Of a stretch of DNA of 64,000 bases, positions 1-64,000 are shown piece after piece. The stretch lies in contig CABVSR010000011.1 of the NCBI GenBank assembly GCA_902500995.1, forward strand, positions 1-64,000, given 5' to 3'. The DNA is from an uncultured Nitrospira sp. (lineage in GTDB: Bacteria; Nitrospirota; Nitrospiria; Nitrospirales; Nitrospiraceae). A program made the position numbers and the translations under genes. Positions within the stretch are counted from its first letter, which is position 1. The number at the start of each line of letters is the position of its first letter. Below the pieces are notes generated by a model. It ran no database searches. It was not told the origin of the DNA and saw nothing but the letters and a program-made list of their open reading frames with translations.

Positions 1-889
1 CCGTATCTGACAGCAGCACTTTAGGGCGCGTCTCAGGATACAAGGGCCGGATCGTAGTATCGAGCGTGGCAAATAGCTTGTCGGCCACGAGCACCTCGCT
101 GCCCGTCATCGCGCGCATCAGCGAAGATTTTCCAGCATTGGTGTACCCGACGAGCGCGACCGTCAATTCGTGTTCTCGTCTCGCGCGGCGCGTCTGATGC
201 TCATCCCCGATCGCCGCCAATTCGGCACGGAGTTCTTTCGTGCGATCGCGGATTCTACGCTTATCGAGCTCGAGACTCGTTTCTCCGGCTCCTTTGCCAC
301 CGACTCCCCCACCTTGCCGCTCGCTGCCTCCGCCGGTTTCCCGCAACCGTGGCGCGAGATAATTGAGCCGCGCAATCTCCACCTGCAGCCGGGCCGCTCT
401 CGTGCGCGCGTGCCGGCTGAAAATCTCGATGATGACCCCGGTACGGTCGAGCACCGGCACACCGGCGGCACGTTCAAGGTTTTTCAATTGGGACGGCGAC
501 AGGTCACAGTCCACGATGACGATCTGCGCCTGTTCGCTAGGAAGTGGGGTCGTCTCAACACTGTCATCGGATTCTTCCTCGTCTGATTCTTCCGGAACGT
601 CCAACTCCTGCGCCTCGGGCTTTGACCCGGCCTTGTGCCCTGGCCGTCCAAACGCCTCGACTTTTCCGGACCCGCCGGTCCATCGCGCCAATTCAGCAAG
701 TTTGCCTTCTCCTAAGACGGCCGCATAGCGATCGGAACTGCGCTTCTGCGTGACCCGGCCCACGACGCGATAGCCAAGGGTCTTCACCAGACGGGTGAGC
801 TCTTGCAGCGAACTGTCCACCTCCTCCGCCGTCACGCGAGGGGTGCGGATCGCCACAAGCACGGCATTCGACTGTGAAGGCTTCGACAT
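1..889 (-). CDS. hflX: GTPase HflX, 3'-truncated by window edge
   Basis: Ribosome-associated GTPase of the HflX family, known to rescue or split stalled ribosomes. I translated the minus strand directly. The N-terminal HflX domain contains the typical stretch IVDCDLSPSQLKNLE, followed by DRTGVIIEIFSRHARTRAA, the glycine-rich GGGSERQGGGVGGKGAGE and the coiled helix before the G domain. The P-loop GYTNAGKSS (G1) and LDTTIRPLY (G2 region) follow, then the frame runs off the window at LLSDT, the start of G3. An acidic insert (EESDEEESDD) lies in the N-terminal domain. The ATG is preceded by an AAGGA Shine-Dalgarno (SD) sequence. The C-terminal third is outside the window. Confidence 0.95.
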   Translation of the reverse strand, partial: MSKPSQSNAVLVAIRTPRVTAEEVDSSLQELTRLVKTLGYRVVGRVTQKRSSDRYAAVLGEGKLAELARWTGGSGKVEAFGRPGHKAGSKPEAQELDVPEESDEEESDDSVETTPLPSEQAQIVIVDCDLSPSQLKNLERAAGVPVLDRTGVIIEIFSRHARTRAARLQVEIARLNYLAPRLRETGGGSERQGGGVGGKGAGETSLELDKRRIRDRTKELRAELAAIGDEHQTRRARREHELTVALVGYTNAGKSSLMRAMTGSEVLVADKLFATLDTTIRPLYPETRPKVLLSDT

Positions 890-1246
890 CGCAGAGCTTT
901 CCTTGACCGCATGTTCGTAAGGCTGGCCATTGTACCAGGGAATGTCGTGTGAAAGGCTACTCGCGCCAGAAGCCGCCCAAAAACTACCCGCCATCATCAA
1001 CGTAACAATGTCGGAGATACCCCGGAGAGCGAGAACAAGTCAGGCAGAGGCCGTTGCGGGCTGTTTAACTTCCTGGTGGCTGGAGGCGCCGCCGACCGGA
1101 TACAAGAATGATCCTGAGAGTGATGGCGGGTCATATGGGAAGCCCAGGGGATTTGTTCTTTAGGATATTTGTCCGCCATGGGAAGAGACCAGCCCCATGG
1201 AATCCATAGGGCATGCAGGTCATCCCCGGCCTTCTACCGTCAGGGT
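890..1246. other. Gene-free spacer upstream of hflX
   Basis: About 360 bases in which I see no convincing gene. Short open frames here lack ribosome-binding sites and family resemblance. The only structure is an inverted repeat, CCATGGG at 1176-1182 and CCCATGG at 1194-1200, lying 47 bases past the stop of the small minus-strand ORF. It has no T-tract, so it is at best a weak terminator. Confidence 0.5.
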
Positions 1247-1432
1247 CTATGAAACTCCTTTGATAGCCTTAATGCTCCGAATAATATCCTTCTGCAATCG
1301 CAGTAACCCGTTGGCAGTCCGGCGATTATGGTAATACCATTTCAGTTGTTTCCCTCGCTCGGTGATTTTGATCCCACCATTTCCCGCCTTGTCAGGACCC
1401 ATCATTTCTATTGTCAATCGCACCGTCTTCAT
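1247..1432 (-). CDS. Small basic hypothetical protein (61 aa)
   Basis: Unrecognised small protein beginning MKTVRLTIEMMGPDKAGNG and rich in Lys/Arg, with one short predicted helix (LLRLQKDIIRSIKAIKG) at the C-terminus. The ATG at 1432 is chosen because a near-perfect SD, AGGAGGG, sits five bases upstream; an in-frame TTG five codons earlier would place that SD inside the gene. No signal peptide or membrane segment is seen. It is isolated, with gene-free DNA before it and a divergent secreted propeller gene beyond. The strong SD is the main reason to call it real; function unknown. Confidence 0.55.
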   Translation of the reverse strand: MKTVRLTIEMMGPDKAGNGGIKITERGKQLKWYYHNRRTANGLLRLQKDIIRSIKAIKGVS

Positions 1433-1520
1433 AAGCCCTCCTAGCAATGATCACTTAACCTAATGGGAACACCAGTCTTCACCGAGGCAGTCTAAATGCT
1501 TCCATTTCACCGGCACGCTC

Positions 1521-1549
1521 TTGCGTAGGTCTCATTACAGGAGTACCCT
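1521..1549 (+). promoter_or_regulatory. Possible sigma70 promoter for the propeller gene
   Basis: TTGCGT, 17 bases, TACCCT, upstream of the plus-strand propeller gene. The -10 is a poor match, so this is a weak call from spacing and position only. Confidence 0.3.
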
Positions 1550-1597
1550 TTTCACGATTCATTTTCATCCGCCCTACTTTCTCCAAGGAGGCCTGCC

Positions 1598-2782
1598 ATG
1601 GGACGTATCCGACTCCTCACGTGCTTCTCCCTGTTGTTTCTCTCCTGTGCTTCAGTCGCCTCGGCGGAACTGCTCGCGCTGCTCAACTACGAGAGCAAGC
1701 CGAACCAGCCGGTACGGCGCGAAGGGATCGCCATCATGGAGATCGATCCCGAGTCCTCTGACTTCGGCAAGGTGCTGATGGATGTCCCGCTGCCGCCGGA
1801 TCTGGTCGCGCATCACATTTTCTTCAACCGCGACCGGACGAAGGCCTACATCACCGCCCTGAACAAGAGCGTGCTGCACGTGGTGGACCTGACCCGTTTC
1901 CCCTACCGTCTGCGCCCGATCGCGGTGCCGGACTGCCAGGTCTTGGAAGATCTGGTGGTGTCGGAAGATAACCGCACCTGGTTTCTCACCTGCATGGGCT
2001 CCAGCTCGGTGATCATGGGCGATGCGGTGGCCGACCGGCCGGTGAAAACCATTCGCACAGGCCAGGGCGACCCTGTGTCGGTGCTCTACCCTCACGGCAT
2101 CGCCATTCATAACGGCATCGATCGCGTGCTGATCACCAGCACCGTGAAGCCCGACATGTCCGACGCCGGCGATTCGATCACGGTGATCGAGGCCAGCACG
2201 GGCGCGGTGCTTTCGACCCATCGCGTGGCCTCTAAACCCGCCCCGGCGAAATCTGCCCCGGTGGAAGTGATGTTTGCGCCGAACAGCCATCCCCCGGTGG
2301 TGCATGTCACGAACATGATGGAAGGGAGCTTATGGGCGGGAACCTGGGATCCCACGACGAAGTCGTTCAGCTTCGCGCAAATCGACGACTTCGGCCCGCG
2401 CCAGCAGGGCATGCCGCTGGAGATGCTCTACAACGCGAAGGGCGACCGTTTGTACGTCACCACGGCCAAGCCCGGCTTCGTCAATGTCTACGACAATTCC
2501 AACCCGCGCCAACCGAAATTTCTCCAGGCCATTCCTGCCGCGGCCGGGGCTCACCATTCGGTCTTGTCTCCCGATGAGCATTATCTGTTCGTCCAGAACA
2601 GCCTGCTCAATCTGGACGGCATCAGCGACGGATCGATCACAGTGATCGACATGGAAAAAGGAGGCCAGGTGGTGGGCAGTATTGATACGCTGAAGGCGCA
2701 GGGGTTCAACCCCAACTGCATCATGCTGTTGCCGAATCATTTTCGCGAGGGCAACTTGCGGGCGAGATTGATGTTGGAATGA
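1598..2782 (+). CDS. Secreted YncE-like beta-propeller protein
   Basis: Probable periplasmic beta-propeller of 394 residues. A cleavable signal peptide is visible (GRIRLLTCFSLLFLSCASVASA, split here as basic start, hydrophobic core, then A-S-A cleavage near residue 23). The remainder is built of repeated short beta blades with motifs such as ITVIEASTGAV, DRLYVTTAKPG, SVLSPDEHYLFVQNS and SITVIDMEKGG, which resemble YncE/lactonase or selenium-binding-protein-like propellers. No haem or catalytic motif is obvious. The start has an excellent SD, AAGGAGG, six bases upstream. It is monocistronic and convergent with the symporter gene. The substrate or partner cannot be deduced. Confidence 0.8.
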   Translation: MGRIRLLTCFSLLFLSCASVASAELLALLNYESKPNQPVRREGIAIMEIDPESSDFGKVLMDVPLPPDLVAHHIFFNRDRTKAYITALNKSVLHVVDLTRFPYRLRPIAVPDCQVLEDLVVSEDNRTWFLTCMGSSSVIMGDAVADRPVKTIRTGQGDPVSVLYPHGIAIHNGIDRVLITSTVKPDMSDAGDSITVIEASTGAVLSTHRVASKPAPAKSAPVEVMFAPNSHPPVVHVTNMMEGSLWAGTWDPTTKSFSFAQIDDFGPRQQGMPLEMLYNAKGDRLYVTTAKPGFVNVYDNSNPRQPKFLQAIPAAAGAHHSVLSPDEHYLFVQNSLLNLDGISDGSITVIDMEKGGQVVGSIDTLKAQGFNPNCIMLLPNHFREGNLRARLMLE

Positions 2783-2821
2783 CTCGGGGCAGCCAAGGCT
2801 CGCCGGGGCTGTGACCCTCGG

Positions 2822-4174
2822 CTACGAGGGTTGTGATTCGGAAGGTTGCGCCGCATCGGCCTGATACCGCACCGATGTTGGCGCGGCCACGGGCTTCGAT
2901 CGCCCCGCATCCAGGAGAATGGCGACCAGCATGTCGCTCATGACGTTCACGCCGGAGCGCGCGCGGGCGATGATCCAATCCACCGTCATGATCAAGGGAA
3001 TGGCGGCCGCGATGACGGTGTCAGGCAGCCCGGCGGCCGACAAGACCAGCGGCAACACGATCATCCCCGCCTCCGGAATGCCGGCCACCCCCGCCCCCGC
3101 GATGATCGACGCCGCGACGATGAGGAACTGGCTCATCAAGGACAGGTCGTACCCCAGCGCCTGGGCGAGAAACAGCGCCGCCATGGCTTCGTAGAGCGTG
3201 ATGCCGTCATTGTTGAGATTCGTCCCGACGCAGGCCGCAAGCCGCGCCGATTGCGCCGACACGTTCATGCGATGCAGACAATGCAATGTGACCGGCACAG
3301 TGGCAAGGCTGCTGTTGCAGGACATGGCCGTCATGATCGCATCGGCCCCTTCTCCCACGTAGACCTTCGGCGACTTCTTTCCCACGAACCAGGCGACGAG
3401 CGGGTAATAGATGAGCGCATGAATCATGAGCCCCGCCAGCATGGCCACGAGAAAAATCCACAACACAGAGAAGACCCCCAATCCCGACTTCCCGACGACC
3501 TGCGCCACGACCCCGAACACGGCAAACGGCACGGCATGAATGATCCAGCCGAGGATGCGCACCAGCCATTGGTAGACCCATTCGACGAACCGTACGACGG
3601 CCAGATCGTCCTCACCCTTCCGTGCCGCCCTCATGTGCAGCTTACGGAGCAGCGCGCCGATGACCAGGGCCAGGAGCACGACGCCGATGATGTTATTCGT
3701 GGAAAAGGGCGCGAGGATCGTGCGCGGGATATAGGCGGCCAGATCTTCGATCGGTGTCTGCGACGTCGCCACCTTGGCCGGAGCTTTGGACCCGGGCACG
3801 AGCTGCAGCAATTGATCGACATGGCCCTGCCACGATAGGCCCGGCTGCCAGGTATTCATAATCACCAGCCCGATCGTCATCGCGACAGACACGTTGACCA
3901 GACAAATGACCAGCAGCCTGGTCCCCTGACTGAGCGGCAGGCTGGTGCGGATGAGCGCATCGAGGATGGCAAAGAAGATCAGCGGAATGGCCAGCGTCTT
4001 GAGCAGCTGGACGACCAACATACCGATCTTGCCCAACTGCGCATTGGTGATGCCGCCCAGATAGGGTTCCTGACCGAAGATCACCCCGAGCAGACCGCCG
4101 AAGATCACGGCGATGAGCACCTGCGTATAGAGGGGCATCGGGAGACGGTTGGATGTGGCGTTGGGCGTGGTCAT
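2822..4174 (-). CDS. Dicarboxylate/amino acid:cation symporter (DAACS family)
   Basis: Inner-membrane sodium- or proton-coupled symporter of the GltP/DctA (SDF) family, 450 residues against a usual 420-450. Hydrophobic segments run through the whole chain. Signature regions are present: SCNSSLATVPVT (re-entrant loop HP1; the family usually has an SSSATLP-like serine run), NLNNDGITLYEAMAALFLAQ (TM7 NMDGT-like motif, here NNDGI) and AGIPEAGMIVLPLVLSAAG (HP2). The altered NMDGT and serine motifs suggest changed substrate or ion specificity, so I do not assign glutamate, succinate or another substrate. No strong SD precedes the ATG. Confidence 0.88.
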   Translation of the reverse strand: MTTPNATSNRLPMPLYTQVLIAVIFGGLLGVIFGQEPYLGGITNAQLGKIGMLVVQLLKTLAIPLIFFAILDALIRTSLPLSQGTRLLVICLVNVSVAMTIGLVIMNTWQPGLSWQGHVDQLLQLVPGSKAPAKVATSQTPIEDLAAYIPRTILAPFSTNNIIGVVLLALVIGALLRKLHMRAARKGEDDLAVVRFVEWVYQWLVRILGWIIHAVPFAVFGVVAQVVGKSGLGVFSVLWIFLVAMLAGLMIHALIYYPLVAWFVGKKSPKVYVGEGADAIMTAMSCNSSLATVPVTLHCLHRMNVSAQSARLAACVGTNLNNDGITLYEAMAALFLAQALGYDLSLMSQFLIVAASIIAGAGVAGIPEAGMIVLPLVLSAAGLPDTVIAAAIPLIMTVDWIIARARSGVNVMSDMLVAILLDAGRSKPVAAPTSVRYQADAAQPSESQPS

Positions 4175-4206
4175 ACAAAATCGAATTGGTGAGAATACCC
4201 GTTTCC

Positions 4207-4256
4207 CGTGAAGAAAGCATCACCGGAGGAACGTGAATGGTGGGACGTGAATGGTA
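4207..4256. repeat. Degenerate copy of the CGTGAA intergenic repeat family
   Basis: The spacer contains a tandem ACGTGAATGG (4231-4240 and 4245-4254), preceded by a CCGTGAAG at 4206. These words recur in other gaps of the window (around 6.1, 6.6, 9.85 and 44.7 kb). This copy is short and diverged. Confidence 0.4.
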
Positions 4257-4284
4257 AGGCCACAAATCCGCGGGAAGCGGGCGC

Positions 4285-4713
4285 CTAGAGGACCGGCAGA
4301 TTGCGCAACAACATAATCGAACCCCTTCGCCGAGCGGCCCGCTCATATCGAGCATCGGCTGTGATGAATACCGTGTCCGGCAGGGTCAGCGCGACTGCGT
4401 GATATAAGGTATCGAACATATGATGATTGAGCGATCGTGCCAGTTCGCACGCGGTCAGGTACACATTCGGCCCATTCTCGATCGGAAGATCCATGGCGTA
4501 GAGATCGGCGACGTCAGCCGCCGCCGTTTCCGGGCTGAGTCGAACTAGCACGGCCGCAGTTTCAGCGAGCCAATGCACCGGTTGAAAAACGCTCACGCGG
4601 CCACTCTTCAGCCCCTCTATCAGCCTGAACGCCTGTTCGGTATCTGCCTCATCCTCACGCTGAGGCAACAGCCATTTCACGACAACACTGGCATCAACCA
4701 CCACCCTTGTCAC
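4285..4713 (-). CDS. vapC: VapC-like PIN-domain toxin
   Basis: PIN-domain ribonuclease toxin, 142 residues, the usual VapC size. Acidic active-site residues can be placed: D8 in VVVDASVVVKWLL, E51 in HWLAETAAVL, D101 in HHMFDTLYHAVAL and D119 in FITADARYERAA. VapC toxins cleave tRNA or rRNA when free of antitoxin. The gene begins with GTG, overlaps the stop of the upstream antitoxin gene as GTGA, and has a GGAGAG SD inside that gene, so the two are translationally coupled. The natural RNA target cannot be told from sequence. Confidence 0.9.
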   Translation of the reverse strand: MTRVVVDASVVVKWLLPQREDEADTEQAFRLIEGLKSGRVSVFQPVHWLAETAAVLVRLSPETAAADVADLYAMDLPIENGPNVYLTACELARSLNHHMFDTLYHAVALTLPDTVFITADARYERAARRRGSIMLLRNLPVL

Positions 4714-4943
4714 GAGCGGCCACTCTCCCGAGCCCGCCGAATATCCGCCGCACGTACGGGCCGTTTGGTGCGGCGACGGCTCAGCAGAGAGTCGATCGCT
4801 TCACTCCGGCGTTTCAGCATCAGCTGATTCTCAACCGCCTGAGCCATGAGATCAGCAATCAAACGGCTCTTATTTTTCCCGGCAAATGCCCTGTCGAATT
4901 TCTTCTTCACGTCCTCCGGGACACTGAAATTCACGGTTGCCAC
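4710..4943 (-). CDS. vapB: VapB-like ribbon-helix-helix antitoxin
   Basis: Antitoxin partner of the VapC toxin, 77 residues. The N-terminus MATVNFSVPEDVKKKFDRAF followed by SRLIADLMAQAV is a ribbon-helix-helix DNA-binding domain; the basic C-terminal tail (SRRRTKRPVRAADIRRARE) is the likely toxin-binding region. I choose the GTG at 4943, not the in-frame ATG at 4958: GGGAGG lies seven bases before the GTG, and the upstream ATG would fall inside the operator palindrome. Members of this family repress their own operon, and an operator is visible just upstream. Confidence 0.85.
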   Translation of the reverse strand: MATVNFSVPEDVKKKFDRAFAGKNKSRLIADLMAQAVENQLMLKRRSEAIDSLLSRRRTKRPVRAADIRRARESGRS

Positions 4944-4957
4944 TGGTGACCTCCCCA

Positions 4958-4991
4958 TTCAACAATATTATTGAACTCTTCAACAACATTG
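4958..4991. promoter_or_regulatory. Candidate VapB operator (palindrome plus direct repeat)
   Basis: TTCAACAATATTATTGAA (4958-4975) is an almost perfect palindrome, and its left half recurs as TTCAACAACATTG at 4979-4991. The two copies start 21 bases apart, two helical turns, as expected for cooperative binding of RHH dimers. The second copy overlaps the -10 box of the vapBC promoter. Confidence 0.65.
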
Positions 4992-5016
4992 TCTGGCGGG
5001 GTGAGTGGGAAGTCAA
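4988..5016 (-). promoter_or_regulatory. Sigma70 promoter of vapBC
   Basis: Minus strand TTGACT, 17 bases, GACAAT, about 45 bases before the antitoxin GTG. Its -10 box overlaps the operator repeat, which fits autorepression. Confidence 0.6.
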
Positions 5017-5028
5017 GGCTCACTCAAG

Positions 5029-6012
5029 TTATCCCTTGCTGATTCGCAGGGCTTCTTCGACCACGGCCTGACGCAAACTCTCCGGCTTGATGACTTTCAC
5101 GCCGCTGCCGAAGCTCAGCACCCAGCCGACCAGCTCCCGGGTATCCGCCACAGACAGTGTCATGCGCAACCCACCGCCCTTCAGCCGTTTCGTCCCTTGC
5201 GTGGCATGCCACAGGCGGTCCTTCACCCAGACCGCCGTCGCCTTATTGAACTCCAGTTCCACCTCAATGCGCGGGCCGCGCATGACCGTGAGCGCATCCT
5301 GCACGAAGGCATCGAGATCGAAGTGCAACGGCATTTGATAGGGATGGTCGGTGGGCGTGACGGACTTGATCCGCTCCACGGCAAACATGCGCGGCTCGCG
5401 CCGCAGATGGCAAAAGGCGATGAGGTACAGCCCACCCGTGGCGTACCAGAGCCGATAGGGATCGACTTCGCGCCTGGTCGTGCGGCCGCGAGACGCAGAA
5501 TCGTACCGGATCTGCACGGTCGTGGCATCGGCGATGGCGCGAGTGAGGCGGTCGATGGTTTCACGATGCTGCCGGTAGCGTTTGTGCGGGCCGAGCCCGA
5601 CGCTGAACGTGCCGTCGAGTTGTTGCACCAGCGCCACCCCTTGCGGGGGTAGCGCGGCCGCCGCCTTGCCTAACGCGGACTGCAGCGAAGTGTGGAGTTC
5701 CGTGCCTTCGAGCGGCGAGATCAGCCGACGGCTGAACGTGAGCGCCATCAATTCCGATGGCGAAAAGCGCAGGCCTGGCACATTCCGGAATCCTTCCAAC
5801 AGGCGCCAGCAGGTATGCCCATTGATCCGTTCGGTCACCAGTGGATAGCCGGCTTCTTCCAAGGCCGCAAGGTCGCGCCTGAGGGTGCGGGGATGGCGGG
5901 TAGAGCCGGGCGCCAGCGACTCCGCCAACTGCTCCAGCGTGAGGCCCTGACGCGAGGCCTCCAGCTGCTTCAACACCACTAATAGACGCACAGCCTGATC
6001 GTTACGCGCCAT
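5029..6012 (-). CDS. WYL-domain transcriptional regulator
   Basis: DeoR/YafY-type regulator of 327 residues. An N-terminal winged helix (VRLLVVLKQLEASRQGLTLEQLAESL, then RTLRRDLAALEEAGYPL, the recognition helix) is followed by a linker and a WYL ligand-sensing domain (IRYDSASRGRTTRREVDPYRLWYATGG, LYLIAFCHLRREPRMFAVERI) and a WCX C-terminal extension. WYL proteins bind single-stranded nucleic acid or other ligands and control DNA repair, defence or metabolism. The ATG at 6012 is chosen for its AGAGGAG SD; the frame stays open further upstream without an SD. It stands alone and its targets are unknown. Confidence 0.88.
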   Translation of the reverse strand: MARNDQAVRLLVVLKQLEASRQGLTLEQLAESLAPGSTRHPRTLRRDLAALEEAGYPLVTERINGHTCWRLLEGFRNVPGLRFSPSELMALTFSRRLISPLEGTELHTSLQSALGKAAAALPPQGVALVQQLDGTFSVGLGPHKRYRQHRETIDRLTRAIADATTVQIRYDSASRGRTTRREVDPYRLWYATGGLYLIAFCHLRREPRMFAVERIKSVTPTDHPYQMPLHFDLDAFVQDALTVMRGPRIEVELEFNKATAVWVKDRLWHATQGTKRLKGGGLRMTLSVADTRELVGWVLSFGSGVKVIKPESLRQAVVEEALRISKG

Positions 6013-6093
6013 CGCTCCTCTGCTCTGGTCAATTTCGGGGTCAGTGTACCAGGATGGGTGCGAGGGGAGGAAGAGGAGACGTATCTCGTCGTT

Positions 6094-6184
6094 CGTGAAG
6101 CGTATCTCGCGGAGCCAAAGAAGTGTCTCGGATGGCAAGTAGAGCATCCCCAAACGAGGGACGCTTCACGAGCGACGTTTCACG
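6094..6184. repeat. Inverted-repeat element, copy A
   Basis: CGTGAAGCGTATCTCG at 6094-6109 faces CGAGGGACGCTTCACG at 6155-6170, its near reverse complement, with another ACGTTTCACG at 6175-6184. The whole could fold as a long hairpin between the WYL gene and the ThiS-like gene. The same word occurs in other gaps. Confidence 0.65.
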
Positions 6185-6203
6185 GGCGCCCACGGCGCCT
6201 CCT

Positions 6204-6482
6204 TCAGGTCGGGATGTCGGTGGTGCCGTCGTAGGAGGCGCGTGACTGATGGGCGATCTTGAGCGTGTCGCCGTCTTTCACCAGCGAATCGAGCGAGCCG
6301 ACTTTCCGATTGACGGTCACGAGCAATTCGCCGCGCACGACAAATGGAGCCAGGGCATCCCCCAAATCGGCATTGCCTTCGATCAACATCTTCACAGCCG
6401 TCGGCCCATCCACCTCGAGATCCATTTCGGGCTCGCTCACTCGCTGGAGTAGCGTCGGTCCAAGAATCAACACTTTGACCAT
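6204..6482 (-). CDS. ThiS/MoaD-like beta-grasp small protein
   Basis: Small protein of 92 residues beginning MVKVLILGPTLLQRVSEPEM. The pattern of an N-terminal strand, a central helix (TAVKMLIEGNADLGDALAPFV), a strand VTVNRKV and the closing SLVKDGDTLKIAHQSRA resembles ubiquitin-like sulfur carriers of the ThiS/MoaD fold. Known carriers end in Gly-Gly for adenylation; this one ends YDGTTDIPT, with no terminal diglycine. It may be a non-carrier beta-grasp protein or need processing. It stands apart from thiamine or molybdopterin genes, flanked by repeat elements. Family assignment is from fold-like pattern only. Confidence 0.55.
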   Translation of the reverse strand: MVKVLILGPTLLQRVSEPEMDLEVDGPTAVKMLIEGNADLGDALAPFVVRGELLVTVNRKVGSLDSLVKDGDTLKIAHQSRASYDGTTDIPT

Positions 6483-6553
6483 GATCTACTGTTCCTCCAC
6501 TCTCAATATGAATCGTCGTTGAACCATCGCGCCTGACGTGTTCGTCAGCGGCC

Positions 6554-6667
6554 GTGTCTCGTCATTCGTGAAGCGTATCTCGTTTCTGACGAAAAGTGCG
6601 TGCAACGGGAGTGCTGGCATGGCACATCTCACTGCTCTACGACGAGAGACGAACGACGCTTCACAAA
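6554..6667. repeat. Inverted-repeat element, copy B
   Basis: CGTGAAGCGTATCTCG (6567-6582) is identical to the arm of copy A. The opposing arm is CGAGAGACGAACGACGCTTC at 6643-6662. The element fills the gap between the dihaem cytochrome stop and the ThiS-like start on the minus strand. Confidence 0.65.
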
Positions 6668-6680
6668 CAACGGTTTTTCA

Positions 6681-6923
6681 TCACCGCCCTCCCCGCGCGT
6701 GGCAATGCAGGCAATCCTGCCGCTTGGGATGTTGGGCCGGCAAGGGGCGAACGGCTTGAGGCGCATGACAGGTCGTACACTGACTCTCCGCCGTGATTGC
6801 CTGGTGGACGCTATTGGACGGCACCTTCGGGTTGCGGTCACGCGGCGACGGCAGCAAGGCCACGCCCCCAACGACCAGCAGCGCCAGCCCCACAAAAATC
6901 AGATCCACTTTGCGAAAGGTCAT
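6681..6923 (-). CDS. Membrane-anchored small dihaem c-type cytochrome
   Basis: An 80-residue protein with an N-terminal uncleaved membrane anchor (VDLIFVGLALLVVGGVALL, about residues 6-24) and two c-type haem motifs, CTTCH and CLHCH, in the periplasmic tail. Extra histidines (H40, H65) could serve as distal ligands. Its ATG overlaps the TGA of the upstream FAD/Fe-S dehydrogenase gene as ATGA, with an AGGAG SD inside that gene. Tight coupling suggests it carries electrons from that dehydrogenase to the respiratory chain. This link is inference from gene order. The gene is short and easily missed inside a longer open frame that extends upstream. Confidence 0.8.
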   Translation of the reverse strand: MTFRKVDLIFVGLALLVVGGVALLPSPRDRNPKVPSNSVHQAITAESQCTTCHAPQAVRPLPAQHPKRQDCLHCHARGGR

Positions 6924-9802
6924 CGGCCGGCTCCTGGTCGTGTCTCTGCCTGTCTCGCGCTGGCGTCCTGCTGCGCCCCTGCTTGATAGGCGTCGTTCAA
7001 CACCTGAGCGACATGTTTCACCGCGGCGCGCCCGCGCAGGCCGTTGTTGAGTTGAATCATGCAGGCCGGGCAGCTGGTGGCGACGGTGTCCGCGCCGCTC
7101 TGCTCGATGTTTCGCCGCTTCCGCTCGAACACCTTTTGTGATGTCTCGTAGTCCTTCACGAGATAGGTCCCTGCCCCGCCCGCGCAGCGGTCCGCATCGG
7201 TCATCTCCACATAGTCGGCACCCGGCACTTGTTTGAGCAATTGGCGCGGTTCTTTCGTGACGCCGGCCGCTCGAAGGTGGCAAGAAGAATGGTAGGTCAC
7301 CCGATGGCCCGAGCCTTCAGCCACGCCCATGGGCGGGTGCTCCTGTGAACGCGCGACAAACTCCGTAATGTGCACCACCTTTTTGGCCAGCGCATCCGCC
7401 GCCTGGCGCTCCGGCCCAGCCTCGAAAAACTTTCTGTATTCCTTGAGCATGAGCGTGCAGGAAGCGCAGCCCGTCACGACCTGATCATAACCGGCCAGGG
7501 ACTGCAGGTTGAACCGCGCGTTTTCTTTCACGAGGTCCACATGGCCGTACGTTTCGATCGGCGTTCCGGAACAGCGCTGCGGAGGAAGTTCGGGTTTCAC
7601 TTGATGTTTCCTCAGCACGCCGATCACCGCATCCCCCACCCCATCGTCGAAGTAGTTCGCGGCGCAGCCGTGGAAGTAGGCCACACGCGGACCGGCTGCG
7701 GATGGATCCGGTCGAGTAAGCTCGGGATACCGGTCGCGCAGATGCCGCGGGGCCAGCTTGGGCAGCACCATGTCGGCCGGCAACTTGGCGGTCGGGGCGA
7801 TGCGTTTCAACAGCGGCGCCGCCACACGTTCGAGTACCGCTCGCGGACCAGGCCGATCCCAGAAGCCTTGCGTCCTCGCCAGCAGTTTAAGCATCGCTTC
7901 AAATATCGGCAACCTGGCCTGGAGCGCAAACAGCCACCGACTTCCCTGATTCGGCTGTTCGGCACGCCGCTGGAGGATGAGCTCCGAGACATCGACACCG
8001 GCGGGACAAATCGTGCGGCAGGACTTGCAGTTCAAACAGGCTTCTACCACCCGCTTCGAATCGAGATAGGAATAATCCTTGGCCGTCACGATTTCGTACC
8101 AGCCGCGTGAGCTCATATCTTCCGACTGAAACACATCATACACGGGGCAGACGGAATTACATTTAGCGCAGGTGGCGCAGGACTTGGACAATCGCTGATA
8201 GTCGATATGGTCGGTGAACGGCGCATCGCTGATCTTGATGCCGGGGTTCATGACATTCGCCGGATCGAGGGTGCGCTTCACTTCCACGAACAGTTGATAG
8301 AGTTCCTCACCGAACATCTTGCGGACATACTCGGCGCGTACCCGCCCGTCACCATGCTCGCCGCAGATCGAGCCGCCGAAGCGCGATAAGACGGCCAGAT
8401 GGATCTCATGGTAGGCCTGCACCATCTTGTCGAAATCCTGCCGGTCATTCACATCGAGCAGCGGCGTGATGTGGGCATTGCCGTTTCCGATATGGCCGAA
8501 GATCGCCACCGGCACCTGCTGGCCTTCGAAGAAAGTTTCAAGGTAACGGATCAATTCGCTGATGCGTTCTGCGCGCACGACGACATCGTCGACGAAGTTG
8601 ATCGGCTTCTTCCGTGGATCGAACCGGTAGAGGGTCGGATACAACGCCTTTCTGGCTTTCCAGAGCTGCTCTCGCTGCTCCTTGTCGTAGGCGATGGTGG
8701 GATCGCCGCACAGCTGATACCGGCGGCAGATGGCGGCCATGTGATCGGCGCGTTCACGCAAGTCTGACTCGCCGTCGCCGCTGTCGAGTTCGGCCAGCAG
8801 AGTCGCGGCGGCATCGGCGGGAATCCCATGCGCGGCCCGGCCGATCAGGTTCAACGTGTTGGCGTCCATCACCTCCAGCGCGCTCGGGAGGAGGCTTAAC
8901 AGATGCGGCACCGCCTCCCCGACTTCCTCCAGCCGGCAGAAGTGGATCAAGGCCGTCAGCGTGCCTTGCGGCTTGGGCACAAGGCTGAGCGTCGCCTCAC
9001 TCACAATGCCCAGCGTGCCTTCGCTGCCGACGAACAATTTGGGCAGATCAAATAGGCCCTGGTTGAGCCCGTCGGCCAGGCCGAACAGATTGTAGCCGCA
9101 GCTGTTCTTGCTGACGGTCGGCTTCTTGCTGTCGATCAAGGCGCGTTGCCCTTGCACGAGATTCAGGATCGGCTTCAGGGTCGGATGAGCGGCAAGGAGC
9201 TGCGCCAGCCCCGGATCGTCCAATCCCATCGGTCTGGCAGCGAGCCACGCTCCCGAAGGCAGGCAAATCCGCAGTGCCCGCAGATTGTCTTTCACCGACC
9301 CGTAGATCAGCGTGTGGGGGCCCGCGGAATTGTTGGCCACCATCCCGCCCAATTTGCACATGTCGCCGCTGGAGGGGTCCGGCCCGAACAGCAGATTGCG
9401 GCGTCCTAGCTGCTTGTTCAACTCCGCCAGCACGATGCCCGGCTGTACCCGCGCCCACTGCTCCTCCTCGTTCAATTCGAGGATGCGATTCATCTTCGAC
9501 ACGTCGAGGATGATGCCGGAGCCGACCGCGGACCCGGTGAGATTGGTCCCGGCGGCGCGCGGCGTAAGGGGGATACCCCGCTCCACGGCAAACCGGACGA
9601 CGCTATCAATATCGGCTTCAGACTCGGCTAAAACCACGGCCTTGGGCGTCATCCGATAGATGCTGGCATCGACGGCATAGGCCGTCAGCGTAGGGACGTC
9701 GTCCTGGACCTTCGCATGTCCGAGGAGGTGCCGAAGATCTCTTGCGACGGCGGATGAGGTGTTGGGCAGGATGAGAGTCATAGGTGTGTGTACGCTGCCC
9801 AT
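6920..9802 (-). CDS. FAD-linked oxidase fused to Fe-S/CCG domains (D-lactate/glycolate dehydrogenase-like)
   Basis: About 960 residues, the layout of YdiJ/GlcD-GlcF fusions. Order: FAD_binding_4 domain (PKAVVLAESEADIDSVV, TPRAAGTNLTGSAVGSGII), FAD-oxidase C domain with FGHIGNGNAHITPLLD and GEHGDGRVRAEY, two 4Fe-4S clusters (CAKCNSVCPVYD near 545, CLNCKSCRTICPAG near 590), then two cysteine-rich CCG domains (HGCAANYFDD near 709, SCHLRAAG near 840, SCPACMIQL near 914). Such enzymes oxidise D-2-hydroxy acids and pass electrons through Fe-S centres to a membrane carrier. Start is uncertain: ATG at 9802 or ATG at 9781; neither has a clear SD, and the frame stays open far upstream into the divergent gene. 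The divergent neighbour is a 2-hydroxyacid dehydrogenase, consistent with glycolate or glyoxylate chemistry. Confidence 0.88.
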   Translation of the reverse strand: MGSVHTPMTLILPNTSSAVARDLRHLLGHAKVQDDVPTLTAYAVDASIYRMTPKAVVLAESEADIDSVVRFAVERGIPLTPRAAGTNLTGSAVGSGIILDVSKMNRILELNEEEQWARVQPGIVLAELNKQLGRRNLLFGPDPSSGDMCKLGGMVANNSAGPHTLIYGSVKDNLRALRICLPSGAWLAARPMGLDDPGLAQLLAAHPTLKPILNLVQGQRALIDSKKPTVSKNSCGYNLFGLADGLNQGLFDLPKLFVGSEGTLGIVSEATLSLVPKPQGTLTALIHFCRLEEVGEAVPHLLSLLPSALEVMDANTLNLIGRAAHGIPADAAATLLAELDSGDGESDLRERADHMAAICRRYQLCGDPTIAYDKEQREQLWKARKALYPTLYRFDPRKKPINFVDDVVVRAERISELIRYLETFFEGQQVPVAIFGHIGNGNAHITPLLDVNDRQDFDKMVQAYHEIHLAVLSRFGGSICGEHGDGRVRAEYVRKMFGEELYQLFVEVKRTLDPANVMNPGIKISDAPFTDHIDYQRLSKSCATCAKCNSVCPVYDVFQSEDMSSRGWYEIVTAKDYSYLDSKRVVEACLNCKSCRTICPAGVDVSELILQRRAEQPNQGSRWLFALQARLPIFEAMLKLLARTQGFWDRPGPRAVLERVAAPLLKRIAPTAKLPADMVLPKLAPRHLRDRYPELTRPDPSAAGPRVAYFHGCAANYFDDGVGDAVIGVLRKHQVKPELPPQRCSGTPIETYGHVDLVKENARFNLQSLAGYDQVVTGCASCTLMLKEYRKFFEAGPERQAADALAKKVVHITEFVARSQEHPPMGVAEGSGHRVTYHSSCHLRAAGVTKEPRQLLKQVPGADYVEMTDADRCAGGAGTYLVKDYETSQKVFERKRRNIEQSGADTVATSCPACMIQLNNGLRGRAAVKHVAQVLNDAYQAGAQQDASARQAETRPGAGR

Positions 9803-9805
9803 TCT

Positions 9806-9905
9806 AGCAGGATAGGGAAAAAGTCCGCCAGCATCGTTCTCGATACTCGTGAAGCGTGAATCGGATTCCGTAAAACGGAAGACTGGAGACGAACGATGGG
9901 TATGA
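9806..9905. repeat. Two repeat units in a divergent promoter gap, copy C
   Basis: The first part, AGCAGGATAGGGAAAAAGTC onward to about 9847, matches a segment after lptG (15784-15826). The second part holds CGTGAAGCGTGAATCG (9848-9863), a variant of the inverted-repeat word of copies A and B, followed by TTCCGTAAAACGGAA, a small perfect hairpin (TTCCGT-AAA-ACGGAA) at 9866-9880. The gap separates two divergently transcribed genes. Confidence 0.5.
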
Positions 9906-9993
9906 GGACGGCCTGCTCGCGTGACAGGAGGACAAGCCGGTTGTTGCCTGCCGCGCGATCCGCTAAGATGCGCGACAGTCCGGCGAGGCCCGC

Positions 9994-10959
9994 ATGTCTT
10001 CTCCCACACTGTATATTTCCCGCCTGCTCCCGGATCCGGTGATGCGCGCCGCACGGCGACAATTCCAATTACTGAACGATCCTCGCGATGCCTCGCCTTC
10101 GTGGGACACCGTGAAATCGGGCCTTCGCGATGCGGACGCCGCGATCTGCACCCTGACCGATCGGGTGGATGCCGCCTTGCTTGCCGAAGCAACGCGCCTC
10201 AAAATTCTGGCCAATTATGCCGTGGGGTATAACAACATCGACCTCGCGGCGGCGACGGCGCGCGGCATTGTGGTCACCAACACCCCCGATGTGTTGACCG
10301 ACTCCACGGCGGATCTGACCTGGGCGCTGCTCCTGGCGGTGGCGCGGCGCGTGGCGGAGGGAGATGCCTACGTGCGATCGGGAGACTGGTCGGGCTGGGC
10401 GCCGACTCAAATGTTGGGGACTGATGTGACGGACAAGACGCTGGGGATCGTCGGAATGGGCCGTATCGGTCAGGCTGTGGCCCAACGGGCGACCGGTTTC
10501 AACATGCGCATCCGGTACACCTCGCGTACCGCGACGGCGCTCGAAGGATTGCCTTCCCAATGGGAGCCGCGCGCACTTCCCGACCTGTTACAGGAAGCCG
10601 ATTTTGTGAGTCTGCATGTCCCGCTGAACAGCGCGACTCATCATTTGATCGGCGGGCGCCAGCTAGCCTTGATGAAACCCACGGCGTTTCTCATCAATAC
10701 GTCACGGGGACCGGTCATCGAAGAGGCCGCGCTGGTCGATGCGCTGCTTCAACGCCGACTGGCCGGTGCGGGACTCGACGTCTTCGAACAGGAACCGGCC
10801 TTTCATCCGAGCCTGCGCGAACTCAGGCAAGTCGTGCTCCTGCCCCATTTGGGATCCGCCACGCTGGCGACGAGGGTGCGCATGGGGATGATCTGTCTGG
10901 ATAATATTACGGCGGTGTTCGCGGGAAAACCGGCGCCGAATCAGGTCTCTCCCGCCTAG
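9994..10959 (+). CDS. D-2-hydroxyacid dehydrogenase, glyoxylate reductase-like
   Basis: NAD(P)-dependent D-isomer-specific 2-hydroxyacid dehydrogenase of 321 residues, full length. Seen: substrate domain motif NYAVGYNNID, Rossmann dinucleotide motif GIVGMGRIGQAVA, catalytic Arg in INTSRGPVI, Glu in DVFEQEP and His in LLPHLGSAT. The NYAVGYNNIDL and DVFEQEP signatures match the glyoxylate/hydroxypyruvate reductase branch (GyaR/GhrB-like). The likely role is reduction of glyoxylate to glycolate. It is divergent from the FAD/Fe-S dehydrogenase, which could reoxidise the product; this pairing is inference. Confidence 0.88.
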   Translation: MSSPTLYISRLLPDPVMRAARRQFQLLNDPRDASPSWDTVKSGLRDADAAICTLTDRVDAALLAEATRLKILANYAVGYNNIDLAAATARGIVVTNTPDVLTDSTADLTWALLLAVARRVAEGDAYVRSGDWSGWAPTQMLGTDVTDKTLGIVGMGRIGQAVAQRATGFNMRIRYTSRTATALEGLPSQWEPRALPDLLQEADFVSLHVPLNSATHHLIGGRQLALMKPTAFLINTSRGPVIEEAALVDALLQRRLAGAGLDVFEQEPAFHPSLRELRQVVLLPHLGSATLATRVRMGMICLDNITAVFAGKPAPNQVSPA

Positions 10960-10974
10960 CGAGATGAGCAACCC

Positions 10975-12897
10975 TTAGCGGCCGGCGATGGGCAGAGGAC
11001 TGGTCGGAGCGGGCGCGGGCATGTCCGGATGGGAAGCCCCGTTGGTCGATTGACTCCGCAGCGCTTCAACCCGGCGGGGCACGTCGTGGAACGAAGGGAT
11101 GGATTGATACATACCGAGCGCCCGCTCGCAAGCGCCGGTGTTTTCGTACAGGAGAGCGAGCTCATAGCGCACTAATTGCGCGTTGCCGCCCCGGCAGCGG
11201 GAGTCTGAGATCAGTTTCTCCAGCAATTGAATCGCCTGATCCGGGCGGCTCTGCTCCTTGCAGCAGAGCGCCATCATCAGGCAGGAATCCACGAAGAACC
11301 CCGAATCCTTCATCGAAAAAATGAACTCTTCCTTCGCTTCATCGAACAGACCCATGTCTTTATAGGCCATGCCCAGTGCGTAGCGGGTTTCCGCATCCAC
11401 CGGCTCCGCGACTGGAGCAGGCTGCACGACCGGCGGTGTCGGCGAAGGCGGGATAGCTGCGACAACCGGTGCTGGTTCGAGCGGAGGCGCAGAGGGAGCA
11501 ACAACCGGCGGCGCCACTTGCACAACCACCGGCTCGGGCACTGGAGGACGCACAGCGGCGGATTCCACCGGCGGCGCCGAAGTGCCCACGAGCCTGAAGG
11601 GCATCTCCGCTACCGGCTCTGGAGCCATGACCACCGGCTCGGGCTCTGGCTCTGGCGGTGGGACTTGAACCACCTCGACGATCGCTGCAACGGGTTCCGG
11701 CTCGAGAATCGACTCAGCATTGGGATCGAACGCGGGCGCGAGCTTTCTCGCGATGGCACTGCCCGGCGCCAAGGCCTGCACCTTTTCATAGAGCTCCGCC
11801 GGCAGCGTCGGCATGCCCGGCTCGGGATGCTCCAGCAAAATCTCCACCGCCCGGCCGAAATGCTGCGCCGCCGTGGCCGGATCACCCCTTTCCTGATACA
11901 GCTCGCCCAGCAATTCCAACATGGGAACGGACGCCGGTTCGACCTTGAGATAGTCGTTGATCAACGATTCGGCGATGCCATAGTCCTGCGCGCGCAGGGC
12001 CGCGCCGGCCAGGAACCGGTATTCCCCCAGGGCCACGACCAGATTGCCTTGTAGAAGATGCATCCTGGCCAGCAGTTGGCAAATCTCCGGATTGCCGGGC
12101 TCGCGGCTCAGCAACTGGGTCAACATGGCTTCGGCTCCGGCGTACTGCCCTTCTTCGATACGGCGCGTGGCTTCAGCCATCAGATCGCCGGCATCGCCGG
12201 GCTTGGCTGCCGCCGTCGACGGCTTGGCCGGGCGCGACACATTCAGCGGCGCACCTCCGCCTGTTTCGATCATGCCGGTGATTTCTTTGGCTTCGGCATT
12301 CTCGGGGTCCAACCGGAGGACGGCGGTATACATCGCCTTGGCTTGCTCGTACTGTTGCGCGGCAGATTGCTCGCGACCGAGCTGCAGATACATCCGCACC
12401 GCCTCATCCACGAGCCCTTCCTGCACGCAGAGTTCGGCCACGCGCAATTGGGCGTCCAGGTTCGACGGGTCCTGGGAGACGATCTTGCGGTAAATCTCCA
12501 GCGCTTCCTTGTTCCGGCCGTCCTTGACGTACTGTTTGCCCAGGGTGAGATAGTCCTGGACGGCGCTGCTCAGGAGTCCGCGTTCGGCGTTCAGATCGCC
12601 GAGATGGCGGTAGATTTCGATCCGGGTCGGATCAACCTTCAGGATTTTCTTGTAGGCGGCGATGGCCTTGAGAACGGAGCCTTCGGAGCGGAAGGCGCCG
12701 GCGGCTTGCATAAAAGCCGTGACGGCATCTCCGGTTGCGTTGCGTTTGAGCTGAAGATCGCCGATCGAATTGAAGATGGTGCCGTCGGCAGGCGCGTCGG
12801 TGGTCAGTTTGCGCCATTCGGCGATGGCGGCGTCATACTGCCCTTTGGACGCAAAGAGCTGCGCGTTCTGAAGTACTGTTCGACGGTCGACAGCCAA
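10975..12897 (-). CDS. TPR-repeat protein with proline-rich linker
   Basis: A 640-residue cytoplasmic protein with no signal peptide. Tetratricopeptide repeats fill residues 5-400 (for example AIAAYKKILKVDPTRIEIYRHLGDL, EALEIYRKIVSQDPSNLDAQLRVAEL). A Pro/Val/Glu-rich low-complexity linker covers about 400-500, and a second TPR block with YALGMAYKDMGLFDEAKEEF follows. TPR proteins are scaffolds, so a specific role cannot be given. The start codon is TTG, eight bases after GGGGAG; no ATG is available upstream. It converges with the reductase gene, 15 bases apart. Confidence 0.8.
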   Translation of the reverse strand: MAVDRRTVLQNAQLFASKGQYDAAIAEWRKLTTDAPADGTIFNSIGDLQLKRNATGDAVTAFMQAAGAFRSEGSVLKAIAAYKKILKVDPTRIEIYRHLGDLNAERGLLSSAVQDYLTLGKQYVKDGRNKEALEIYRKIVSQDPSNLDAQLRVAELCVQEGLVDEAVRMYLQLGREQSAAQQYEQAKAMYTAVLRLDPENAEAKEITGMIETGGGAPLNVSRPAKPSTAAAKPGDAGDLMAEATRRIEEGQYAGAEAMLTQLLSREPGNPEICQLLARMHLLQGNLVVALGEYRFLAGAALRAQDYGIAESLINDYLKVEPASVPMLELLGELYQERGDPATAAQHFGRAVEILLEHPEPGMPTLPAELYEKVQALAPGSAIARKLAPAFDPNAESILEPEPVAAIVEVVQVPPPEPEPEPVVMAPEPVAEMPFRLVGTSAPPVESAAVRPPVPEPVVVQVAPPVVAPSAPPLEPAPVVAAIPPSPTPPVVQPAPVAEPVDAETRYALGMAYKDMGLFDEAKEEFIFSMKDSGFFVDSCLMMALCCKEQSRPDQAIQLLEKLISDSRCRGGNAQLVRYELALLYENTGACERALGMYQSIPSFHDVPRRVEALRSQSTNGASHPDMPAPAPTSPLPIAGR

Positions 12898-13020
12898 GGA
12901 GACTCCCCACCCGACGTTGAGAGTCCACGCTAACAGTCAACCTCTGTCTTGTCAAACAAATGGATAAAAGACCGACATCGCAAACGCGGCGTCCAGAGCG
13001 GGTGTTCGGCGGAGAAACCG

Positions 13021-13049
13021 GCGGCCCCTCGATACAGCAGAGGGGCCGC
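13021..13049 (-). terminator. Terminator hairpin after the cold-shock gene
   Basis: GCGGCCCCTC and GAGGGGCCGC form a perfect 10-bp GC-rich stem with a nine-base loop, 26 bases beyond the stop of the cold-shock gene. No strong T-run follows, so termination may be weak or assisted. Confidence 0.6.
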
Positions 13050-13074
13050 GGATTACGTATGACTCCGGCCTGAA

Positions 13075-13293
13075 TCAGTTGGCCGGCGCAAGATCCTTCA
13101 ACACATTCGCCGCTTGCGGCCCCTTGGCGCCCTGGACGATGTCGAACTCCACGTTCTCGCCTTCCTTCAAGGTCTTGAACCCATCGCCCTGCAGCGCGGA
13201 GTAATGCACGAAGACGTCGTCTCCGCCATCGAGTCGGATAAATCCGAACCCTTTACGATCATTGAACCACTTGACGGTGCCCTTCGTTTTCAT
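13075..13293 (-). CDS. Cold-shock protein, CspA family
   Basis: Single cold-shock domain of 72 residues. RNP1 (KGFGFIRLD) and RNP2 (DVFVHYSAL) are intact, with the N-terminal [15 protein letters not shown] signature. These proteins bind single-stranded RNA or DNA and melt structure; not all are cold-induced. A strong SD, AAAAGGAGG, lies seven bases from the ATG. The divergent lptF promoter lies about 240 bases away, leaving room for a long leader, which I could not resolve into known cold-shock elements. Confidence 0.95.
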
Positions 13294-13534
13294 ACGATCC
13301 TCCTTTTCTCAACGCACGGACATAAAGAGCGCATCAGCTCGCTGGCTGAGTCGCATGGCATGGGATGATGACGATAAAAAGGAGAAACAACAGCGACGAG
13401 CGCGGCAGCTCTTGCGGGGGCGTTCAGACAAAATTCAACCCGAACCATCTTGACCTGCTGAAAAGTGCGCAGCGATGTACCATGGGGTGCAAGGCTTGTC
13501 AAGCGGATCTTTTGGCCCTGGCCGATCTGATCTG
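13294..13534. other. Divergent spacer between csp and lptF
   Basis: With the promoter and leader that follow, this is a gap of about 310 bases without a gene. The left half should hold the cold-shock gene leader. No clear minus-strand promoter or known RNA structure was recognised. Confidence 0.4.
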
Positions 13535-13563
13535 TTTACAACCCACGCAGACTCTTCTATAGT
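13535..13563 (+). promoter_or_regulatory. Sigma70 promoter of lptFG
   Basis: TTTACA, exactly 17 bases, TATAGT. Transcription would begin near 13570, leaving a leader of about 34 bases to the GTG at 13604. This argues against any start codon upstream of 13570. Confidence 0.7.
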
Positions 13564-13603
13564 GCAGCAACCAATCTTCCGATGTAGGACCCCGACCGTC
13601 CCC

Positions 13604-14689
13604 GTGCTGCACACCATCCTCGATCGGTACATCTTTCGCGAATTGCTCTCGCCCTTCTGCATCAGCCTGGGCGCGCTCTGCTTCGTGATGCTCACGAAAG
13701 AGTTGCTCCGCTTGGTCGAGCTGCTGGTCACCAAGGGCATCGGCTTTCTGTCCGTCTTGAAGGTCTTCGCTCACTTACTACCTTCGTTCCTCGTCCTCAC
13801 CCTGCCCATCGCCGGAATCATCGCCTCGATTACGGCCTTCGGCCGGCTGTCGCTGGATAAAGAACTGGTGGCCATGCGCGCCGCCGGCTTCAGCCTGTTA
13901 CGTCTGTCCCAATCGGTCTTTCTGTTTGCGGCCCTCGTCTGCGGACTCACGCTCATGATGGCGCAATACGGGCAGCCGTGGAGCAACGTGAATCTGAAAA
14001 AGGTGGCTCTCAATCTTTTGCGCGACGAACTGGTCCTGGAACTCGACCGCGGCGTGTTCAACGAAGCCATTCCCAAAATGGTGATCTACGTACCCGATGC
14101 CCAGGAGGGACAGGACAACCGCGGCATTTTCGTGGCGGATGAACGGAACCCGGCCGACCCGCGCATCATCGTCGCGCAGCAATACCAGGTCATGACCGAT
14201 TCAGCGAGCAGCCAGGTGGCGCTGCGGCTGATGAACGGTGTGATCCACAGCCGCCCTCAAGCCCCTGAGGAATATCAGAAGATTTCGTTTGCGGCCTACG
14301 ATCTCAAATTGAGCATCAACGCAAGCCTCTACGGCGCCGAAGAACGCACACCGATCGACGTGATTCGCGCGAAGCTGGACAGTTCGAACTGGACGGACAC
14401 CAATGCCTTGCGGCGGCTCATGGAATATTATAAAGACCTGGCGTTTCCGGCCGCGTCGCTCGTCTTCTGCATTCTGGGCGTGCCGGTCGGGATTGTGTCC
14501 AAACGCTCCGGCAGCATCGGCGGATTTGCCGTCGGCGTGCTCGTCGTGATCGCCTACTACGTCATCAATGTCGCCTGCGAGTTCTTGGTGACCACGCTCT
14601 GGATCTCCCCCTTCGCGGGCGCCTGGCTTCCCAACGTCATCTTCACGATCGTGACGATTCTGTGGTTTTATCGCGTGAGCCGGCAATAA
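13604..14689 (+). CDS. lptF: LPS export ABC transporter permease LptF
   Basis: YjgP/YjgQ-family permease, one half of the LptFG inner-membrane channel that extracts lipopolysaccharide with LptB and passes it to LptC/LptA. It has six transmembrane segments: three at the N-terminus (TILDRYIFRELLSPF start, then FLVLTLPIAGIIASITAFGRL), a periplasmic beta-jellyroll in the middle, and three at the C-terminus (LVFCILGVPVGIVSKRSGS is typical). The in-frame ATG at 13475 lies upstream of the promoter, so I use the GTG that gives MLHTILDRYIFREL, the normal family N-terminus. Length is 361 residues. lptG follows after four bases. Confidence 0.88.
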   Translation: MLHTILDRYIFRELLSPFCISLGALCFVMLTKELLRLVELLVTKGIGFLSVLKVFAHLLPSFLVLTLPIAGIIASITAFGRLSLDKELVAMRAAGFSLLRLSQSVFLFAALVCGLTLMMAQYGQPWSNVNLKKVALNLLRDELVLELDRGVFNEAIPKMVIYVPDAQEGQDNRGIFVADERNPADPRIIVAQQYQVMTDSASSQVALRLMNGVIHSRPQAPEEYQKISFAAYDLKLSINASLYGAEERTPIDVIRAKLDSSNWTDTNALRRLMEYYKDLAFPAASLVFCILGVPVGIVSKRSGSIGGFAVGVLVVIAYYVINVACEFLVTTLWISPFAGAWLPNVIFTIVTILWFYRVSRQ

Positions 14690-14693
14690 CGCT

Positions 14694-15785
14694 ATGAACA
14701 TTCTGTTCCGTTACATGCTGCGAGAGTATGTGAAGATTTTCGGCATGTGCTTTTCCGGGCTCATGACGATTTATCTCGTCATCGATTTTTTTGAGAAGGT
14801 GCGCCGTTTTCTGCGGTATGACGCCCATGCGCTCGACGTGCTGGCCTACTTCGTGCTCAAGATGCCGGCCATCTCCTACCAGATTGCTCCGCTGGCCGTG
14901 TTGATGGCGACCCTGCTGACGATCGGCCTGCTCTCGCGCAGCCACGAAATCACGGCCATGCGCAGCTGCGGCATCAGTCTCTATTGGATTACCTCCCCGT
15001 TTATTTTTCTGGGGGCGGTGCTGGCAATGGTGCTGTTCCTCTTTAGTTCTACCGTCATTCCACTCGCCCTGGCGAAGGCCGAACAGATCAAGACGACGCA
15101 GATCGAGAAACGCGTTACGCCGGTCTCATTGAAAGCGGCACAGCCATGGGTGAGCCTCGGCGGTCAGACCCTGATGAACATCGACACGATCGATCCCGGT
15201 GGCGCCGTGTTGCGCACGATTCGGCTCTACCGATTGAGCCCCACCTTTGAATTGGAAGAAATCGCGGAGGCCAAGCGCGCCGTCTATTCTTCCCAGGGTT
15301 GGGCCTTGCAGGATGGCATGACACGCTCCTTCCATCCCGACGGGACCGTGACGGTGAGCAGTTTCGCGACGCAACCGCTGGCGCTGCCACACATTCCCGA
15401 CGACTTCACCACCTGGGCCGAACTGGACTCAGAAACTATGACCCTCCGCGAGATTCGCGCCTATGTCGATCGCCTTCACCTGGGCGGCACGATGCTCCCC
15501 CGGTTGTTGACGGATTATTACGGCCGGATCGCCTTTCCCTGCGTCACGCTCATCATGGTGATTGTCGGCATCGCCTTGAGCCTTCGCCGCACGGGCGTCC
15601 GTGGAAGCGGGATGGCCATGGGCATCGGCCAGGCGATGGCCGTAGGGTTCTTCTACTGGTCCGCACACTCCGTCGCCATTGCGCTGGGCCGCGGCGGCGC
15701 GCTGTCTCCCATGCTGGCCGGATGGATGGCGAATATGGTGTTCCTGACGTTCGGGTTGTACTTGCTCATGAAGGTGCGCTACTAG
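14694..15785 (+). CDS. lptG: LPS export ABC transporter permease LptG
   Basis: Second YjgP/YjgQ-family permease, 363 residues, partner of LptF. It begins MNILFRYMLREYVKIFGMCF, the usual first helix, has TM2-3 around IAPLAVLMATLLTIGLLSRSHEITAMRSCG (the conserved E-x-TAMR-x-G loop), a periplasmic jellyroll domain, and C-terminal helices with LIMVIVGIALSLRRTGVRGSGMAMG. It is four bases downstream of lptF and surely co-transcribed. lptABC are not in the window. Confidence 0.9.
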   Translation: MNILFRYMLREYVKIFGMCFSGLMTIYLVIDFFEKVRRFLRYDAHALDVLAYFVLKMPAISYQIAPLAVLMATLLTIGLLSRSHEITAMRSCGISLYWITSPFIFLGAVLAMVLFLFSSTVIPLALAKAEQIKTTQIEKRVTPVSLKAAQPWVSLGGQTLMNIDTIDPGGAVLRTIRLYRLSPTFELEEIAEAKRAVYSSQGWALQDGMTRSFHPDGTVTVSSFATQPLALPHIPDDFTTWAELDSETMTLREIRAYVDRLHLGGTMLPRLLTDYYGRIAFPCVTLIMVIVGIALSLRRTGVRGSGMAMGIGQAMAVGFFYWSAHSVAIALGRGGALSPMLAGWMANMVFLTFGLYLLMKVRY

Positions 15786-15826
15786 CAGGATGCTCAAACA
15801 GTCCGCCGGCGGCGTTCTCGCATCGT
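15784..15826. repeat. Dispersed repeat copy after lptG
   Basis: AGCAGGATGCTCAAACAGTC and the bases that follow up to the CGTTCTCGCATCG word match the segment at 9806-9847 with a few substitutions. It starts inside the lptG stop codon. Confidence 0.5.
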
Positions 15827-15941
15827 TCAGGTCTTCACGCACCCTGTGCGCGTATTCGCGACCACCACGTGTGTTCGCAGCATACTGGATACCTGATGTG
15901 GCAGAGCGGGCTGCGATCCACGAGCGAGCAGTCCTTCAGCA

Positions 15942-15970
15942 TTGACTGTGACGCCACCGTGCGGTAAGTA
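15942..15970 (+). promoter_or_regulatory. Sigma70 promoter upstream of fabF
   Basis: TTGACT, 17 bases, TAAGTA, ending 44 bases before the fabF ATG. The -35 is strong and the -10 moderate. It suggests that fabF-acp-lpxD can be transcribed apart from lptFG. Confidence 0.5.
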
Positions 15971-16014
15971 GACAGGCCGCCCACATCACCATCACGCGGC
16001 AGCGAGAGGGTTTC

Positions 16015-17271
16015 ATGTCCACGAGGGTCGTCATCACGGGTCTGGGAGTCGTCTCCCCCATCGGCATCGGCGTGCCGCAATTTTGGAAAGCGGCGCTGGA
16101 AGGCCGGTCGGGCATTTCCGCCATTCCCTCCTTCGATCCCTTTCCTCTGGAAGGGTATCGGTCGCGCATTGCCGGGCGCATCGTCGATTTCTCGCCTGAC
16201 CAGTACCTCCCCGCCGGGCAGGGCGACCGCGTCGATCGCTATGCTCAATTCGCGCTCGTCGCTGCGAAGGAGGCGCTCGCCGATGCCGACTTCAAGATGG
16301 AACGGGAAAACCCCCACCGCGTCGGCGTGATCGTCGGCGCCGGCATGGGCGGGATGGTGATGGGCGAACGCGAGATTACTCAACTGTATGAACAGAAACG
16401 CCCGCACCGGGTGCATCCTAATTTTATTCCGGTGATTACGCTGAATTCCGCGTCCGGAATCGTCGCCATGGCTTACGGAGCCAAGGGCCCGAACCTCACG
16501 ATTTCAACCGCCTGCTCTTCCAGCGCCCATGCGTTGGGCCAGGCCATGCACGCCATTCGGGCGGGGACGGCCGATGCAGTCATCGTGGTCGGCGCCGATG
16601 CCAGCATCACGCCTCTGGTCTTCGCCGGATTTTGCTCGCTTCGGGCCCTCTCCACAAAGTATAACGATGCCCCTGAGCGAGCCTCTCGTCCATTCGACCG
16701 TGGACGGGACGGGTTTGTGATGGGAGAGGGCGCGGGCGCGCTGATCCTCGAATCGCTGGCCCACGCCAAAAAGCGCAAGGCCCGGATCTATGCGGAAGTG
16801 GCCGGCTATGCCGCAACGAGCGAGGCCCATCACATGGTCATTCCCCGGGAAGACGGCGAGGAAGTCGCCACGACCATGCGGCTGGCACTGAAAGATGCGG
16901 GCGTGACCCCGGCGCAAGTTGATTACATCAATGCCCACGCCACCTCGACATCGGTGGGTGACGCGGTCGAGGTCAAGGCCATTCGCCTGGTCTTCAAGTC
17001 GCGCGCGGATAAACTCGCCGTGAATGCCACGAAGTCGCTGGTCGGGCATACACTCGGCGCAGCCGGATCGTTGGCCGGCATTGTCTCGGCGCTCACGCTC
17101 ACGAGCGGGCAGGTTCATCCGACACTCAACCTGGACGATCCTGATCCCGCTTGCGCCCTGGCGGGCCTGTCCAAGGACCAGCAAACGCGCAAGGCGAAGG
17201 TGGCTTTGATCAACGCGTTTGGATTCGGCAGCAACAATGCGGCGGTCGTGTTGAAAGCTGTCTCCTCCTGA
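16015..17271 (+). CDS. fabF: 3-oxoacyl-ACP synthase II (FabF-type)
   Basis: Elongating beta-ketoacyl-ACP synthase, 418 residues, the normal size. The catalytic triad is complete: Cys167 in STACSSSAHA, His308 in INAHATSTSVGD and His345 in KSLVGHTLGAAGS, with the supporting Lys340. FabF condenses malonyl-ACP with acyl-ACP. The next gene is an acyl carrier protein and the one after is lpxD, so this copy may supply the 3-hydroxyacyl chains of lipid A, or simply be the housekeeping enzyme; the window cannot decide. A GAGAGGG SD precedes the ATG. Confidence 0.93.
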   Translation: MSTRVVITGLGVVSPIGIGVPQFWKAALEGRSGISAIPSFDPFPLEGYRSRIAGRIVDFSPDQYLPAGQGDRVDRYAQFALVAAKEALADADFKMERENPHRVGVIVGAGMGGMVMGEREITQLYEQKRPHRVHPNFIPVITLNSASGIVAMAYGAKGPNLTISTACSSSAHALGQAMHAIRAGTADAVIVVGADASITPLVFAGFCSLRALSTKYNDAPERASRPFDRGRDGFVMGEGAGALILESLAHAKKRKARIYAEVAGYAATSEAHHMVIPREDGEEVATTMRLALKDAGVTPAQVDYINAHATSTSVGDAVEVKAIRLVFKSRADKLAVNATKSLVGHTLGAAGSLAGIVSALTLTSGQVHPTLNLDDPDPACALAGLSKDQQTRKAKVALINAFGFGSNNAAVVLKAVSS

Positions 17272-17343
17272 CGCCTGTCCGGCCACCCAGCGATCGGCGG
17301 GAACTGATCAGACAAGTCAGACAAGAGACGAAGGAACGCAGGT

Positions 17344-17715
17344 ATGAGCAATACAGCAGACGTATCCGGCAAGATCATTCAGGCGCTCGCGGAATATCTG
17401 AAACGGGATGCGGCCTCTATCCAGCCGACGCATCACCTGCGGGAAGATCTTGGATTGGATTCGATGGCGGTCATTGAAATGTTGTATCGCATCGAGGAGG
17501 TCTTCAATCTGCAGATCCCCGACCAGGATCTGGTCGGTCTCACCACGGTCGGCCACGTTGTCACCTATGTGGAAGGGCGCGTCGCTCCGGCCCCCGCCCG
17601 GAGCGCTGCAAAGAGTGCTGCAAAGACCGCGGCGAAAACCCCGGCAAAGACCCCAGCCAAGACGGCAACCAAGAAGCCGGCTGCAAAACCTTCGACCAAG
17701 AGTAAGAAGGCCTGA
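17344..17715 (+). CDS. Acyl carrier protein with histone H1-like tail
   Basis: Residues 1-80 form a normal acyl carrier protein with four-helix pattern and the phosphopantetheine site Ser40 in LGLDSMAVIEML. Residues 81-123 are a tail of Ala, Lys, Pro and Thr made of AAKT/PAKT units and ending KSKKA. Ordinary ACP is 75-85 residues and acidic, so a 43-residue basic extension is unusual. The tail resembles histone H1-like bacterial repeats. The stop is followed after four bases by lpxD, and fabF is upstream, so an operon is likely. The carrier role is well supported; the function of the tail is unknown (membrane, nucleic acid or partner binding are options). Confidence 0.88.
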   Translation: MSNTADVSGKIIQALAEYLKRDAASIQPTHHLREDLGLDSMAVIEMLYRIEEVFNLQIPDQDLVGLTTVGHVVTYVEGRVAPAPARSAAKSAAKTAAKTPAKTPAKTATKKPAAKPSTKSKKA

Positions 17716-17719
17716 CAAG

Positions 17720-18799
17720 ATGAGCACGGCGCCCAGGCAAACTCCTCTGACAGTCCGGGACCTTCACGAGTATGTGGGGGGTGAGCTGATTGGATCGCCG
17801 GATGCCACGGTCACCAGCGTCGCCAGCCTGGAACAGGCGGGACCGGGCGATCTGGCGTTCGTGACATCCGAGCGCCATCTCAAATCGCCACAGACCGCCA
17901 CCATCGGCGCCCTGCTCGTGGGACGGCGCATCCCCGACTGCCCCTCTCCGCAAATCGTCGTAGCCAACCCCGCCTATGCTTTTGCGCGGGCCGCGCAGCA
18001 GTTTTTTGCGCGACCGTCCCGAGCGCGGGGGATCGCGGAAGGCATCACGCGCGGCGACGGTGTGACGATCGGCGCTGACGTCTCGATTTGGCCCGGCGTG
18101 ACCCTGGGCGACCGGGTGTCCATCGGCGCGCGGGTGACCCTCTATCCCGGGGTGTTCATCGGGGACGACAGTGTCATCGGGGAGGACGGCCTCCTGTACC
18201 CCAACGTCGTCGTGAGGGAAGGATGCCGGCTAGGCGCGCGCGTCATCGTCCACAGCGGGACGGTGATCGGCAGCGACGGCTTCGGGTATGTGCAATACGA
18301 AGGCCGGCACCAGAAAATTCCTCAGCTGGGCGGCGTCCTCATTGAAGACGACGTGGAACTGGGCGCCAACGTGTCCGTGGATCGCGCGACATTCGGGGAT
18401 ACTGTCATCAAGCGCGGCACCAAAATCGACAACCTCGTACAGATCGCCCACAACGTGACCGTAGGTGAACACAATATTCTGGTCGCCCAGGTCGGCATTG
18501 CCGGAAGCACCACTTTGGGTCGTTACGTGATGGTGGGGGGGCAGGCAGGTCTAGCCGATCACTTGCAGATCGGCGATCAGGTGATGATTGCGGCGAAGTC
18601 CGGCGTCACCAGAAGCCTGGAACCGAATCAAATCGTGTCCGGCGCGCCGGTGATGCCGCACACCACCTTTCTGAAAGCTCAGGCAGTGATTCCCCAGCTC
18701 CCCGAACTACGCCAGCGCGTCCGCGAGCTGGAAGAGCGCCTTACGAGCCTGGAGCAATCCACGAAGCCTGCGGCCTCCCGCAAACCTCGCCGCAAATAA
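17720..18799 (+). CDS. lpxD: UDP-3-O-acylglucosamine N-acyltransferase LpxD
   Basis: Third enzyme of lipid A synthesis: transfers a 3-hydroxyacyl chain from ACP to the 2-amino group of UDP-3-O-acyl-glucosamine. It is 359 residues long. The N-terminal uridine-binding domain (RDLHEYVGGELIGSPDATVTSV, ANPAYAFARAAQQF) leads into a left-handed parallel beta helix of hexapeptide repeats, with catalytic His in IVHSGTVIGSDGFGY and in IAHNVTVGEHNI regions, then a C-terminal coiled helix (ELRQRVRELEERLTSLEQS) and a short basic tail. The ATG at 17720 follows the ACP stop by four bases; the reading frame itself is open earlier but overlaps the ACP gene. Confidence 0.94.
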   Translation: MSTAPRQTPLTVRDLHEYVGGELIGSPDATVTSVASLEQAGPGDLAFVTSERHLKSPQTATIGALLVGRRIPDCPSPQIVVANPAYAFARAAQQFFARPSRARGIAEGITRGDGVTIGADVSIWPGVTLGDRVSIGARVTLYPGVFIGDDSVIGEDGLLYPNVVVREGCRLGARVIVHSGTVIGSDGFGYVQYEGRHQKIPQLGGVLIEDDVELGANVSVDRATFGDTVIKRGTKIDNLVQIAHNVTVGEHNILVAQVGIAGSTTLGRYVMVGGQAGLADHLQIGDQVMIAAKSGVTRSLEPNQIVSGAPVMPHTTFLKAQAVIPQLPELRQRVRELEERLTSLEQSTKPAASRKPRRK

Positions 18800-18814
18800 A
18801 CGGCCAGCCGTTTT
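18798..18814. terminator. Hairpin between convergent genes
   Basis: AAACGG-CCAG-CCGTTT with flanking T and A runs, lying between the lpxD stop and the stop of the opposing membrane-protein gene. It is symmetrical and could end transcription from both sides. Confidence 0.5.
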
Positions 18815-18816
18815 CA

Positions 18817-19341
18817 TCATGGTTTCAGCAGCGACTTCCAGAAAAACAGCTTCGCCCAGAAGAACCCTGCCCAAGGCAGAAAATAGCCCGCGATGGGGTG
18901 CACCTCACCGTAGACGACTGCGACAGTCGATCCGAACAGCAGCAAGGCCAAGCCGGCCATATAGGCAACCGGCGCCCAGGGGGACCCGCTCGGCGAGTCG
19001 TGACTTTTTCCGCTCTCCCGTTTCGGTTTGCCGCTTTTCGTGAGCGCGGGCTGCCGCATGCGTTCGGCAAAGACTTCAGGGCGGTTGGCCAGGATCCAGC
19101 GATGATACGTGGTCTGCAGCCATCCCAGCACACCCCCTAACAGCAACAGCGCGGAGCTCTGGAGAAACGTCGCCCACGAATAGGTATCGGTGGCCAGGAG
19201 CTGGTACCCTAATCCACCCACTCCCCCGACCATCGAAATCAGGCCGAGAATCCCGGCCGGGAATAACATGTACGCTTTGATATAGGCCGTCGCGCGCGCG
19301 TCGTGACCTTCCTGCTGCTTGACTGAGACAAGTTTTGGCAT
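18817..19341 (-). CDS. Polytopic membrane protein of unknown function
   Basis: A 174-residue inner-membrane protein with four hydrophobic segments: AYMLFPAGILGLISMVGGVG (about 25-44), WATFLQSSALLLLGGVLGWL (about 56-75), then after a basic cytoplasmic loop WAPVAYMAGLALLLFGSTVAVV, and finally IAGYFLPWAGFFWAKLFFW. The loop RESGKSHDSPSGSP is polar. I do not recognise a family. The start is the ATG giving MPKLVSVKQQ; no clear SD precedes it, and upstream extension to 19656 would add unlikely basic, low-complexity sequence. It converges with lpxD. Confidence 0.6.
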   Translation of the reverse strand: MPKLVSVKQQEGHDARATAYIKAYMLFPAGILGLISMVGGVGGLGYQLLATDTYSWATFLQSSALLLLGGVLGWLQTTYHRWILANRPEVFAERMRQPALTKSGKPKRESGKSHDSPSGSPWAPVAYMAGLALLLFGSTVAVVYGEVHPIAGYFLPWAGFFWAKLFFWKSLLKP

Positions 19342-19603
19342 GGCCGTGATGGTCGTATAATCCCAACCCCAACCGCAAGAGAAATTCTCTCGGTTCGGAG
19401 AGATCTGCCTCGAATCTGCCTTGCGCCGACAAGCCCGCTTGTCCCGCCTGTCCACAAGAACTGTGGACCGACTGTGCGCAACCATGTGGATAGAACGCTG
19501 GTGCACGGACTGGGAAGGGGCAACGGTCGATTGCCCAAGGAATAGGCGTGGGAAAGACCGAGGCACAGAGGTTATGAAGGAGGCTGTGTGAGGGATATCT
19601 GCG

Positions 19604-21685
19604 CTAGGCCATGGGCAAAATATCAAAAATGGCCGCCCGTTCCACCCGCCCGACATCCACCCATTGCTGGGCCAGCGGAATCAGCGTCGCCAAGCGCTCT
19701 TCCAGAGCGGCCAGGCGCTCGCGAATCGCGGCAGGCTTATGCTGCGCAGTCACGCGAAGAAACGTCCGCAAGCCTTGGAGAAAGACGCTGATATTCGCTG
19801 CGGAGACCTGTTCGGCAGCGTCGAACAGCACATCAATTTCATCGAAAATAGGTTCCAGAGCCTGCGGCGGCAACACGCGTTCTTCGCTCGCGCGTGCAAT
19901 ACGGCTGAGCGTCGCAATGACCGACGGGACCCGCGCCTGCATATGGCCAAGAAATCGCTCATCCAACTCATCCAATTCCTGCAGCACACGACCGATGGTT
20001 CGCGCGTCCACCACGGCAGCGCCTCCGGCCACTTCACGTTCGGCTCGCTGAATAACCGTGTCCAACACGTCACGTACTGGTTCAACCGACCGCCCGCGTG
20101 CCACATGCAATTTCCGTAAGGCCTCCAGAATGGACGACGCAGAACCAGCGCGTGGAGCGCTGTGCGCGATCGAAGCCGTCTCGGACGCCATCTCCTGCGC
20201 AACCATCGCCTCTGGTTCCGGCGGCTCCGATTGTTCATCAGCTGTCTGCTGAGGCTGAATCCTGCTCTCTTCCATTGACGGTTGCTGTTCGTCCGCCCGA
20301 AGCTCCTGCACCGTTTTGCTGATCTCGAGCAATCCCTCCCGCAGCGAGGCCACGTGGTGCGCAGCGACAGCCCGCTCATGCCTTGCCGCCGCCTGCAGGA
20401 GCGGAAATAATCGTGTCGCCATCGTCTCCACGGCCGTCAATCCGACCGTGGCCGCAGAACGCGCGAGGTTGTTGACGCTCTGCCACAGGATCGTGGCCAA
20501 TTGAGCGCGGCGCGCCTGCTCGCTGGTGGCATCGAGCCGCTCCAACGCCGTTTGAATCTGATTCAGCCATTCTCTGGCTTCCAGCACAAACAGGCCCAAA
20601 ATCTCCCGGCGAACGGGAATCACCGGCTCAGTCGTTCCTGGCTCCGCCGAAACCTGGACGGACGACCCCGCAGCCGGCTGATCGACGGCGGCCTGAATGA
20701 CCCCGGCAATGGCGTCCAGGCTCTCCAGTAAGGCCGCAAATTGATCCGAGACGTTTGTCGGGACGGCAGGCGCTGCCGCCGCAGGTTCAACCGGTTCGAA
20801 TGTGACGCGTTCCAACGCCGGTGCCTCGACGGTGTCAACCACCGACACATGGGGAAGCAGGCTCAAATCCAGGATGTGTGGAGGGTCATCCGTCGCCGCC
20901 GGCTCCGTGCCGGTCACGCGCAACACCGGCCGCGAGGGATACCGGGCGGTAATACGGATCACCACTCCTTCTTCTCCACTGCTCACCCTCACCCTGGTGC
21001 CAAGCGGATAGACGGACAATTGTTCGACCAGCGCCTTCATGATTTCGCGGGGAAACGAGGCACGCTCCGTGGTCAGCAACTCGCGAACGGCTTCGTGCGG
21101 CAGCAACCGCCGCCGATAGGGGCGCGGGCTGACCAGCGCATCGAAGATATCGACCAAGCCGATAATCTGCGCCAGCTCGTTGATCTCCCGGCCCTTCAAG
21201 CGATGAGGATAGCCCTGCCCTTTCCCTCGCTCGTGCGCCTGCAGGACCACTTCCGCGAGCCAGGCATAGTCAGGTGCCAACCGGCTGATGACGTCGGAAC
21301 CGAGGCGTGGATGTTGCTCCACCAGCGCCCGCTCGTCGGATGTCAAGCGCCCGGTCTTGGTGAGGAGCTGTTGCGGCACCGCGAAAATACCGATGTCATG
21401 CAGCAACCCGGCCAAAGCAAGCCGGTGGAGTTCGGCTCCATAGTATCCGAGGCCGATGCCGACCTTCGTGGCCAGGATTCCCACATTGATGAGGTTGGTG
21501 ACAAGCGGAGGCCCGGTCGGACTGGAGAGCGCTTCCACGACCAACTGGTCGCTCGACTGCAAGGAATGAATGATGGCGTCGGCCAGATGCTCGAGTCCGG
21601 CGAGATCCACGGCCTCCTGCCGTTGGACGGACGCAGTCAGCCTGGTGAGGATTTCTTCGGCCTGCCGGTAGTGATTCTGTTCCAT
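19604..21685 (-). CDS. HD-GYP-like protein with a histidine-less Hpt module
   Basis: Last gene of the chemosensory operon, 693 residues. Residues 55-215 are an HD-GYP-type domain: HD at 96-97 (LLHDIGIFAVP), HPRLGSD, HERGKGQGYP at 151-160 and DIFDALVSPRPYR. GYP is intact, but the usual HHExxDG is AHERGKG and the first-helix His of the family appears replaced, so phosphodiesterase activity is doubtful; it may be a c-di-GMP receptor. A small beta-rich segment follows (residues 225-285). Residues 361-435 look like an Hpt bundle (LFVLEAREWLNQIQTALERL), but the phosphoacceptor position is Asn405 in NNLARSAATVG, where Hpt has HTLKGSA. The C-terminal 170 residues are helical. The start has a GGGAGAGAGG SD; the frame is open 28 codons upstream. 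Confidence 0.75.
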   Translation of the reverse strand: MEQNHYRQAEEILTRLTASVQRQEAVDLAGLEHLADAIIHSLQSSDQLVVEALSSPTGPPLVTNLINVGILATKVGIGLGYYGAELHRLALAGLLHDIGIFAVPQQLLTKTGRLTSDERALVEQHPRLGSDVISRLAPDYAWLAEVVLQAHERGKGQGYPHRLKGREINELAQIIGLVDIFDALVSPRPYRRRLLPHEAVRELLTTERASFPREIMKALVEQLSVYPLGTRVRVSSGEEGVVIRITARYPSRPVLRVTGTEPAATDDPPHILDLSLLPHVSVVDTVEAPALERVTFEPVEPAAAAPAVPTNVSDQFAALLESLDAIAGVIQAAVDQPAAGSSVQVSAEPGTTEPVIPVRREILGLFVLEAREWLNQIQTALERLDATSEQARRAQLATILWQSVNNLARSAATVGLTAVETMATRLFPLLQAAARHERAVAAHHVASLREGLLEISKTVQELRADEQQPSMEESRIQPQQTADEQSEPPEPEAMVAQEMASETASIAHSAPRAGSASSILEALRKLHVARGRSVEPVRDVLDTVIQRAEREVAGGAAVVDARTIGRVLQELDELDERFLGHMQARVPSVIATLSRIARASEERVLPPQALEPIFDEIDVLFDAAEQVSAANISVFLQGLRTFLRVTAQHKPAAIRERLAALEERLATLIPLAQQWVDVGRVERAAIFDILPMA

Positions 21686-21845
21686 GCCCTCTCTCCCGCT
21701 GGCAGAGCCGGCTGAGCCCGGCGACCTCTCGTCCGCCACGGCCAGCGATCTCGCTGAGCTCACTCGCACAGATTATGGCCGTTGCGACATCGCGCACAAG
21801 GCAAGCCTGAGCCGATTCCGGCGGGCGTCGGCGGAAGGTGTGAGC

Positions 21846-21863
21846 CGGCCTCCCGGCAGGCCG
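21846..21863 (-). terminator. Intra-operon hairpin
   Basis: CGGCCT-GCCGGG-AGGCCG, a six-bp GC stem just past the stop of the Hpt-like gene and within the 185-base gap before the HD-GYP start. It could attenuate transcription into, or stabilise RNA ahead of, the last gene. No T-run follows. Confidence 0.3.
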
Positions 21864-21870
21864 AGCGTCG

Positions 21871-22842
21871 TCACGCTGACGGCACGAGCCGGCTCATCAT
21901 CTCCAACTCTTTTTGCCCGGCCGCCATCCACTCTTCGACCATGCCGGCAATGGCCAACACGCGCGTTTCTACCGACTGGATCCGGTGTGCCGCAATATCA
22001 ATACGGCGTTGGACGAGCAAGGTGAGGAAACTCTGAAGGCCGGTCAGGAATGTGACGAGCGGTGTGGCATTGTTTTGTTTGGCGATATCTTGAAGACCCG
22101 CGACCATCTGCATCGGGGCGTCGAAATCGGCATCTGAGTTCAGGATGGCGGATCCGCCGGCTCGAAGTCGGCTCAAATGCAATGCAATGCCGGGCAACTC
22201 CTGCCGTAGCGAGCCCAGATACTGAGTATCCGTGTGATGAATCGCCACCAGCAGTTCGTGAAATTTCGCGGCCTGAATCTGGCCGTCCCCTTGTCGCGCT
22301 TCATGCTCCAGCCGCTGCAAAACCTGCGGAATGAGGCTCCGAGACGGGCCTCCCTGCGCCCTCGATTCATCGTGCAGGCGATGCAGGGCGTTCAACAGGG
22401 TGAGATAATCCAGAGCCGGCTCAGGCGCCGGGGCCGCTTCGGGCAGTGGCTCAATGTCGAGCGTGATTCCAGTGGCTTCCCGGACGGATGCGAGCAGGGT
22501 GCGAAAATGGTCGCGAATCGTACTGAAGTCCTGTTTCGTCGCCGTGGTGCGGTCTTTGATTGTTTCGATGAACGGAAGGAGCGCGAAGGTGGCGCGTTCG
22601 ACATCCGGCAAACTCACCGTGGCCGCGGAACCGCCGAGACTGGTAATGCCTCGGACCACCGCATCGATCAGTTGAGTATGCCGATCCGAATCCGGCAGGC
22701 TTTCAAGCTCCACCAGCGCCGCGTGGATCTGCACGAGCCACTCCTGGGCCTCCTGCCCGAATAGCTCGATCAGCTCCTTCTGGAAATCGTCCTGGGTTTG
22801 CTCTGATTCCGTCGACACAGCGGCATCCTGCCTATGGCCCAT
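21871..22842 (-). CDS. Hpt-like protein lacking the phosphoacceptor histidine
   Basis: A 323-residue helical protein, no membrane segments. Residues 22-100 align by eye with Hpt bundles: LIELFGQEAQEWLVQIHAALVELES, then RGITSLGGSAATVSLPDVERA, where the HTLKGSAATVG core is kept except that the phosphorylatable His is Thr67. The rest consists of long helices (LTLLNALHRLHDESRAQGG, TFLTGLQSFLTLLVQRRID). The same degenerate module sits in the next gene, so the two are probably paralogous and may dock receivers or CheA without being phosphorylated. An alternative GTG start at residue 9 has an AGGAT nearby; the ATG used has only GGGCGAG. It lies 33 bases after the receiver/coiled-coil gene. Confidence 0.65.
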   Translation of the reverse strand: MGHRQDAAVSTESEQTQDDFQKELIELFGQEAQEWLVQIHAALVELESLPDSDRHTQLIDAVVRGITSLGGSAATVSLPDVERATFALLPFIETIKDRTTATKQDFSTIRDHFRTLLASVREATGITLDIEPLPEAAPAPEPALDYLTLLNALHRLHDESRAQGGPSRSLIPQVLQRLEHEARQGDGQIQAAKFHELLVAIHHTDTQYLGSLRQELPGIALHLSRLRAGGSAILNSDADFDAPMQMVAGLQDIAKQNNATPLVTFLTGLQSFLTLLVQRRIDIAAHRIQSVETRVLAIAGMVEEWMAAGQKELEMMSRLVPSA

Positions 22843-22875
22843 GCACTCGCCCGCTACCGGACGAGAGACGGCCTC

Positions 22876-24348
22876 TTATCGTTTTGCATTTCCGAGTTGC
22901 GAGGCGAGGCCGGCGATTTCACCAAGTTTTCTCGCGAGATCCTCAAAGCGACGCGTCGATTGTTCCGCCAGCAGCTCGGCATCAGCGACCCGTTTGTTCA
23001 GCTGCATGGAATGCTCGCGTTCAGCGCTCAGCTCCTGCTCCAAGTCCTGCACACGCTCGGCGCGCTCTTCCAACTGTTTGTACTGCGTCAGCAGGGCAGC
23101 GGCCGCTTCACGCTCGGCCGCAAGCGCTCCCTCGAGTTCACCCACCTGGGCTCGAGCTTTCTCTCCCGCTTCTTCCAGGACCGGCACCATCGCCGCAGTC
23201 TTTTCCAGTTGCGCGCGTTCGTTCCGCTGAGCCATCGCGTCTTCCCGTTCACTCGCCAGGACCCGTTCGAGTTCCCGCATGCGGCCTTCTACATGTTCAA
23301 GGCTCGTAATTTGGTTGACCAATTGGTTGGCCGCTTCACGTTCGGCTTCGAGATGAGCCTCTAATTCCACGATGCGCGCTCCAAGACGCGCGCCCTCCGA
23401 AACCTGCTGCGCCAACTGCTCGGCACGGCGCCGCTCTTCGACCAACGCAGCCTCGACCTCGCCCAGGCGCTGCGCCTGCCTCGACAGGTCTTCCAGCTGC
23501 TGTGCCAGGGCATCCCGCCGGGCGCGCTCTTCGGCGAGCTCCTGTTCAAGCCCCTGCACTCTCGCAGAGACAGCCGCAATCTGTTCATGCTGCTCGGACA
23601 GCATGTGCTGCTGCTGTTGCCGTTCTTCCTGACTGCGCCGGCGCTCCGCTCCCAGCTGCTCCTCAAGGTCGGCGATACGAGCATCCCGCTCGGCGACCAG
23701 CGAGTTCGGCTCATCCGCCCGCAGCACAGGAGTTAGCTCAGAGACGTGATACGAGGGAATTTCTGCGATCGGATCGGCATGGCTCTTCAACGGTTCCGCC
23801 GGCATCTGGTCCATGGTGATCGCCGCCGGTTCAGCGGGTTGCGGCCACTCTCTGGCCGGCACTGGCTCGAGCGAAAGATCTTCCTGCTGAGGCAACACCG
23901 GCGCAGACAAGACTTCTGTCATGACCGGAGGCTCCGCGTCCTGAGTGGGGTGCGGTTCAAGAGCCGGCGCAGGCTTGTGCGGGCGCTTCGTCAGCAAATC
24001 CAGCACGCGGTCCTTCAGCGATGATCCTTGAAACGGCTTCTTCAGCACGCCATCGGCCTTGCAGGACTCAGCCTGCCTGGACACTTCGTCGTTGACGATG
24101 CCGCTGATGAGCAGCACCGGAAGATCGGCCAGATTGGCCTGGCCGCGGACGAAGGCGCAGACCTCGTACCCACTCTTGTCGGGCATGATGACGTCGGAGA
24201 CGATCAGATCCGGGCGATCCTTGGCCAACATCGCGAGGGCTTCCGATCCGTTCGCCGCGAGCGTGACGCCCATTCCGGCTTCGGTCAACAGGCGTTCGGC
24301 CACTTTGCGGACTGCAATGCTGTCATCGGCAATCAAAATCTTTGGCAT
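22876..24348 (-). CDS. Response-regulator receiver fused to a long coiled coil
   Basis: A 490-residue protein. Residues 1-120 are a CheY-like receiver: acidic pocket DD8-9, phosphoacceptor Asp52 in LIVSDVIMPDKSGYEV, LISGI (switch Thr replaced by Ser) and Lys in GVLKKPF. A Pro/Glu-rich linker spans 120-220, and residues 225-485 are a continuous heptad-type coiled coil rich in Glu, Arg, Gln and Ala (AEERARRDALAQQLEDLSRQAQRL and many similar). There is no DNA-binding or enzymatic output domain. The likely role is a phosphorylation-controlled scaffold or cytoskeletal adaptor, placed directly behind CheA and CheW genes. SD GGGGAAT precedes the ATG. Confidence 0.8.
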   Translation of the reverse strand: MPKILIADDSIAVRKVAERLLTEAGMGVTLAANGSEALAMLAKDRPDLIVSDVIMPDKSGYEVCAFVRGQANLADLPVLLISGIVNDEVSRQAESCKADGVLKKPFQGSSLKDRVLDLLTKRPHKPAPALEPHPTQDAEPPVMTEVLSAPVLPQQEDLSLEPVPAREWPQPAEPAAITMDQMPAEPLKSHADPIAEIPSYHVSELTPVLRADEPNSLVAERDARIADLEEQLGAERRRSQEERQQQQHMLSEQHEQIAAVSARVQGLEQELAEERARRDALAQQLEDLSRQAQRLGEVEAALVEERRRAEQLAQQVSEGARLGARIVELEAHLEAEREAANQLVNQITSLEHVEGRMRELERVLASEREDAMAQRNERAQLEKTAAMVPVLEEAGEKARAQVGELEGALAAEREAAAALLTQYKQLEERAERVQDLEQELSAEREHSMQLNKRVADAELLAEQSTRRFEDLARKLGEIAGLASQLGNAKR

Positions 24349-24376
24349 GTCATTCCCCTACGCGATGTCGGATGCA

Positions 24377-24853
24377 TCAAGCAGGACGTCTCGATGCGAC
24401 CCCTAAGGTTGCCAGGTTAATGAGAGGCAGTTGTTCGCCGCCGGCGACACAGGATCCAGCAAGATCGGGATCGAGGCCGCTTTGATACTGTACGTCCGAG
24501 CGCGGAACTGCATGCAACGAGGGCACCGCGGCATCGATGCAGATCGCGAGAGGACCATCGACATGTTTCACGATCAGACACAGCGAGTGCTCTTCGCGCA
24601 CCGTTGCCTGGAGTTTGGCCGCCAAATCAAATACCGGAAGACACGAATCCTCGTACCGGATCAGCGACGTCACGAACTGGGTATCGCTGGGAACCGGCGT
24701 GGTACCGGGCCAAGGCAGCACGCCGCCGATCTCCTCGGTCCGTGCCGCTAACCGTTGGCCGGCGACTGAAAACACGACCAGATTCTGGACCCTCGGATGG
24801 GCAGCACGTGAACCGGTCGTGTGTGACTGCCTGTGTAACTGAGCGCGTAGCAT
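24377..24853 (-). CDS. CheW-like coupling protein (divergent)
   Basis: A 158-residue CheW-domain protein: VQNLVVFSVAGQRLAARTEEIGGVLPW, VTSLIRYEDSCLPVFDLAAKL, LCLIVKHVDGPLAICIDAAV and LPLINLATLG match the two-subdomain CheW beta pattern, although the usual NLRG motif is LIRYED here. CheW proteins link CheA to receptors. One of three CheW genes in the operon; this one and the next are divergent and may couple other partners such as the Hpt-like proteins. AAGGT precedes the start. Confidence 0.75.
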   Translation of the reverse strand: MLRAQLHRQSHTTGSRAAHPRVQNLVVFSVAGQRLAARTEEIGGVLPWPGTTPVPSDTQFVTSLIRYEDSCLPVFDLAAKLQATVREEHSLCLIVKHVDGPLAICIDAAVPSLHAVPRSDVQYQSGLDPDLAGSCVAGGEQLPLINLATLGVASRRPA

Positions 24854-24868
24854 GATGACCTTCGACGA

Positions 24869-25441
24869 TTAACGCACGGTGCCCGATGATATCGGCACCG
24901 GCTCATTCATGGCCGCCGCAGGCAGAGGCAGCCGCGGCGCACCGTCTTCCACCTCGCGCTCCGGAAACCGGATCGCAAACATCTCCAACGCCTGAGGCCG
25001 GAGCGGCAGTTCAAGCGCCCAAAAAGGATTGGCGATCAGCGCGACACAGGACGGAGCGACAAAAAATCCCAGCAACCGCTCCCGTTCTCGGCCGCGGAAT
25101 TGAGTCGGCAGCGGATGGATCTGCGCCCGCTCCACGTCGAGCAGCCCCAGCACCCGATCGACGACAAAGGAGCGTGAGGCTTCTTCATTGCCATAGAGAA
25201 CCAGTCTGGTGTCGGCTGAACGATCTCGGGACTTAACCTTGAGCCGAGCGGCGAGATCGGTTGGCTCGTAGTGCGCGCCGGCCCACGTGGCGACCCCGTC
25301 AGGGCCGGCCGAGCCAGGCATCACGATGCCGCGCACCCAGTGCGCCGGAAGCGCAACGGAGGAGTTGCCGATCAGCGTGATCAGAAATCTGATCGCGTGC
25401 CCGCTCGAGATGGTGACCGCCCGTTGCCCGCGTAGACTCAT
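24869..25441 (-). CDS. Strongly divergent CheW-like protein
   Basis: A 190-residue protein with a CheW-like pattern: IRFLITLIGNSSVALPAHWVRGIVMPG, YEPTDLAARLKVK, TRLVLYGNEEASRSFVVDRVLGLLDV and IHPLPTQFRGRERERLLGFFVAPSCVALIANPFWALEL. The order of strands matches CheW, but the NLRG-type receptor contact motif is absent and a proline-rich C-terminal tail of about 30 residues is added. It lies between two clear chemosensory genes on the same strand with short gaps. Weak SD. I rate the family call moderate. Confidence 0.6.
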   Translation of the reverse strand: MSLRGQRAVTISSGHAIRFLITLIGNSSVALPAHWVRGIVMPGSAGPDGVATWAGAHYEPTDLAARLKVKSRDRSADTRLVLYGNEEASRSFVVDRVLGLLDVERAQIHPLPTQFRGRERERLLGFFVAPSCVALIANPFWALELPLRPQALEMFAIRFPEREVEDGAPRLPLPAAAMNEPVPISSGTVR

Positions 25442-25488
25442 AGAGGTCTTTCATCCTGCCAGCAATGGCACGATTCGGCAAAACCTTG

Positions 25489-28400
25489 CTACTTTCCGGC
25501 GCGCGCTTCGACACCGGTCCATTTGCGCACTTCCTGGATCAACGCCCGCTCCTCGACCGGTTTGGCAATGTAGCCCGAGGCGCCGACACTGACGGCCATC
25601 TGGCGGTGCTTTTCTCCCGCCCGCGTCGTCATGACGAGAATCGGGGTCGCATGAGTCTGGGGTCGCGCCCGCAACGCTTGGATGACTTCATACCCGTTCA
25701 ATTTCGGCATCTCGAGATCGGTGATAATGAGCTGGTAGGCCTGCCCCATTGCCTTACGGCAACCCTCTTCGCCGTCGGTCGCGGTATCGACGGTATACCC
25801 CGCCGCTTCGAGCATGCGGCCCACGAACTTTCTGATGCTGAGGGAGTCATCGATCAGCAGGAGCGGCAGCGACGAGCCGGACGCCGGCGCCGCCTGGCTG
25901 TGCCCCGTGGCATCCTCGATCAACGGCACGGCCGGACCCTGCGAAAGTGACAGGGTGTCATGATACTCGCGCGTGGTCAGGCGGCTGACGTCCAGCACCA
26001 GCACCACACGTCCTTCCGGATCGATCGTGGCGCCCCCGAAGACCGACCGCTCGTACGGCTTGAGCCCGCCCAGCGACTTGATCACGATTTCCTGCCGGCC
26101 CAGCAGTTCGTCCACAGCGCAGCCGAGCGCGCCCGTCGACGTTCGTACGACCACCACGGGAGACCCTGCGTCTTCCGTTCCAGCCTCGCGGCGGATGAGG
26201 CTGCCGAGCGGATACACCTCGATCGCCTCGTCTCCGATTTGCACCACGCGCCGATCGCCCATTTGTTGAATGGTGGAAGCGGTCGACATCGTGACTTCGC
26301 GCACACTCGGAAGCGGAATCGCATACCGTTCTGTGCCGACCCGCACGAGCAAGGCCGTGGCGATCAGCAACGTGAGGGGCAAATGCATCGTAAACTTGGT
26401 GCCCTGTCCGCGCACCGACTCCACCTCGATATGGCCGTTCATCGTCTCGATGACGCGTTTGACCACATCCATGCCCACTCCGCGTCCCGCTTGATCGCCG
26501 ACGGCCTCGGCAGTGGAGAATCCGGGCAGGAAGATAAACTTGATGACTTCACTCTCGGGAAGGGTTTCAGCGACATCCTGCCGGACAAGGCCCAGCTTGA
26601 CGGCTTTCGCCTTGATCTTGGCGATGTCGAGTCCCGCGCCGTCGTCTTCGACCTCGATCAGGACCGAGTTGCCTCGGTGGGCGGCATGCAGATAAATGGT
26701 CCCCGCCTGCGGCTTGCCTTGGACCCGGCGGATCGCCGCCGGTTCAATCCCGTGATACACCGCGTTTCTGACGAGATGCACCAACGGATCAACCAGACGC
26801 TCAACGACGCCGGTGTCGATTTCAGTGTGTTCTCCCGAGGTGACAAGATTGACGTCTTTTCCCGTGGCCCTGGCCATTTCACGAGCCGCGCGCCGGAACC
26901 GCGTAAACGGCGTACCGATCGGCACCATACGAGCACGGGCGATTTCATCGCGCATGCCGAGTGTCAGCTGCTGCAGGGATCCCATGTCGTCCTGGGCGCG
27001 GTGGATCGACCCTGACAATTGTGACATGGATTCGCTGATGTCCGCGGTCACCTCGCTGATTCGACGCGCCAGGATATTGAAATCGTCGTATTTATCGAAT
27101 TCCAAACTGCCGAAGTCGGCGGTACCGGGAAAAGCCGGCGGCGTGGATTCTCCCTCCGTGGTGGGGGAAGGCTGAAAGGAAAAGGTGTGCTTATCTTCGA
27201 AGGCCCGCACAGCATCAGTGAGCCGATTCTTATTGGCCAGCACCTGACCGGCCAACTGGTCCAACGTGCGCAGCCGTTGTTCGAGCCGCCCTCGATCGAT
27301 GACCAGCTCGCCGACCAAGTTGAGCAGACGCTCCAGACGATCCCGGCTGACACGGATGACTTCCCGTTCCTCTGCCGCTTTTCCCTCGCCGGCATGAAGC
27401 GGCTCTGCCGCCTCGGATTCGTGCACATCAGAGGGAACGAGCGCGTCGGTCGGCTGATTGACCGGCTCCATCCCTCCCGCCGGCGAGACCTCTCCCAAGC
27501 CCTTCAACTCCTGCAGCGACGCCGCGAACCGCTGTCTCGTCCGGCTCAGCACTGTGGGATCTCGCCGCATCAGGGCACGAATGACATCGATGGCCCGCAG
27601 GAGGATATCCGTATGGCCGGGAAGGAACTTCACGCGGCCTTCACGAATGGCACCCATAAAATCTTCAATATGATGGGTCAAGTCGCCGATGGATTGAAAA
27701 CCGACCGTGTACGCCGACCCCTTCAGCGTATGGGCGGTGCGAAACAATTGATGGATGATGTCCTGGTCGGCCGCATCCTTGTCCACGCGCAGCAAGTCGG
27801 TCTCAAGACTGTCGAGGTATTCCTGAGCCTCGGGCGCGAAATAGGAGATGACCTCGGCATCGAGGAGGGGGATGAGATAGGCTTCGGACAATTCCACGGA
27901 GTGGCGGTCCTCGGCGGACGGCGCCACCGGCTCGACCGTCACGCTCGCCGCGAGCGTCATCTCCGGAACAGCGGCGGATGCCTGTGATACGGCCGCCATC
28001 TCCGCTTGCGGCGTCCGGGGCGCGCCTTGCTCCAGCTCATGAAGCCTTGCGATCACGCAGGGGACGGCCTTCCGCAACCGTTCCAACCGCTGCGCATCCC
28101 GTGCCATCAGCAAACGCATCACCTCGACCGCATCCCGCATGGCAGCGATCGACTGGGGCACGATGACGGACGTCCCCTCACGGACCGCGGTCATGCTGGT
28201 TTCGATCGGCAAGGCCACATCACCCACAACCTGAAAGCCCACGGTATACGCCGAGCCCTTCAGCGTATGGGCCACACGATACAACTGGTGAATGGTCTCT
28301 GCATCGTCCAGGTTGAGTTCTAGCCGTTGCAAAAGCGTGTGGATGGTCGTGAGGTACTCTTCGGCTTCGGGAGCAAAGTAGGACAGCACCTCTTCATCAA

Positions 28401-28866
28401 TCACGGGCAGGAGATAGTCGTCAAGCGGCTCGGCCGGGGTCGATGCAGACTGAGTGGGCTCCCCCTGAGACACGCCAGGCACGAATTGCGCGCACCGTTG
28501 AACGAATCCATCCACAAGAGAGGCGTCTTCGCCTTCCCCTCGCCCGATGTTCGCCACTTGACTTCGAAAGGATGCGACGATGTCCCGGATGACCTCGAAG
28601 ACCATCGGCCACTGATCCGGAGACAGGTCGTGCACATGTTCCAAGGTCTCTTCGAGCAGCGCGCCGAGCCGGCCGAGCCCGGGAAACCCGTACAAGAGCG
28701 CCGCGCCTTTTAATTTGTGGCCGACCGCATGGAACTCGGCCACGTCTGCCGGTTCAGGACGCGCCTGCCCTGCCGGGTGCAAGGCCTTCCAGAACCGCTC
28801 CATGTCGTCGGCGGCTTCAGCCACGAAAATGTCTAGCAGCTGGTTGCGATCGAAATCAGCGCTCAT
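25489..28866 (-). CDS. cheA: CheA-type hybrid histidine kinase with three Hpt domains
   Basis: A 1125-residue cytoplasmic kinase in the ChpA/PilL style. Order: Hpt1 with His50 (AVGHKLKGAALLYGF), Hpt2 with His200 and Hpt3 with His379 (both AHTLKGSAYTVGF, preceded by near-identical SYFAPEAEEYL and SYFAPEAQEYL), dimerisation helices near 503-535 (RLERLLNLVGELVIDRGRL), HATPase with N-box HLVRNAVYHGIEP, G1 DDGAGLD and G2 GRGVGMDVV, a CheW-like domain, and a C-terminal receiver (LLLIDDSLSIRKF; phospho-Asp in LIITDLEMPKLNGYEV; AKPVEE). It phosphorylates the receivers of the operon. Hpt2 and Hpt3 look like a recent internal duplication. GTAGGG is a modest SD. Confidence 0.93.
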   Translation of the reverse strand: MSADFDRNQLLDIFVAEAADDMERFWKALHPAGQARPEPADVAEFHAVGHKLKGAALLYGFPGLGRLGALLEETLEHVHDLSPDQWPMVFEVIRDIVASFRSQVANIGRGEGEDASLVDGFVQRCAQFVPGVSQGEPTQSASTPAEPLDDYLLPVIDEEVLSYFAPEAEEYLTTIHTLLQRLELNLDDAETIHQLYRVAHTLKGSAYTVGFQVVGDVALPIETSMTAVREGTSVIVPQSIAAMRDAVEVMRLLMARDAQRLERLRKAVPCVIARLHELEQGAPRTPQAEMAAVSQASAAVPEMTLAASVTVEPVAPSAEDRHSVELSEAYLIPLLDAEVISYFAPEAQEYLDSLETDLLRVDKDAADQDIIHQLFRTAHTLKGSAYTVGFQSIGDLTHHIEDFMGAIREGRVKFLPGHTDILLRAIDVIRALMRRDPTVLSRTRQRFAASLQELKGLGEVSPAGGMEPVNQPTDALVPSDVHESEAAEPLHAGEGKAAEEREVIRVSRDRLERLLNLVGELVIDRGRLEQRLRTLDQLAGQVLANKNRLTDAVRAFEDKHTFSFQPSPTTEGESTPPAFPGTADFGSLEFDKYDDFNILARRISEVTADISESMSQLSGSIHRAQDDMGSLQQLTLGMRDEIARARMVPIGTPFTRFRRAAREMARATGKDVNLVTSGEHTEIDTGVVERLVDPLVHLVRNAVYHGIEPAAIRRVQGKPQAGTIYLHAAHRGNSVLIEVEDDGAGLDIAKIKAKAVKLGLVRQDVAETLPESEVIKFIFLPGFSTAEAVGDQAGRGVGMDVVKRVIETMNGHIEVESVRGQGTKFTMHLPLTLLIATALLVRVGTERYAIPLPSVREVTMSTASTIQQMGDRRVVQIGDEAIEVYPLGSLIRREAGTEDAGSPVVVVRTSTGALGCAVDELLGRQEIVIKSLGGLKPYERSVFGGATIDPEGRVVLVLDVSRLTTREYHDTLSLSQGPAVPLIEDATGHSQAAPASGSSLPLLLIDDSLSIRKFVGRMLEAAGYTVDTATDGEEGCRKAMGQAYQLIITDLEMPKLNGYEVIQALRARPQTHATPILVMTTRAGEKHRQMAVSVGASGYIAKPVEERALIQEVRKWTGVEARAGK

Positions 28867-28917
28867 ACCCTACTGTGCATCCGAGCGGGCCTACCGCACC
28901 GCTCTTCTGGAATTCAG

Positions 28918-30792
28918 CTACGCGAGCTTGAATTGAGCAACCGACGAGTTCAGACCTTCGGCCAGCTTGGCCATGTCCTCGATCGTGAGTCGCGTGGAGT
29001 CGGTCTGTTTTTGCGTCGCCACGGCGCCGCCGGTGAACTCCTTGATCGCGCGCCCGACCTTCTCGGTCGAGACCGTCTGCTCGGACGCCGAGCTGGCGAT
29101 GTTCTGAGCCAGTTCGGAAGACCGTTTCGCAATATCTGAAATTTCGGCGAAGACGTCACCGGTCCGGAGGGCCGAGGCAGACCCGGCTTCCACGGCCTGG
29201 GTTTCATGCTCCATGGCCACCACCGCATCCTGCGTTTCCGTTTGAATCACTTTGACGAGATCGGCAATTTCACGCGTGGCCTGCGTCGAACTTTCGGCCA
29301 GCTTTCTCACCTGGTCGGCGACGACGGCGAACCGCGCGCCGGCCTCACCGGCACCCGCCGCTTCGATGGCGGCGTTGAGCGCGAGGAGGTTCGTCTGGTT
29401 GGCAATATCACGAATGGTCGACACGATCTGAGAAATCTCGAGCGACCGGTCACCCAGGCCCTTGACCTGTTTGGACATGCGTTGCACCGCGGAACGAATG
29501 CTTTGCATATCCCGCACCGTTTCCTGCACCGCGACGTTACCGCGTTCCGTCGCCGACAACACCTGCTTGGCGGAATCCGAAGACGCGCCGGCGGTGTTGG
29601 CGACTTGGCGCATGCTGGCGGCCAACTGCTCGACCGCGCCCAACGTTCGCACCGACTCTTCCGCTTGCGCCCGCGCCGTTCCGGACATCTGTCCGGCCGA
29701 ATCCCGCAGCGTCCCGGCCGACTTGTTCACGCGGTCGGCGGCTTCGCGCACCTGTTTCAACAATTGTCCGAACCGCGCGATCATGAGGTTGAACCCGTCG
29801 GCAAGGTTACCGAACATGTCGGCCGTCACCTCGCCGCGCCGCGTCAAGTCACCTTTACCGACCTCGGAGACGAGCACGAGAAATTGCATCAGTCGCTTCT
29901 GCATCAGGTCGCGTTCTTCCTCTGTCGAGACGAGCGCCGTAATTCGATCGAGCATGGCGTTGAACGCCGTGGCCATCTGCCCCAACTCATCGCGCGATCC
30001 AATCTTCGCGCGCGCCTGCAGATTGCCGCCCGCGGCCTGCGTGGCGACAGTGGCAATGTGCGCAATATTCCGCGACAGGAAAGTCGCCAGGAGATAGCCG
30101 ACGAACAACCCCAGCGCGACCGCCACCACACCGCCGGCCAGGAGAATGAACGTACCGCTGGCCGCCAGAGACTGGGCGTCGTCGTTCAGGTCCTTCGCCA
30201 CCGCCTCAATGCTGTTCACCTGCTCGTTGTGACGCTTCACGGCATTGTCGAACGACGGCGTCAAGTTCACCGTCAAGGCCAAGACACCGAGGGCCCGCAT
30301 TTGTTCTGCCTGTGCGGGCGAGAGGGTATTGCGATCGAAACTGTCCGCCATGGCGCTGAGCGCACCGTCGGCTTCATGAAAATACTTTTTGAGGGCCGGC
30401 TCGAACAGCGTGAGATCTTTCATTTCGTCGCGGCCCGATCGAGACACCCGCAGGTTGGTGCTCTTGTAATTGTTCACGGCTTTCTCGATCTCGGCTTTCA
30501 AGGGCTGGAGTTTCGTGACTTCCTGGGCGAAGTCGCCTTGTTTGGTGGCGGAAGCGACGTCCAGCAAGACCTGGTGATGTTTGGTGAGCGCCGTTCCCAT
30601 CTGGGCGAACTCGGCCAGCGGCACGGTGTAATCGATGTACACCGTTTGCGACTGGGCACTGAGCTGGCGCAGCGTGAAGACACCGACGCTCGCCATGATC
30701 ATGATGATGAAACTCACCAGACCGAAACTGAGCAGAAGTTTCGACCGTGTGTTCATGTCCTGGAATCGATTCGTGACGCCATGCCCGCTCAT
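28918..30792 (-). CDS. Methyl-accepting chemotaxis protein
   Basis: A 624-residue membrane receptor. TM1 is [21 protein letters not shown] (residues 19-39), then a periplasmic four-helix-bundle domain of about 165 residues, TM2 [27 protein letters not shown] (about 211-237), HAMP, and a long cytoplasmic signalling hairpin with tip [33 protein letters not shown] (quoted in part: [18 protein letters not shown]). It transmits a periplasmic cue to CheA through CheW. No CheR-tethering pentapeptide is seen at the C-terminus, and no CheR or CheB gene is in the cluster. AAGGAGGAG is a strong SD. It is the only receptor in the operon. Confidence 0.93.
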
Positions 30793-30885
30793 CGTGCGCT
30801 CCTCCTTGTTACTTCGTGCTCAACGTTCGACGGCCGGTCGCACCATCCCTGGTTGCGCAGGCCCATGAATTCGACGCGAGGTCCA

Positions 30886-31431
30886 TTACAGGACCGACAC
30901 TGCCGGACTTCCCCCGTCCACCTGTGCGAAGACCTGCGGCACTTCCAGCACGCCTCCCAGGCGTTGTTCCAGACGCAGCACGGCCGACACGCAGGGTCGT
31001 GCGCCGGCCGGGCCGGCCTGCATGGCAGGCAAGAGATGCTCGCGGGGAACCGTATGAATTTCCGGAACGTAATCCACCAGCAGACCCACATGCCTCGCCC
31101 CGTGACGGATCACGACTGCGAAGGGCAGCGCCGAATTGCCGGCCGGTAAGCCGAGACTTCCGCGCAAATCGACCAGGGTAATGACCGTTCCCCGGAGGTT
31201 GGTCACTCCGGTGAGATAACTAGGCATACCGGGCACGGCCGTCACGGATTCCACTTCGAAGACTTCACTGACGTGGCGAAGGTCGATGGCAAAGAGTTCC
31301 CCTCCGAGCGTCAACACACACATGCGCAACGCGCCTTCGGTCGGTGCACTGGACGCTCTCGTTGAACCGGAGGGTCCCTGGGCCGGGACTGACGGGGAAG
31401 TCTGAGGCTGGATGATGGGAACGTCGCGCAT
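30886..31431 (-). CDS. cheW: CheW coupling protein
   Basis: The canonical CheW of the cluster, 181 residues. A 35-residue Pro/Ser-rich leader precedes the CheW domain: LRMCVLTLGGELFAIDLRHVSEVF, VPGMPSYLTGVTNLRGTVITLVDLR (the NLRG receptor and CheA contact loop), FAVVIRHGARHVGLLVDYV. It bridges the receptor and the kinase. It starts three bases after the CheY-like gene and precedes the receptor gene, the same order as PilH-PilI-PilJ in twitching-motility clusters. No SD is visible, so translation is probably coupled. Confidence 0.9.
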   Translation of the reverse strand: MRDVPIIQPQTSPSVPAQGPSGSTRASSAPTEGALRMCVLTLGGELFAIDLRHVSEVFEVESVTAVPGMPSYLTGVTNLRGTVITLVDLRGSLGLPAGNSALPFAVVIRHGARHVGLLVDYVPEIHTVPREHLLPAMQAGPAGARPCVSAVLRLEQRLGGVLEVPQVFAQVDGGSPAVSVL

Positions 31432-31434
31432 GAG

Positions 31435-31797
31435 TTAGTTCAATGCCCGTTTCACGGCGGCGACCAAATCTTCGGCCTTGAACGGCTTCACCACATATCC
31501 GTTCGCGCCCTGTTGCTGGCCCCAGAACTTATCGCTTTCCTGCCCCTTCGACGTGCACAGCACGATCGGAATACCTTTGAACCGGTCATCGCCCTTCAGG
31601 TCGCGGCATGCCTGGAATCCGTTACGCCCGGGCATCACCACGTCCAACACGATCAGATCGGGTTTATCCAAGGCCAGCTTGTCTTCGAGTTTGTCGGTGT
31701 TGGGATAGGACACCACGGTATGATTGGCAGATTTGAGATACCCTTCGATCAACTGCAGTTCGGCATACGAATCATCGACCACCACGATTTTGCTCAT
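31435..31797 (-). CDS. CheY/PilH-like single-domain response regulator
   Basis: Stand-alone receiver of 120 residues. Acidic pocket DD8-9, phosphoacceptor Asp52 in LIVLDVVMPGRNGFQA, switch Thr in IVLCTSKGQESDKFWGQQQGA and Lys in YVVKPFKAEDL are all present. The FWGQQQGANGY stretch is typical of the PilH/PilG group used with type IV pili. It would take phosphate from the CheA of the operon as output or as a phosphate sink. GGGGGG lies eight bases before the ATG. Confidence 0.88.
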   Translation of the reverse strand: MSKIVVVDDSYAELQLIEGYLKSANHTVVSYPNTDKLEDKLALDKPDLIVLDVVMPGRNGFQACRDLKGDDRFKGIPIVLCTSKGQESDKFWGQQQGANGYVVKPFKAEDLVAAVKRALN

Positions 31798-31865
31798 GAA
31801 TGCATCCCCCCTTCACACCGGCTGTACGTGAGCGACAGACAGGATTGTGCAATGCGCCGCCGCGC

Positions 31866-32600
31866 CTATTTCATTGGAATGACAATGCTGATGGCGCCGG
31901 CCAGATCACCTTCGTGCCAGCCTTCTTTCTTGGCGCCCGTGACATCGCGTTCGCCCTTCGGATTGCCGTGGCAGCTGAGGCACGTGGTCGCGGCATATTC
32001 CGGATCCATCATACGCAGCACCGGTTTCCCGTCCAGCATGGTCGCCCTGCTATACGGTTGTCCCTTGGGATGGCGCGTGTCCGAAAAAATTCTCAACACT
32101 TCAGATTCGAAGTCGTCCGGGCGGTTTCCCGGGAAACGGTAGTCGATGCTCGTCAGTTTCACGCGGATCCCGGTCTTGCGATAGAACCGCTCGCCGGATT
32201 TCCGCGCGAAGACGGCGGGGATGATGCCCTTGAAGCCGACACCCTGCTTATTGATCACGGGCTGCGCCTCATCGATCACTTCCTTCTCCGATTCCACCAG
32301 GGCGAGGAACAAGGGCGCTTGCGGAACGGTGGCGGGGCGGCTCAGATCGATCTTGGTCGCTTTGCGAAACCGGTCGATGACCTGATTGGCGACGTAGTCC
32401 CCCGTAAATCCCTTGTCACCCTTACTCGCGTCGTTGATGGTGGCCTGGTGTTCCGAGAGAACACCCCGTCCGACTTGCAGCAATTTAATGAGCAACTCAG
32501 CCGTCTCCGCTTCGGAATTGGCCGACGCAGAAACGGGCGCCCCGATGCAGATCGCTGTCAGGACAGCCACCGCCATTGCGCTGATACGATGATGTGCCAT
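31866..32600 (-). CDS. Periplasmic DUF3365 (Tll0287-like) haem protein
   Basis: A 244-residue exported protein with a signal peptide (hydrophobic core MAVAVLTAICIGAPVSA, cleavage near residue 27) and one c-type haem motif CLSCH near the C-terminus, inside the typical DUF3365 region (LRIFSDTRHPKGQPYSRATM, MMDPEYAATTCLSCHGNPKG, LAGAISIVIPM). Tll0287-type domains are redox- or gas-sensing haem folds with a PAS-like shape. It is the first gene of the chemosensory operon, 68 bases before the CheY-like gene, so it may be a periplasmic sensor feeding the receptor. The strong AGGAGG SD fixes the start. Confidence 0.85.
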   Translation of the reverse strand: MAHHRISAMAVAVLTAICIGAPVSASANSEAETAELLIKLLQVGRGVLSEHQATINDASKGDKGFTGDYVANQVIDRFRKATKIDLSRPATVPQAPLFLALVESEKEVIDEAQPVINKQGVGFKGIIPAVFARKSGERFYRKTGIRVKLTSIDYRFPGNRPDDFESEVLRIFSDTRHPKGQPYSRATMLDGKPVLRMMDPEYAATTCLSCHGNPKGERDVTGAKKEGWHEGDLAGAISIVIPMK

Positions 32601-32672
32601 GCCCCCTCCTCCTGCCGATCTCGATGTCGTTCCTGAGGAATTTGCTCGCAACCCTGCGTCAAACCTCTGTCA

Positions 32673-32700
32673 AAGATAGCGCAGAATATGCCATTGACAA
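32673..32700 (-). promoter_or_regulatory. Sigma70 promoter of the chemosensory operon
   Basis: Minus strand TTGTCA, 16 bases, TATCTT, about 75 bases before the DUF3365 start. Confidence 0.5.
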
Positions 32701-32704
32701 TTTT

Positions 32705-32740
32705 GGGCCCTGTAACTGAGTCCCTCAGTCACTGCGGCCC
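32705..32740. repeat. Imperfect inverted repeat
   Basis: Centre ACTGAG-TCC-CTCAGT with outer GGGCC/GGCCC arms and a few mismatches. It sits just upstream of the chemosensory promoter. It has no T-run on either strand; it may be a regulator site or a weak terminator for transcription coming from the cobalamin operon. Confidence 0.4.
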
Positions 32741-32998
32741 CGGCCTGCCTCGTGCACGTTTGGTGCCAAACAAAACAATTACTTAGAATTTTCCGACTCG
32801 GCGGAGGCGGAGGAAATGAACTCGGCGATTTTGCGGACAATTAGATGTGGACGATCAACCGCATCCTCGATCGGCTGTGAGGACTCAGTTGTTCAAGATT
32901 TCGAGCGGAGCGCCAAAGTTTGGTCGCTTGACGGGGGAAGTGTCAAAAATCCTGGGCAATGGAAGACGGCAGAAGCGCGAGGTGGATGGAAACCCAGG

Positions 32999-34558
32999 CT
33001 AGCGGAGCCAGGCCAAAACCGGCGCGAGGTCCACGTGCCGATCGAGGTGATCGGCCCAGCGATCCATCGCCCCTGACCGCATCTGATTGACGCGTTGAGA
33101 ATCTGCAAGGGGAACCGCCGATAAGCCCTTGCGACTGCGCAGCCGATTGAGCCAGGCGCGGCGAAACTCAGGCTGATCGAACAGGCCGTGGACATAGGTT
33201 CCCCACACCAAACCGTCAGATCCCATCGCGCCATCGTGACAATCCTGCTCAGGACCTGTGTCTGTGCCGTGGCATTCGATCGCAGCCCGCTTGCGCAGCA
33301 ACCGGAAACAGGGCCGGAGGCCGGCAGGATCCGTTCTCCCCATATGAATAAGATACCCTCGGACGGGCAGCGTCGTCGCAACATCCTTCTGCAGCGCCTG
33401 CGCCTCGACTTGTTCTGTAATCTTGTCCCGCGCCAACACCGTGGTCACCGGCAACAGGCCGAAGCCGGCGCCCTCGCTGCCGGTCTCGACCGCATCGGGG
33501 TCGGCAATCCATCGGCCCAACATTTGATACCCGCCGCAAATCCCGATCAGTTCCCGCCCACCCTGCACATGGTCATGTAACCGCTGTTCAAACCCCTTCT
33601 CGCGGAGATAGGCGAGATCGGACAGGGTCGTCTTCGAGCCCGGAAGCACGATCACGTCGGCGCCGGCTGCCTCTTCGGGGTTCGCCACATAACGCACCAC
33701 CACATCCGCTTCATCAGACAAGAGGTTAAAATCGGTGAAGTTGCTCATGTGCGGCACGAGCAACACGGCGATGTTGATCCGGTCCGCCGCAAACGCGACC
33801 TGCCCCCGGGCATCCACATCCAAGCTGTCTTCCTGATCCAAGGCGAGGTCGCGAAGATACGGCAAGACTCCCAGGACGGGTATTCCCGCCCGTTTGCTGA
33901 TAAAACGGACGCCATCGGCGAATAGCGTCACGTCTCCACGAAACTTGTTGATAACAATCCCGCAGACGCGGGCCCGTTCCTCAGGCGTAATCAGATCGAG
34001 CGTCCCCAGGATTTGCGCGAAGACGCCCCCGCGATCAATGTCGCCCACCAGCACCACTCGCGCATCCGCCAGTTCCACCGTGGTCCAATTGACGAGGTCG
34101 CGATCGCGCAAATTCACTTCGGCGGCGCTGCCCGCCCCTTCGATCACGATCACCTCATACTGTGCGGCAAGCCGGTCGTAACTCTCCTGCACCGCCCGCA
34201 GCAATTCCGAGTTCCGCCCGCGCGTGAAATATGCCCGCGCATCCAGTGTGGCAAAGACTTTTCCCTGCACCACCACCTGCGATCTGGCGTCGGACTCCGG
34301 CTTGAGGAGGATGGGGTTCATGTCGACATGGGGAGCAATGCTGCAGGCCTCGGCCTGCAGCGCCTGCGCGCGCCCGATCTCCCCGCCCTCCGGTGTGGCG
34401 AACGAGTTAAGCGACATGTTCTGCGCCTTGAAGGGAGCGACGAGCAACCCGGCACGATGCAGCAGACGGCAGAGTCCCGCCGCGACCAGGCTTTTCCCAA
34501 CATCGGAGCCGGTCCCGAGGATCGCGATGGCTTTGGCGCGAGAATGACGTATAGGCAT
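32999..34558 (-). CDS. cobQ: Cobyric acid synthase CobQ/CbiP
   Basis: Amidates side chains b, d, e and g of adenosylcobyrinic acid a,c-diamide using glutamine and ATP. It is 519 residues long. The N-terminal dethiobiotin-synthetase-like domain has P-loop LGTGSDVGKS and FKAQNMSLNS; EGAGSAAEVNL and GDIDRGGVFAQ follow; the class I glutaminase domain carries the nucleophile in ELIGICGGYQML and His in WGTYVHGLFD. It is the last gene of the B12 operon, eight bases after cbiZ. Confidence 0.95.
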   Translation of the reverse strand: MPIRHSRAKAIAILGTGSDVGKSLVAAGLCRLLHRAGLLVAPFKAQNMSLNSFATPEGGEIGRAQALQAEACSIAPHVDMNPILLKPESDARSQVVVQGKVFATLDARAYFTRGRNSELLRAVQESYDRLAAQYEVIVIEGAGSAAEVNLRDRDLVNWTTVELADARVVLVGDIDRGGVFAQILGTLDLITPEERARVCGIVINKFRGDVTLFADGVRFISKRAGIPVLGVLPYLRDLALDQEDSLDVDARGQVAFAADRINIAVLLVPHMSNFTDFNLLSDEADVVVRYVANPEEAAGADVIVLPGSKTTLSDLAYLREKGFEQRLHDHVQGGRELIGICGGYQMLGRWIADPDAVETGSEGAGFGLLPVTTVLARDKITEQVEAQALQKDVATTLPVRGYLIHMGRTDPAGLRPCFRLLRKRAAIECHGTDTGPEQDCHDGAMGSDGLVWGTYVHGLFDQPEFRRAWLNRLRSRKGLSAVPLADSQRVNQMRSGAMDRWADHLDRHVDLAPVLAWLR

Positions 34559-34566
34559 ACCGGCGC

Positions 34567-35292
34567 TCAGGTGTGAGGCCTATCGGTCCACCGCGCGGCC
34601 AACGTCAAGCCCTGAAGGAGACACTCGGCCACCACTCTCCCGATCATCGACCCGATCTCCGTATGGGTTCCGGCATACTGTTGCCATCGACCCTGCCCGC
34701 GCAAGGCGGAGGCGATCACCACCGCATCCGTACCAGTGCCGGTGGCACCGGCGCGACCGGTCCAGCTGGGAACGGCATGGTCGCGCAAGACACCGGTTTT
34801 GCTCTCTGTCGTCACCTGAACCGCGCCGACCATGGCCGGAACGGACAGACAGCCGTTCGTCACCAGGATAAGATTGATCGTTCCGGCTGTGGCCGCTTCC
34901 GATTGCAGGCGAGAAACAGGTTCCCCGGCTCGCACGGCATTGGTGACGCCGACGGTGGCAAATCCCTCCAGCCACAGTCCATCTCGTTCTTCTCGCTGCG
35001 TCACCAGCTGCGTCATGGGAACCGCCGTCATGAGGCCGACGCAGTCGGATTCCACTCCGAGTGTCTCGGCCAGCCGCCGGAGGTAACGGGATGGATGTTC
35101 ATATGTTCCGTCTGCATGCGAGCCTGGCGGATGTGAGGGAACTTGATGATTCAGAATGTATCTGGCCGTGCGGAGCCCACCCCCTCGCGGAGCCGAAGAC
35201 AGGACGCGCATGCGAGCGCCAAGGTCTACGATGAGCGTGCCACCGGCGACCCAATGCCGAGTACAGAAGCGGTCTGGAGGAAACGGGGTCAT
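34567..35292 (-). CDS. cbiZ: Adenosylcobinamide amidohydrolase CbiZ
   Basis: A 241-residue CbiZ-type protein, recognised from GLMTAVPMTQLVTQREERDGLWLEGFATVGVTNAVRAGEP and INLILVTNGCLSVPAMVGAVQV, with TGTGTDAVVIAS in the C-terminal half. CbiZ removes the aminopropanol arm of adenosylcobinamide to give adenosylcobyric acid, allowing salvage and remodelling of foreign cobamides. Its ATG overlaps the end of the preceding decarboxylase gene by four bases. Having it beside cbiB, which does the opposite attachment, points to corrinoid remodelling. Confidence 0.9.
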   Translation of the reverse strand: MTPFPPDRFCTRHWVAGGTLIVDLGARMRVLSSAPRGGGLRTARYILNHQVPSHPPGSHADGTYEHPSRYLRRLAETLGVESDCVGLMTAVPMTQLVTQREERDGLWLEGFATVGVTNAVRAGEPVSRLQSEAATAGTINLILVTNGCLSVPAMVGAVQVTTESKTGVLRDHAVPSWTGRAGATGTGTDAVVIASALRGQGRWQQYAGTHTEIGSMIGRVVAECLLQGLTLAARWTDRPHT

Positions 35293-36407
35293 GCGCCACT
35301 ATCCTCAATGATTTCCGAGAGGGCTCTGAGCAATCGATCATTGTCGGCGCGCGAGCGAACGGCCAGGCGTATGGAACGATCGGTGAGACCGGGCACCCGA
35401 GAACAATCCCGGACGAGCAGCCCCTGCCGCTTGAGCGACGAGACCACACGGGCGGCCTTCAGTCTCGCCGGCAATTCCACCAGCAGGAAATTGGCCGCCG
35501 AGGGAAACGGAGAACAGCCGGGCAGCCGCGCCAATTCTTTCATGAACCGCGCTCGCTCCTCCTCCATGAACCGGAGGCTCCGCTTGCTGTGACGTCTGTC
35601 CTGCAGCGCCAGCTGAGCGGCTCGCTGAGCCGGCATATTCACAGACCAGGGGGGCTGCTGAGCGGTAAGCTGTCTCATGACGGCGGCACGTCCGGCGGCG
35701 TAGCCCACACGCAATCCCGGCAGGCCGTAAAACTTCGTGAAGCTCCGCAATACGATGGTCCGCGCCGGAACGCGTTCGCGCAGGAGCGAGACCTGCTCGC
35801 AATAGTCGGCAAACGTCTCATCCACGATGCACCATTGTCCTCGGCGAGCCGCTTGGCGAGCGAGTTTTCTGACCATGGCGGCCTCGCAGGCTTGTCCGGT
35901 CGGACTGTTCGGGTTGCAGAGCATCACCGCGTCGATAGGTGGCCCCCCGGTGGCCTTGCGTGATCCCTTCTCCAACGCGGCAAGCGCCTGTTCAAGCGGA
36001 GGCCGGTATCCGTCCTGGCGCTGAGCCATGACCATGCTGACCTGTCCTCCGGCGCGCGCCATCGCCGCCGCATATTCGGAGAAGGTTGGGCCGACGATGA
36101 GGAGATGCCGGATCTGCAACGCGGCTGGGAGCAAGTGGATCAGTTCGGTCGATCCGTTGCCGATCAGAAATTCGTCGGGAGAACGGTTCCAAAAAGTCGC
36201 CAGCGCCTGCCGCAGGTCCCGGCAGACCGGATCCGGATAATGGCACAGCAGCTCGCTCGCCTGCCCAAGCGCCCGCCTCGCCGCAGGGGATGGTCCTAAG
36301 GGGTTGATGCTCGCGCTGAAATCCAGCAGGTGCCGGACATGCCGTCCTAATTCACGAGCGGCGGCGTAGACATCGCCGCCATGGGCCGGGCGTTTCATGA
36401 GACCCAT
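35289..36407 (-). CDS. cobD: L-threonine-O-3-phosphate decarboxylase (CobD/CobC type)
   Basis: PLP-dependent fold-type I enzyme, 372 residues, that makes aminopropanol phosphate for the nucleotide loop of cobalamin. Seen: HGGDVYAAARELG and LLDFSASINPLGPS, the typical start; NPNSPTGQ, IVDETFADY and the PLP lysine in LRSFTKFYGLPGLRVGYA; and the C-terminal Arg in RSIRLAVRS. Naming follows the Salmonella convention (CobD); in Pseudomonas it is CobC. It overlaps cbiB by 13 bases upstream and cbiZ by four downstream. Confidence 0.93.
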   Translation of the reverse strand: MGLMKRPAHGGDVYAAARELGRHVRHLLDFSASINPLGPSPAARRALGQASELLCHYPDPVCRDLRQALATFWNRSPDEFLIGNGSTELIHLLPAALQIRHLLIVGPTFSEYAAAMARAGGQVSMVMAQRQDGYRPPLEQALAALEKGSRKATGGPPIDAVMLCNPNSPTGQACEAAMVRKLARQAARRGQWCIVDETFADYCEQVSLLRERVPARTIVLRSFTKFYGLPGLRVGYAAGRAAVMRQLTAQQPPWSVNMPAQRAAQLALQDRRHSKRSLRFMEEERARFMKELARLPGCSPFPSAANFLLVELPARLKAARVVSSLKRQGLLVRDCSRVPGLTDRSIRLAVRSRADNDRLLRALSEIIEDSGA

Positions 36408-37351
36408 AGGGACAGCAGGGCGAAAAATAGGCCCAGTCCATAGGTGACGATCATGATCCGCGACGCCTGGCCGATATGCGCCGGAGTGATGTTGGACGTA
36501 CCGTCGCCGATGAGCGGGGCCTCGTGACGCACGCCGTCGTAAGAATTTTCTCCACCGAGTTGTACGCCTAAGGCGCCGGCCATGGCCGCTTCCGGTTTGC
36601 CGCTATTCGGACTGGAATGCTTGTCTCCGTCCCGATGGAGCATGTACCAACTCTCGTGAATGCGATGCCACTGGCCGGTCGAGAGTCCCGCCGCCAGCGC
36701 GATGAACCCGCCGGCCAAGCGCGCTGGCACCCAATTCATCACGTCATCGAGTTTGGCGGAGGCCCAGCCAAAATGTTCGTATCGTTCGTCGCGATGACCG
36801 ATCATGGAGTCGAGGGTATTGACCGCCTTATACGCCAGCGCGAGGGGCGCGCCGCCCAGTGACAAATAGACCAACGGCGCAATGATCCCGTCGGCCGTGC
36901 TTTCCGCGATGGTTTCCACCGTGGCGCGAGCAACCTCAGACTCCGTCAAGGTCGCGGTGTCACGGCCCACGATCATCGCCACGGCGGCGCGCGCAGCGGG
37001 CAGATTGCCCGCAGCCAATTCACGGAGCACCGCCTGAACATGATCAAACAAATCGCGCCCAGCCAGAGTCGTGTACGCCAACGCGATACTCATCCCCTGT
37101 CCAAGCATGGGAGCACTCGCGGTTGCCTGCGCAATCAGCCAGGTCGCAGCCGCATAGACTGCGGCCGGTAATCCCAGCGCCAGACAGATCCCTGCCATGC
37201 GGAGGGCCTGCTCGCTCCGGCACAGGTCGCGGACACGATGATCGACCCAGGCGATGACGGCTCCCATGCCCTTCACCGGATGGGGCAGCCAGCGCGGATC
37301 CCCCGCCGCGACATCCAGCATCGCGGCCAGCGCTAATTCCGCGCCGGTCAT
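36395..37351 (-). CDS. cbiB: Adenosylcobinamide-phosphate synthase CbiB
   Basis: Membrane enzyme that attaches aminopropanol (phosphate) to adenosylcobyric acid; 318 residues. Signature stretches: DPRWLPHPVKGMGAVI, MIVGRDTATLTESEVARATVETIAES, TADGIIAPLVY, YKAVNTLDSMIGHRDERYEHFG and HSSPNSGKPEAAMAGALGVQLGG. The ATG at 37351 overlaps the cobS TGA as ATGA; an in-frame upstream extension would lie wholly inside cobS and is poorly conserved in style, so it is not used. Confidence 0.94.
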   Translation of the reverse strand: MTGAELALAAMLDVAAGDPRWLPHPVKGMGAVIAWVDHRVRDLCRSEQALRMAGICLALGLPAAVYAAATWLIAQATASAPMLGQGMSIALAYTTLAGRDLFDHVQAVLRELAAGNLPAARAAVAMIVGRDTATLTESEVARATVETIAESTADGIIAPLVYLSLGGAPLALAYKAVNTLDSMIGHRDERYEHFGWASAKLDDVMNWVPARLAGGFIALAAGLSTGQWHRIHESWYMLHRDGDKHSSPNSGKPEAAMAGALGVQLGGENSYDGVRHEAPLIGDGTSNITPAHIGQASRIMIVTYGLGLFFALLSLWVS

Positions 37352-38121
37352 CGGGCCAGCACCAACGCCGGAAGAGCCAGGAGAAAGAGGATCTCGATCA
37401 ATTCGTTCGTCGCCCCGAGAACATCCCCCGTCACGCCGCCCAACAGGGTCAGACACCGCTGCCTGATGAGGACGAGCAACAGGGTTCCCATGCCCAGGGT
37501 CGCGATTGCCGCAGCACCGCCCAACGCGATCGTCAAAGCAGCAGCCAACACGAGACTTGAAAGCAAGACATGTTGCCAGGACAAATGGGCCAGAAACGAG
37601 GCAGCCAGTCCACCTTCGCGTCGTGCCGAGGGAGAAGCCCAGGCCAGACTCACCATGGCCCAGCGACCCAGCGCCGGCATGCAGATCAACACCGGCAGGC
37701 GCAGCGCAGGAGGCAGCGCCAGCAACCCGGCATAACGCAGTAACAGGGACAGAAACAAGGCCGTCGCGCCGAATGCCCCGACCCGCGGATCGCGCATGAT
37801 CCGCAGTCGGTCTTCAATGGTACGGCCGCCGGCCAATCCATCGACCGTATCGGCCAGTCCATCGTGATGCAGTCCTCTCGTCAGCAGGACGACCAGCAGG
37901 ATCAGCAGCGCATTGCCGACTTCCGGCGCCACCCACGAACGCAAGCCGGCGTCGGCCAAGGCCACCAGGCCGCCGATCAGGAGACCGATGGTGGAATACC
38001 AGGCCATCGATGCGGCCAACTCAGGCGCCGTCGGCTCATGATGCGTTCGACTGATCGGGATTGACGTCAGGAAATGCCAGGCAAACACAAAGGGTCTGGT
38101 CATGGCGGCAATCTCAGTCAC
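37348..38121 (-). CDS. cobS: Adenosylcobinamide-GDP ribazoletransferase (cobalamin synthase) CobS
   Basis: Polytopic inner-membrane enzyme of 257 residues that joins adenosylcobinamide-GDP to alpha-ribazole (phosphate), the last lower-ligand step. The metal-binding signature [18 protein letters not shown] is present, followed by [13 protein letters not shown] and [13 protein letters not shown]. Six or so hydrophobic helices run to the C-terminus. It overlaps cobT by eight bases and cbiB by four. Confidence 0.94.
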
Positions 38122-39166
38122 GTTCCGTCACACCGGCTTCATCAAACGTCGCCATCTCGGTGAGAATCTTGATCGAGGCCTGGACCAGGCCGATTCCCAG
38201 ACATGCGCCCGTCCCTTCGCCCAGACGGAGATCCAGATCGAGCAGCGGCCTGAGATTCAGAACGTCTAAAATCGCCTGATGGCCACGTTCCACCGAACGG
38301 TGCGAGGCGATCAGATAGTCGCGGCACAGCGGCTGCAAGCCGACTGCTATCAACGCGGCCGCGCCGGCGATAAATCCATCCAACACCACCGGCACGCGCG
38401 CCGCAGCGGCACCAAGGATGAGACCGGCGAGCCCGGCGATTTCCAGCCCGCCCACCTTGGACAACAGGTCGAGCGCGTCGTGGCGATCGGGGCGATGCCG
38501 CTCCAAGGCCTGCTCAATGACCTGAATTTTATGCACACGACCGGCATCGTCCAGACCGGTGCCGCGGCCGGTGACCTCAGCAACAGCTCGACCCGTCATC
38601 ACGGCGGTAATAACTGCGCTCGGCGTTGTGTTGCCGATGCCCATCTCACCGGTCCCGACCAAGCCGACTCCCTCACGCGCAGCCTCCGTCGCCAGATCGA
38701 CGCCGACCTGCAACGCCTGTGCGGCCTGGGCACGGGTCATCGCCGGTTCGCGCAAGAGATTCTTCGTCCCCCGCATGATCTTCTTCTGAATCAGTCCCGG
38801 CGTTGATCCGAAGTCATGGGCGACGCCGATATCCACCACCCGGACCTCGACGCCGGCATGCCGCGCCAGCACATTCACGCCGGCCCCGCCCCGGAGGAAA
38901 TTCAAGACCATCTGCGGCGTGACTTCAGGCGGATAGACGCTCACGCCTTCCATCGCCACGCCATGATCGGCCGCAAAGGTAAACACGACGCCACGCGGCA
39001 CAGTGGGTTTGACTTCCCCCGTGATCATCGCGTAGCGCAGGGCCAATTCTTCCAGCCGCCCGAGGCTGCCGAGGGGTTTGGTCAATCGATCGAGGCGCTT
39101 TTGCGCACCAGCCGCACTCTCAGGATTCACCGGTTGGATCAATCTCACCGCCTCATCGAGTGTCAT
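38114..39166 (-). CDS. cobT: Nicotinate-nucleotide-dimethylbenzimidazole phosphoribosyltransferase CobT
   Basis: Soluble enzyme of 350 residues that activates 5,6-dimethylbenzimidazole or a similar base to alpha-ribotide. Seen: [83 protein letters not shown] and, at the C-terminus, [15 protein letters not shown] with the catalytic Glu. The ATG follows a GAGGAGAG SD. Confidence 0.95.
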
Positions 39167-39180
39167 GGTCTCTCCTCATC

Positions 39181-39738
39181 CTACTTAAGCCTGAGCGGCT
39201 GACCGCTGATGACAACGTAGACCTCGTCGGCTTCGGCCGCTATTTGCTGGTTGACCCGGCCCGCAAGATCGCGGAAGGCGCGGGCACTGCGGCTGGCCGG
39301 CACCAGGCCGAATCCCAGTTCGTTGCTCACCAGGACAACGCGGGCCTTGTTGCGCCGGATGGCCTGCAAGAGGTCATCGACGCGGTCGCTCATGTTCGCC
39401 TGTGCGAGACGGCGCCCGCAGACATTGCAGAGCCAGAGTGTCAGACAATCGACGACGATGGTGCGATAGGCCGGGCCCTCTGATTCAAACCAGCCGGCCA
39501 GATCACGCGGCACCTCGGCGGTGATCCAGTCGGCGGGACGCGTCTCCCGGTGCCGCGCGATCCGCGCTTTCATCTCCCCGTCAAGCGCCTGCCCGGTCGC
39601 GACGAAGGCCTTCGGGCCCATGTAGCCGGCCTTCTCCAGTGCGGCCTGGCTTTTTCCCGAGGCAGCCCCGCCCAGCACCAGGATAAGACGCGACCGTGAG
39701 GGCCGCGTCTGCCTCGTCGTGTTACTTGACCGAGGCAT
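39181..39738 (-). CDS. cobU: Adenosylcobinamide kinase/guanylyltransferase CobU
   Basis: Bifunctional enzyme of 185 residues: phosphorylates adenosylcobinamide and transfers GMP. P-loop LVLGGAASGKSQAAL, the FVATGQALDGEMKARIARHRETRPADW region with the guanylylated His, VVDCLTLWL and VLVSNELGFGLVPASRSARAFRDLAGRVNQ are all typical. The ATG at 39738 lies inside the upstream adenosyltransferase gene (overlap 17 bases). No SD is obvious, so translation may be coupled. A longer frame exists upstream but reads antisense-like sequence of the neighbour. Confidence 0.92.
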   Translation of the reverse strand: MPRSSNTTRQTRPSRSRLILVLGGAASGKSQAALEKAGYMGPKAFVATGQALDGEMKARIARHRETRPADWITAEVPRDLAGWFESEGPAYRTIVVDCLTLWLCNVCGRRLAQANMSDRVDDLLQAIRRNKARVVLVSNELGFGLVPASRSARAFRDLAGRVNQQIAAEADEVYVVISGQPLRLK

Positions 39739-40318
39739 CAGCGTCACGCTGCCACAAAAATTCCGGCTCCCCCTGCGTTTTCGCCACCCAGCGCGCCAAC
39801 ACAAACAGGGCATCACTCAATCGGTTGAGGTATTTGTTGAGCTCGGCCGGAACCTCCTCTTCGCGGCTCAGCCGGATACAATGCCGCTCGGCCCGCCGGC
39901 AGATCGTTCGCGCTTGATGCAGCGTGGCCGACACCTTGCCCCCGCCCGGCAGAATGAATTCTTTCAACGGCGCCAGATCTTCCTGGCAGCGATCGATCAT
40001 CTGTTCGAGCCTGGTCACATCGCCCCCGGTGACGGTCGGCATGTTCGGAAAGGTCTGGCCCGGCGCGGTGGCAAGCAAACTTCCGACGTCGAACAACTTA
40101 TTCTGGATCCAGCGCAGGTCTGCTTCGAGTTGCGCGGAGGCGGGAGACCTGTGTCCGCCCTCGGCATTCATCGCCCGCACCAATCCCACGGACGCATTCA
40201 GCTCATCGACGGTGCCATAGGCTTCTACCCGCAGGCAGTCCTTCCAGACCTGCTGGCCCCCCGCTAACCTCGTTTGGCCCGCGTCGCCGGTTCTTGTATA
40301 GACCTTGGTGATTCGCAT
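39722..40318 (-). CDS. ATP:cob(I)alamin adenosyltransferase, PduO type
   Basis: PduO/MMAB-type corrinoid adenosyltransferase of 198 residues. Motifs: ITKVYTRTGDAGQTRLAGG at the N-terminus (ATP binding), VEAYGTVDELNASVG, and the conserved arginine helix ARTICRRAERHCIRL, with LNRLSDALFVLARW at the end. It adenosylates cobalt in corrinoids. The operon also contains a second, unrelated adenosyltransferase (CobO/BtuR type), so the cell has two folds for the same chemistry in one transcript. AAGGAA SD. Confidence 0.93.
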   Translation of the reverse strand: MRITKVYTRTGDAGQTRLAGGQQVWKDCLRVEAYGTVDELNASVGLVRAMNAEGGHRSPASAQLEADLRWIQNKLFDVGSLLATAPGQTFPNMPTVTGGDVTRLEQMIDRCQEDLAPLKEFILPGGGKVSATLHQARTICRRAERHCIRLSREEEVPAELNKYLNRLSDALFVLARWVAKTQGEPEFLWQRDADASVK

Positions 40319-40381
40319 CCCCGTTTCCTTTCACATCCGGGCGTCTGGTGATCTACGCGGCGCGAGCCTGCTCGCGACAAT

Positions 40382-40582
40382 TTATCGCTCGTGATTCTGC
40401 TCCGGCTTCATCGTCGGTCCCAATGTTCCATCCGCCACCTGCTGCAAGCAGGCCGGGCAGAGGCAGTCCTGATACCGCGCCGCAATCCAATCCATTTGGG
40501 CTTCGGTGATCCCGAGTTTCCCGCACCAGCATTGGTACCCGACACATTCGAACGTCTGCCGGCAATGCTCGCACGTCTTGCT
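40382..40582 (-). CDS. Small cysteine-rich CWC-type protein
   Basis: A 66-residue protein with eight cysteines in a C-x2-C, F-x-C, C-W-C, C-x-C-x2-C layout: KTCEHCRQTFECVGYQCWCGKLG and YQDCLCPACLQQV. This is the cysteine-rich CWC pattern, a probable zinc-binding fold of unknown function. I choose the GTG giving MSKTCEHC because AGAGGA lies just before it; a TTG 15 bases upstream overlaps the cobO stop. Its place between two cobalamin adenosyltransferase genes is notable but does not reveal a role. Confidence 0.75.
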   Translation of the reverse strand, partial: SKTCEHCRQTFECVGYQCWCGKLGITEAQMDWIAARYQDCLCPACLQQVADGTLGPTMKPEQNHER

Positions 40583-40593
40583 CACCGGTCCTC

Positions 40594-41193
40594 TCAAAAC
40601 TCCACCCCCGCCTGGGCCTTGATGCCTTTTCGAAACGGATGTTTCACCTGCTTCATTTCGGTCACCAGGTCAGCCGCGCCGATCAACTCAGCCGGAGCCC
40701 CGCGACCGGTGATGACCACATGTTGCATGGAGGAACGCATTCGCAAGCGAGGCACCACCTCGGCCACATCGACATACCGGTGGTGCAGCGCGATATTGAA
40801 CTCATCCAGGATCACCATCGCATAGGACGGATCGGCGATGAACTCGCAGGCTTTGTTCCAGGCCTCCCGGGCGAACCTTGTGTCTCGCTCGCGATCCTGC
40901 GTCTCCCAGGTATACCCCTCGCCCATGCGGAGAAATGTCATGCGCTCACCGAAGGATTTCAGACACCGCTCCTCCGCCGTGTCGATCGCACCCTTGATGA
41001 ACTGTACGATCGCCACCTTCATCCCGTGACCGAGACAACGAAGGACCATGCCGAGCGCGGCGGTGGTTTTTCCTTTGCCGGCGCCGGTATACACGATCAA
41101 GAGTCCTTTCTCTTCCTGAGCCGCTTCGATGCGACGATCGACGGAAGCCTTCAGGCGCTGCATCCTGCCGACATGTTCGTCCCGGTCTGCCAC
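40594..41193 (-). CDS. cobO: Corrinoid adenosyltransferase CobO/BtuR
   Basis: CobA/BtuR-type cob(I)yrinic acid a,c-diamide adenosyltransferase, 199 residues. P-loop VYTGAGKGKTTAALGMVLR, VAIVQFIKG, MVILDEFNIALHHRYVD and VVITGRGAPAELIGAADLVTEM are standard. The start is GTG, six bases after GGAGG and right behind the cbiA stop. Works on corrinoids after reduction of cobalt to Co(I). Confidence 0.95.
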   Translation of the reverse strand: MADRDEHVGRMQRLKASVDRRIEAAQEEKGLLIVYTGAGKGKTTAALGMVLRCLGHGMKVAIVQFIKGAIDTAEERCLKSFGERMTFLRMGEGYTWETQDRERDTRFAREAWNKACEFIADPSYAMVILDEFNIALHHRYVDVAEVVPRLRMRSSMQHVVITGRGAPAELIGAADLVTEMKQVKHPFRKGIKAQAGVEF

Positions 41194-41194
41194 C

Positions 41195-42595
41195 TCAGGC
41201 CTCCCTCATCGCTTGGCGAACAGCTTTCTCTTCTCGGACGGTCTTCATTAGGTTCATCGCCATCTCCGGGCAGCTGCCGAAATGTTGGTGACTATACAAC
41301 GCCAGGGTGTTGCCCTTCATCAAGCCATCCTGACCGACCGGTTGACCCGCAGCATCCGCCAGGGTACAGGCATACTGCACATCGCCCTTCGGTTCCAGGA
41401 CGGAATAATGAAATTCATGCCCGCGCACCGACGTGCCGGCCGGCCCAAGGAGGCAGGCGCGCACCGTTTCAACCGTCCGGTAGCCCAGCGTCATGCCGGA
41501 CTCGCGCATGACCGCCTCGGCGGGAAAGACCCCGACCATTTCATGCCGCGCCCCGCCGCCGGCACGGATGGCTTGCGTCAGATACATCAAGCCCCCGCAT
41601 TCCGCATACACCGCCCCGCCGCTGTCGCTGAACTGCTTCACGGCCGCTCGCATGCTCACGTTGCGTTCCAGCGCCGGTCCGTAGAGTTCAGGATATCCGC
41701 CCCCGAAATACAAGAGATCGACTTCCGGCAGACGCGCATCGCGCAAGGGGGAAAACTTCACGAGCTCAGCTCCGGCTGCCTCCAGTAATTCCAGGTTGTC
41801 CTGATAATAAAAGCAAAAGGCCGCATCATAGGCTAGGCCGACGCGGACCTTCTCCTGCCGGCCTCCCGGGACAGGATCGGCCGGTGGCTCGGCCACAAAC
41901 CCTCCGGCTGATCGTGCCAGCGTGACCACCCGATCCAGATCGATGGTCTCCGCGGCGGATTGCCCCAGCCGGTCGTACAGATCACCATGCCCTGTTTCAA
42001 GAGCGGTCCTGAGACCGAGATGCCGGTCAGGAATCGTCACCGAGGGATCGGGCCTGAGGTACCCGACCACGGCAAGATTCGTCCCAGCCTCTACCGCTTC
42101 CTTCAGTAACCGGTAATGCCCCTCGCTGCGCACGCGATTAAACAGCACGCCCTGCACCGGCAGGCCCGGGTCGAATCTCGCGTATCCCGACGCCATCGCC
42201 GCGGCCGATCGCGCCATGGCGCTGCCGTCGATCACCAACAGCACAGGCGCGTTGAGCTGCTTGGCCAATTCAGCCGTGCTCCCCCGTTCCTGTACCGGCG
42301 AACTCCCGTCGAACAATCCCATCATGCCTTCGATGATGGACAGATCGGCATCGGCCGAGGCGCGCGCAAAGATGGACCGATTGATCACCTCGCCCAACAT
42401 CCACCCGTCCACATTGCGCGAAGGCCGCCCGGTCGCCAGCTGATGATGACCCGGATCGAGAAAATCGGGACCGGCCTTGAACGGTTGCACCACCAGCCCC
42501 CTGGCCTTCAGCGCGGCCATTAGGGCGAGCGTGACGGTGGTTTTGCCGACACCGCTGTGGGTGCCGGCAATGACCAGGCGAGGGCGTAGCATCAC
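41195..42595 (-). CDS. cbiA: Cobyrinic acid a,c-diamide synthase CbiA/CobB
   Basis: Glutamine-dependent amidase of the a and c acetate side chains, 466 residues. It has P-loop IAGTHSGVGKTTVTLAL, FKAGPDFLDPGHH and IIEGMMGLFDG in the synthetase domain, VLFNRVRSEGHYRLL, and a class I glutaminase domain with Cys in VYAECGGLMYLTQAI and GYRTVE. The start is GTG or the ATG one codon later; neither has a clear SD. It follows btuB by 21 bases, so both are under the upstream riboswitch. Confidence 0.94.
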   Translation of the reverse strand: MMLRPRLVIAGTHSGVGKTTVTLALMAALKARGLVVQPFKAGPDFLDPGHHQLATGRPSRNVDGWMLGEVINRSIFARASADADLSIIEGMMGLFDGSSPVQERGSTAELAKQLNAPVLLVIDGSAMARSAAAMASGYARFDPGLPVQGVLFNRVRSEGHYRLLKEAVEAGTNLAVVGYLRPDPSVTIPDRHLGLRTALETGHGDLYDRLGQSAAETIDLDRVVTLARSAGGFVAEPPADPVPGGRQEKVRVGLAYDAAFCFYYQDNLELLEAAGAELVKFSPLRDARLPEVDLLYFGGGYPELYGPALERNVSMRAAVKQFSDSGGAVYAECGGLMYLTQAIRAGGGARHEMVGVFPAEAVMRESGMTLGYRTVETVRACLLGPAGTSVRGHEFHYSVLEPKGDVQYACTLADAAGQPVGQDGLMKGNTLALYSHQHFGSCPEMAMNLMKTVREEKAVRQAMREA

Positions 42596-42616
42596 CGTGC
42601 GATGTCCATGGCTGAT

Positions 42617-44596
42617 TTACGAAGTCCCTCCGAACGTGACCCGCACGCCGCCGAAGATCGATCGGATCGGTGTCCCGGCGCTGGCGATTTCTTCATACTT
42701 CTCGTTAAACAGGTTTTCCGCTCGCAAGTAGGCTTGCAGCTGTTTCGTGACATCATAGGTGACGGCCAGGGACCAGACATCGAATGCCGGCAGAGGTTGC
42801 CGGTCGCCGGTCGTATTGAAGCGCGACCCCACATACCGGCCGATCAACGTAATCCACAAGGGATCGATCGGCTGATAGCTGACCGATGCGCTCCACTGGT
42901 CGGTGGGCCAACGCGGGAGACGGGTGTGGGTGCTCAGGTCACGCGTGATGGTATTGGTGTAGTTGGCCTGTACCACGAACCCTTTGAGGAATGGCCTGTC
43001 GCTGGAATAGGTATAGGACAGGCCGGCTTCCCACCCTTTCGTGGAGGCCTCGCCCAATTGCTGTGGGCAGAACCCGAACGTGCTGAACGGCGCGCAAAAG
43101 GCCGGATCGAACGTGGTCGTGATGAGGTTTCGGTAGCGATTCCAGAAAAATCCCCCCGTGAACTTCAGTTGCCTGGAGAACACATACTGATCGATTCCCA
43201 CGTCCATACTCTGACTTTTCTCGGGCCCCAGATTGGGATTGCCGAAATTCGGGAAATACAGTTCGTTCATGCTGGGCGCCCGAAAGCCGGTCGAATATCC
43301 GGCGCGGAGTTTGGTATCCGTTTCTTTATGGAGGTACCCGGCGGTGAGTCGATAGGTCGTGGCATCGCCAAAGACGTTGTAACTGTCGTGCCGCACGCCG
43401 GCTGTGGCGAAGACGCGATCCCAGAGATTGAGTTGCGCCTGCGCAAATCCGGCATGAGAACTCAACACGCGGTTGATCAGCCCCTGGTCGTTTTCCCCCT
43501 GCTGTTCCCGGAATTGGTACCCGGCGCTGAGCAGAAGCAGCTTCGTGATCTGAATATTGTGCTGCCACTCCAGACGATTGGAGAGCACGCGGGTTTCATT
43601 GGGAGATCCGAACGGCGTGCTCAACAATCCATCGGCCAGGCTCCGCTGTAATGTCCCGGGCAGGAACAGCGAGGCTTCCTGCGAGCGGGCGAGCGTCAGC
43701 TTCTGCGACCACCAGTTGGTCATCGGCTGCTCGTAACTCCCGCTGAAGACATACTGCTGACTGCGCATCTTCGACCCGTAGACATCCGCCGGAAACGTCG
43801 CCGAGACATTGTCGAGTTGCGTATCGGAATTCATCCAGCGCATGCTGACATCGAGCCGGCCGTCACGCGGAAGGTCCACACCGATGCGACCTGACCCCTG
43901 CCAATTGCGGAAAGAATCCCGTTCCGTGGCACCGCGGCGATAGTTGACCGCGGAAAAACTCGAGGTATCCCACCGGGAGAGCGAGAGGCTGTAATCGACC
44001 AGGCCCTGCTTGCCGGACACCGTGCCGCCCTCGCGGAGAGAGGCGAACGAGCCATATTCCAGAAACCCGGTTGCGGAGACCGGTCCCTCGCCTCGCTTGG
44101 TGATGATATTGATGACGCCACCCATCGCGTCCGATCCCCACAACATGCTTTGCGCGCCGCGCAGGATCTCGATCCGTTCGATGTTGTCGGTGGTGAGGTT
44201 GGAAAAATCGTAACTGCCCAGCGTTCCGCTGTTGACGATGGCGCCGTCGATCAGCACCAGGGTCTGGCTTGACCCGCCTCCGCGAATTCTTGCGTTGACT
44301 TCGGTCCCCGGTCCTCCGCTTGAAAACACGGCCAGTCCCTGTGCCAGTCGCAAGGCATCGGCCACATGGCGGAGATTCTGTTTTTTCATGTCCTGCGCGG
44401 TGATGACTTCCACGGCGCTGGTCACTTGGCTCACCGGCACAGGGGTTTTGGTCGCCGAGACCACCACCTCTTCCGTTTGCACGACCTCTGTCTCGGGAGA
44501 CTCTTCGGCAACCGCAACGCTCGTCCACAGCGGCAGGGCGCTCGTGATCAACAGCAACACACAACAGACGGACCATTCCCTGACAATCTTCGACAT
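42617..44596 (-). CDS. btuB: TonB-dependent vitamin B12 receptor BtuB
   Basis: Outer-membrane receptor of 659 residues. Signal peptide CCVLLLITSALPLWTSVAVAEE (cleavage near residue 30), a TonB box-like VQTEEVVVSATKTPVPVS, plug domain (VEVITAQDMKKQNLRHVADALRLAQG, GPGTEVNARIRGGGSSQTLVLIDG, IERIEILRGAQSMLWGSDAMGGVINIITK), then a 22-strand barrel ending FGGVRVTFGGTS. The plug style fits BtuB. A cobalamin riboswitch lies directly upstream, which supports the substrate. SD AAAGGGAATG. Confidence 0.92.
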   Translation of the reverse strand: MSKIVREWSVCCVLLLITSALPLWTSVAVAEESPETEVVQTEEVVVSATKTPVPVSQVTSAVEVITAQDMKKQNLRHVADALRLAQGLAVFSSGGPGTEVNARIRGGGSSQTLVLIDGAIVNSGTLGSYDFSNLTTDNIERIEILRGAQSMLWGSDAMGGVINIITKRGEGPVSATGFLEYGSFASLREGGTVSGKQGLVDYSLSLSRWDTSSFSAVNYRRGATERDSFRNWQGSGRIGVDLPRDGRLDVSMRWMNSDTQLDNVSATFPADVYGSKMRSQQYVFSGSYEQPMTNWWSQKLTLARSQEASLFLPGTLQRSLADGLLSTPFGSPNETRVLSNRLEWQHNIQITKLLLLSAGYQFREQQGENDQGLINRVLSSHAGFAQAQLNLWDRVFATAGVRHDSYNVFGDATTYRLTAGYLHKETDTKLRAGYSTGFRAPSMNELYFPNFGNPNLGPEKSQSMDVGIDQYVFSRQLKFTGGFFWNRYRNLITTTFDPAFCAPFSTFGFCPQQLGEASTKGWEAGLSYTYSSDRPFLKGFVVQANYTNTITRDLSTHTRLPRWPTDQWSASVSYQPIDPLWITLIGRYVGSRFNTTGDRQPLPAFDVWSLAVTYDVTKQLQAYLRAENLFNEKYEEIASAGTPIRSIFGGVRVTFGGTS

Positions 44597-44640
44597 GCTG
44601 ACATTCCCTTTCGCTCGAAGGGCTCAGTCGTAACAGCCGT

Positions 44641-44900
44641 CAGTTGGGTCTCCTGACTTGCGGATCTTTGATTCCCTGCGCCTTCCCGGCGAAACGTGAA
44701 TCGTGAAACGTGAATCGTGAAACGGTCAGAGAGAACCTCCCGCGCTTCACGAGATACACTTCACGAACCACGCCGCTCGCCAGTGGCTTCCTGCAGGGTC
44801 ACTCCCCGCTTACAGTGGCGGCACCGTGATGGATTCGCACCATCTTCCCCGACGCTGACGGCGTCTTGCTGATACTCCGGTCTCCGATTAATGACGTGCC
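44641..44900 (-). promoter_or_regulatory. Cobalamin riboswitch upstream of btuB
   Basis: Read on the minus strand, the conserved core appears in order: GGGAAGATGGTGCGAATCC, GGTGCCGCCACTGTAAGCGG, GCAGGAAGCCACTGG, then after a variable arm GGGAAGGCGCAGGGAATC and AGTCAGGAGACC. This is a B12 riboswitch that represses when adenosylcobalamin is present. It controls btuB and probably the long cbiA to cobQ run behind it. The variable arm (44691-44769) is filled by a dispersed repeat. Confidence 0.93.
44691..44769. repeat. Repeat copy D inside the btuB riboswitch arm
   Basis: Three tandem near-copies of CGTGAATCGTGAAACG face CGCTTCACGAGATACACTTC (44741-44760) and a final CACG at 44761-44764. The right arm, reverse-complemented, gives CGTGAAGTGTATCTCG, one base different from the copy A/B word. 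It lies between the GCCACTGG and GGGAAGG segments of the riboswitch. Confidence 0.7.
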
Positions 44901-44954
44901 CCAGTTAGTTACGCGGGTGGGCCGGGCACGAACCCTTCCCGCAACAGTCCGCAT

Positions 44955-45845
44955 CTACACATGAACCGGCAGTGATGGACCAGGCAACGTGATGCGCGGC
45001 AGCCCTGACTCGGGATGCGCATCGATCAGCACGGTGCAGCCGTAGACGTCCCGCAATGTTTCGACCGACAGGACTTCGGAGGGCGTCCCGATCGCGGCGA
45101 TCCTGCCGTCCTTCAACATGACGATGCGAGTGCAATATTGGCTGGCCAGATTCAAATCATGTGAGACGATCACCACCGTCAATTCCTGCTCATCGCGCAA
45201 ACGGCGGAGCACCGAACAAATGTCGAGTTGATGCTGAAGATCGAGAAATGCGGTCGGCTCGTCCAGCAGCAACAGGCGCGGCTTTTGGGCCAGGGCACGC
45301 GCAATCATGGTTCGCTGGCGCTCGCCGCCGGAGAGATCGGTCACCAGGCGCTCGGCGAGATGCGTAATATCCATCGTCGCCATGGCCTGAGCGGCCGCAT
45401 GGCAATCATCCTGATCCTCCCACCCGAACCCGAAACTCCAGCGCGATCGCTGCCGGTGCGGAAAACGCCCCATCAACACGGTCTCTGCTACCGTAAACGG
45501 AAAGAGCTGCGCATGTTCCTGCGGCACAAAGGCGATGGTTTGAGCCGTTTCCTCCTGAGACAAACCGGCCAGATGGCGGCCGAACAATGTGATGTCCCCG
45601 GATTGCGGCGCCGCGAGTTTGGCCAGAAGCTTCAGCAGAGAGGTTTTTCCCGATCCGTTCGGGCCGACGATGCCGAGCATTTCGCCCGGCTGGACCTGCA
45701 GGGTCACATCCCTAAGCACCCACCCGCCATCCAGTCCACTGGGCCTGCCATAGCGGAAATGCACCCCGCGCAGATCGTAGGTATGGACATGCGTGCCGTC
45801 GCCTCCGTTCTCGATGGTTGTATCGTCTTGGCCCCGACTGCTCAT
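44955..45845 (-). CDS. btuD: Cobalamin ABC transporter ATPase BtuD
   Basis: FecE/BtuD-type ATP-binding subunit, 296 residues. Walker A VGPNGSGKTSLLKLL, Q-loop FVPQE, signature DLSGGERQRTMIARALAQ, Walker B RLLLLDEPTAFLDL and switch His in VIVSHDLNL. It powers the BtuC permease. The ATG at 45845 overlaps the btuC TGA as ATGA, with AAGGAT as SD. Specificity for B12 comes from the neighbouring riboswitch and btuF. Confidence 0.92.
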   Translation of the reverse strand: MSSRGQDDTTIENGGDGTHVHTYDLRGVHFRYGRPSGLDGGWVLRDVTLQVQPGEMLGIVGPNGSGKTSLLKLLAKLAAPQSGDITLFGRHLAGLSQEETAQTIAFVPQEHAQLFPFTVAETVLMGRFPHRQRSRWSFGFGWEDQDDCHAAAQAMATMDITHLAERLVTDLSGGERQRTMIARALAQKPRLLLLDEPTAFLDLQHQLDICSVLRRLRDEQELTVVIVSHDLNLASQYCTRIVMLKDGRIAAIGTPSEVLSVETLRDVYGCTVLIDAHPESGLPRITLPGPSLPVHV

Positions 45846-47002
45846 GCCAGCCGATCCTTTCGCCACACCAGCAGATAGACGAAGAACGGTCCGCCCGCCA
45901 AGGCGGTGATCACGCCGACCGGAACCTCCGAGGGCACAAACAGCGTGCGGGCCAGCGTATCCGTAACCATGAGAAACATGCCTCCGACCAATGTGGAGGC
46001 CGGCAAAAGCAGGCGGTGATCGGCGCCCACCACCAGGCGCACCGCATGCGGAATGATCATGCCGACAAAGCCGATCATGCCGCTGAACGACACGACCGCC
46101 CCGGTCATGAGGGCCGACAAGAGGAACATCACGCGTTTGGTGCGTTCCGTATCGATGCCCAAGGACCGGGCAGGCTCTTCCCCTAAGGCGAGAATGTTGA
46201 GCACCCGCACCTGTTTCAAGAGCAGGACGAGGCCGACGAGCAAGTACCCCGCCAGTGCGATCAGCACCGGATAGGCGGGCGCCGTCAGCGACCCCATGAG
46301 CCAGGCCATCATCCCGAACGAGCGGTTCGGCTCCATGATGGAGGTGATGAACATGATCAGCGCGGAGAAAATGGCATTGAGGATCACCCCCGCCAGCAAC
46401 ACCGAATGGATCGGCAGTCGATCATAGGACGCCGCCATGCGGTAAATGACCAGCAACGCGACCAGGCTTCCCGCAAACCCGCACACAGGCAAGAGCGACA
46501 ATGCGAGGACCGTGGTACCGATCCCGAATAAGACCGCAATGGCCACACCCAGCGCCGCCCCGCTCGACACGCCCAGCACATAGGGATCGGCCAGCGGATT
46601 TCTCATCAATGCCTGCAGCGCCACACCGACGGCGGCCAGACAGCCCCCTACCAGAAATCCCAGCAACACGCGCGGCAAACGCACCTGCAGCAGAATGACG
46701 CCGGTGGTTCGATAGGCATCGGGCTCGCTCGCCGTGCCGACCAGCGCGGACGACAACAATTCCACGAGGTGTCCAATGCCGATGTACTGCGTCCCCAGCT
46801 GTAAACACAGCATGATGAGGATGAGCGAGAGGAGCAACAACACACCCATGACGGCACACCAACGGGAGCGCGTCAGGATCGCACCCTGAAGCGGCCGGTC
46901 GACTCGCGTGGAATGGGCGCCGGGCTGCATGAGGTTCGGCGTGAAAGACGGCGATGTCAGCGTGGCAGGAGTTGGCGTGGGGTGGCCGGCGGAGGGCATC
47001 AT
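45842..47002 (-). CDS. btuC: Cobalamin ABC transporter permease BtuC
   Basis: FecCD-family permease of 386 residues with about ten transmembrane segments. Typical stretches: VRLPRVLLGFLVGGCLAAVGVALQALMRNPLADPYVLGVSSGAALG, VLLAGVILNAIFSALIMF (split here), LGIDTERTKRVMFLLSALMTGAVVSFSGMIGFVGMIIPHAVRL. A polar N-terminal extension of about 45 residues precedes TM1. Its ATG overlaps the btuF stop by four bases. Confidence 0.93.
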   Translation of the reverse strand: MMPSAGHPTPTPATLTSPSFTPNLMQPGAHSTRVDRPLQGAILTRSRWCAVMGVLLLLSLILIMLCLQLGTQYIGIGHLVELLSSALVGTASEPDAYRTTGVILLQVRLPRVLLGFLVGGCLAAVGVALQALMRNPLADPYVLGVSSGAALGVAIAVLFGIGTTVLALSLLPVCGFAGSLVALLVIYRMAASYDRLPIHSVLLAGVILNAIFSALIMFITSIMEPNRSFGMMAWLMGSLTAPAYPVLIALAGYLLVGLVLLLKQVRVLNILALGEEPARSLGIDTERTKRVMFLLSALMTGAVVSFSGMIGFVGMIIPHAVRLVVGADHRLLLPASTLVGGMFLMVTDTLARTLFVPSEVPVGVITALAGGPFFVYLLVWRKDRLA

Positions 47003-48045
47003 GGCTGAGGCGTTGCCGATTCACAGGCGAAGGCTTCGGGGTGAATGACCCTGGCGAGTGCTTCCAGCCCCTGCATGACCCGAGGCCCGGGACGATTGAG
47101 CGCATCCGCCGGCACTTCGCGAAGGCGGTTGTGCTGCACGGCCGTCAGCGTGGTCCAGCGTCGCCAGGCCTCCTGCTCGCTTCGCGGCACGGTCTCCACC
47201 GACCCCCTCGGAAAGATCAGGATTTCCGGATCTTCTTTCAACACCGTTTCCATGGTCAGACGCGGATAGGCCGTGGCCGCGCCGGACGCGATATTGACCC
47301 CTCCGGCCAACCCGATCATCTGGTGGATGTAACTGCCCGGTCCCACCGTAATGAGCGGTTGGCTATTGATCACGTACAACACGCGCCTGCGCGCCAAGCC
47401 TTCCGTCCGGCGGCTGATCTCGGCCATTTGAGCGCGCATGTCCGCGGTCATCGCATGGGCGGCCGTGGAGCGGTCAAAGATACGCCCCAAGGTGTGAATA
47501 TGCGCGAACACCTGTTCCAACGACGTGGCTTCGAGCAAGAGGACGGGAATTTTCAGTTCTTCCAACTTGGCCAGCACATTGGCGCGATGGAACTCCAGCG
47601 GCGCCACGATCAATTCCGGCCGGAGCGCGATCAGGGATTCGAGATTGGGGTTGCTGTAGCCGATTTTCGGTTTGGCGGCGGCCGCCGCGGGGAAATTGCA
47701 GAAGTCGGTGACGCCGACGACCTGTTCGTTCAACCCGAGCGCGAACAACATCTCCGTGATGCTCGGCGCCAGCGAGACGACCCGGGTCGGCGCTTTGGCG
47801 ACATAGAGCTTCCGTCCCGCATCATCGACGAACGTGCGCGGGGTGACATTGGCCATGAACGGCATGCCGGTCAGAATGCCCTGTTGGCGGCGTTTCATCA
47901 CCGTATCATCTCCGGGGAAATCTCCCCCTGCCGGCGCGAGGCAGGGCAGCAGGACAGACCAGACAACTCCGAGGCATCCGACGACAAACCGGCGGAAGAG
48001 ACTGAATCGAACGGCGCGCAAATAAAAAATCCCCAGGGCCATCAT
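46999..48045 (-). CDS. btuF: Periplasmic cobalamin-binding protein BtuF-like
   Basis: Class III solute-binding protein of 348 residues. A hydrophobic export segment (FVVGCLGVVWSVLLPCLAPAGG, about 21-42) is followed by the family signature PTRVVSLAPSITEMLFALGLNEQVVGV, KIGYSNPNLESLIALRPELIVAP, a long linking helix, and NRLREVPADALNRPGPRVMQGLEALARVIHPEAF. It delivers corrinoid to BtuCD. It is the first gene after the second B12 riboswitch. CAGGG lies close to the ATG. Confidence 0.9.
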   Translation of the reverse strand: MMALGIFYLRAVRFSLFRRFVVGCLGVVWSVLLPCLAPAGGDFPGDDTVMKRRQQGILTGMPFMANVTPRTFVDDAGRKLYVAKAPTRVVSLAPSITEMLFALGLNEQVVGVTDFCNFPAAAAAKPKIGYSNPNLESLIALRPELIVAPLEFHRANVLAKLEELKIPVLLLEATSLEQVFAHIHTLGRIFDRSTAAHAMTADMRAQMAEISRRTEGLARRRVLYVINSQPLITVGPGSYIHQMIGLAGGVNIASGAATAYPRLTMETVLKEDPEILIFPRGSVETVPRSEQEAWRRWTTLTAVQHNRLREVPADALNRPGPRVMQGLEALARVIHPEAFACESATPQP

Positions 48046-48085
48046 GGAACCCTGAGGATTGCTCCCGCAACATCATCCTCGCCTA

Positions 48086-48121
48086 TTCCCCAGCCCACGA
48101 GGGAATAAAGGGTCTTTCCCC
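48086..48121 (-). promoter_or_regulatory. Possible alternating hairpins in the btuF leader
   Basis: Minus strand order is GGGGAA, TTCCC, GGGGAA. The middle segment can pair with either neighbour (48115-48121 with 48101-48105, or the latter with 48086-48091), giving two exclusive hairpins right after the riboswitch. This could be its expression platform. Confidence 0.35.
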
Positions 48122-48342
48122 GGGCAGGTCTTCTGGCTCATGGTTCATCCTACTCCCCGCGCCTTCCCATCTTCGAAGCAGTCCGCTCTCAGCGTTCAGC
48201 GATCAGGATGTGCCTGAATGCTGATCGCTGATAACTGACGGCTTCCGTAGACAGTGGCGCCTGCGGGTTTCGTCCCCATTCACAGCGGCGGGACCGCGAG
48301 GGTTTCGCACCCTCTTCCCTTCACCCAAGGCGTCTAAAACGA
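48120..48342 (-). promoter_or_regulatory. Cobalamin riboswitch upstream of btuFCD
   Basis: Minus strand carries GGGAAGAGGGTGCGAAACCC, GGTCCCGCCGCTGTGAATGG, CGCAGGCGCCACTG, then a variable arm, GGGAAGGCGCGGGGAG and GAGCCAGAAGACCTGCC, the canonical 3' end of B12 riboswitches. It should repress btuFCD when cobalamin is plentiful. Confidence 0.93.
48196..48231. repeat. Inverted repeat inside the btuF riboswitch arm
   Basis: TCAGCGATCAG (48196-48206) and CTGATCGCTGA (48221-48231) are perfect 11-base arms with a 14-base loop, flanked by further TCAGCG/CGCTGA words. The repeat differs from the one in the btuB riboswitch but occupies the same position between GCCACTG and GGGAAGG. Confidence 0.7.
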
Positions 48343-48406
48343 GGCAAACTCTAGGAGAGGCAGGGCAATCTTGTCAAGGCGAAACTTGGCCTGCTTCCAT
48401 TGCCCA

Positions 48407-48450
48407 CTAGCCCGGATTATTCATGAATGCCCCGCAATAGTCCGGGCTAG
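48407..48450. terminator. Long hairpin at the end of the SemiSWEET gene
   Basis: CTAGCCCGGA and TCCGGGCTAG are perfect ten-base arms around a 24-base loop. The right arm includes the SemiSWEET stop codon. The loop contains the palindrome TTCATGAA. It has the look of a REP-type element and may stabilise or end the transcript. Confidence 0.55.
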
Positions 48451-48710
48451 GCTCGATACCGGACTTTCAGCAGAAGAATCGCGAGCGTCAAAATCAGGGT
48501 CACGAGATTCGCCAGGATGATGGGAAGGGCGCCGAGGAGCAGTCCGTAGATCAACCAGAGAAAGACCCCGGTAATGAAGGTGAGCAACATGCCCAACGAC
48601 ACATCCTTCGCGGAGCGTGTGCGCCAGGTTTGCTGGAGTTGTGGGATGAATGCAATCGTCGTCAAGGTTCCCGCGAGCAATCCGATCAGCGTGACCTGGT
48701 CCATAGCCAT
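48447..48710 (-). CDS. SemiSWEET-like sugar transporter
   Basis: An 87-residue three-helix membrane protein of the SemiSWEET/PQ-loop family. TM1 has the PQ-loop signature TTIAFIPQLQQTWRTRSAKDVS, TM2 is MLLTFITGVFLWLIYGLLLG and TM3 is LPIILANLVTLILTLAILLLK. SemiSWEETs dimerise to form a facilitator for sugars. The start may be the first or the third codon (MAMDQ or MDQ); GAGGAT sits four or ten bases away. It is monocistronic. Confidence 0.9.
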   Translation of the reverse strand: MAMDQVTLIGLLAGTLTTIAFIPQLQQTWRTRSAKDVSLGMLLTFITGVFLWLIYGLLLGALPIILANLVTLILTLAILLLKVRYRA

Positions 48711-48865
48711 ATCCTCACATGGAGTGACGCGCGACGCGAGCGGAAACCGGGATCCTGGAAGGAGAATTCACGCCGGCAACTTGTCTTGGCCCCGGGCGCT
48801 ATGGTAGCATCCCTTCCGATTGAAGGACCAGTCGTTGAAAGACGCCGCAACAAAGGAGTAGGGCC

Positions 48866-49057
48866 GTGGCATTTGCCTGTGATCTCTGTGGAAAAAAACA
48901 TCAGACCGGTAACAACGTCAGCCACGCCAACAATAAGACCAAGCGCGTCTTCAATCCCAACCTGCAACGCGTGAAGGCGCTGGTCAATGGCTCGGCCTTG
49001 CGTATCCGCGTGTGCACGCGCTGCCTGCGGTCGGGCCTGGTTAAAAAAGCGGTCTGA
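48866..49057 (+). CDS. rpmB: 50S ribosomal protein L28
   Basis: L28 of 63 residues with the zinc-binding C-plus arrangement: [20 protein letters not shown] and later [11 protein letters not shown], giving two CxxC pairs. [11 protein letters not shown] is conserved in L28. The start codon is GTG with AAGGAG nine bases upstream. A weak promoter-like TTGTCT, 18 bases, TAGCAT lies near 48782-48811. Confidence 0.96.
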
Positions 49058-49075
49058 TCCTCCCCCGCGTTTTTT
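49043..49075 (+). terminator. Rho-independent terminator of rpmB
   Basis: AAAAAAGCGG pairs with CCGC followed (after one G) by TTTTTT. The stem begins inside the last rpmB codons and the T-run covers 49070-49075. Confidence 0.7.
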
Positions 49076-49348
49076 CCTCCCTCACTTATTCGATCATCTG
49101 ATTTCACGCCTGAGGTGCGCCCGCCGTCGATGGGCTCCCCTTTTCGCCGATCGTGGCACCTGGCCCCGCGCGAGGCGGCTTGGCGCGAAACGCCTTCCCC
49201 GCCGCACCTCATAGACCACGTCCAGTCAGACCCAGGATCGCTCGCGAGCAAACACACACAGAGAGGAGACGGCCTCGTTCTATCGGTGTACAATCCGCAT
49301 CGTAGAGTCACCGACGCAGACCGGCGCACTGTTGAATGGGGAGGCACG

Positions 49349-49711
49349 ATGATGACACGCACGTGGACCTTCGGCCTGATCGCCATCTCCATCGCGATCA
49401 CCGCCTGCAGTCATTTTCAAAACAAAGAAGCGGCGTTTCTGGATTCGGTCAAAGGGCGGGCGACACAAACCGAGGTGAGGAAAGAGCTGGGCGCTCCCAA
49501 AGCGGTTCGAAAGAGCGAAGAGGGGGAGACGGTGTGGGTCTATGAAATCCGCGAGCAGCAGGCCGGTAATCGATACACCGCGCCCGGGATCTGGTGCGAA
49601 GAATATCTGCTGACGTTCGACAGTTCAGCTGTTCTGCAGCGATGGAAGCAAGTCTCCCATTTCCACGGCGGCGAACTCATGCCGACGGAATGTATTCCGG
49701 GGTCTCACTAA
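49349..49711 (+). CDS. BamE/SmpA-like lipoprotein
   Basis: A 120-residue exported lipoprotein. The signal WTFGLIAISIAITAC ends in a lipobox (I-T-A-C, Cys20). The body has the SmpA/OmlA pattern FLDSVKGRATQTEVRKELGAPKAVRKSEEGETVWVYEI, that is a G-x-T/Q-T-E-V start, a LG-x-P turn and W-x-Y-E strand. BamE itself helps outer-membrane protein assembly, but many small lipoproteins share this fold, so the exact role is open. GGGGAGG precedes the ATG pair; the long open frame upstream has no start with an SD. Confidence 0.75.
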   Translation: MMTRTWTFGLIAISIAITACSHFQNKEAAFLDSVKGRATQTEVRKELGAPKAVRKSEEGETVWVYEIREQQAGNRYTAPGIWCEEYLLTFDSSAVLQRWKQVSHFHGGELMPTECIPGSH

Positions 49712-49745
49712 GGCAGTACACAGAGGGTGGCGATTCGGCCATCTA

Positions 49746-50015
49746 TCAGGGCCACACATCCATCGCGACGCCTTCACCGACGGTCTGAGTTCCAGCCGCA
49801 TTTCCCATCCCGATTTGCGTTTCAGGCATTCCGAGGGTAATCCCCTGCTCGCGGATCTCAAAACCATCCCACGGAATGCGAGCCACGTGGCCGGTCTGAA
49901 TCACCACGACGTCGGCATAACTGATCTGCCGCGTGACCGAATCGAGGATCAAACGGGTGATGAGTCCCCACTCTTCCCCTGCCCGATTGTTGACAATCCA
50001 TTTATCACTGCCCAT
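49746..50015 (-). CDS. PRC-barrel-like small protein
   Basis: An 89-residue soluble protein. The segment WGLITRLILDSVTRQISYADVVVIQTGHVARIPWDGFEI has the beta pattern of PRC-barrel domains (G-x-I-x-x-L-I-L-D, then I-x-Y-A-x-V, then R-I-P-W). It ends GVAMDVWP. PRC barrels occur in RNA-processing and photosynthetic proteins and in many stand-alone proteins of unknown role. The ATG at 50015 is fixed by AGGAGG seven bases upstream. It is downstream of the Wzc-type kinase on the same strand after a 153-base gap. Confidence 0.65.
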   Translation of the reverse strand: MGSDKWIVNNRAGEEWGLITRLILDSVTRQISYADVVVIQTGHVARIPWDGFEIREQGITLGMPETQIGMGNAAGTQTVGEGVAMDVWP

Positions 50016-50168
50016 ACATCCGCCTCCTGCAGCAGCGCTGCACAACGAAGTTATCCGGTCTGAGCCTGTTTCCCGCGGCCACGGTTTGGGGCTTCCTGTT
50101 GAGAAGAGATGGTGTGCGTTGCGGCACCGGAGAAACAGGGCCGGCACCACACCATGAAACAAGCAGGG

Positions 50169-52520
50169 CTATGCCTTGAGTTGCCCGCGGGGAGTTTTCG
50201 GATGAGGCTGCCCGTACTCATACACATACGAGGGAAGAGACTGGCTGCCGACCGCATTGAGGATGACGTGAAGGGAGGTACGACTTCGCAATGAACCGAC
50301 CGCCCGCCTGACGACATCGTGCAGGGTGGAGTTCGCGCGAACCACCAGCAAGAGCACGTCGGCATGCCCCTCGATCACGTTCATGGTCGCCTGCGGGAGA
50401 ATCGGGGGAGTGTTCAAAATAATGTAGTCGAATCGGTTGCGCAGCCGGTCAAAGAGCGAGGCGAGATGCTCCGTTCTCAGCAGTTCCGTTGAGTTGACGA
50501 CATGATTGCCGACCGGCATGATCCAACAGGGCACATCGCCAAAACCGCTCACACAGTCGTCGAAGTCCATGTTGCAGGACAGATAATCGGCCAATCCCCC
50601 TGCACAACTGCGTTCCATGAACTTATCCAGACCGGGACACTTGAGGTCACAATCCACCAGCAGCACACGTTTCCCCAAATCACGCGCCAGCGTATAGCCG
50701 AGGTTAATGACGGTCGTGGTCTTCCCCTCCCCCTTGACAGCGCTGCTGACGGCTACGACCGTCGATTGTTTCTCCGGTCCCAGCAAGAACAACCGCGTCG
50801 CCGCGACTCGATATTGCTCCGACACGATCGCGTTCGGCATCCACTTGACGACGAAGCTGCGGTCGAACGGCTGACCGTTCGGTCCATTGAACTCCGTCGC
50901 TCCGGGCTGAAGCGGGACCAGGCCCGGTGCCTGATGAGCCGTTTTGCCGCTACGCCCGAAGTGATAGACCGGGATGAACCGCCGCCAGTTCGAATAGGCA
51001 TAGTCAAGCGTGAAGTCTGGAATGGCGGCCAGGAGCTGAGGGCCGAACATGAGCTCCACATCCTCCGGACGGCGGAATTGAGGATTCAGCTGCTCACGCA
51101 GCACTGCCATTCCGACCCCCAGCGCGCACCCCAGCAGGAGCCCGAGCATCATGACGCGCGGCTGATTCGGTTTTTCCGGCACCCGCGGAAACTTGGGGCG
51201 TTCCAGGATCTTGAGTTGCGCGCCCTTTTGCCGCTTCTCAAGATTCTCGGCCACGGAGGCATGCAGCCGCTTATCGAGCAAGGACTGGTAACTGCCCTTG
51301 AGGTTTTCGTAGTCCCGCATCAATGTGAGCAAACTTTGCTCAATTGCCGGAGCGGTTTCCACCCGGGAATCGTACTCCTGCTTCTCTGCCCGCAAGGTTT
51401 GCCGCCGTTCCTTCAGCAAGGCGAGTTCGCTCTTCAACTCGCTTTTCTGCTTCTTCAAGTCCTGAAAATACTGGTCCTTGGTTTCTTCGTCCGATCCCGT
51501 GGAATCGGGTCCGTATTGCTTCCGGATCCGTTGTTCGATCTGCTTGATCTCTTCCTTCGTCAGCGCGACCTCCGGATAGCCGTCCCAGAATTCAGCTTCC
51601 AACTGCGCCAGCTTGCTCTTCAGCTCGTTCAAACGCGCAAACGACGGATTCGGCTGAACCGGCCCATTGACCAACGCGGGGATCGTAACACCGAATTCCA
51701 AATACTTTTGAATGGCATTGTCCACCAGGGACAGGCGATCGCTTTGGCGATGAATACCCTCATTGACCACCTTGAGATCATCGTGCAACCGATCCAGGGC
51801 CCGCAGATTCGCGTCGATTTGTTGCGGTAACTGCCCGACATGTTGCGACTTGAAGCGGCTGATCTCCTCTTCTTTCTTGTCGAGCTGAGCCCGCGTCCGA
51901 TTCACTTCATTGTCGAGGAACTCAGTCGTCCCCTCAGCCGCTTGCGCGCGGTCTTTCATATCCGCTTCGATCAACATTGAAGAAATTTTGGAGATGACCG
52001 TCATGGCGGTAGCCGGATCCTCGTGCGCAAAGGAAATGGTGAAGGCGCCGATCGTGTTCTGGCCCGGCACACTGCCTTTGCTCACGGTGGTGACTTCCAA
52101 CGCCGCATTCATTTGGAGCACCGCCCATTCCGGGCCGAATTGTTCCACCTGCGCCGGATAGAGATTCAGCTCTTTGCGAATCGCGTCGAGCCGCACCCGG
52201 TCGCGGACCTGTGTTTCGATGACAAAAATCCGGCGATCGAAGTTGTTATTCCCTTCCGCATTGGTCTGCACGTAACTCTCAGGAATTTTTTGATCTTCGA
52301 GCAGAATGAGGGTGTCGGAACGATAGACCCTGGTAGCCACTTTGCAGTAGACCATCGCCGCGCCCAACGACACGACCACCGCGCCGATCAAAATCCATTT
52401 TCGGCGCAGGACCATGCCCCAATATTCCTGGAACAGATTTGCCGCGGAATTGCCCTGCTGCGGAAGGCCGCTTGGTTGCCCCATCGTCTCCACCTTGCCT
52501 GTTAGAATCGACCTGTTCAT
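50169..52520 (-). CDS. Wzc-like polysaccharide co-polymerase/tyrosine autokinase
   Basis: A 783-residue inner-membrane protein with a Wzz chain-length domain: TM1 ILIGAVVVSLGAAMVYC (about 45-61), a large periplasmic coiled-coil part, the proline motif RVPEKPNQPRVMMLGLLLGCALG at TM2. A cytoplasmic BY-kinase domain follows: Walker A SSAVKGEGKTTTVINLG, Walker A' LLVDCDLKCPGLD. Where Walker B normally reads DTPP it is YIILNTPPIL, an Asp to Asn change. The C-terminus has a short tyrosine cluster YVYEY. It would control chain length and export of exopolysaccharide. ATG at 52520 has AAGGGGAG; a ten-codon upstream extension lacks an SD. Confidence 0.9.
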   Translation of the reverse strand: MNRSILTGKVETMGQPSGLPQQGNSAANLFQEYWGMVLRRKWILIGAVVVSLGAAMVYCKVATRVYRSDTLILLEDQKIPESYVQTNAEGNNNFDRRIFVIETQVRDRVRLDAIRKELNLYPAQVEQFGPEWAVLQMNAALEVTTVSKGSVPGQNTIGAFTISFAHEDPATAMTVISKISSMLIEADMKDRAQAAEGTTEFLDNEVNRTRAQLDKKEEEISRFKSQHVGQLPQQIDANLRALDRLHDDLKVVNEGIHRQSDRLSLVDNAIQKYLEFGVTIPALVNGPVQPNPSFARLNELKSKLAQLEAEFWDGYPEVALTKEEIKQIEQRIRKQYGPDSTGSDEETKDQYFQDLKKQKSELKSELALLKERRQTLRAEKQEYDSRVETAPAIEQSLLTLMRDYENLKGSYQSLLDKRLHASVAENLEKRQKGAQLKILERPKFPRVPEKPNQPRVMMLGLLLGCALGVGMAVLREQLNPQFRRPEDVELMFGPQLLAAIPDFTLDYAYSNWRRFIPVYHFGRSGKTAHQAPGLVPLQPGATEFNGPNGQPFDRSFVVKWMPNAIVSEQYRVAATRLFLLGPEKQSTVVAVSSAVKGEGKTTTVINLGYTLARDLGKRVLLVDCDLKCPGLDKFMERSCAGGLADYLSCNMDFDDCVSGFGDVPCWIMPVGNHVVNSTELLRTEHLASLFDRLRNRFDYIILNTPPILPQATMNVIEGHADVLLLVVRANSTLHDVVRRAVGSLRSRTSLHVILNAVGSQSLPSYVYEYGQPHPKTPRGQLKA

Positions 52521-52601
52521 CGCTCCCCTTTCAGCGCTCGGAACCACCGCATGCAGATCGTGGGTCCGCCCTCGCCGTCTACCGACATGCCGCCCGGTTC
52601 C

Positions 52602-55166
52602 CTACCGGCCAGGCCCGGAGTAGGCCGGCTCATCTTCGATCCACTCCCTGCCCAGGACGCCCTCGTCTTCGAGTTTATCCGGGGGACGGAAGTCCGTAAC
52701 CAACTCCCGCAAACGCTCAATCGCTTTTTCTGAATTGTTGAGGTACGCAGCCGCTTCCATCGCCATCATCATCCCCGAGACTTTGCCGGCAGCAGTGACC
52801 CCCACGCGCCGAATGCGCAAAATCTTGCTCAGCGCCGAGCATTCGGCGGTCTCATCCGTACCGACCAGTTCCTCGTACAATTTTTCGCCCGGACGCAGAC
52901 CGACAAAACGGATGGGAATTTCACGGCCCGGGACGAATCCCGAGAGGCGAATCAAATTCCTGGCCAGATCCAAGACCTTGATCTGCTCCCCCATGTCCAG
53001 CACGTAGGTGGCTCCCTGTTCGCCCAATGTGGCCGCCTGCAGCACGAGATGGACGGCTTCGGGTATCAACATGAAGTATCGCCGAATGTCCGGATGTGTC
53101 ACCGTCACCGGACCGCCGGCTTGAATCTGCTCCTGAAACCGGAGCAGCACGCTCCCGTTACTGCCCAACACGTTGCCGAACCGCACGGTCAAAAAGCGCG
53201 TGGCGCTTCGCTCCGCCATGTCCTGCACAATCAACTCGGCGGCGCGTTTCGTGGCTCCCATCACACTCGACGGATTCACCGCCTTATCGGTGGAAATCAG
53301 AACAAAACGCTCGACTCCGCAACGAGCCGCCGTTTCCGCGGTGATACGGGTGCCGATGCAATTATTCTTCAGCGCCTCGGCAGGATTGAGTTCAACCAGC
53401 GGCACGTGTTTATGGGCGGCCGCGTGAAAGACGATGGCGGGCCGATAGCGTGTCATGGTCTCCGTCAGCCGGCGGCGATCCGTCACATCACCCAGCACGG
53501 GATGCACGATGGCGGACAGCCCCCGGTCCTCCAACTCCTTGGCGATGGTATACAGGCTGTTCTCATGCCGCTCGAACAGCACCACGGACTCCGGCCCCAT
53601 GGAGGCGAGCTGGCGTGATAATTCCGACCCGATCGAGCCACCGGCGCCGGTAATCAGTACCCGGCGGCCGGCCACCATTTCCACCATGGCATCCGTCTTC
53701 AGATGCACCGGTGCCCGCGCCAAGAGATCTTCAACCGCCACATTTCTGATCTGGCTGACGGCGCTCCGGTCTCCGAGCAAGTCCTGCATGCTGGGCAACA
53801 TTTTGACCGAGACTCGAAAGGGACCGAGGTCGGCCATGATCTGGCGCAAGACATCGGGAGTGACCTGGGGGAGCGCCAGGATCACCTCGTCGGGGCGTTC
53901 CGTGGAAAGGACGTACGCGAGATCTTCCCGGGCCCCAAGGACTTTCACTCCGTGGATGCGCTTGAAACGGAGCGCCGCGTGATCGTCTATAAACCCGATC
54001 GGCTGATACCGGGAGTTCGGATTGAGTTTCATTTCCCGGACGACCCGTTCGCCCCTGTCTCCCGCACCGATGATCAGCACCGTTTTTTTCGGGCGATAAA
54101 TCACGGCCTCCCTCAGCAGCCGCCGCGGGAGCCGAACGCCGGCAGAAAAGCCGATCAAGAGAATGGCATCGATGATGAAGATCGATCGCGGGTATTCCCG
54201 GATACCCATTCCCCACCGTGTCCATGCATACAGCACGAGCGTACTGCTGACCACACCGACCACGATGTTTCGCAAATCCCACAGACTCGTGTATCTCCAC
54301 AGCCCTTCATTCAAGCGAAACACGATGAAGGCGATGGTCCGGACCGCCAACACCCAGGGCAACACCAGGAGGAACGTGCCCCATTCCGCCTCTGGTATCC
54401 GGCCATCGAATCGCAGCCAGAAGGCCAGGTAATTGGCCAGGCCCATCAAACCCATATCGAGACACACAATCAGCGGGCGTCGCCATTTGACAATCAAGGC
54501 CAGGCACCGCGGCCCGAAGTCGGTCGCCTGTGTCGGCCTGGCCACCTGGAGATCGGGCAATTCGCAGACCACCAGCGGAATCTTCAGCACACACAGCAGG
54601 GTCTGAATGACGATCGCCACATCCAGAATCGTCGAGGCGTGCCGGACATAAAACTTGGCCAGCCTGATTTTTTCCGGCAGGACGACGGTGACATATTCCT
54701 CCTCCGGACTGGCGGCCGCGGCCAGGAGAGCCGCTTCATCGATATATTTCAGCGAGGCCAGGTCGGTCAGGCCTGGGCGAGCCGTCAAAATATCCGCGTA
54801 GGCTTCCGGAAACATGTTCACATACCGCGGAACTTCCGGTCTTGGACCGACCAGGCTCATATCGCCCTTCAGGATATTCCACAGCTGGGGCAATTCATCG
54901 AGCTTGTATTTTCGCAAGACGGCCCCGACCCTGGTTACGCGGGCATCCTGCCCGATCGTCAGCTGCCCGCCCTTGGAAGGGGCATCGGCCGACATGGTGC
55001 GGAACTTGTAAATTAAGAACGGCCGGCGATCACGCCCCATGCGAGTTTGCGTAAACCACACCGGCCCCGGAGAATCGAGCCTGATGGCCACGGCAGCCAC
55101 GACCCAGATGGGCCAGGTCAGTAAGAGACCGATCAGCGCTCCGATGACATCCACAGCGCGCTTCAT
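52602..55166 (-). CDS. Phosphoglycosyltransferase fused to nucleotide-sugar 4,6-dehydratase
   Basis: An 854-residue membrane protein joining two enzymes. Residues 1-205 are a bacterial sugar transferase of the monotopic PglC/WcaJ type: [66 protein letters not shown]. The rest is a CapD/PglF/WbpM-type dehydratase: four membrane helices (about 228-345), a first Rossmann domain ([18 protein letters not shown]) and the SDR core with [52 protein letters not shown]. It would make a 4-keto-6-deoxy sugar and, with the adjacent aminotransferase, an amino sugar that its own N-terminal half loads onto undecaprenyl phosphate. The fusion is unusual. It overlaps the aminotransferase gene by four bases. Confidence 0.92.
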
Positions 55167-56320
55167 TGCCTGGCCTCCAGCACGATCTCGCGGACAGCCT
55201 CAATCGTCCGCTGGATGTCCGTATCCGACATTCTTGAATACAGCGGCAGCGACACCATTCGGTGAAAGGCCCGGCTGGCGACGGGAAACTCTTCGGCGCG
55301 ATATCCCCAGGTGTCGCGGTAAAACGGATGCAGATGAAGCGGGATGAAGTGGACGCTGCACCCGATCTGTCGCTGCTGCAACCGCTCGATAAAGGCCTCG
55401 CGCGTGAGGGCCAGCCGGTCGAGATCCAGCTGAATCACATACAGGTGCCAGGCATGCTGCACGTCAGCGTGGATACCCAATGGCTCGATCTCGGGCACAT
55501 CCCGAAACCCCTCCGCATACAAGGCCGCATAGCGCTCTCGGGCTTTCCAGAATCGGTCCGCCTTCTGCAACTGCGAGAGTCCCAACGCCGCCGCCATGTC
55601 GGTCAGGTTGTATTTGAATCCAGGCGCGACAATCTCGTAATACCAGGAACCTTGATTCGTATAGCGCTTCCAGGCATCACGGCTCAGCCCGTGCAGGCTC
55701 ATCCGCCGGATGCGATCCGCCCAGTCAGGATCGTCCGTTGTGATCATGCCGCCTTCGCCCGTCGTAATATTCTTGGTGGCATAAAATGAGAAACAGGTGC
55801 TGTCTCCAATGCTGCCGATCATCTTGCCCTGGTATGAAGCCGGAAACGCGTGGGCTGCATCTTCAATGACTCTCAGATTGTGGCGATGCGCGATCTCAAG
55901 GATCCGGCCCATGTTGCAGGGCTGACCGGCAAAATGGACCGGGATCACGGCCTTGGTCCGTGGCGTAATGGCCCGTTCAAGGCGATCAGGATTCATGTTC
56001 AAGGTGGCCGGCAGGCAATCGATGAGCACAGGCTTGGCCTTGAAGTACGTGACGACTTCGGCCGTGGCCGCAAAGGTCATCGTCGGAACGAGCACTTCGT
56101 CCCCTTCGCCGAGGCCGATCGCCTCCAGCGCCAGATGCAGAGCGGCCGTGCAAGAGTTCAACGCCACCGCGTATCGCGCGCCGACCTTGGCGGCAAACTC
56201 CTGTTCGAATTGCCTGGCCTTGTTGCCGGTCGTGAGCCACCCCGATCGCAATACGCTCACGACCGCGTCGATGTCCTCGTCGTCAATCTCCGGCACATGA
56301 AACGGGAGATAGGCTGGCAT
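55163..56320 (-). CDS. DegT/DnrJ/EryC1/StrS aminotransferase (PglE-like)
   Basis: PLP-dependent sugar aminotransferase, 385 residues. It starts MPAYLPFHVPEIDDEDIDAV, then ALNSCTAALHLALEAIGLGEGDEV, VIPVHFAGQPCNM, VIEDAAHAFPASY and the PLP lysine in FSFYATKNITTGEGGMI. It converts a 4-keto nucleotide sugar to the 4-amino form. The four-base overlap with the dehydratase fusion gene indicates that they act in sequence. The ATG at 56320 has AGAGGA; the open frame upstream adds a non-family leader. Confidence 0.92.
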   Translation of the reverse strand: MPAYLPFHVPEIDDEDIDAVVSVLRSGWLTTGNKARQFEQEFAAKVGARYAVALNSCTAALHLALEAIGLGEGDEVLVPTMTFAATAEVVTYFKAKPVLIDCLPATLNMNPDRLERAITPRTKAVIPVHFAGQPCNMGRILEIAHRHNLRVIEDAAHAFPASYQGKMIGSIGDSTCFSFYATKNITTGEGGMITTDDPDWADRIRRMSLHGLSRDAWKRYTNQGSWYYEIVAPGFKYNLTDMAAALGLSQLQKADRFWKARERYAALYAEGFRDVPEIEPLGIHADVQHAWHLYVIQLDLDRLALTREAFIERLQQRQIGCSVHFIPLHLHPFYRDTWGYRAEEFPVASRAFHRMVSLPLYSRMSDTDIQRTIEAVREIVLEARQ

Positions 56321-56443
56321 GGTTGGTTTCCTCTCCGACAAGGTGAAAAAAACAGAGTGGTTGCGGGATCGAGACAGGTGTGCACAGTCCAAGCAAATCG
56401 CTCGACCAGGCAGCAGAGATCAACACTGCGATGAGGCGATGAG

Positions 56444-57433
56444 TTAGAACGACCGGGACAGCATCCACACAGACAGACGCGCGAGAAAGAGCCCGCCGAC
56501 CCCGATGAGGGCCGCAATCATCGCCGTACGAACCTCCACCTGACCGCCCGCAACAGGCCGGCTCGCTGGGCTCACAACACCGGGCTGTTTCCATTTCAAG
56601 CCCAACCAGAACAGGCACGGCATGGTCAGGCCATAGATCGTGTAACTGAACAGCCGGTGGTCGGCCCCCGAGGCGATGCCAAGGTCGTTGCCGACGATGA
56701 TCCCGTAGGCACGAATCCCGTTCGCCAGCATCAGCGCGACGGCGCAGAACATGAGAAATGCAATCCGCCGAACCGGGTCCCGATAGGTCAACGTGACAAA
56801 CGCATAGGCCAACGACAGACCGGGGAGCAGGTAGCGGAGCCCGCCGCAATCAGGGGCGACTTCCCAATCCGCCTGACGGACGACGATGTGATAATCCCGA
56901 TACGCATAGGCGATACCGGACAGATCCAGTCCTCTGAGAACGAGCCAGGCGGTGATGTCTTGAAGCCAGGGCTCCAGGGAGGTGCCGGCGGGAATGAGGA
57001 AGACGAGAAAGCCCAACGGCCACGAGAGCGCTCGAACGATCTGCGATCCATAGATCGTCCAAATCAGGCCAGGTAGCGCGGCCACGACCGCGGCCTGTTG
57101 CAGCCACTCCACTGACAACAGGGCCCCGATCACCCACCCACTGCCCGAAATCAGGAGGGCCAGCAGCCCGCCGATACTCGGACGAGGCGTCAACGACACC
57201 AGCCGTTGACGGTACGACCAGACGAGATACCCGACGATCGGTAAGACCAGAAACCCGTGCGCAAAAGTCCGCGAGTCAGACCAGACATCGACCATGGATT
57301 GAATGGTCGGCCAAAAAATCGCCGCAACACAGAGGACTGCAGGAAGGAGCACCCATCCCGCCGCCTGCCAATCCAGTAGCATCGGACGACCTAGTGGAAG
57401 CTGCCGCAACGGGAGAAGCGTGAGATCTTTCAT
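56444..57433 (-). CDS. Exosortase (XrtA-like core, no EpsI domain)
   Basis: Polytopic membrane cysteine protease/transpeptidase of 329 residues that processes PEP-CTERM proteins. Eight or so hydrophobic segments are seen. FAHGFLVLPIVGYLVW near the start is typical, and the catalytic residues can be placed: Cys196 in VAPDCGGLRYL, Arg241 in MLANGIRAYGI and His259 in GADHRLFSYTIYG. The motif has CGG where many exosortases have CSG. The C-terminal EpsI-like domain of some exosortases is missing. It sits between the amino-sugar genes and a tiny PEP-CTERM gene, its probable substrate. The ATG lacks a clear SD. Confidence 0.9.
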   Translation of the reverse strand: MKDLTLLPLRQLPLGRPMLLDWQAAGWVLLPAVLCVAAIFWPTIQSMVDVWSDSRTFAHGFLVLPIVGYLVWSYRQRLVSLTPRPSIGGLLALLISGSGWVIGALLSVEWLQQAAVVAALPGLIWTIYGSQIVRALSWPLGFLVFLIPAGTSLEPWLQDITAWLVLRGLDLSGIAYAYRDYHIVVRQADWEVAPDCGGLRYLLPGLSLAYAFVTLTYRDPVRRIAFLMFCAVALMLANGIRAYGIIVGNDLGIASGADHRLFSYTIYGLTMPCLFWLGLKWKQPGVVSPASRPVAGGQVEVRTAMIAALIGVGGLFLARLSVWMLSRSF

Positions 57434-57644
57434 CGAGATACCGGCTGAGGATGACGACCATCAATCATGGTCGGTGAAAAGCAGCACGAGTCCCATCGCG
57501 TGATGACGTGAAGCGCCGGCTTCTCATGGACGGCGTGGCCTTCAGGTCATTCCAGAAGTTGGCGTTGAACGACGAATTCGCGAAGGAGCTTCACAAACCA
57601 ATGACGCGGAAGCTGAAGGAGGAAGGAGAATCCGATCCGGAACG

Positions 57645-57680
57645 AGGACCACCCGCCGGCATAGCCGAACGAGTGGTCCT
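57645..57680. terminator. Hairpin downstream of the PEP-CTERM gene
   Basis: AGGACCAC and GTGGTCCT are perfect eight-base arms around a 20-base GC-rich loop, 31 bases past the PEP-CTERM stop on the minus strand and before the exosortase gene. There is no T-run. It may attenuate read-through into the exosortase gene or protect the short mRNA. Confidence 0.4.
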
Positions 57681-57710
57681 ATTCGTCAGTACGATGCAAC
57701 TGCTGGAACG

Positions 57711-57875
57711 CTACTCTTCGACTCGCTTTGCGCGCCAAACCACAAAAGCCGCGAAGCCGATGGCAAATGCCAGCAAGGTCTCCGGACCTGGAACGGAGCC
57801 GCCGTTTCCGGGATTACCGCCGCCAATAATGCCAATGATCCAGTTATACCAGTTGCCCATGTGTAACGTCATCAT
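57711..57875 (-). CDS. 54-residue PEP-CTERM microprotein
   Basis: A tiny gene found by translating the minus strand. The protein begins MMTLHMGNWYNWIIGIIGG, has a Gly/Asn/Pro stretch (GNPGNGGS), and ends with a complete PEP-CTERM sorting signal: VPGPE at 28-32, a hydrophobic helix TLLAFAIGFAAFVVW at 33-47, and the basic cluster RAKR at 48-51 before VEE. There is almost no mature domain and no normal signal peptide. The strong SD AAAGGGGG lies about five bases before the first ATG (an ATG at 57872 is the second choice). The exosortase gene is 280 bases downstream on the same strand. It could be a minimal substrate, a decoy or a regulator. Confidence 0.82.
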   Translation of the reverse strand: MMTLHMGNWYNWIIGIIGGGNPGNGGSVPGPETLLAFAIGFAAFVVWRAKRVEE

Positions 57876-58010
57876 CGAACCCCCTTTCGTGAAAAGTGAC
57901 TACTGCTGTTATGGAAGACCGGCCGCCCAACCTGCTCCGCTGTTGCCATGATGTTCACGCCCGTCACATGCGGCCGTCGCGGACTTTCTACACGATCATT
58001 CATGCGGCGC

Positions 58011-58039
58011 ATTGTGTCGTGTTGAGTCACGTTCGTCAA
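58011..58039 (-). promoter_or_regulatory. Sigma70-like promoter upstream of the PEP-CTERM gene
   Basis: Minus strand TTGACG, 17 bases, CACAAT, about 135 bases before the PEP-CTERM ATG and just after the HTH gene stop. It implies a leader of about 130 bases. Confidence 0.45.
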
Positions 58040-58120
58040 GCAAAATTATAGTGCAACTACTTAGTTAATGATCTCCGGACAGTCGGCCGAGAGAGGCCGC
58101 TTCCAGGCCGGCACCGAGAC

Positions 58121-58618
58121 TCACCCGGATGACAATCGAATCGACTGGGCCACATCCTGCAACCGCTCAACGGCATGATCGGACGGCCGGGAAGAACAGT
58201 CGACGGACGGCATCGTGGAACCGTTGTGTGGAATACGGATTTTGACCCACTGAACCCGCGCCTGCCGGGTCGATAATCCTTCTCGCTGCCAGACGTACCG
58301 GACCATCGCCGGCGTGACGGAAAGGCCGTCCAATTGGAGCTGCCCGGCCAGCCGGATATAACTGACAGTCGGATTATCTCGTGTTTTCGACAAGATACGC
58401 CCTTCCAGCAAAGCCGGAGTGCGATTGGGCATCTGAGGTTTGCGCCGGACCCGCGGCGCGAGCCCTTCCGTGCCATGCGTCTCATAGGCCTTTTTCATGG
58501 CGTAAAACTGGGAGCGGCTGATCCCTGCCATCCGGCAAGCCTGCACGACATTCTTCAATTCAGCCGCCATCGTAAGAATGGCGCGCCTGGCCTTGATGAG
58601 TTGGGTACGATTTGTCAT
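58121..58618 (-). CDS. Transposase-derived HTH protein (IS481-like N-terminus, no DDE core)
   Basis: A 165-residue protein. Residues 5-115 match the double helix-turn-helix N-terminus of IS481-type transposases: ARRAILTMAAELKNVVQACRMAGISRSQFYAMKKAYETHGTEGLAPRVRR (shown in part: VVQACRMAGISRSQFYAMKK), ILSKTRDNPTVSYIRLAGQL and VSVTPAMVRYVWQREGLSTR-like segment. The DDE catalytic core that should follow is absent; a 45-residue unrelated tail ends the protein with a clean stop. No terminal inverted repeats were found. It lies inside the exopolysaccharide locus, just before the PEP-CTERM gene, so it may be a domesticated regulator or an IS remnant. AAGGTGA precedes the ATG. Confidence 0.7.
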   Translation of the reverse strand: MTNRTQLIKARRAILTMAAELKNVVQACRMAGISRSQFYAMKKAYETHGTEGLAPRVRRKPQMPNRTPALLEGRILSKTRDNPTVSYIRLAGQLQLDGLSVTPAMVRYVWQREGLSTRQARVQWVKIRIPHNGSTMPSVDCSSRPSDHAVERLQDVAQSIRLSSG

Positions 58619-58999
58619 CCGGTCACCTTCGAGAGATGGGCCACACACCCTGTCCTGGTTTTACCCGATCGGGTTGGCTGTAGCCGAAAATGAATCCCGA
58701 CGGAAAATTGTCCAAGGATCTTCCACCATGAAAAACGCGTTCACGCCATCCAACAGCGCTGGCCGATCGATCACGTGACGGTTGCTGCCGAAAACGCCGG
58801 TACACATACACGTGCGTCATGCGACCAGAAGGATCTGCGACGGCGCGGCTGGCGAAAGCGCCATGCACGTTCTAATACGTAGTTTCAGCAGGCCGTCGAA
58901 ATACGAGGCTCGGCGGGTCGATTCACACACAGGTCTTCTGCCTCGCGAGTGCGCCTTGAAGAGCACGGCGCGTTCGTGCCGCCGGGCAGGCCGTGGAGA
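58619..58999. other. Gene-free spacer upstream of the HTH gene
   Basis: About 380 bases. I see no gene with an SD. The only feature is a small perfect hairpin, TGGCG-AAAG-CGCCA, at 58850-58863. The space could hold the promoter and operator of the HTH gene or be the remains of an insertion sequence. Confidence 0.45.
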
Positions 59000-60067
59000 T
59001 CACGCATTTCCATGGAGCGAGGGAACGAAGTGTTGGAGGCGGCCCATGACCAGCTGGCGCAGTCTATAGGCGCGCTGCGCGAACGTTCTCGCCGGCTCGA
59101 TCCAGCCGTATTTGGACTTCCTGACCCATGGAATCCGAATCTCTCGCCCGCCGTACTGCCGTTTATACTCGCCTCCCCCTCCCATATCATACGTATTAAT
59201 ACCTTGTGCCTTGGCATATCGCATGGCGAACCAGTGCAAGGCCTGATTGGGACGCATGGGGTGAAATTGTCGGTGGCTCGCGCCTCCCCAAAAATACATG
59301 GTGCCGTTGAGGAACGGGAAAATGCCGGTGGCGATGCTGCGACCGACTCGATCGCGCGCGCGCAGCAGGATGATCTGCCCGATGGGATGCAGATGGCTGA
59401 TCAACTGTTTCACCCGATCCAAGTCATAGGTGGGAACGAGCCCTTGACGCCCAAAGGTATCCGTCAACTGTTCAAAGTAGTCTTCGGCAAACCCGGCCGC
59501 CTCCGCGACTTCAACGACGACCCCCTCCTTGTCGGCCTTCCGGATGCATCGGCGGCAGGCACTGGTGAGATTCGCGAAAAGCGCCGCCTCACTCTGATTG
59601 AGATCGACGGCGAAACCCTGATACCAACGATACGGCGCGCCACTGTCGATCAGATCTTCCTGGGTAAGATGCCGATCCATCACTTCCACATGCGCGCAAC
59701 CCAACTGTCCGAACGCAAAGCGGAACAGCCCCTGCAAGGCCGACTTTCGACTGGCGCCCGGTTCCAGCACAAAGCCCATGTAGTCCGTGCTCCATCCCGG
59801 GCAGGGACTGCCGAGAATTCGCAATCCGAATTTCTTCACGATCAACCCGGCAAAATACCCGACGGTGCGCTCCCCATCCTTCAGCGCCGCAAGGACGGGT
59901 GTGCCGCGTTGCGCGCTCGCCACAAAGGCGATCCAGGCAGGGGTTTGGAAGACGGTGTGGTCGCGGTACGAACGTGTCTCGTTCCACCAGCGCTCCGCCC
60001 CTGCGTCCACCTGCTCATAGCGATACATGGCGGGGAAGCTCTGAACCTGTACCGGTGAGGCTGTCAT
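59000..60067 (-). CDS. FemAB/GNAT-like protein of the exosortase/EPS type
   Basis: A 355-residue protein of the FemAB family (double GNAT fold). Seen: VFQTPAWIAFVASAQRG, VGYFAGLIVKKFGLRILGSPCPGWSTDYMGF, YRWYQGFAVDLNQSEAALFANLTSACRRCIRKADKEGV (the FemAB signature around W-Q-x-x-V-D-L and R-x-x-I-R-K-A), FGRQGLVPTYDL and the C-terminal INTYDMGGGGEYKRQYGG. Relatives occur beside PEP-CTERM/exosortase systems and are thought to add amino acids or acyl groups to cell-surface polymers. The substrate is unknown. It is followed, after the spacer, by the HTH gene. Confidence 0.8.
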   Translation of the reverse strand: MTASPVQVQSFPAMYRYEQVDAGAERWWNETRSYRDHTVFQTPAWIAFVASAQRGTPVLAALKDGERTVGYFAGLIVKKFGLRILGSPCPGWSTDYMGFVLEPGASRKSALQGLFRFAFGQLGCAHVEVMDRHLTQEDLIDSGAPYRWYQGFAVDLNQSEAALFANLTSACRRCIRKADKEGVVVEVAEAAGFAEDYFEQLTDTFGRQGLVPTYDLDRVKQLISHLHPIGQIILLRARDRVGRSIATGIFPFLNGTMYFWGGASHRQFHPMRPNQALHWFAMRYAKAQGINTYDMGGGGEYKRQYGGREIRIPWVRKSKYGWIEPARTFAQRAYRLRQLVMGRLQHFVPSLHGNA

Positions 60068-60133
60068 GCGTCATTCGCGGACCGGGCGACCAGCCGGGGC
60101 TGGGGAGCGGCCGGCAGCCCCGGCGGCGGGGTT

Positions 60134-61072
60134 CTACGTGCGCCCCTTTGTGGTGAACATTTTATGCAACAACCATCGCCGCTCAAGCCGCGTGCGATCC
60201 GTGGTCGAGATATTCCGGGCGGGCTGCGTGCTCGTCAGGAAATCCAGCAGCGTATGCACCGGCACAAACCACCCGTTCAGGTTGCTCAACCGTTTCATGA
60301 GGGTTTCAAACCTGTGGTGCAGACGCCCCTTGTCGGCAAACCCCTGGGCAAAGTGCGTGTACATGATGCACGCGCCCCCATCAGCCTCCAGCTGGTCTTG
60401 ATGCGGCTCGCTCACCATCTGCGTGAACGAGGCCACGGCGGAACCGTCCGTCGCGGCAAACCAGCGGTTGACGAAGGGACGGCAAGGATCGTGATACGGC
60501 ATCGCGGGACAGGCCCTGAGGGTGTTGATTTCAGGAAAGGTGAAATTTCTCACATACCGGATCTTGTCCCGGCACAGATCTCCCCAGAATAGAGGGCTCT
60601 GTTCGATGTGCCCTTGGAATTCGTTGCGCACTTCCCGCAAGTGCAACAGGTCGTAGACGAAACGGTGCACGCCGGACAGGCGTGCGCGTCCCCAGTAGAT
60701 TCCCTCCCGGCAGCCTGTATGGTTGGCCATGGTATGCGGATAATGCCCGAACAGGCCCTGAAACCGCTCCAGCCCTTCTGCCGTCTCCTGGCGGGTGGAG
60801 GTATGGTGCGTCACATTGTGCAGCGCAATTTCCACGCCCCGCTGCTGTAGCTCCACGACCCAGGCCCGGTAGGCCGGGTCCTCGCAGGTGGTCCCTCCGA
60901 TTTTTGTCCGTCCCTTTCCAAGAATCGGCCATACCGACTTCGTGGTCTGGAGCCCGATATCCGATAAGAAGTCATACACAGGAGCGACGTTCGTCGCGGT
61001 CTGATAGTCGGTATCGTCGAAAATCGTGAAGGCAAACGATTTCCCGTTGGGCCATTGAATGCGTGGATGCAT
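60134..61072 (-). CDS. Polysaccharide deacetylase-like (NodB fold) protein
   Basis: A 312-residue protein with NodB-type elements: FTIFDDTDYQ (Asp19-Asp20, metal and catalytic base) and EIALHNVTHHT (His85, His89/90; metal ligands), then TMANHTGCREGIYWG and the late GGACIMYTHFAQGF. Such enzymes remove N-acetyl groups from glycans. The sequence after the core is atypical, so activity is likely but not certain. The ATG at 61072 is nine bases after the wecB stop, with AGGGTG as a weak SD. No signal peptide, so it would act in the cytoplasm or on a membrane-linked glycan. Confidence 0.78.
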   Translation of the reverse strand: MHPRIQWPNGKSFAFTIFDDTDYQTATNVAPVYDFLSDIGLQTTKSVWPILGKGRTKIGGTTCEDPAYRAWVVELQQRGVEIALHNVTHHTSTRQETAEGLERFQGLFGHYPHTMANHTGCREGIYWGRARLSGVHRFVYDLLHLREVRNEFQGHIEQSPLFWGDLCRDKIRYVRNFTFPEINTLRACPAMPYHDPCRPFVNRWFAATDGSAVASFTQMVSEPHQDQLEADGGACIMYTHFAQGFADKGRLHHRFETLMKRLSNLNGWFVPVHTLLDFLTSTQPARNISTTDRTRLERRWLLHKMFTTKGRT

Positions 61073-61080
61073 AGGTTTCG

Positions 61081-62250
61081 TCACCCTGCGCAGTCGGTCA
61101 CGGCCAGACTGGCTGACTGATTCGCACTGCGTAGGCTGCATGGACCATCGTTGCGGGTCGCATCAACAAGGCAGGCCTGATCCTGCCGGTTCTGCGTGAT
61201 CAATTGAGCCACCGTTCTTGACGCCTCTCCCCGTTTCCAGGGCCACTCCCTGGTTCGGCCAGGTCCGGCGGTCAGAACCGCTCGGATGATGGATTCCGGC
61301 TGCGTTCCCGCCAAACGGTTCCACCCGCATTCGACCGTCTCCACCCATTCGGTCTCCTCCCGCAGCGTGATACAAGGCACCCTGAGCCAACAGGCTTCCT
61401 TTTGGATCCCGCCCGAATCCGTCACAATCGCCTCGGCCATGGATTCCAACCGGATCATGTCCAGGTACGAGACCGGATCGATCAACAGCAGCCGGTCTGC
61501 ATGCGCCTCGGGCAGGGATCCCAATTGCTTGCGCGTTCGCGGGTGAACGGGAAAGACAATCGTCCGACCGGTCTCGGCCAGCGCACGCAGCGCGGTCATG
61601 ATCTGTCTCAGCTGCGGCAACCGATCCGTGTTGTCCGCCCGGTGCACGGTCGCCAGGAGATAGGCGCGCGGTTGCACCCGGAGCCGTTCGAGAATGGTTG
61701 AGGCGGACTGCGCGCGGGCGGCCGCGTCCAGGAGAGCGTCGTACATGACATCGCCGACCAGGTGGACACCGTCGGTGATGCCCTCCCGCCGAAGATTGTC
61801 GACCGCCGTGGTGGTCGGGCAGAGCAGAAGCGCAGCGAGTTGATCCGTCACCACCCGGTTGATTTCCTCCGGCATCCGGCGGTTAAAGCTCCGGAGTCCC
61901 GCTTCCACATGCACCACCGGCACGTGCAATTTGGCCGCCGCGAGTGCCCCCGCGACAGTCGAATTCGTATCTCCATAGACCAGTACGGCCGCCGGCGATT
62001 CCTTCTGGAGAATCTGTTCAATGCCGGCCAGCATGGCTCCGGTCTGCTGTCCATGCGGTCCGGAACCAACCCCGAGATCATAATCGGGAGAGGCGAGACC
62101 GAGTTCACGAAAAAACACGCCGCTCATGGCGTCATCGTAGTGCTGCCCGGTATGCACCAGCACTTCATCGGCAACCGCCCGTAGTTCACGGGAGACCGGC
62201 GCGCACTTGATGAATTGTGGGCGCGCGCCGATGATCGAGACGACCTTCAT
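61081..62250 (-). CDS. wecB: UDP-N-acetylglucosamine 2-epimerase (non-hydrolysing)
   Basis: Converts UDP-GlcNAc to UDP-ManNAc. It is 389 residues long with MKVVSIIGARPQFIKCAPVSREL, VLVHTGQHYDDAMSGVFFRELG, VLVYGDTNSTVAGALAAAKL, PVVHVEAGLRSFNRRMPEEINR, LATVHRADN and VTDSGGIQKEACWLRVPCITLREETEW, all typical. A C-terminal tail of about 30 residues beyond the usual end is of low complexity. It overlaps the upstream aminotransferase gene by four bases. Confidence 0.94.
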   Translation of the reverse strand: MKVVSIIGARPQFIKCAPVSRELRAVADEVLVHTGQHYDDAMSGVFFRELGLASPDYDLGVGSGPHGQQTGAMLAGIEQILQKESPAAVLVYGDTNSTVAGALAAAKLHVPVVHVEAGLRSFNRRMPEEINRVVTDQLAALLLCPTTTAVDNLRREGITDGVHLVGDVMYDALLDAAARAQSASTILERLRVQPRAYLLATVHRADNTDRLPQLRQIMTALRALAETGRTIVFPVHPRTRKQLGSLPEAHADRLLLIDPVSYLDMIRLESMAEAIVTDSGGIQKEACWLRVPCITLREETEWVETVECGWNRLAGTQPESIIRAVLTAGPGRTREWPWKRGEASRTVAQLITQNRQDQACLVDATRNDGPCSLRSANQSASLAVTDCAG

Positions 62251-63386
62251 AGGCCAAGTCCCTCGCAGACGGTCTGCGCGACAAAGTGCTGCTGATCCTC
62301 ATTCAACTCGGGGTAGATCGGGAGCGCGACGAGATCGCGGCAGGCTCGCTCGGCTTGAGGATAATCTCCCTCCTTGTACCCGAGGCTCAGGAGGCATTCC
62401 TGCAGATGCAGCGGGACCGGATAATAAATCTCCGTCCCGATACCGTTCGACTTGAGATGGTCGCGCAATCGCTCCCGCCGGGGCACGCCGATCACGAACT
62501 GATTATAAATATGATAGTGGCGCACCCCGTTCTGCTTGTAGACGGCCTGCGGCAGCCGCACGCCGAACTTCGATTCCACTTCAAGCGATCGAAACAGCGA
62601 TTCGTAGAGATCTGCATGCCGTTGCCGCAACGCCGTCCAGCGATCCAGATAGGGCAACTTCACGCCTAAGACGGCAGCCTGCAACGTGTCGAGCCGGAAA
62701 TTTCCTCCGAGCACACGGTGGTAATATTTCGGCTTGCCTCCCTGCACGCGGAGCACCCGCAGGCGCTCGGCGAGTGCTTCGTCGTTGGTCACGACCATGC
62801 CGCCGTCGCCCAGCCCGCCCAGGTTCTTGCTGGGAAAGAAGGAAAAACATCCCGCCGTTCCCATACTCCCCGCCCGCCGACCGTCGCCGTACTCCGCGCC
62901 GATGGCTTGCGCCGCATCTTCCACCACCGCCAAGCCGTGGGCCTCCGCCACCTGGAGGATCGGGGCCATGTCGGCACATTGGCCGTACAAGTGGACCGGA
63001 ATGATGGCGCGGGTCCGGGGAGTCACCGCCGCCTCGAGGCGGTTGGGGTCGAGGTTGTAGCTCACCGGATCGATGTCGACGAATACGGGCCTGGCTCCGA
63101 GTCGGACAATCGCTCCCACGGTGGCAAAGAACGACAGCGGCGTGGTGATGACGTCATCTCCCGGCTTGATGTCCAATGCCATCAGTGCCGCCAGCAGCGC
63201 ATCGGTACCCGACGAGACGCCGACGGCGAATCGCGTGCCGGAATAGGCCGCCACCTGCGTCTCCAGCTCGCCCACTTCACGGCCCAGAATAAAATTGTTC
63301 TGATCGAGCACCCGTTCCATGGCGGCCAGCAAGTCTTTGCGGAGAGGGTCATGTTGGGCTTTGAGATCGAGCAGCGGCACGTTCAT
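62247..63386 (-). CDS. DegT/DnrJ/EryC1/StrS aminotransferase (WbpE-like)
   Basis: Second sugar aminotransferase of the locus, 379 residues. It has MNVPLLDLKAQHDPLRKDLL, GVSSGTDALLAALMALDIKPGDDVI, IIPVHLYGQCADM, VVEDAAQAIGAEY and the PLP lysine in FSFFPSKNLGGLGDGGMVV. The style is that of 3-keto sugar aminotransferases such as WbpE/WlbC, used for 3-amino sugars. It is directly upstream of wecB and overlaps it by four bases. Confidence 0.92.
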   Translation of the reverse strand: MNVPLLDLKAQHDPLRKDLLAAMERVLDQNNFILGREVGELETQVAAYSGTRFAVGVSSGTDALLAALMALDIKPGDDVITTPLSFFATVGAIVRLGARPVFVDIDPVSYNLDPNRLEAAVTPRTRAIIPVHLYGQCADMAPILQVAEAHGLAVVEDAAQAIGAEYGDGRRAGSMGTAGCFSFFPSKNLGGLGDGGMVVTNDEALAERLRVLRVQGGKPKYYHRVLGGNFRLDTLQAAVLGVKLPYLDRWTALRQRHADLYESLFRSLEVESKFGVRLPQAVYKQNGVRHYHIYNQFVIGVPRRERLRDHLKSNGIGTEIYYPVPLHLQECLLSLGYKEGDYPQAERACRDLVALPIYPELNEDQQHFVAQTVCEGLGL

Positions 63387-63466
63387 ACAACAACTCCTTG
63401 GTTCAGCGTACTCGTCGTGAAGAGAGGCCTGTGCGATTGGCGATGCGAGGGACGGCGCGTGATCGA

Positions 63467-64000
63467 TCAGATCGCCCCGCTCAGCAGCGGCAGCGAGGTG
63501 GACTTCGCCACGTTCAAAGCGTGGTCGCGCATCGTGATGACCTGAAACATGGCGCCGAGCATGGCCACCAGCCGGTCGATCATTTCCAGCTTTTGATCGA
63601 GCGGCAACCGCATGCCGGGAAAGAATTCCACCCCTGCCGATTCGTGACTGCCCAGAAAATCCAAGGGATGCAGCAACAAGGACGGCGCGACCCCAGCGAG
63701 GCGGCAGAGCGTCAACGACATCTGAAAATACCGTTCAGCCAGCGCCTGGGAATACAACCCCAGATAGAGCACATAGCTGAAGTGAATCGGTACCCGGAGA
63801 AAAGGCATGGTGGTCACGGGAATTTCGATGAGGCCCTCGCCGCCGACATCCCAGCGGTACGGTTGAATCCGCCGGAGCCCGTCGCGCAGCCCCCCGAAAA
63901 TCGTGCTCCGGCAATCGGCTTCTTCGCGCGTGAAGGCGCTGGACATAAAGAAATAGGCACGCGCCAGCGGACCGATAAACGTCGGCAATGTGGACGCATC
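63467..64000 (-). CDS. Polysaccharide deacetylase family protein, C-terminal part
   Basis: Open to the right edge of the window, so the N-terminus is missing; 177 residues are visible. The stretch PLARAYFFMSSAFTREEADCR, GEGLIEIPVTTMPFLRVPIHFSYVLYLGLYS and VAPSLLLHPLDFLGSHESAGVEFFPGM is the C-terminal region seen in one group of long polysaccharide deacetylases found in exopolysaccharide loci. The NodB catalytic part should lie beyond the edge. It is 80 bases upstream of the aminotransferase gene and in the same direction. Confidence 0.75.
   Translation of the reverse strand, partial: DASTLPTFIGPLARAYFFMSSAFTREEADCRSTIFGGLRDGLRRIQPYRWDVGGEGLIEIPVTTMPFLRVPIHFSYVLYLGLYSQALAERYFQMSLTLCRLAGVAPSLLLHPLDFLGSHESAGVEFFPGMRLPLDQKLEMIDRLVAMLGAMFQVITMRDHALNVAKSTSLPLLSGAI

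Follow-up and report, generated by a model that had tools for sequence, protein, structure and literature searches.

How bacterial exosortases act on their substrates is still mostly inferred. The closest described relative of the locus presented here is the PEP-CTERM/exosortase A (EpsH) system (PMC1569441; TIGR03109, PF07589, TIGR02595), for which there is a topology model of EpsH and in which, by re-analysis, 97% of the PEP-CTERM proteins carry a signal peptide (Haft et al. 2006, PMC1569441). Re-anchoring of exosortase and archaeosortase substrates after cleavage is thought likely (PMC11980579). PEP-CTERM proteins act in flocs (PMC9850573), and the flocculation-associated PepA (PMC9850573, NF033554) is one that is tied to EPS and aggregation. 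Insertases of the Oxa1/YidC family offer a further comparison; they translocate tails of up to about 50 residues (PMC7616256), and the Pf3 coat protein is a model substrate of YidC (PMC8920935).

The window, by which we mean the whole 64,000-nucleotide stretch of uncultured Nitrospira DNA that was analysed, contains a small gene whose product resembles the EpsH substrates in its proline-rich motif, hydrophobic helix and basic tail (Table 1). As in the EpsH system, the gene appears as a single-gene unit with a long leader, and XrtA, FemAB-like, chain-length and tyrosine-kinase genes lie nearby in an EPS locus. Unlike the EpsH substrates, the Nitrospira-type protein has no signal peptide and just some 30 residues ahead of the motif, and its promoter is sigma-70-like, whereas a sigma-54 type promoter has been described for proteobacterial PEP-CTERM genes. 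PepA differs in being about 260 aa long with a demonstrated signal peptide, and the similarity that it shares is confined to the tail and far under the family cut-off. Overall, the signal-less small gene and its XrtA are a variant of the known PEP-CTERM system and not a new kind. A literature search, the coverage of which did not extend to the 2012 exosortase/archaeosortase paper, did not turn up any account of a PEP-CTERM protein lacking the signal peptide.

Table 1. Positions in the window of the small PEP-CTERM gene, the parts of its product, its flanking signals and its neighbours
Feature	Position	Strand	Remarks
DegT-type aminotransferase	55163..56329	-	EPS locus, downstream of xrtA
Short exosortase XrtA, 329 aa	56444..57433	-	TIGR03109 233.4 bits (cut-off 208)
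Hairpin 3' of stop codon	57646..57679	-	8/8 loci, no T-run
Signal-less PEP-CTERM gene	57711..57875	-	ATG to TAG; product MMTLHMGNWYNWIIGIIGGGNPGNGGSVPGPETLLAFAIGFAAFVVWRAKRVEE, 54 aa
Basic tail RAKRVEE, residues 48-54	57714..57734	-	Presumably cytoplasmic
Hydrophobic helix, residues 33-47	57735..57779	-	Helix predicted over residues 31-52, pLDDT about 87-94
VPGPE motif, residues 28-32	57780..57794	-	Presumed XrtA recognition or cleavage site
N-tail, residues 1-27	57795..57875	-	No K/R/D/E; predicted outside
Shine-Dalgarno AAAGGGGG	57880..57887	-	Conserved as GAAAGGGGG or GAAGGGAGG
Sigma-70-type promoter TTGACG-17-CACAAT	58011..58039	-	Conserved at 8/8 signal-less loci and in G045
Palindrome AACTAAGTAGTT	58055..58066	-	About 21 nt upstream of -35 box; possible operator
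Transposase-derived HTH protein	58121..58648	-	Likely ATG start 58618; single copy; adjoins small gene
FemAB-like protein, XrtA locus	59000..60067	-	TIGR03019 match, below curated cut-off

The original prediction had described a 54-residue frame with VPGPE, a hydrophobic helix, a Shine-Dalgarno sequence and a stop codon, giving no strand; all of these were located on the minus strand, the plus-strand reading of 57711-57875 being interrupted by a stop. RAKR, which had been placed at the C-terminus, is near the end but is followed by VEE. Little precedes the motif, as the supposed lack of a mature domain implied, but an N-tail does exist, spanning 25-32 residues across the orthologues with 0-1 K/R and 0-1 D/E. 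The Shine-Dalgarno sequence stands 4 nt ahead of the first ATG and 7 nt ahead of the second, so that translation may begin at the next codon and yield 53 aa. In total the open frame spans only 62 codons and closes within 8 codons upstream of the start, leaving no in-frame room for a hidden signal peptide. The product has neither an n-region nor an h-region, bearing out the claim that it lacks the ordinary signal peptide, a feature that is usual, though not absolute, for PEP-CTERM substrates. An upstream start or a frameshifted signal peptide was ruled out by this closure and by the unconserved leader between promoter and Shine-Dalgarno sequence, and a hydrophobic stretch found in genome G028 was rejected as a hidden signal peptide, the other loci having no such stretch. 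A search of the gene's own genome revealed no second copy, only weak tail-like matches.

Directly downstream lies an exosortase gene, as predicted, whose product exceeds the TIGR03109 cut-off and retains the catalytic residues C196, R241 and H259 intact. The genes are arranged in the order FemAB or aminotransferase, HTH, small gene, xrtA, DegT aminotransferase; beyond these, 52602-55166 on the minus strand encodes an 854-aa protein in which a sugar-phosphate transferase is fused to a nucleotide-sugar 4,6-dehydratase-like domain. The HTH protein resembles the DNA-binding N-terminal part of an IS481-like transposase, the catalytic domain being absent. Strong relatives were identified at 10 loci, each of them beside a short XrtA, with a pN/pS of 0.24. 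The protein looks domesticated, and it may regulate the palindrome and promoter next to it. Elsewhere in the same genome, contig C7 (L096) encodes a second, long XrtA-like exosortase of about 530 aa, near which are two PEP-CTERM proteins of the classic kind (about 816 and 286 aa); the small protein could be processed by that enzyme too.

Orthologues of 53-60 aa were identified at eight loci in seven Nitrospira-type genomes. Among 29 genomes of the genus, clear examples occur in G008, G018, G025, G026 and G028. A search of named records, in which the nearest relatives are mostly Nitrospira MAGs, yielded ACE_NIT7 with two loci, a pair recovered by the family search as G088. In ACE_NIT7 the small gene and xrtA are present in two near-identical copies on different contigs (L024, L025), reflecting either a duplication or mixed strains. 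The signal-less family was not found outside its clade in a search of the phylum. At all eight loci, the gene is immediately upstream of a short XrtA with intact Cys, Arg and His. The frame, its place beside the exosortase gene and the order of VPxPE, helix and basic residues are kept throughout, with the motif deviating to SVSAPE in one orthologue and to VPVPG in another; the original prediction would have fallen had these not been conserved. Summed over orthologue pairs, pN/pS is 0.36 for the whole gene, 0.50 for the head and 0.17 for the tail, with synonymous sites near saturation, and thus the proposed codon-level check indicates strong purifying selection on the tail. For the head, the value is below 1 in nearly all pairs, reaching 0.08 (G000-G026) and 0.22 (G000-G028) against the two nearest relatives and approaching 1 for G025, the most diverged member. 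We conclude from codon-level conservation, which is decisive here, that 57711-57875 is a real coding gene.

Matches to PF07589 were obtained for all eight orthologues (best E 8e-7). The window copy reaches 18.3 bits (E 0.0024) where the cut-off is 20.7, which is weak taken alone; orthologues from four genomes exceed this cut-off, and that from G026 also passes the TIGR02595 cut-off, just below which the window copy lies. The PEP-CTERM profiles therefore recognise the family, with the window copy just under both cut-offs.

Upstream of the small gene is one conserved block, AACTAAGTAGTTG...TTGACG-N17-GACAAT, found at all eight loci. Within the genus, it is restricted to genomes that carry both the small gene and the HTH gene: it occurs once per genome in exactly six of the 29 genomes, the carriers of the small gene, and a gapped pattern search found none in the remaining genus genomes or in controls. 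The gap is needed because the spacing varies, a fixed-spacing pattern having given no match. In G025, the interval from the -10 box to the Shine-Dalgarno sequence is a mere 33 nt or so, too short to encode a signal peptide. A sigma-54 promoter of the proteobacterial PEP-CTERM type was ruled out, since matches fell inside the coding region only and none upstream. The hairpin that follows the stop codon is strong at every locus, with compensatory changes at four pairs; it was rejected as an intrinsic terminator, for it has no T-run and was not called by a terminator scan. From the conserved promoter block and this hairpin we infer that the small gene is most likely its own transcription unit.

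Of 175 genomes of the family, 14 carry a short XrtA, at 15 loci in all; a fifteenth genome, G121, has a distant long-frame match only and is outside this count. Upstream DNA is readable at 14 of these loci (G017 stops at a contig end), and at all 14 a small PEP-CTERM gene lies between FemAB/HTH and xrtA. In the deeper branches (G010 with two genes, G012, G019, G034, G045 and G165), the products are of 76-136 aa and bear signal peptides, called by inspection from a positive start, a long hydrophobic stretch and small residues at the likely cleavage site. With such relatives at the same locus, small size is not the oddity for which it had been taken; what stands out is the absence of a signal peptide. 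The gene in G012 has its own start, though the ORF finder merges its frame with FemAB, and G034 has an extra PEP-CTERM gene and more DNA ahead of xrtA. G010 carries two tandem signal-bearing genes before xrtA (L090 3061-4117), one with a mature part, NYGNFWNFWNNGNFGNWGSYGNG, that is rich in aromatics, Asn and Gly. Across the mature parts of the small proteins, Trp accounts for 30 of 427 residues (7.0% versus 1.7% in window genes; P about 1e-10, the sequences not being independent), which hints at contact with sugar or membrane.

In a tree of XrtA, the eight signal-less loci form one clade (100/99) nested among signal-bearing loci; the deeper forks are modestly supported and the root is weak. 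Moreover, G045 has the same palindrome and TTGACG...GACAAT block ahead of a signal-bearing gene, making it very likely that the two forms are orthologous. Clear homology between the N-tails and the signal-bearing mature regions was not upheld, the similarity being weak and suggestive only (shuffle P 0.01 for G034, others not significant). The single clade and the shared block make one loss the simplest reading, and the signal peptide was probably lost once in the ancestry of the signal-less clade.

We therefore favour, at a probability of about 0.62 that takes in the steps of the mechanism, a reading in which the small gene encodes a locus-specific substrate of the short XrtA, derived through one loss from a signal-bearing PEP-CTERM ancestor. 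The short and nearly uncharged N-tail would cross the membrane by way of YidC or Sec with no signal peptide to guide it, and the RAKR tail would keep the C-terminus inside, so that VPGPE would lie on the periplasmic side, just as the motif does in ordinary PEP-CTERM proteins. XrtA would cut near VPGPE, releasing or re-anchoring a peptide of about 30 residues whose place of action may be the surface or the matrix of exopolysaccharide. The attributes of a YidC-type N-out single-span protein, a short N-tail with few charges and a positive C-tail, are present, with RAKR following the helix. Pf3 coat and other YidC substrates with short N-tails (PMC8920935, PMC7616256) are similarly tiny, with a single helix, a positive C-tail and no signal peptide; this likeness is one of topology only, insertion here being predicted, and homology is not claimed. 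A role of the peptide in the matrix is our default guess, based on the EPS locus and the part played by PEP-CTERM proteins in flocs.

Three readings had been put forward, a minimal surface peptide, a processed signal and a mimic controlling exosortase, and the first is the best supported because signal-bearing relatives occupy the same place and the loci without a signal peptide make up a derived clade; a processed signal is no more than possible. The third, extended to a pseudo-substrate or subunit that sits uncut at the active site of XrtA, controlling or stabilising the enzyme, is unlikely. It would account for the constant adjacency of xrtA, for the greater conservation of motif, helix and basic tail than of the head, and for the near absence of a mature domain to deliver. 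Like substrates, however, the same-place relatives have a signal peptide and a longer mature part, and most orthologues retain the usual substrate form of the motif. The small gene also has a promoter of its own, and a hairpin stands between it and xrtA, giving no sign of a fixed stoichiometry with the enzyme.

It is very improbable that the hydrophobic N-terminal stretch, roughly residues 9-18, serves as an atypical signal peptide or as an anchor that directs the protein to Sec. AlphaFold does place a low-confidence helix at residues 2-18, and several orthologues have a hydrophobic N-tail (19-residue mean up to 1.25), but the first eight residues contain no K/R in any signal-less orthologue, as against one or two in all seven signal-bearing relatives, an h-region of normal length is absent, and in G028 the stretch is interrupted by an inserted WHQWYH; that genome has no other PEP-CTERM profile match at E 0.5. 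A decaying remnant of a signal-bearing gene, which the missing signal peptide and the faster-evolving head might suggest, is scarcely credible and as an account of the whole clade already contradicted, given eight loci under purifying selection with intact frames, Shine-Dalgarno sequence, promoter and hairpin at near-saturated synonymous sites.

Beyond the favoured reading of a locus-specific substrate, it is conceivable, if rather doubtful, that XrtA and the small gene form a dedicated pair, in which XrtA would excise from the membrane a ribosomally made peptide of about 30 residues, untouched by signal peptidase, as a free or lipid-linked extracellular product, under a regulator domesticated from a transposase. 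Were this so, the extracellular peptide would be a matrix glue or a signal.

A natural 54-residue substrate, free of a signal peptide and paired with one XrtA, would be near the smallest possible test molecule, and co-expression with XrtA followed by intact weighing could reveal the cut site and any attached group. Small signal-less PEP-CTERM proteins would be overlooked by gene finders and signal-peptide filters. The clade described here would also illustrate a route by which an exported protein may shed its signal peptide once the exported part fits direct insertion.
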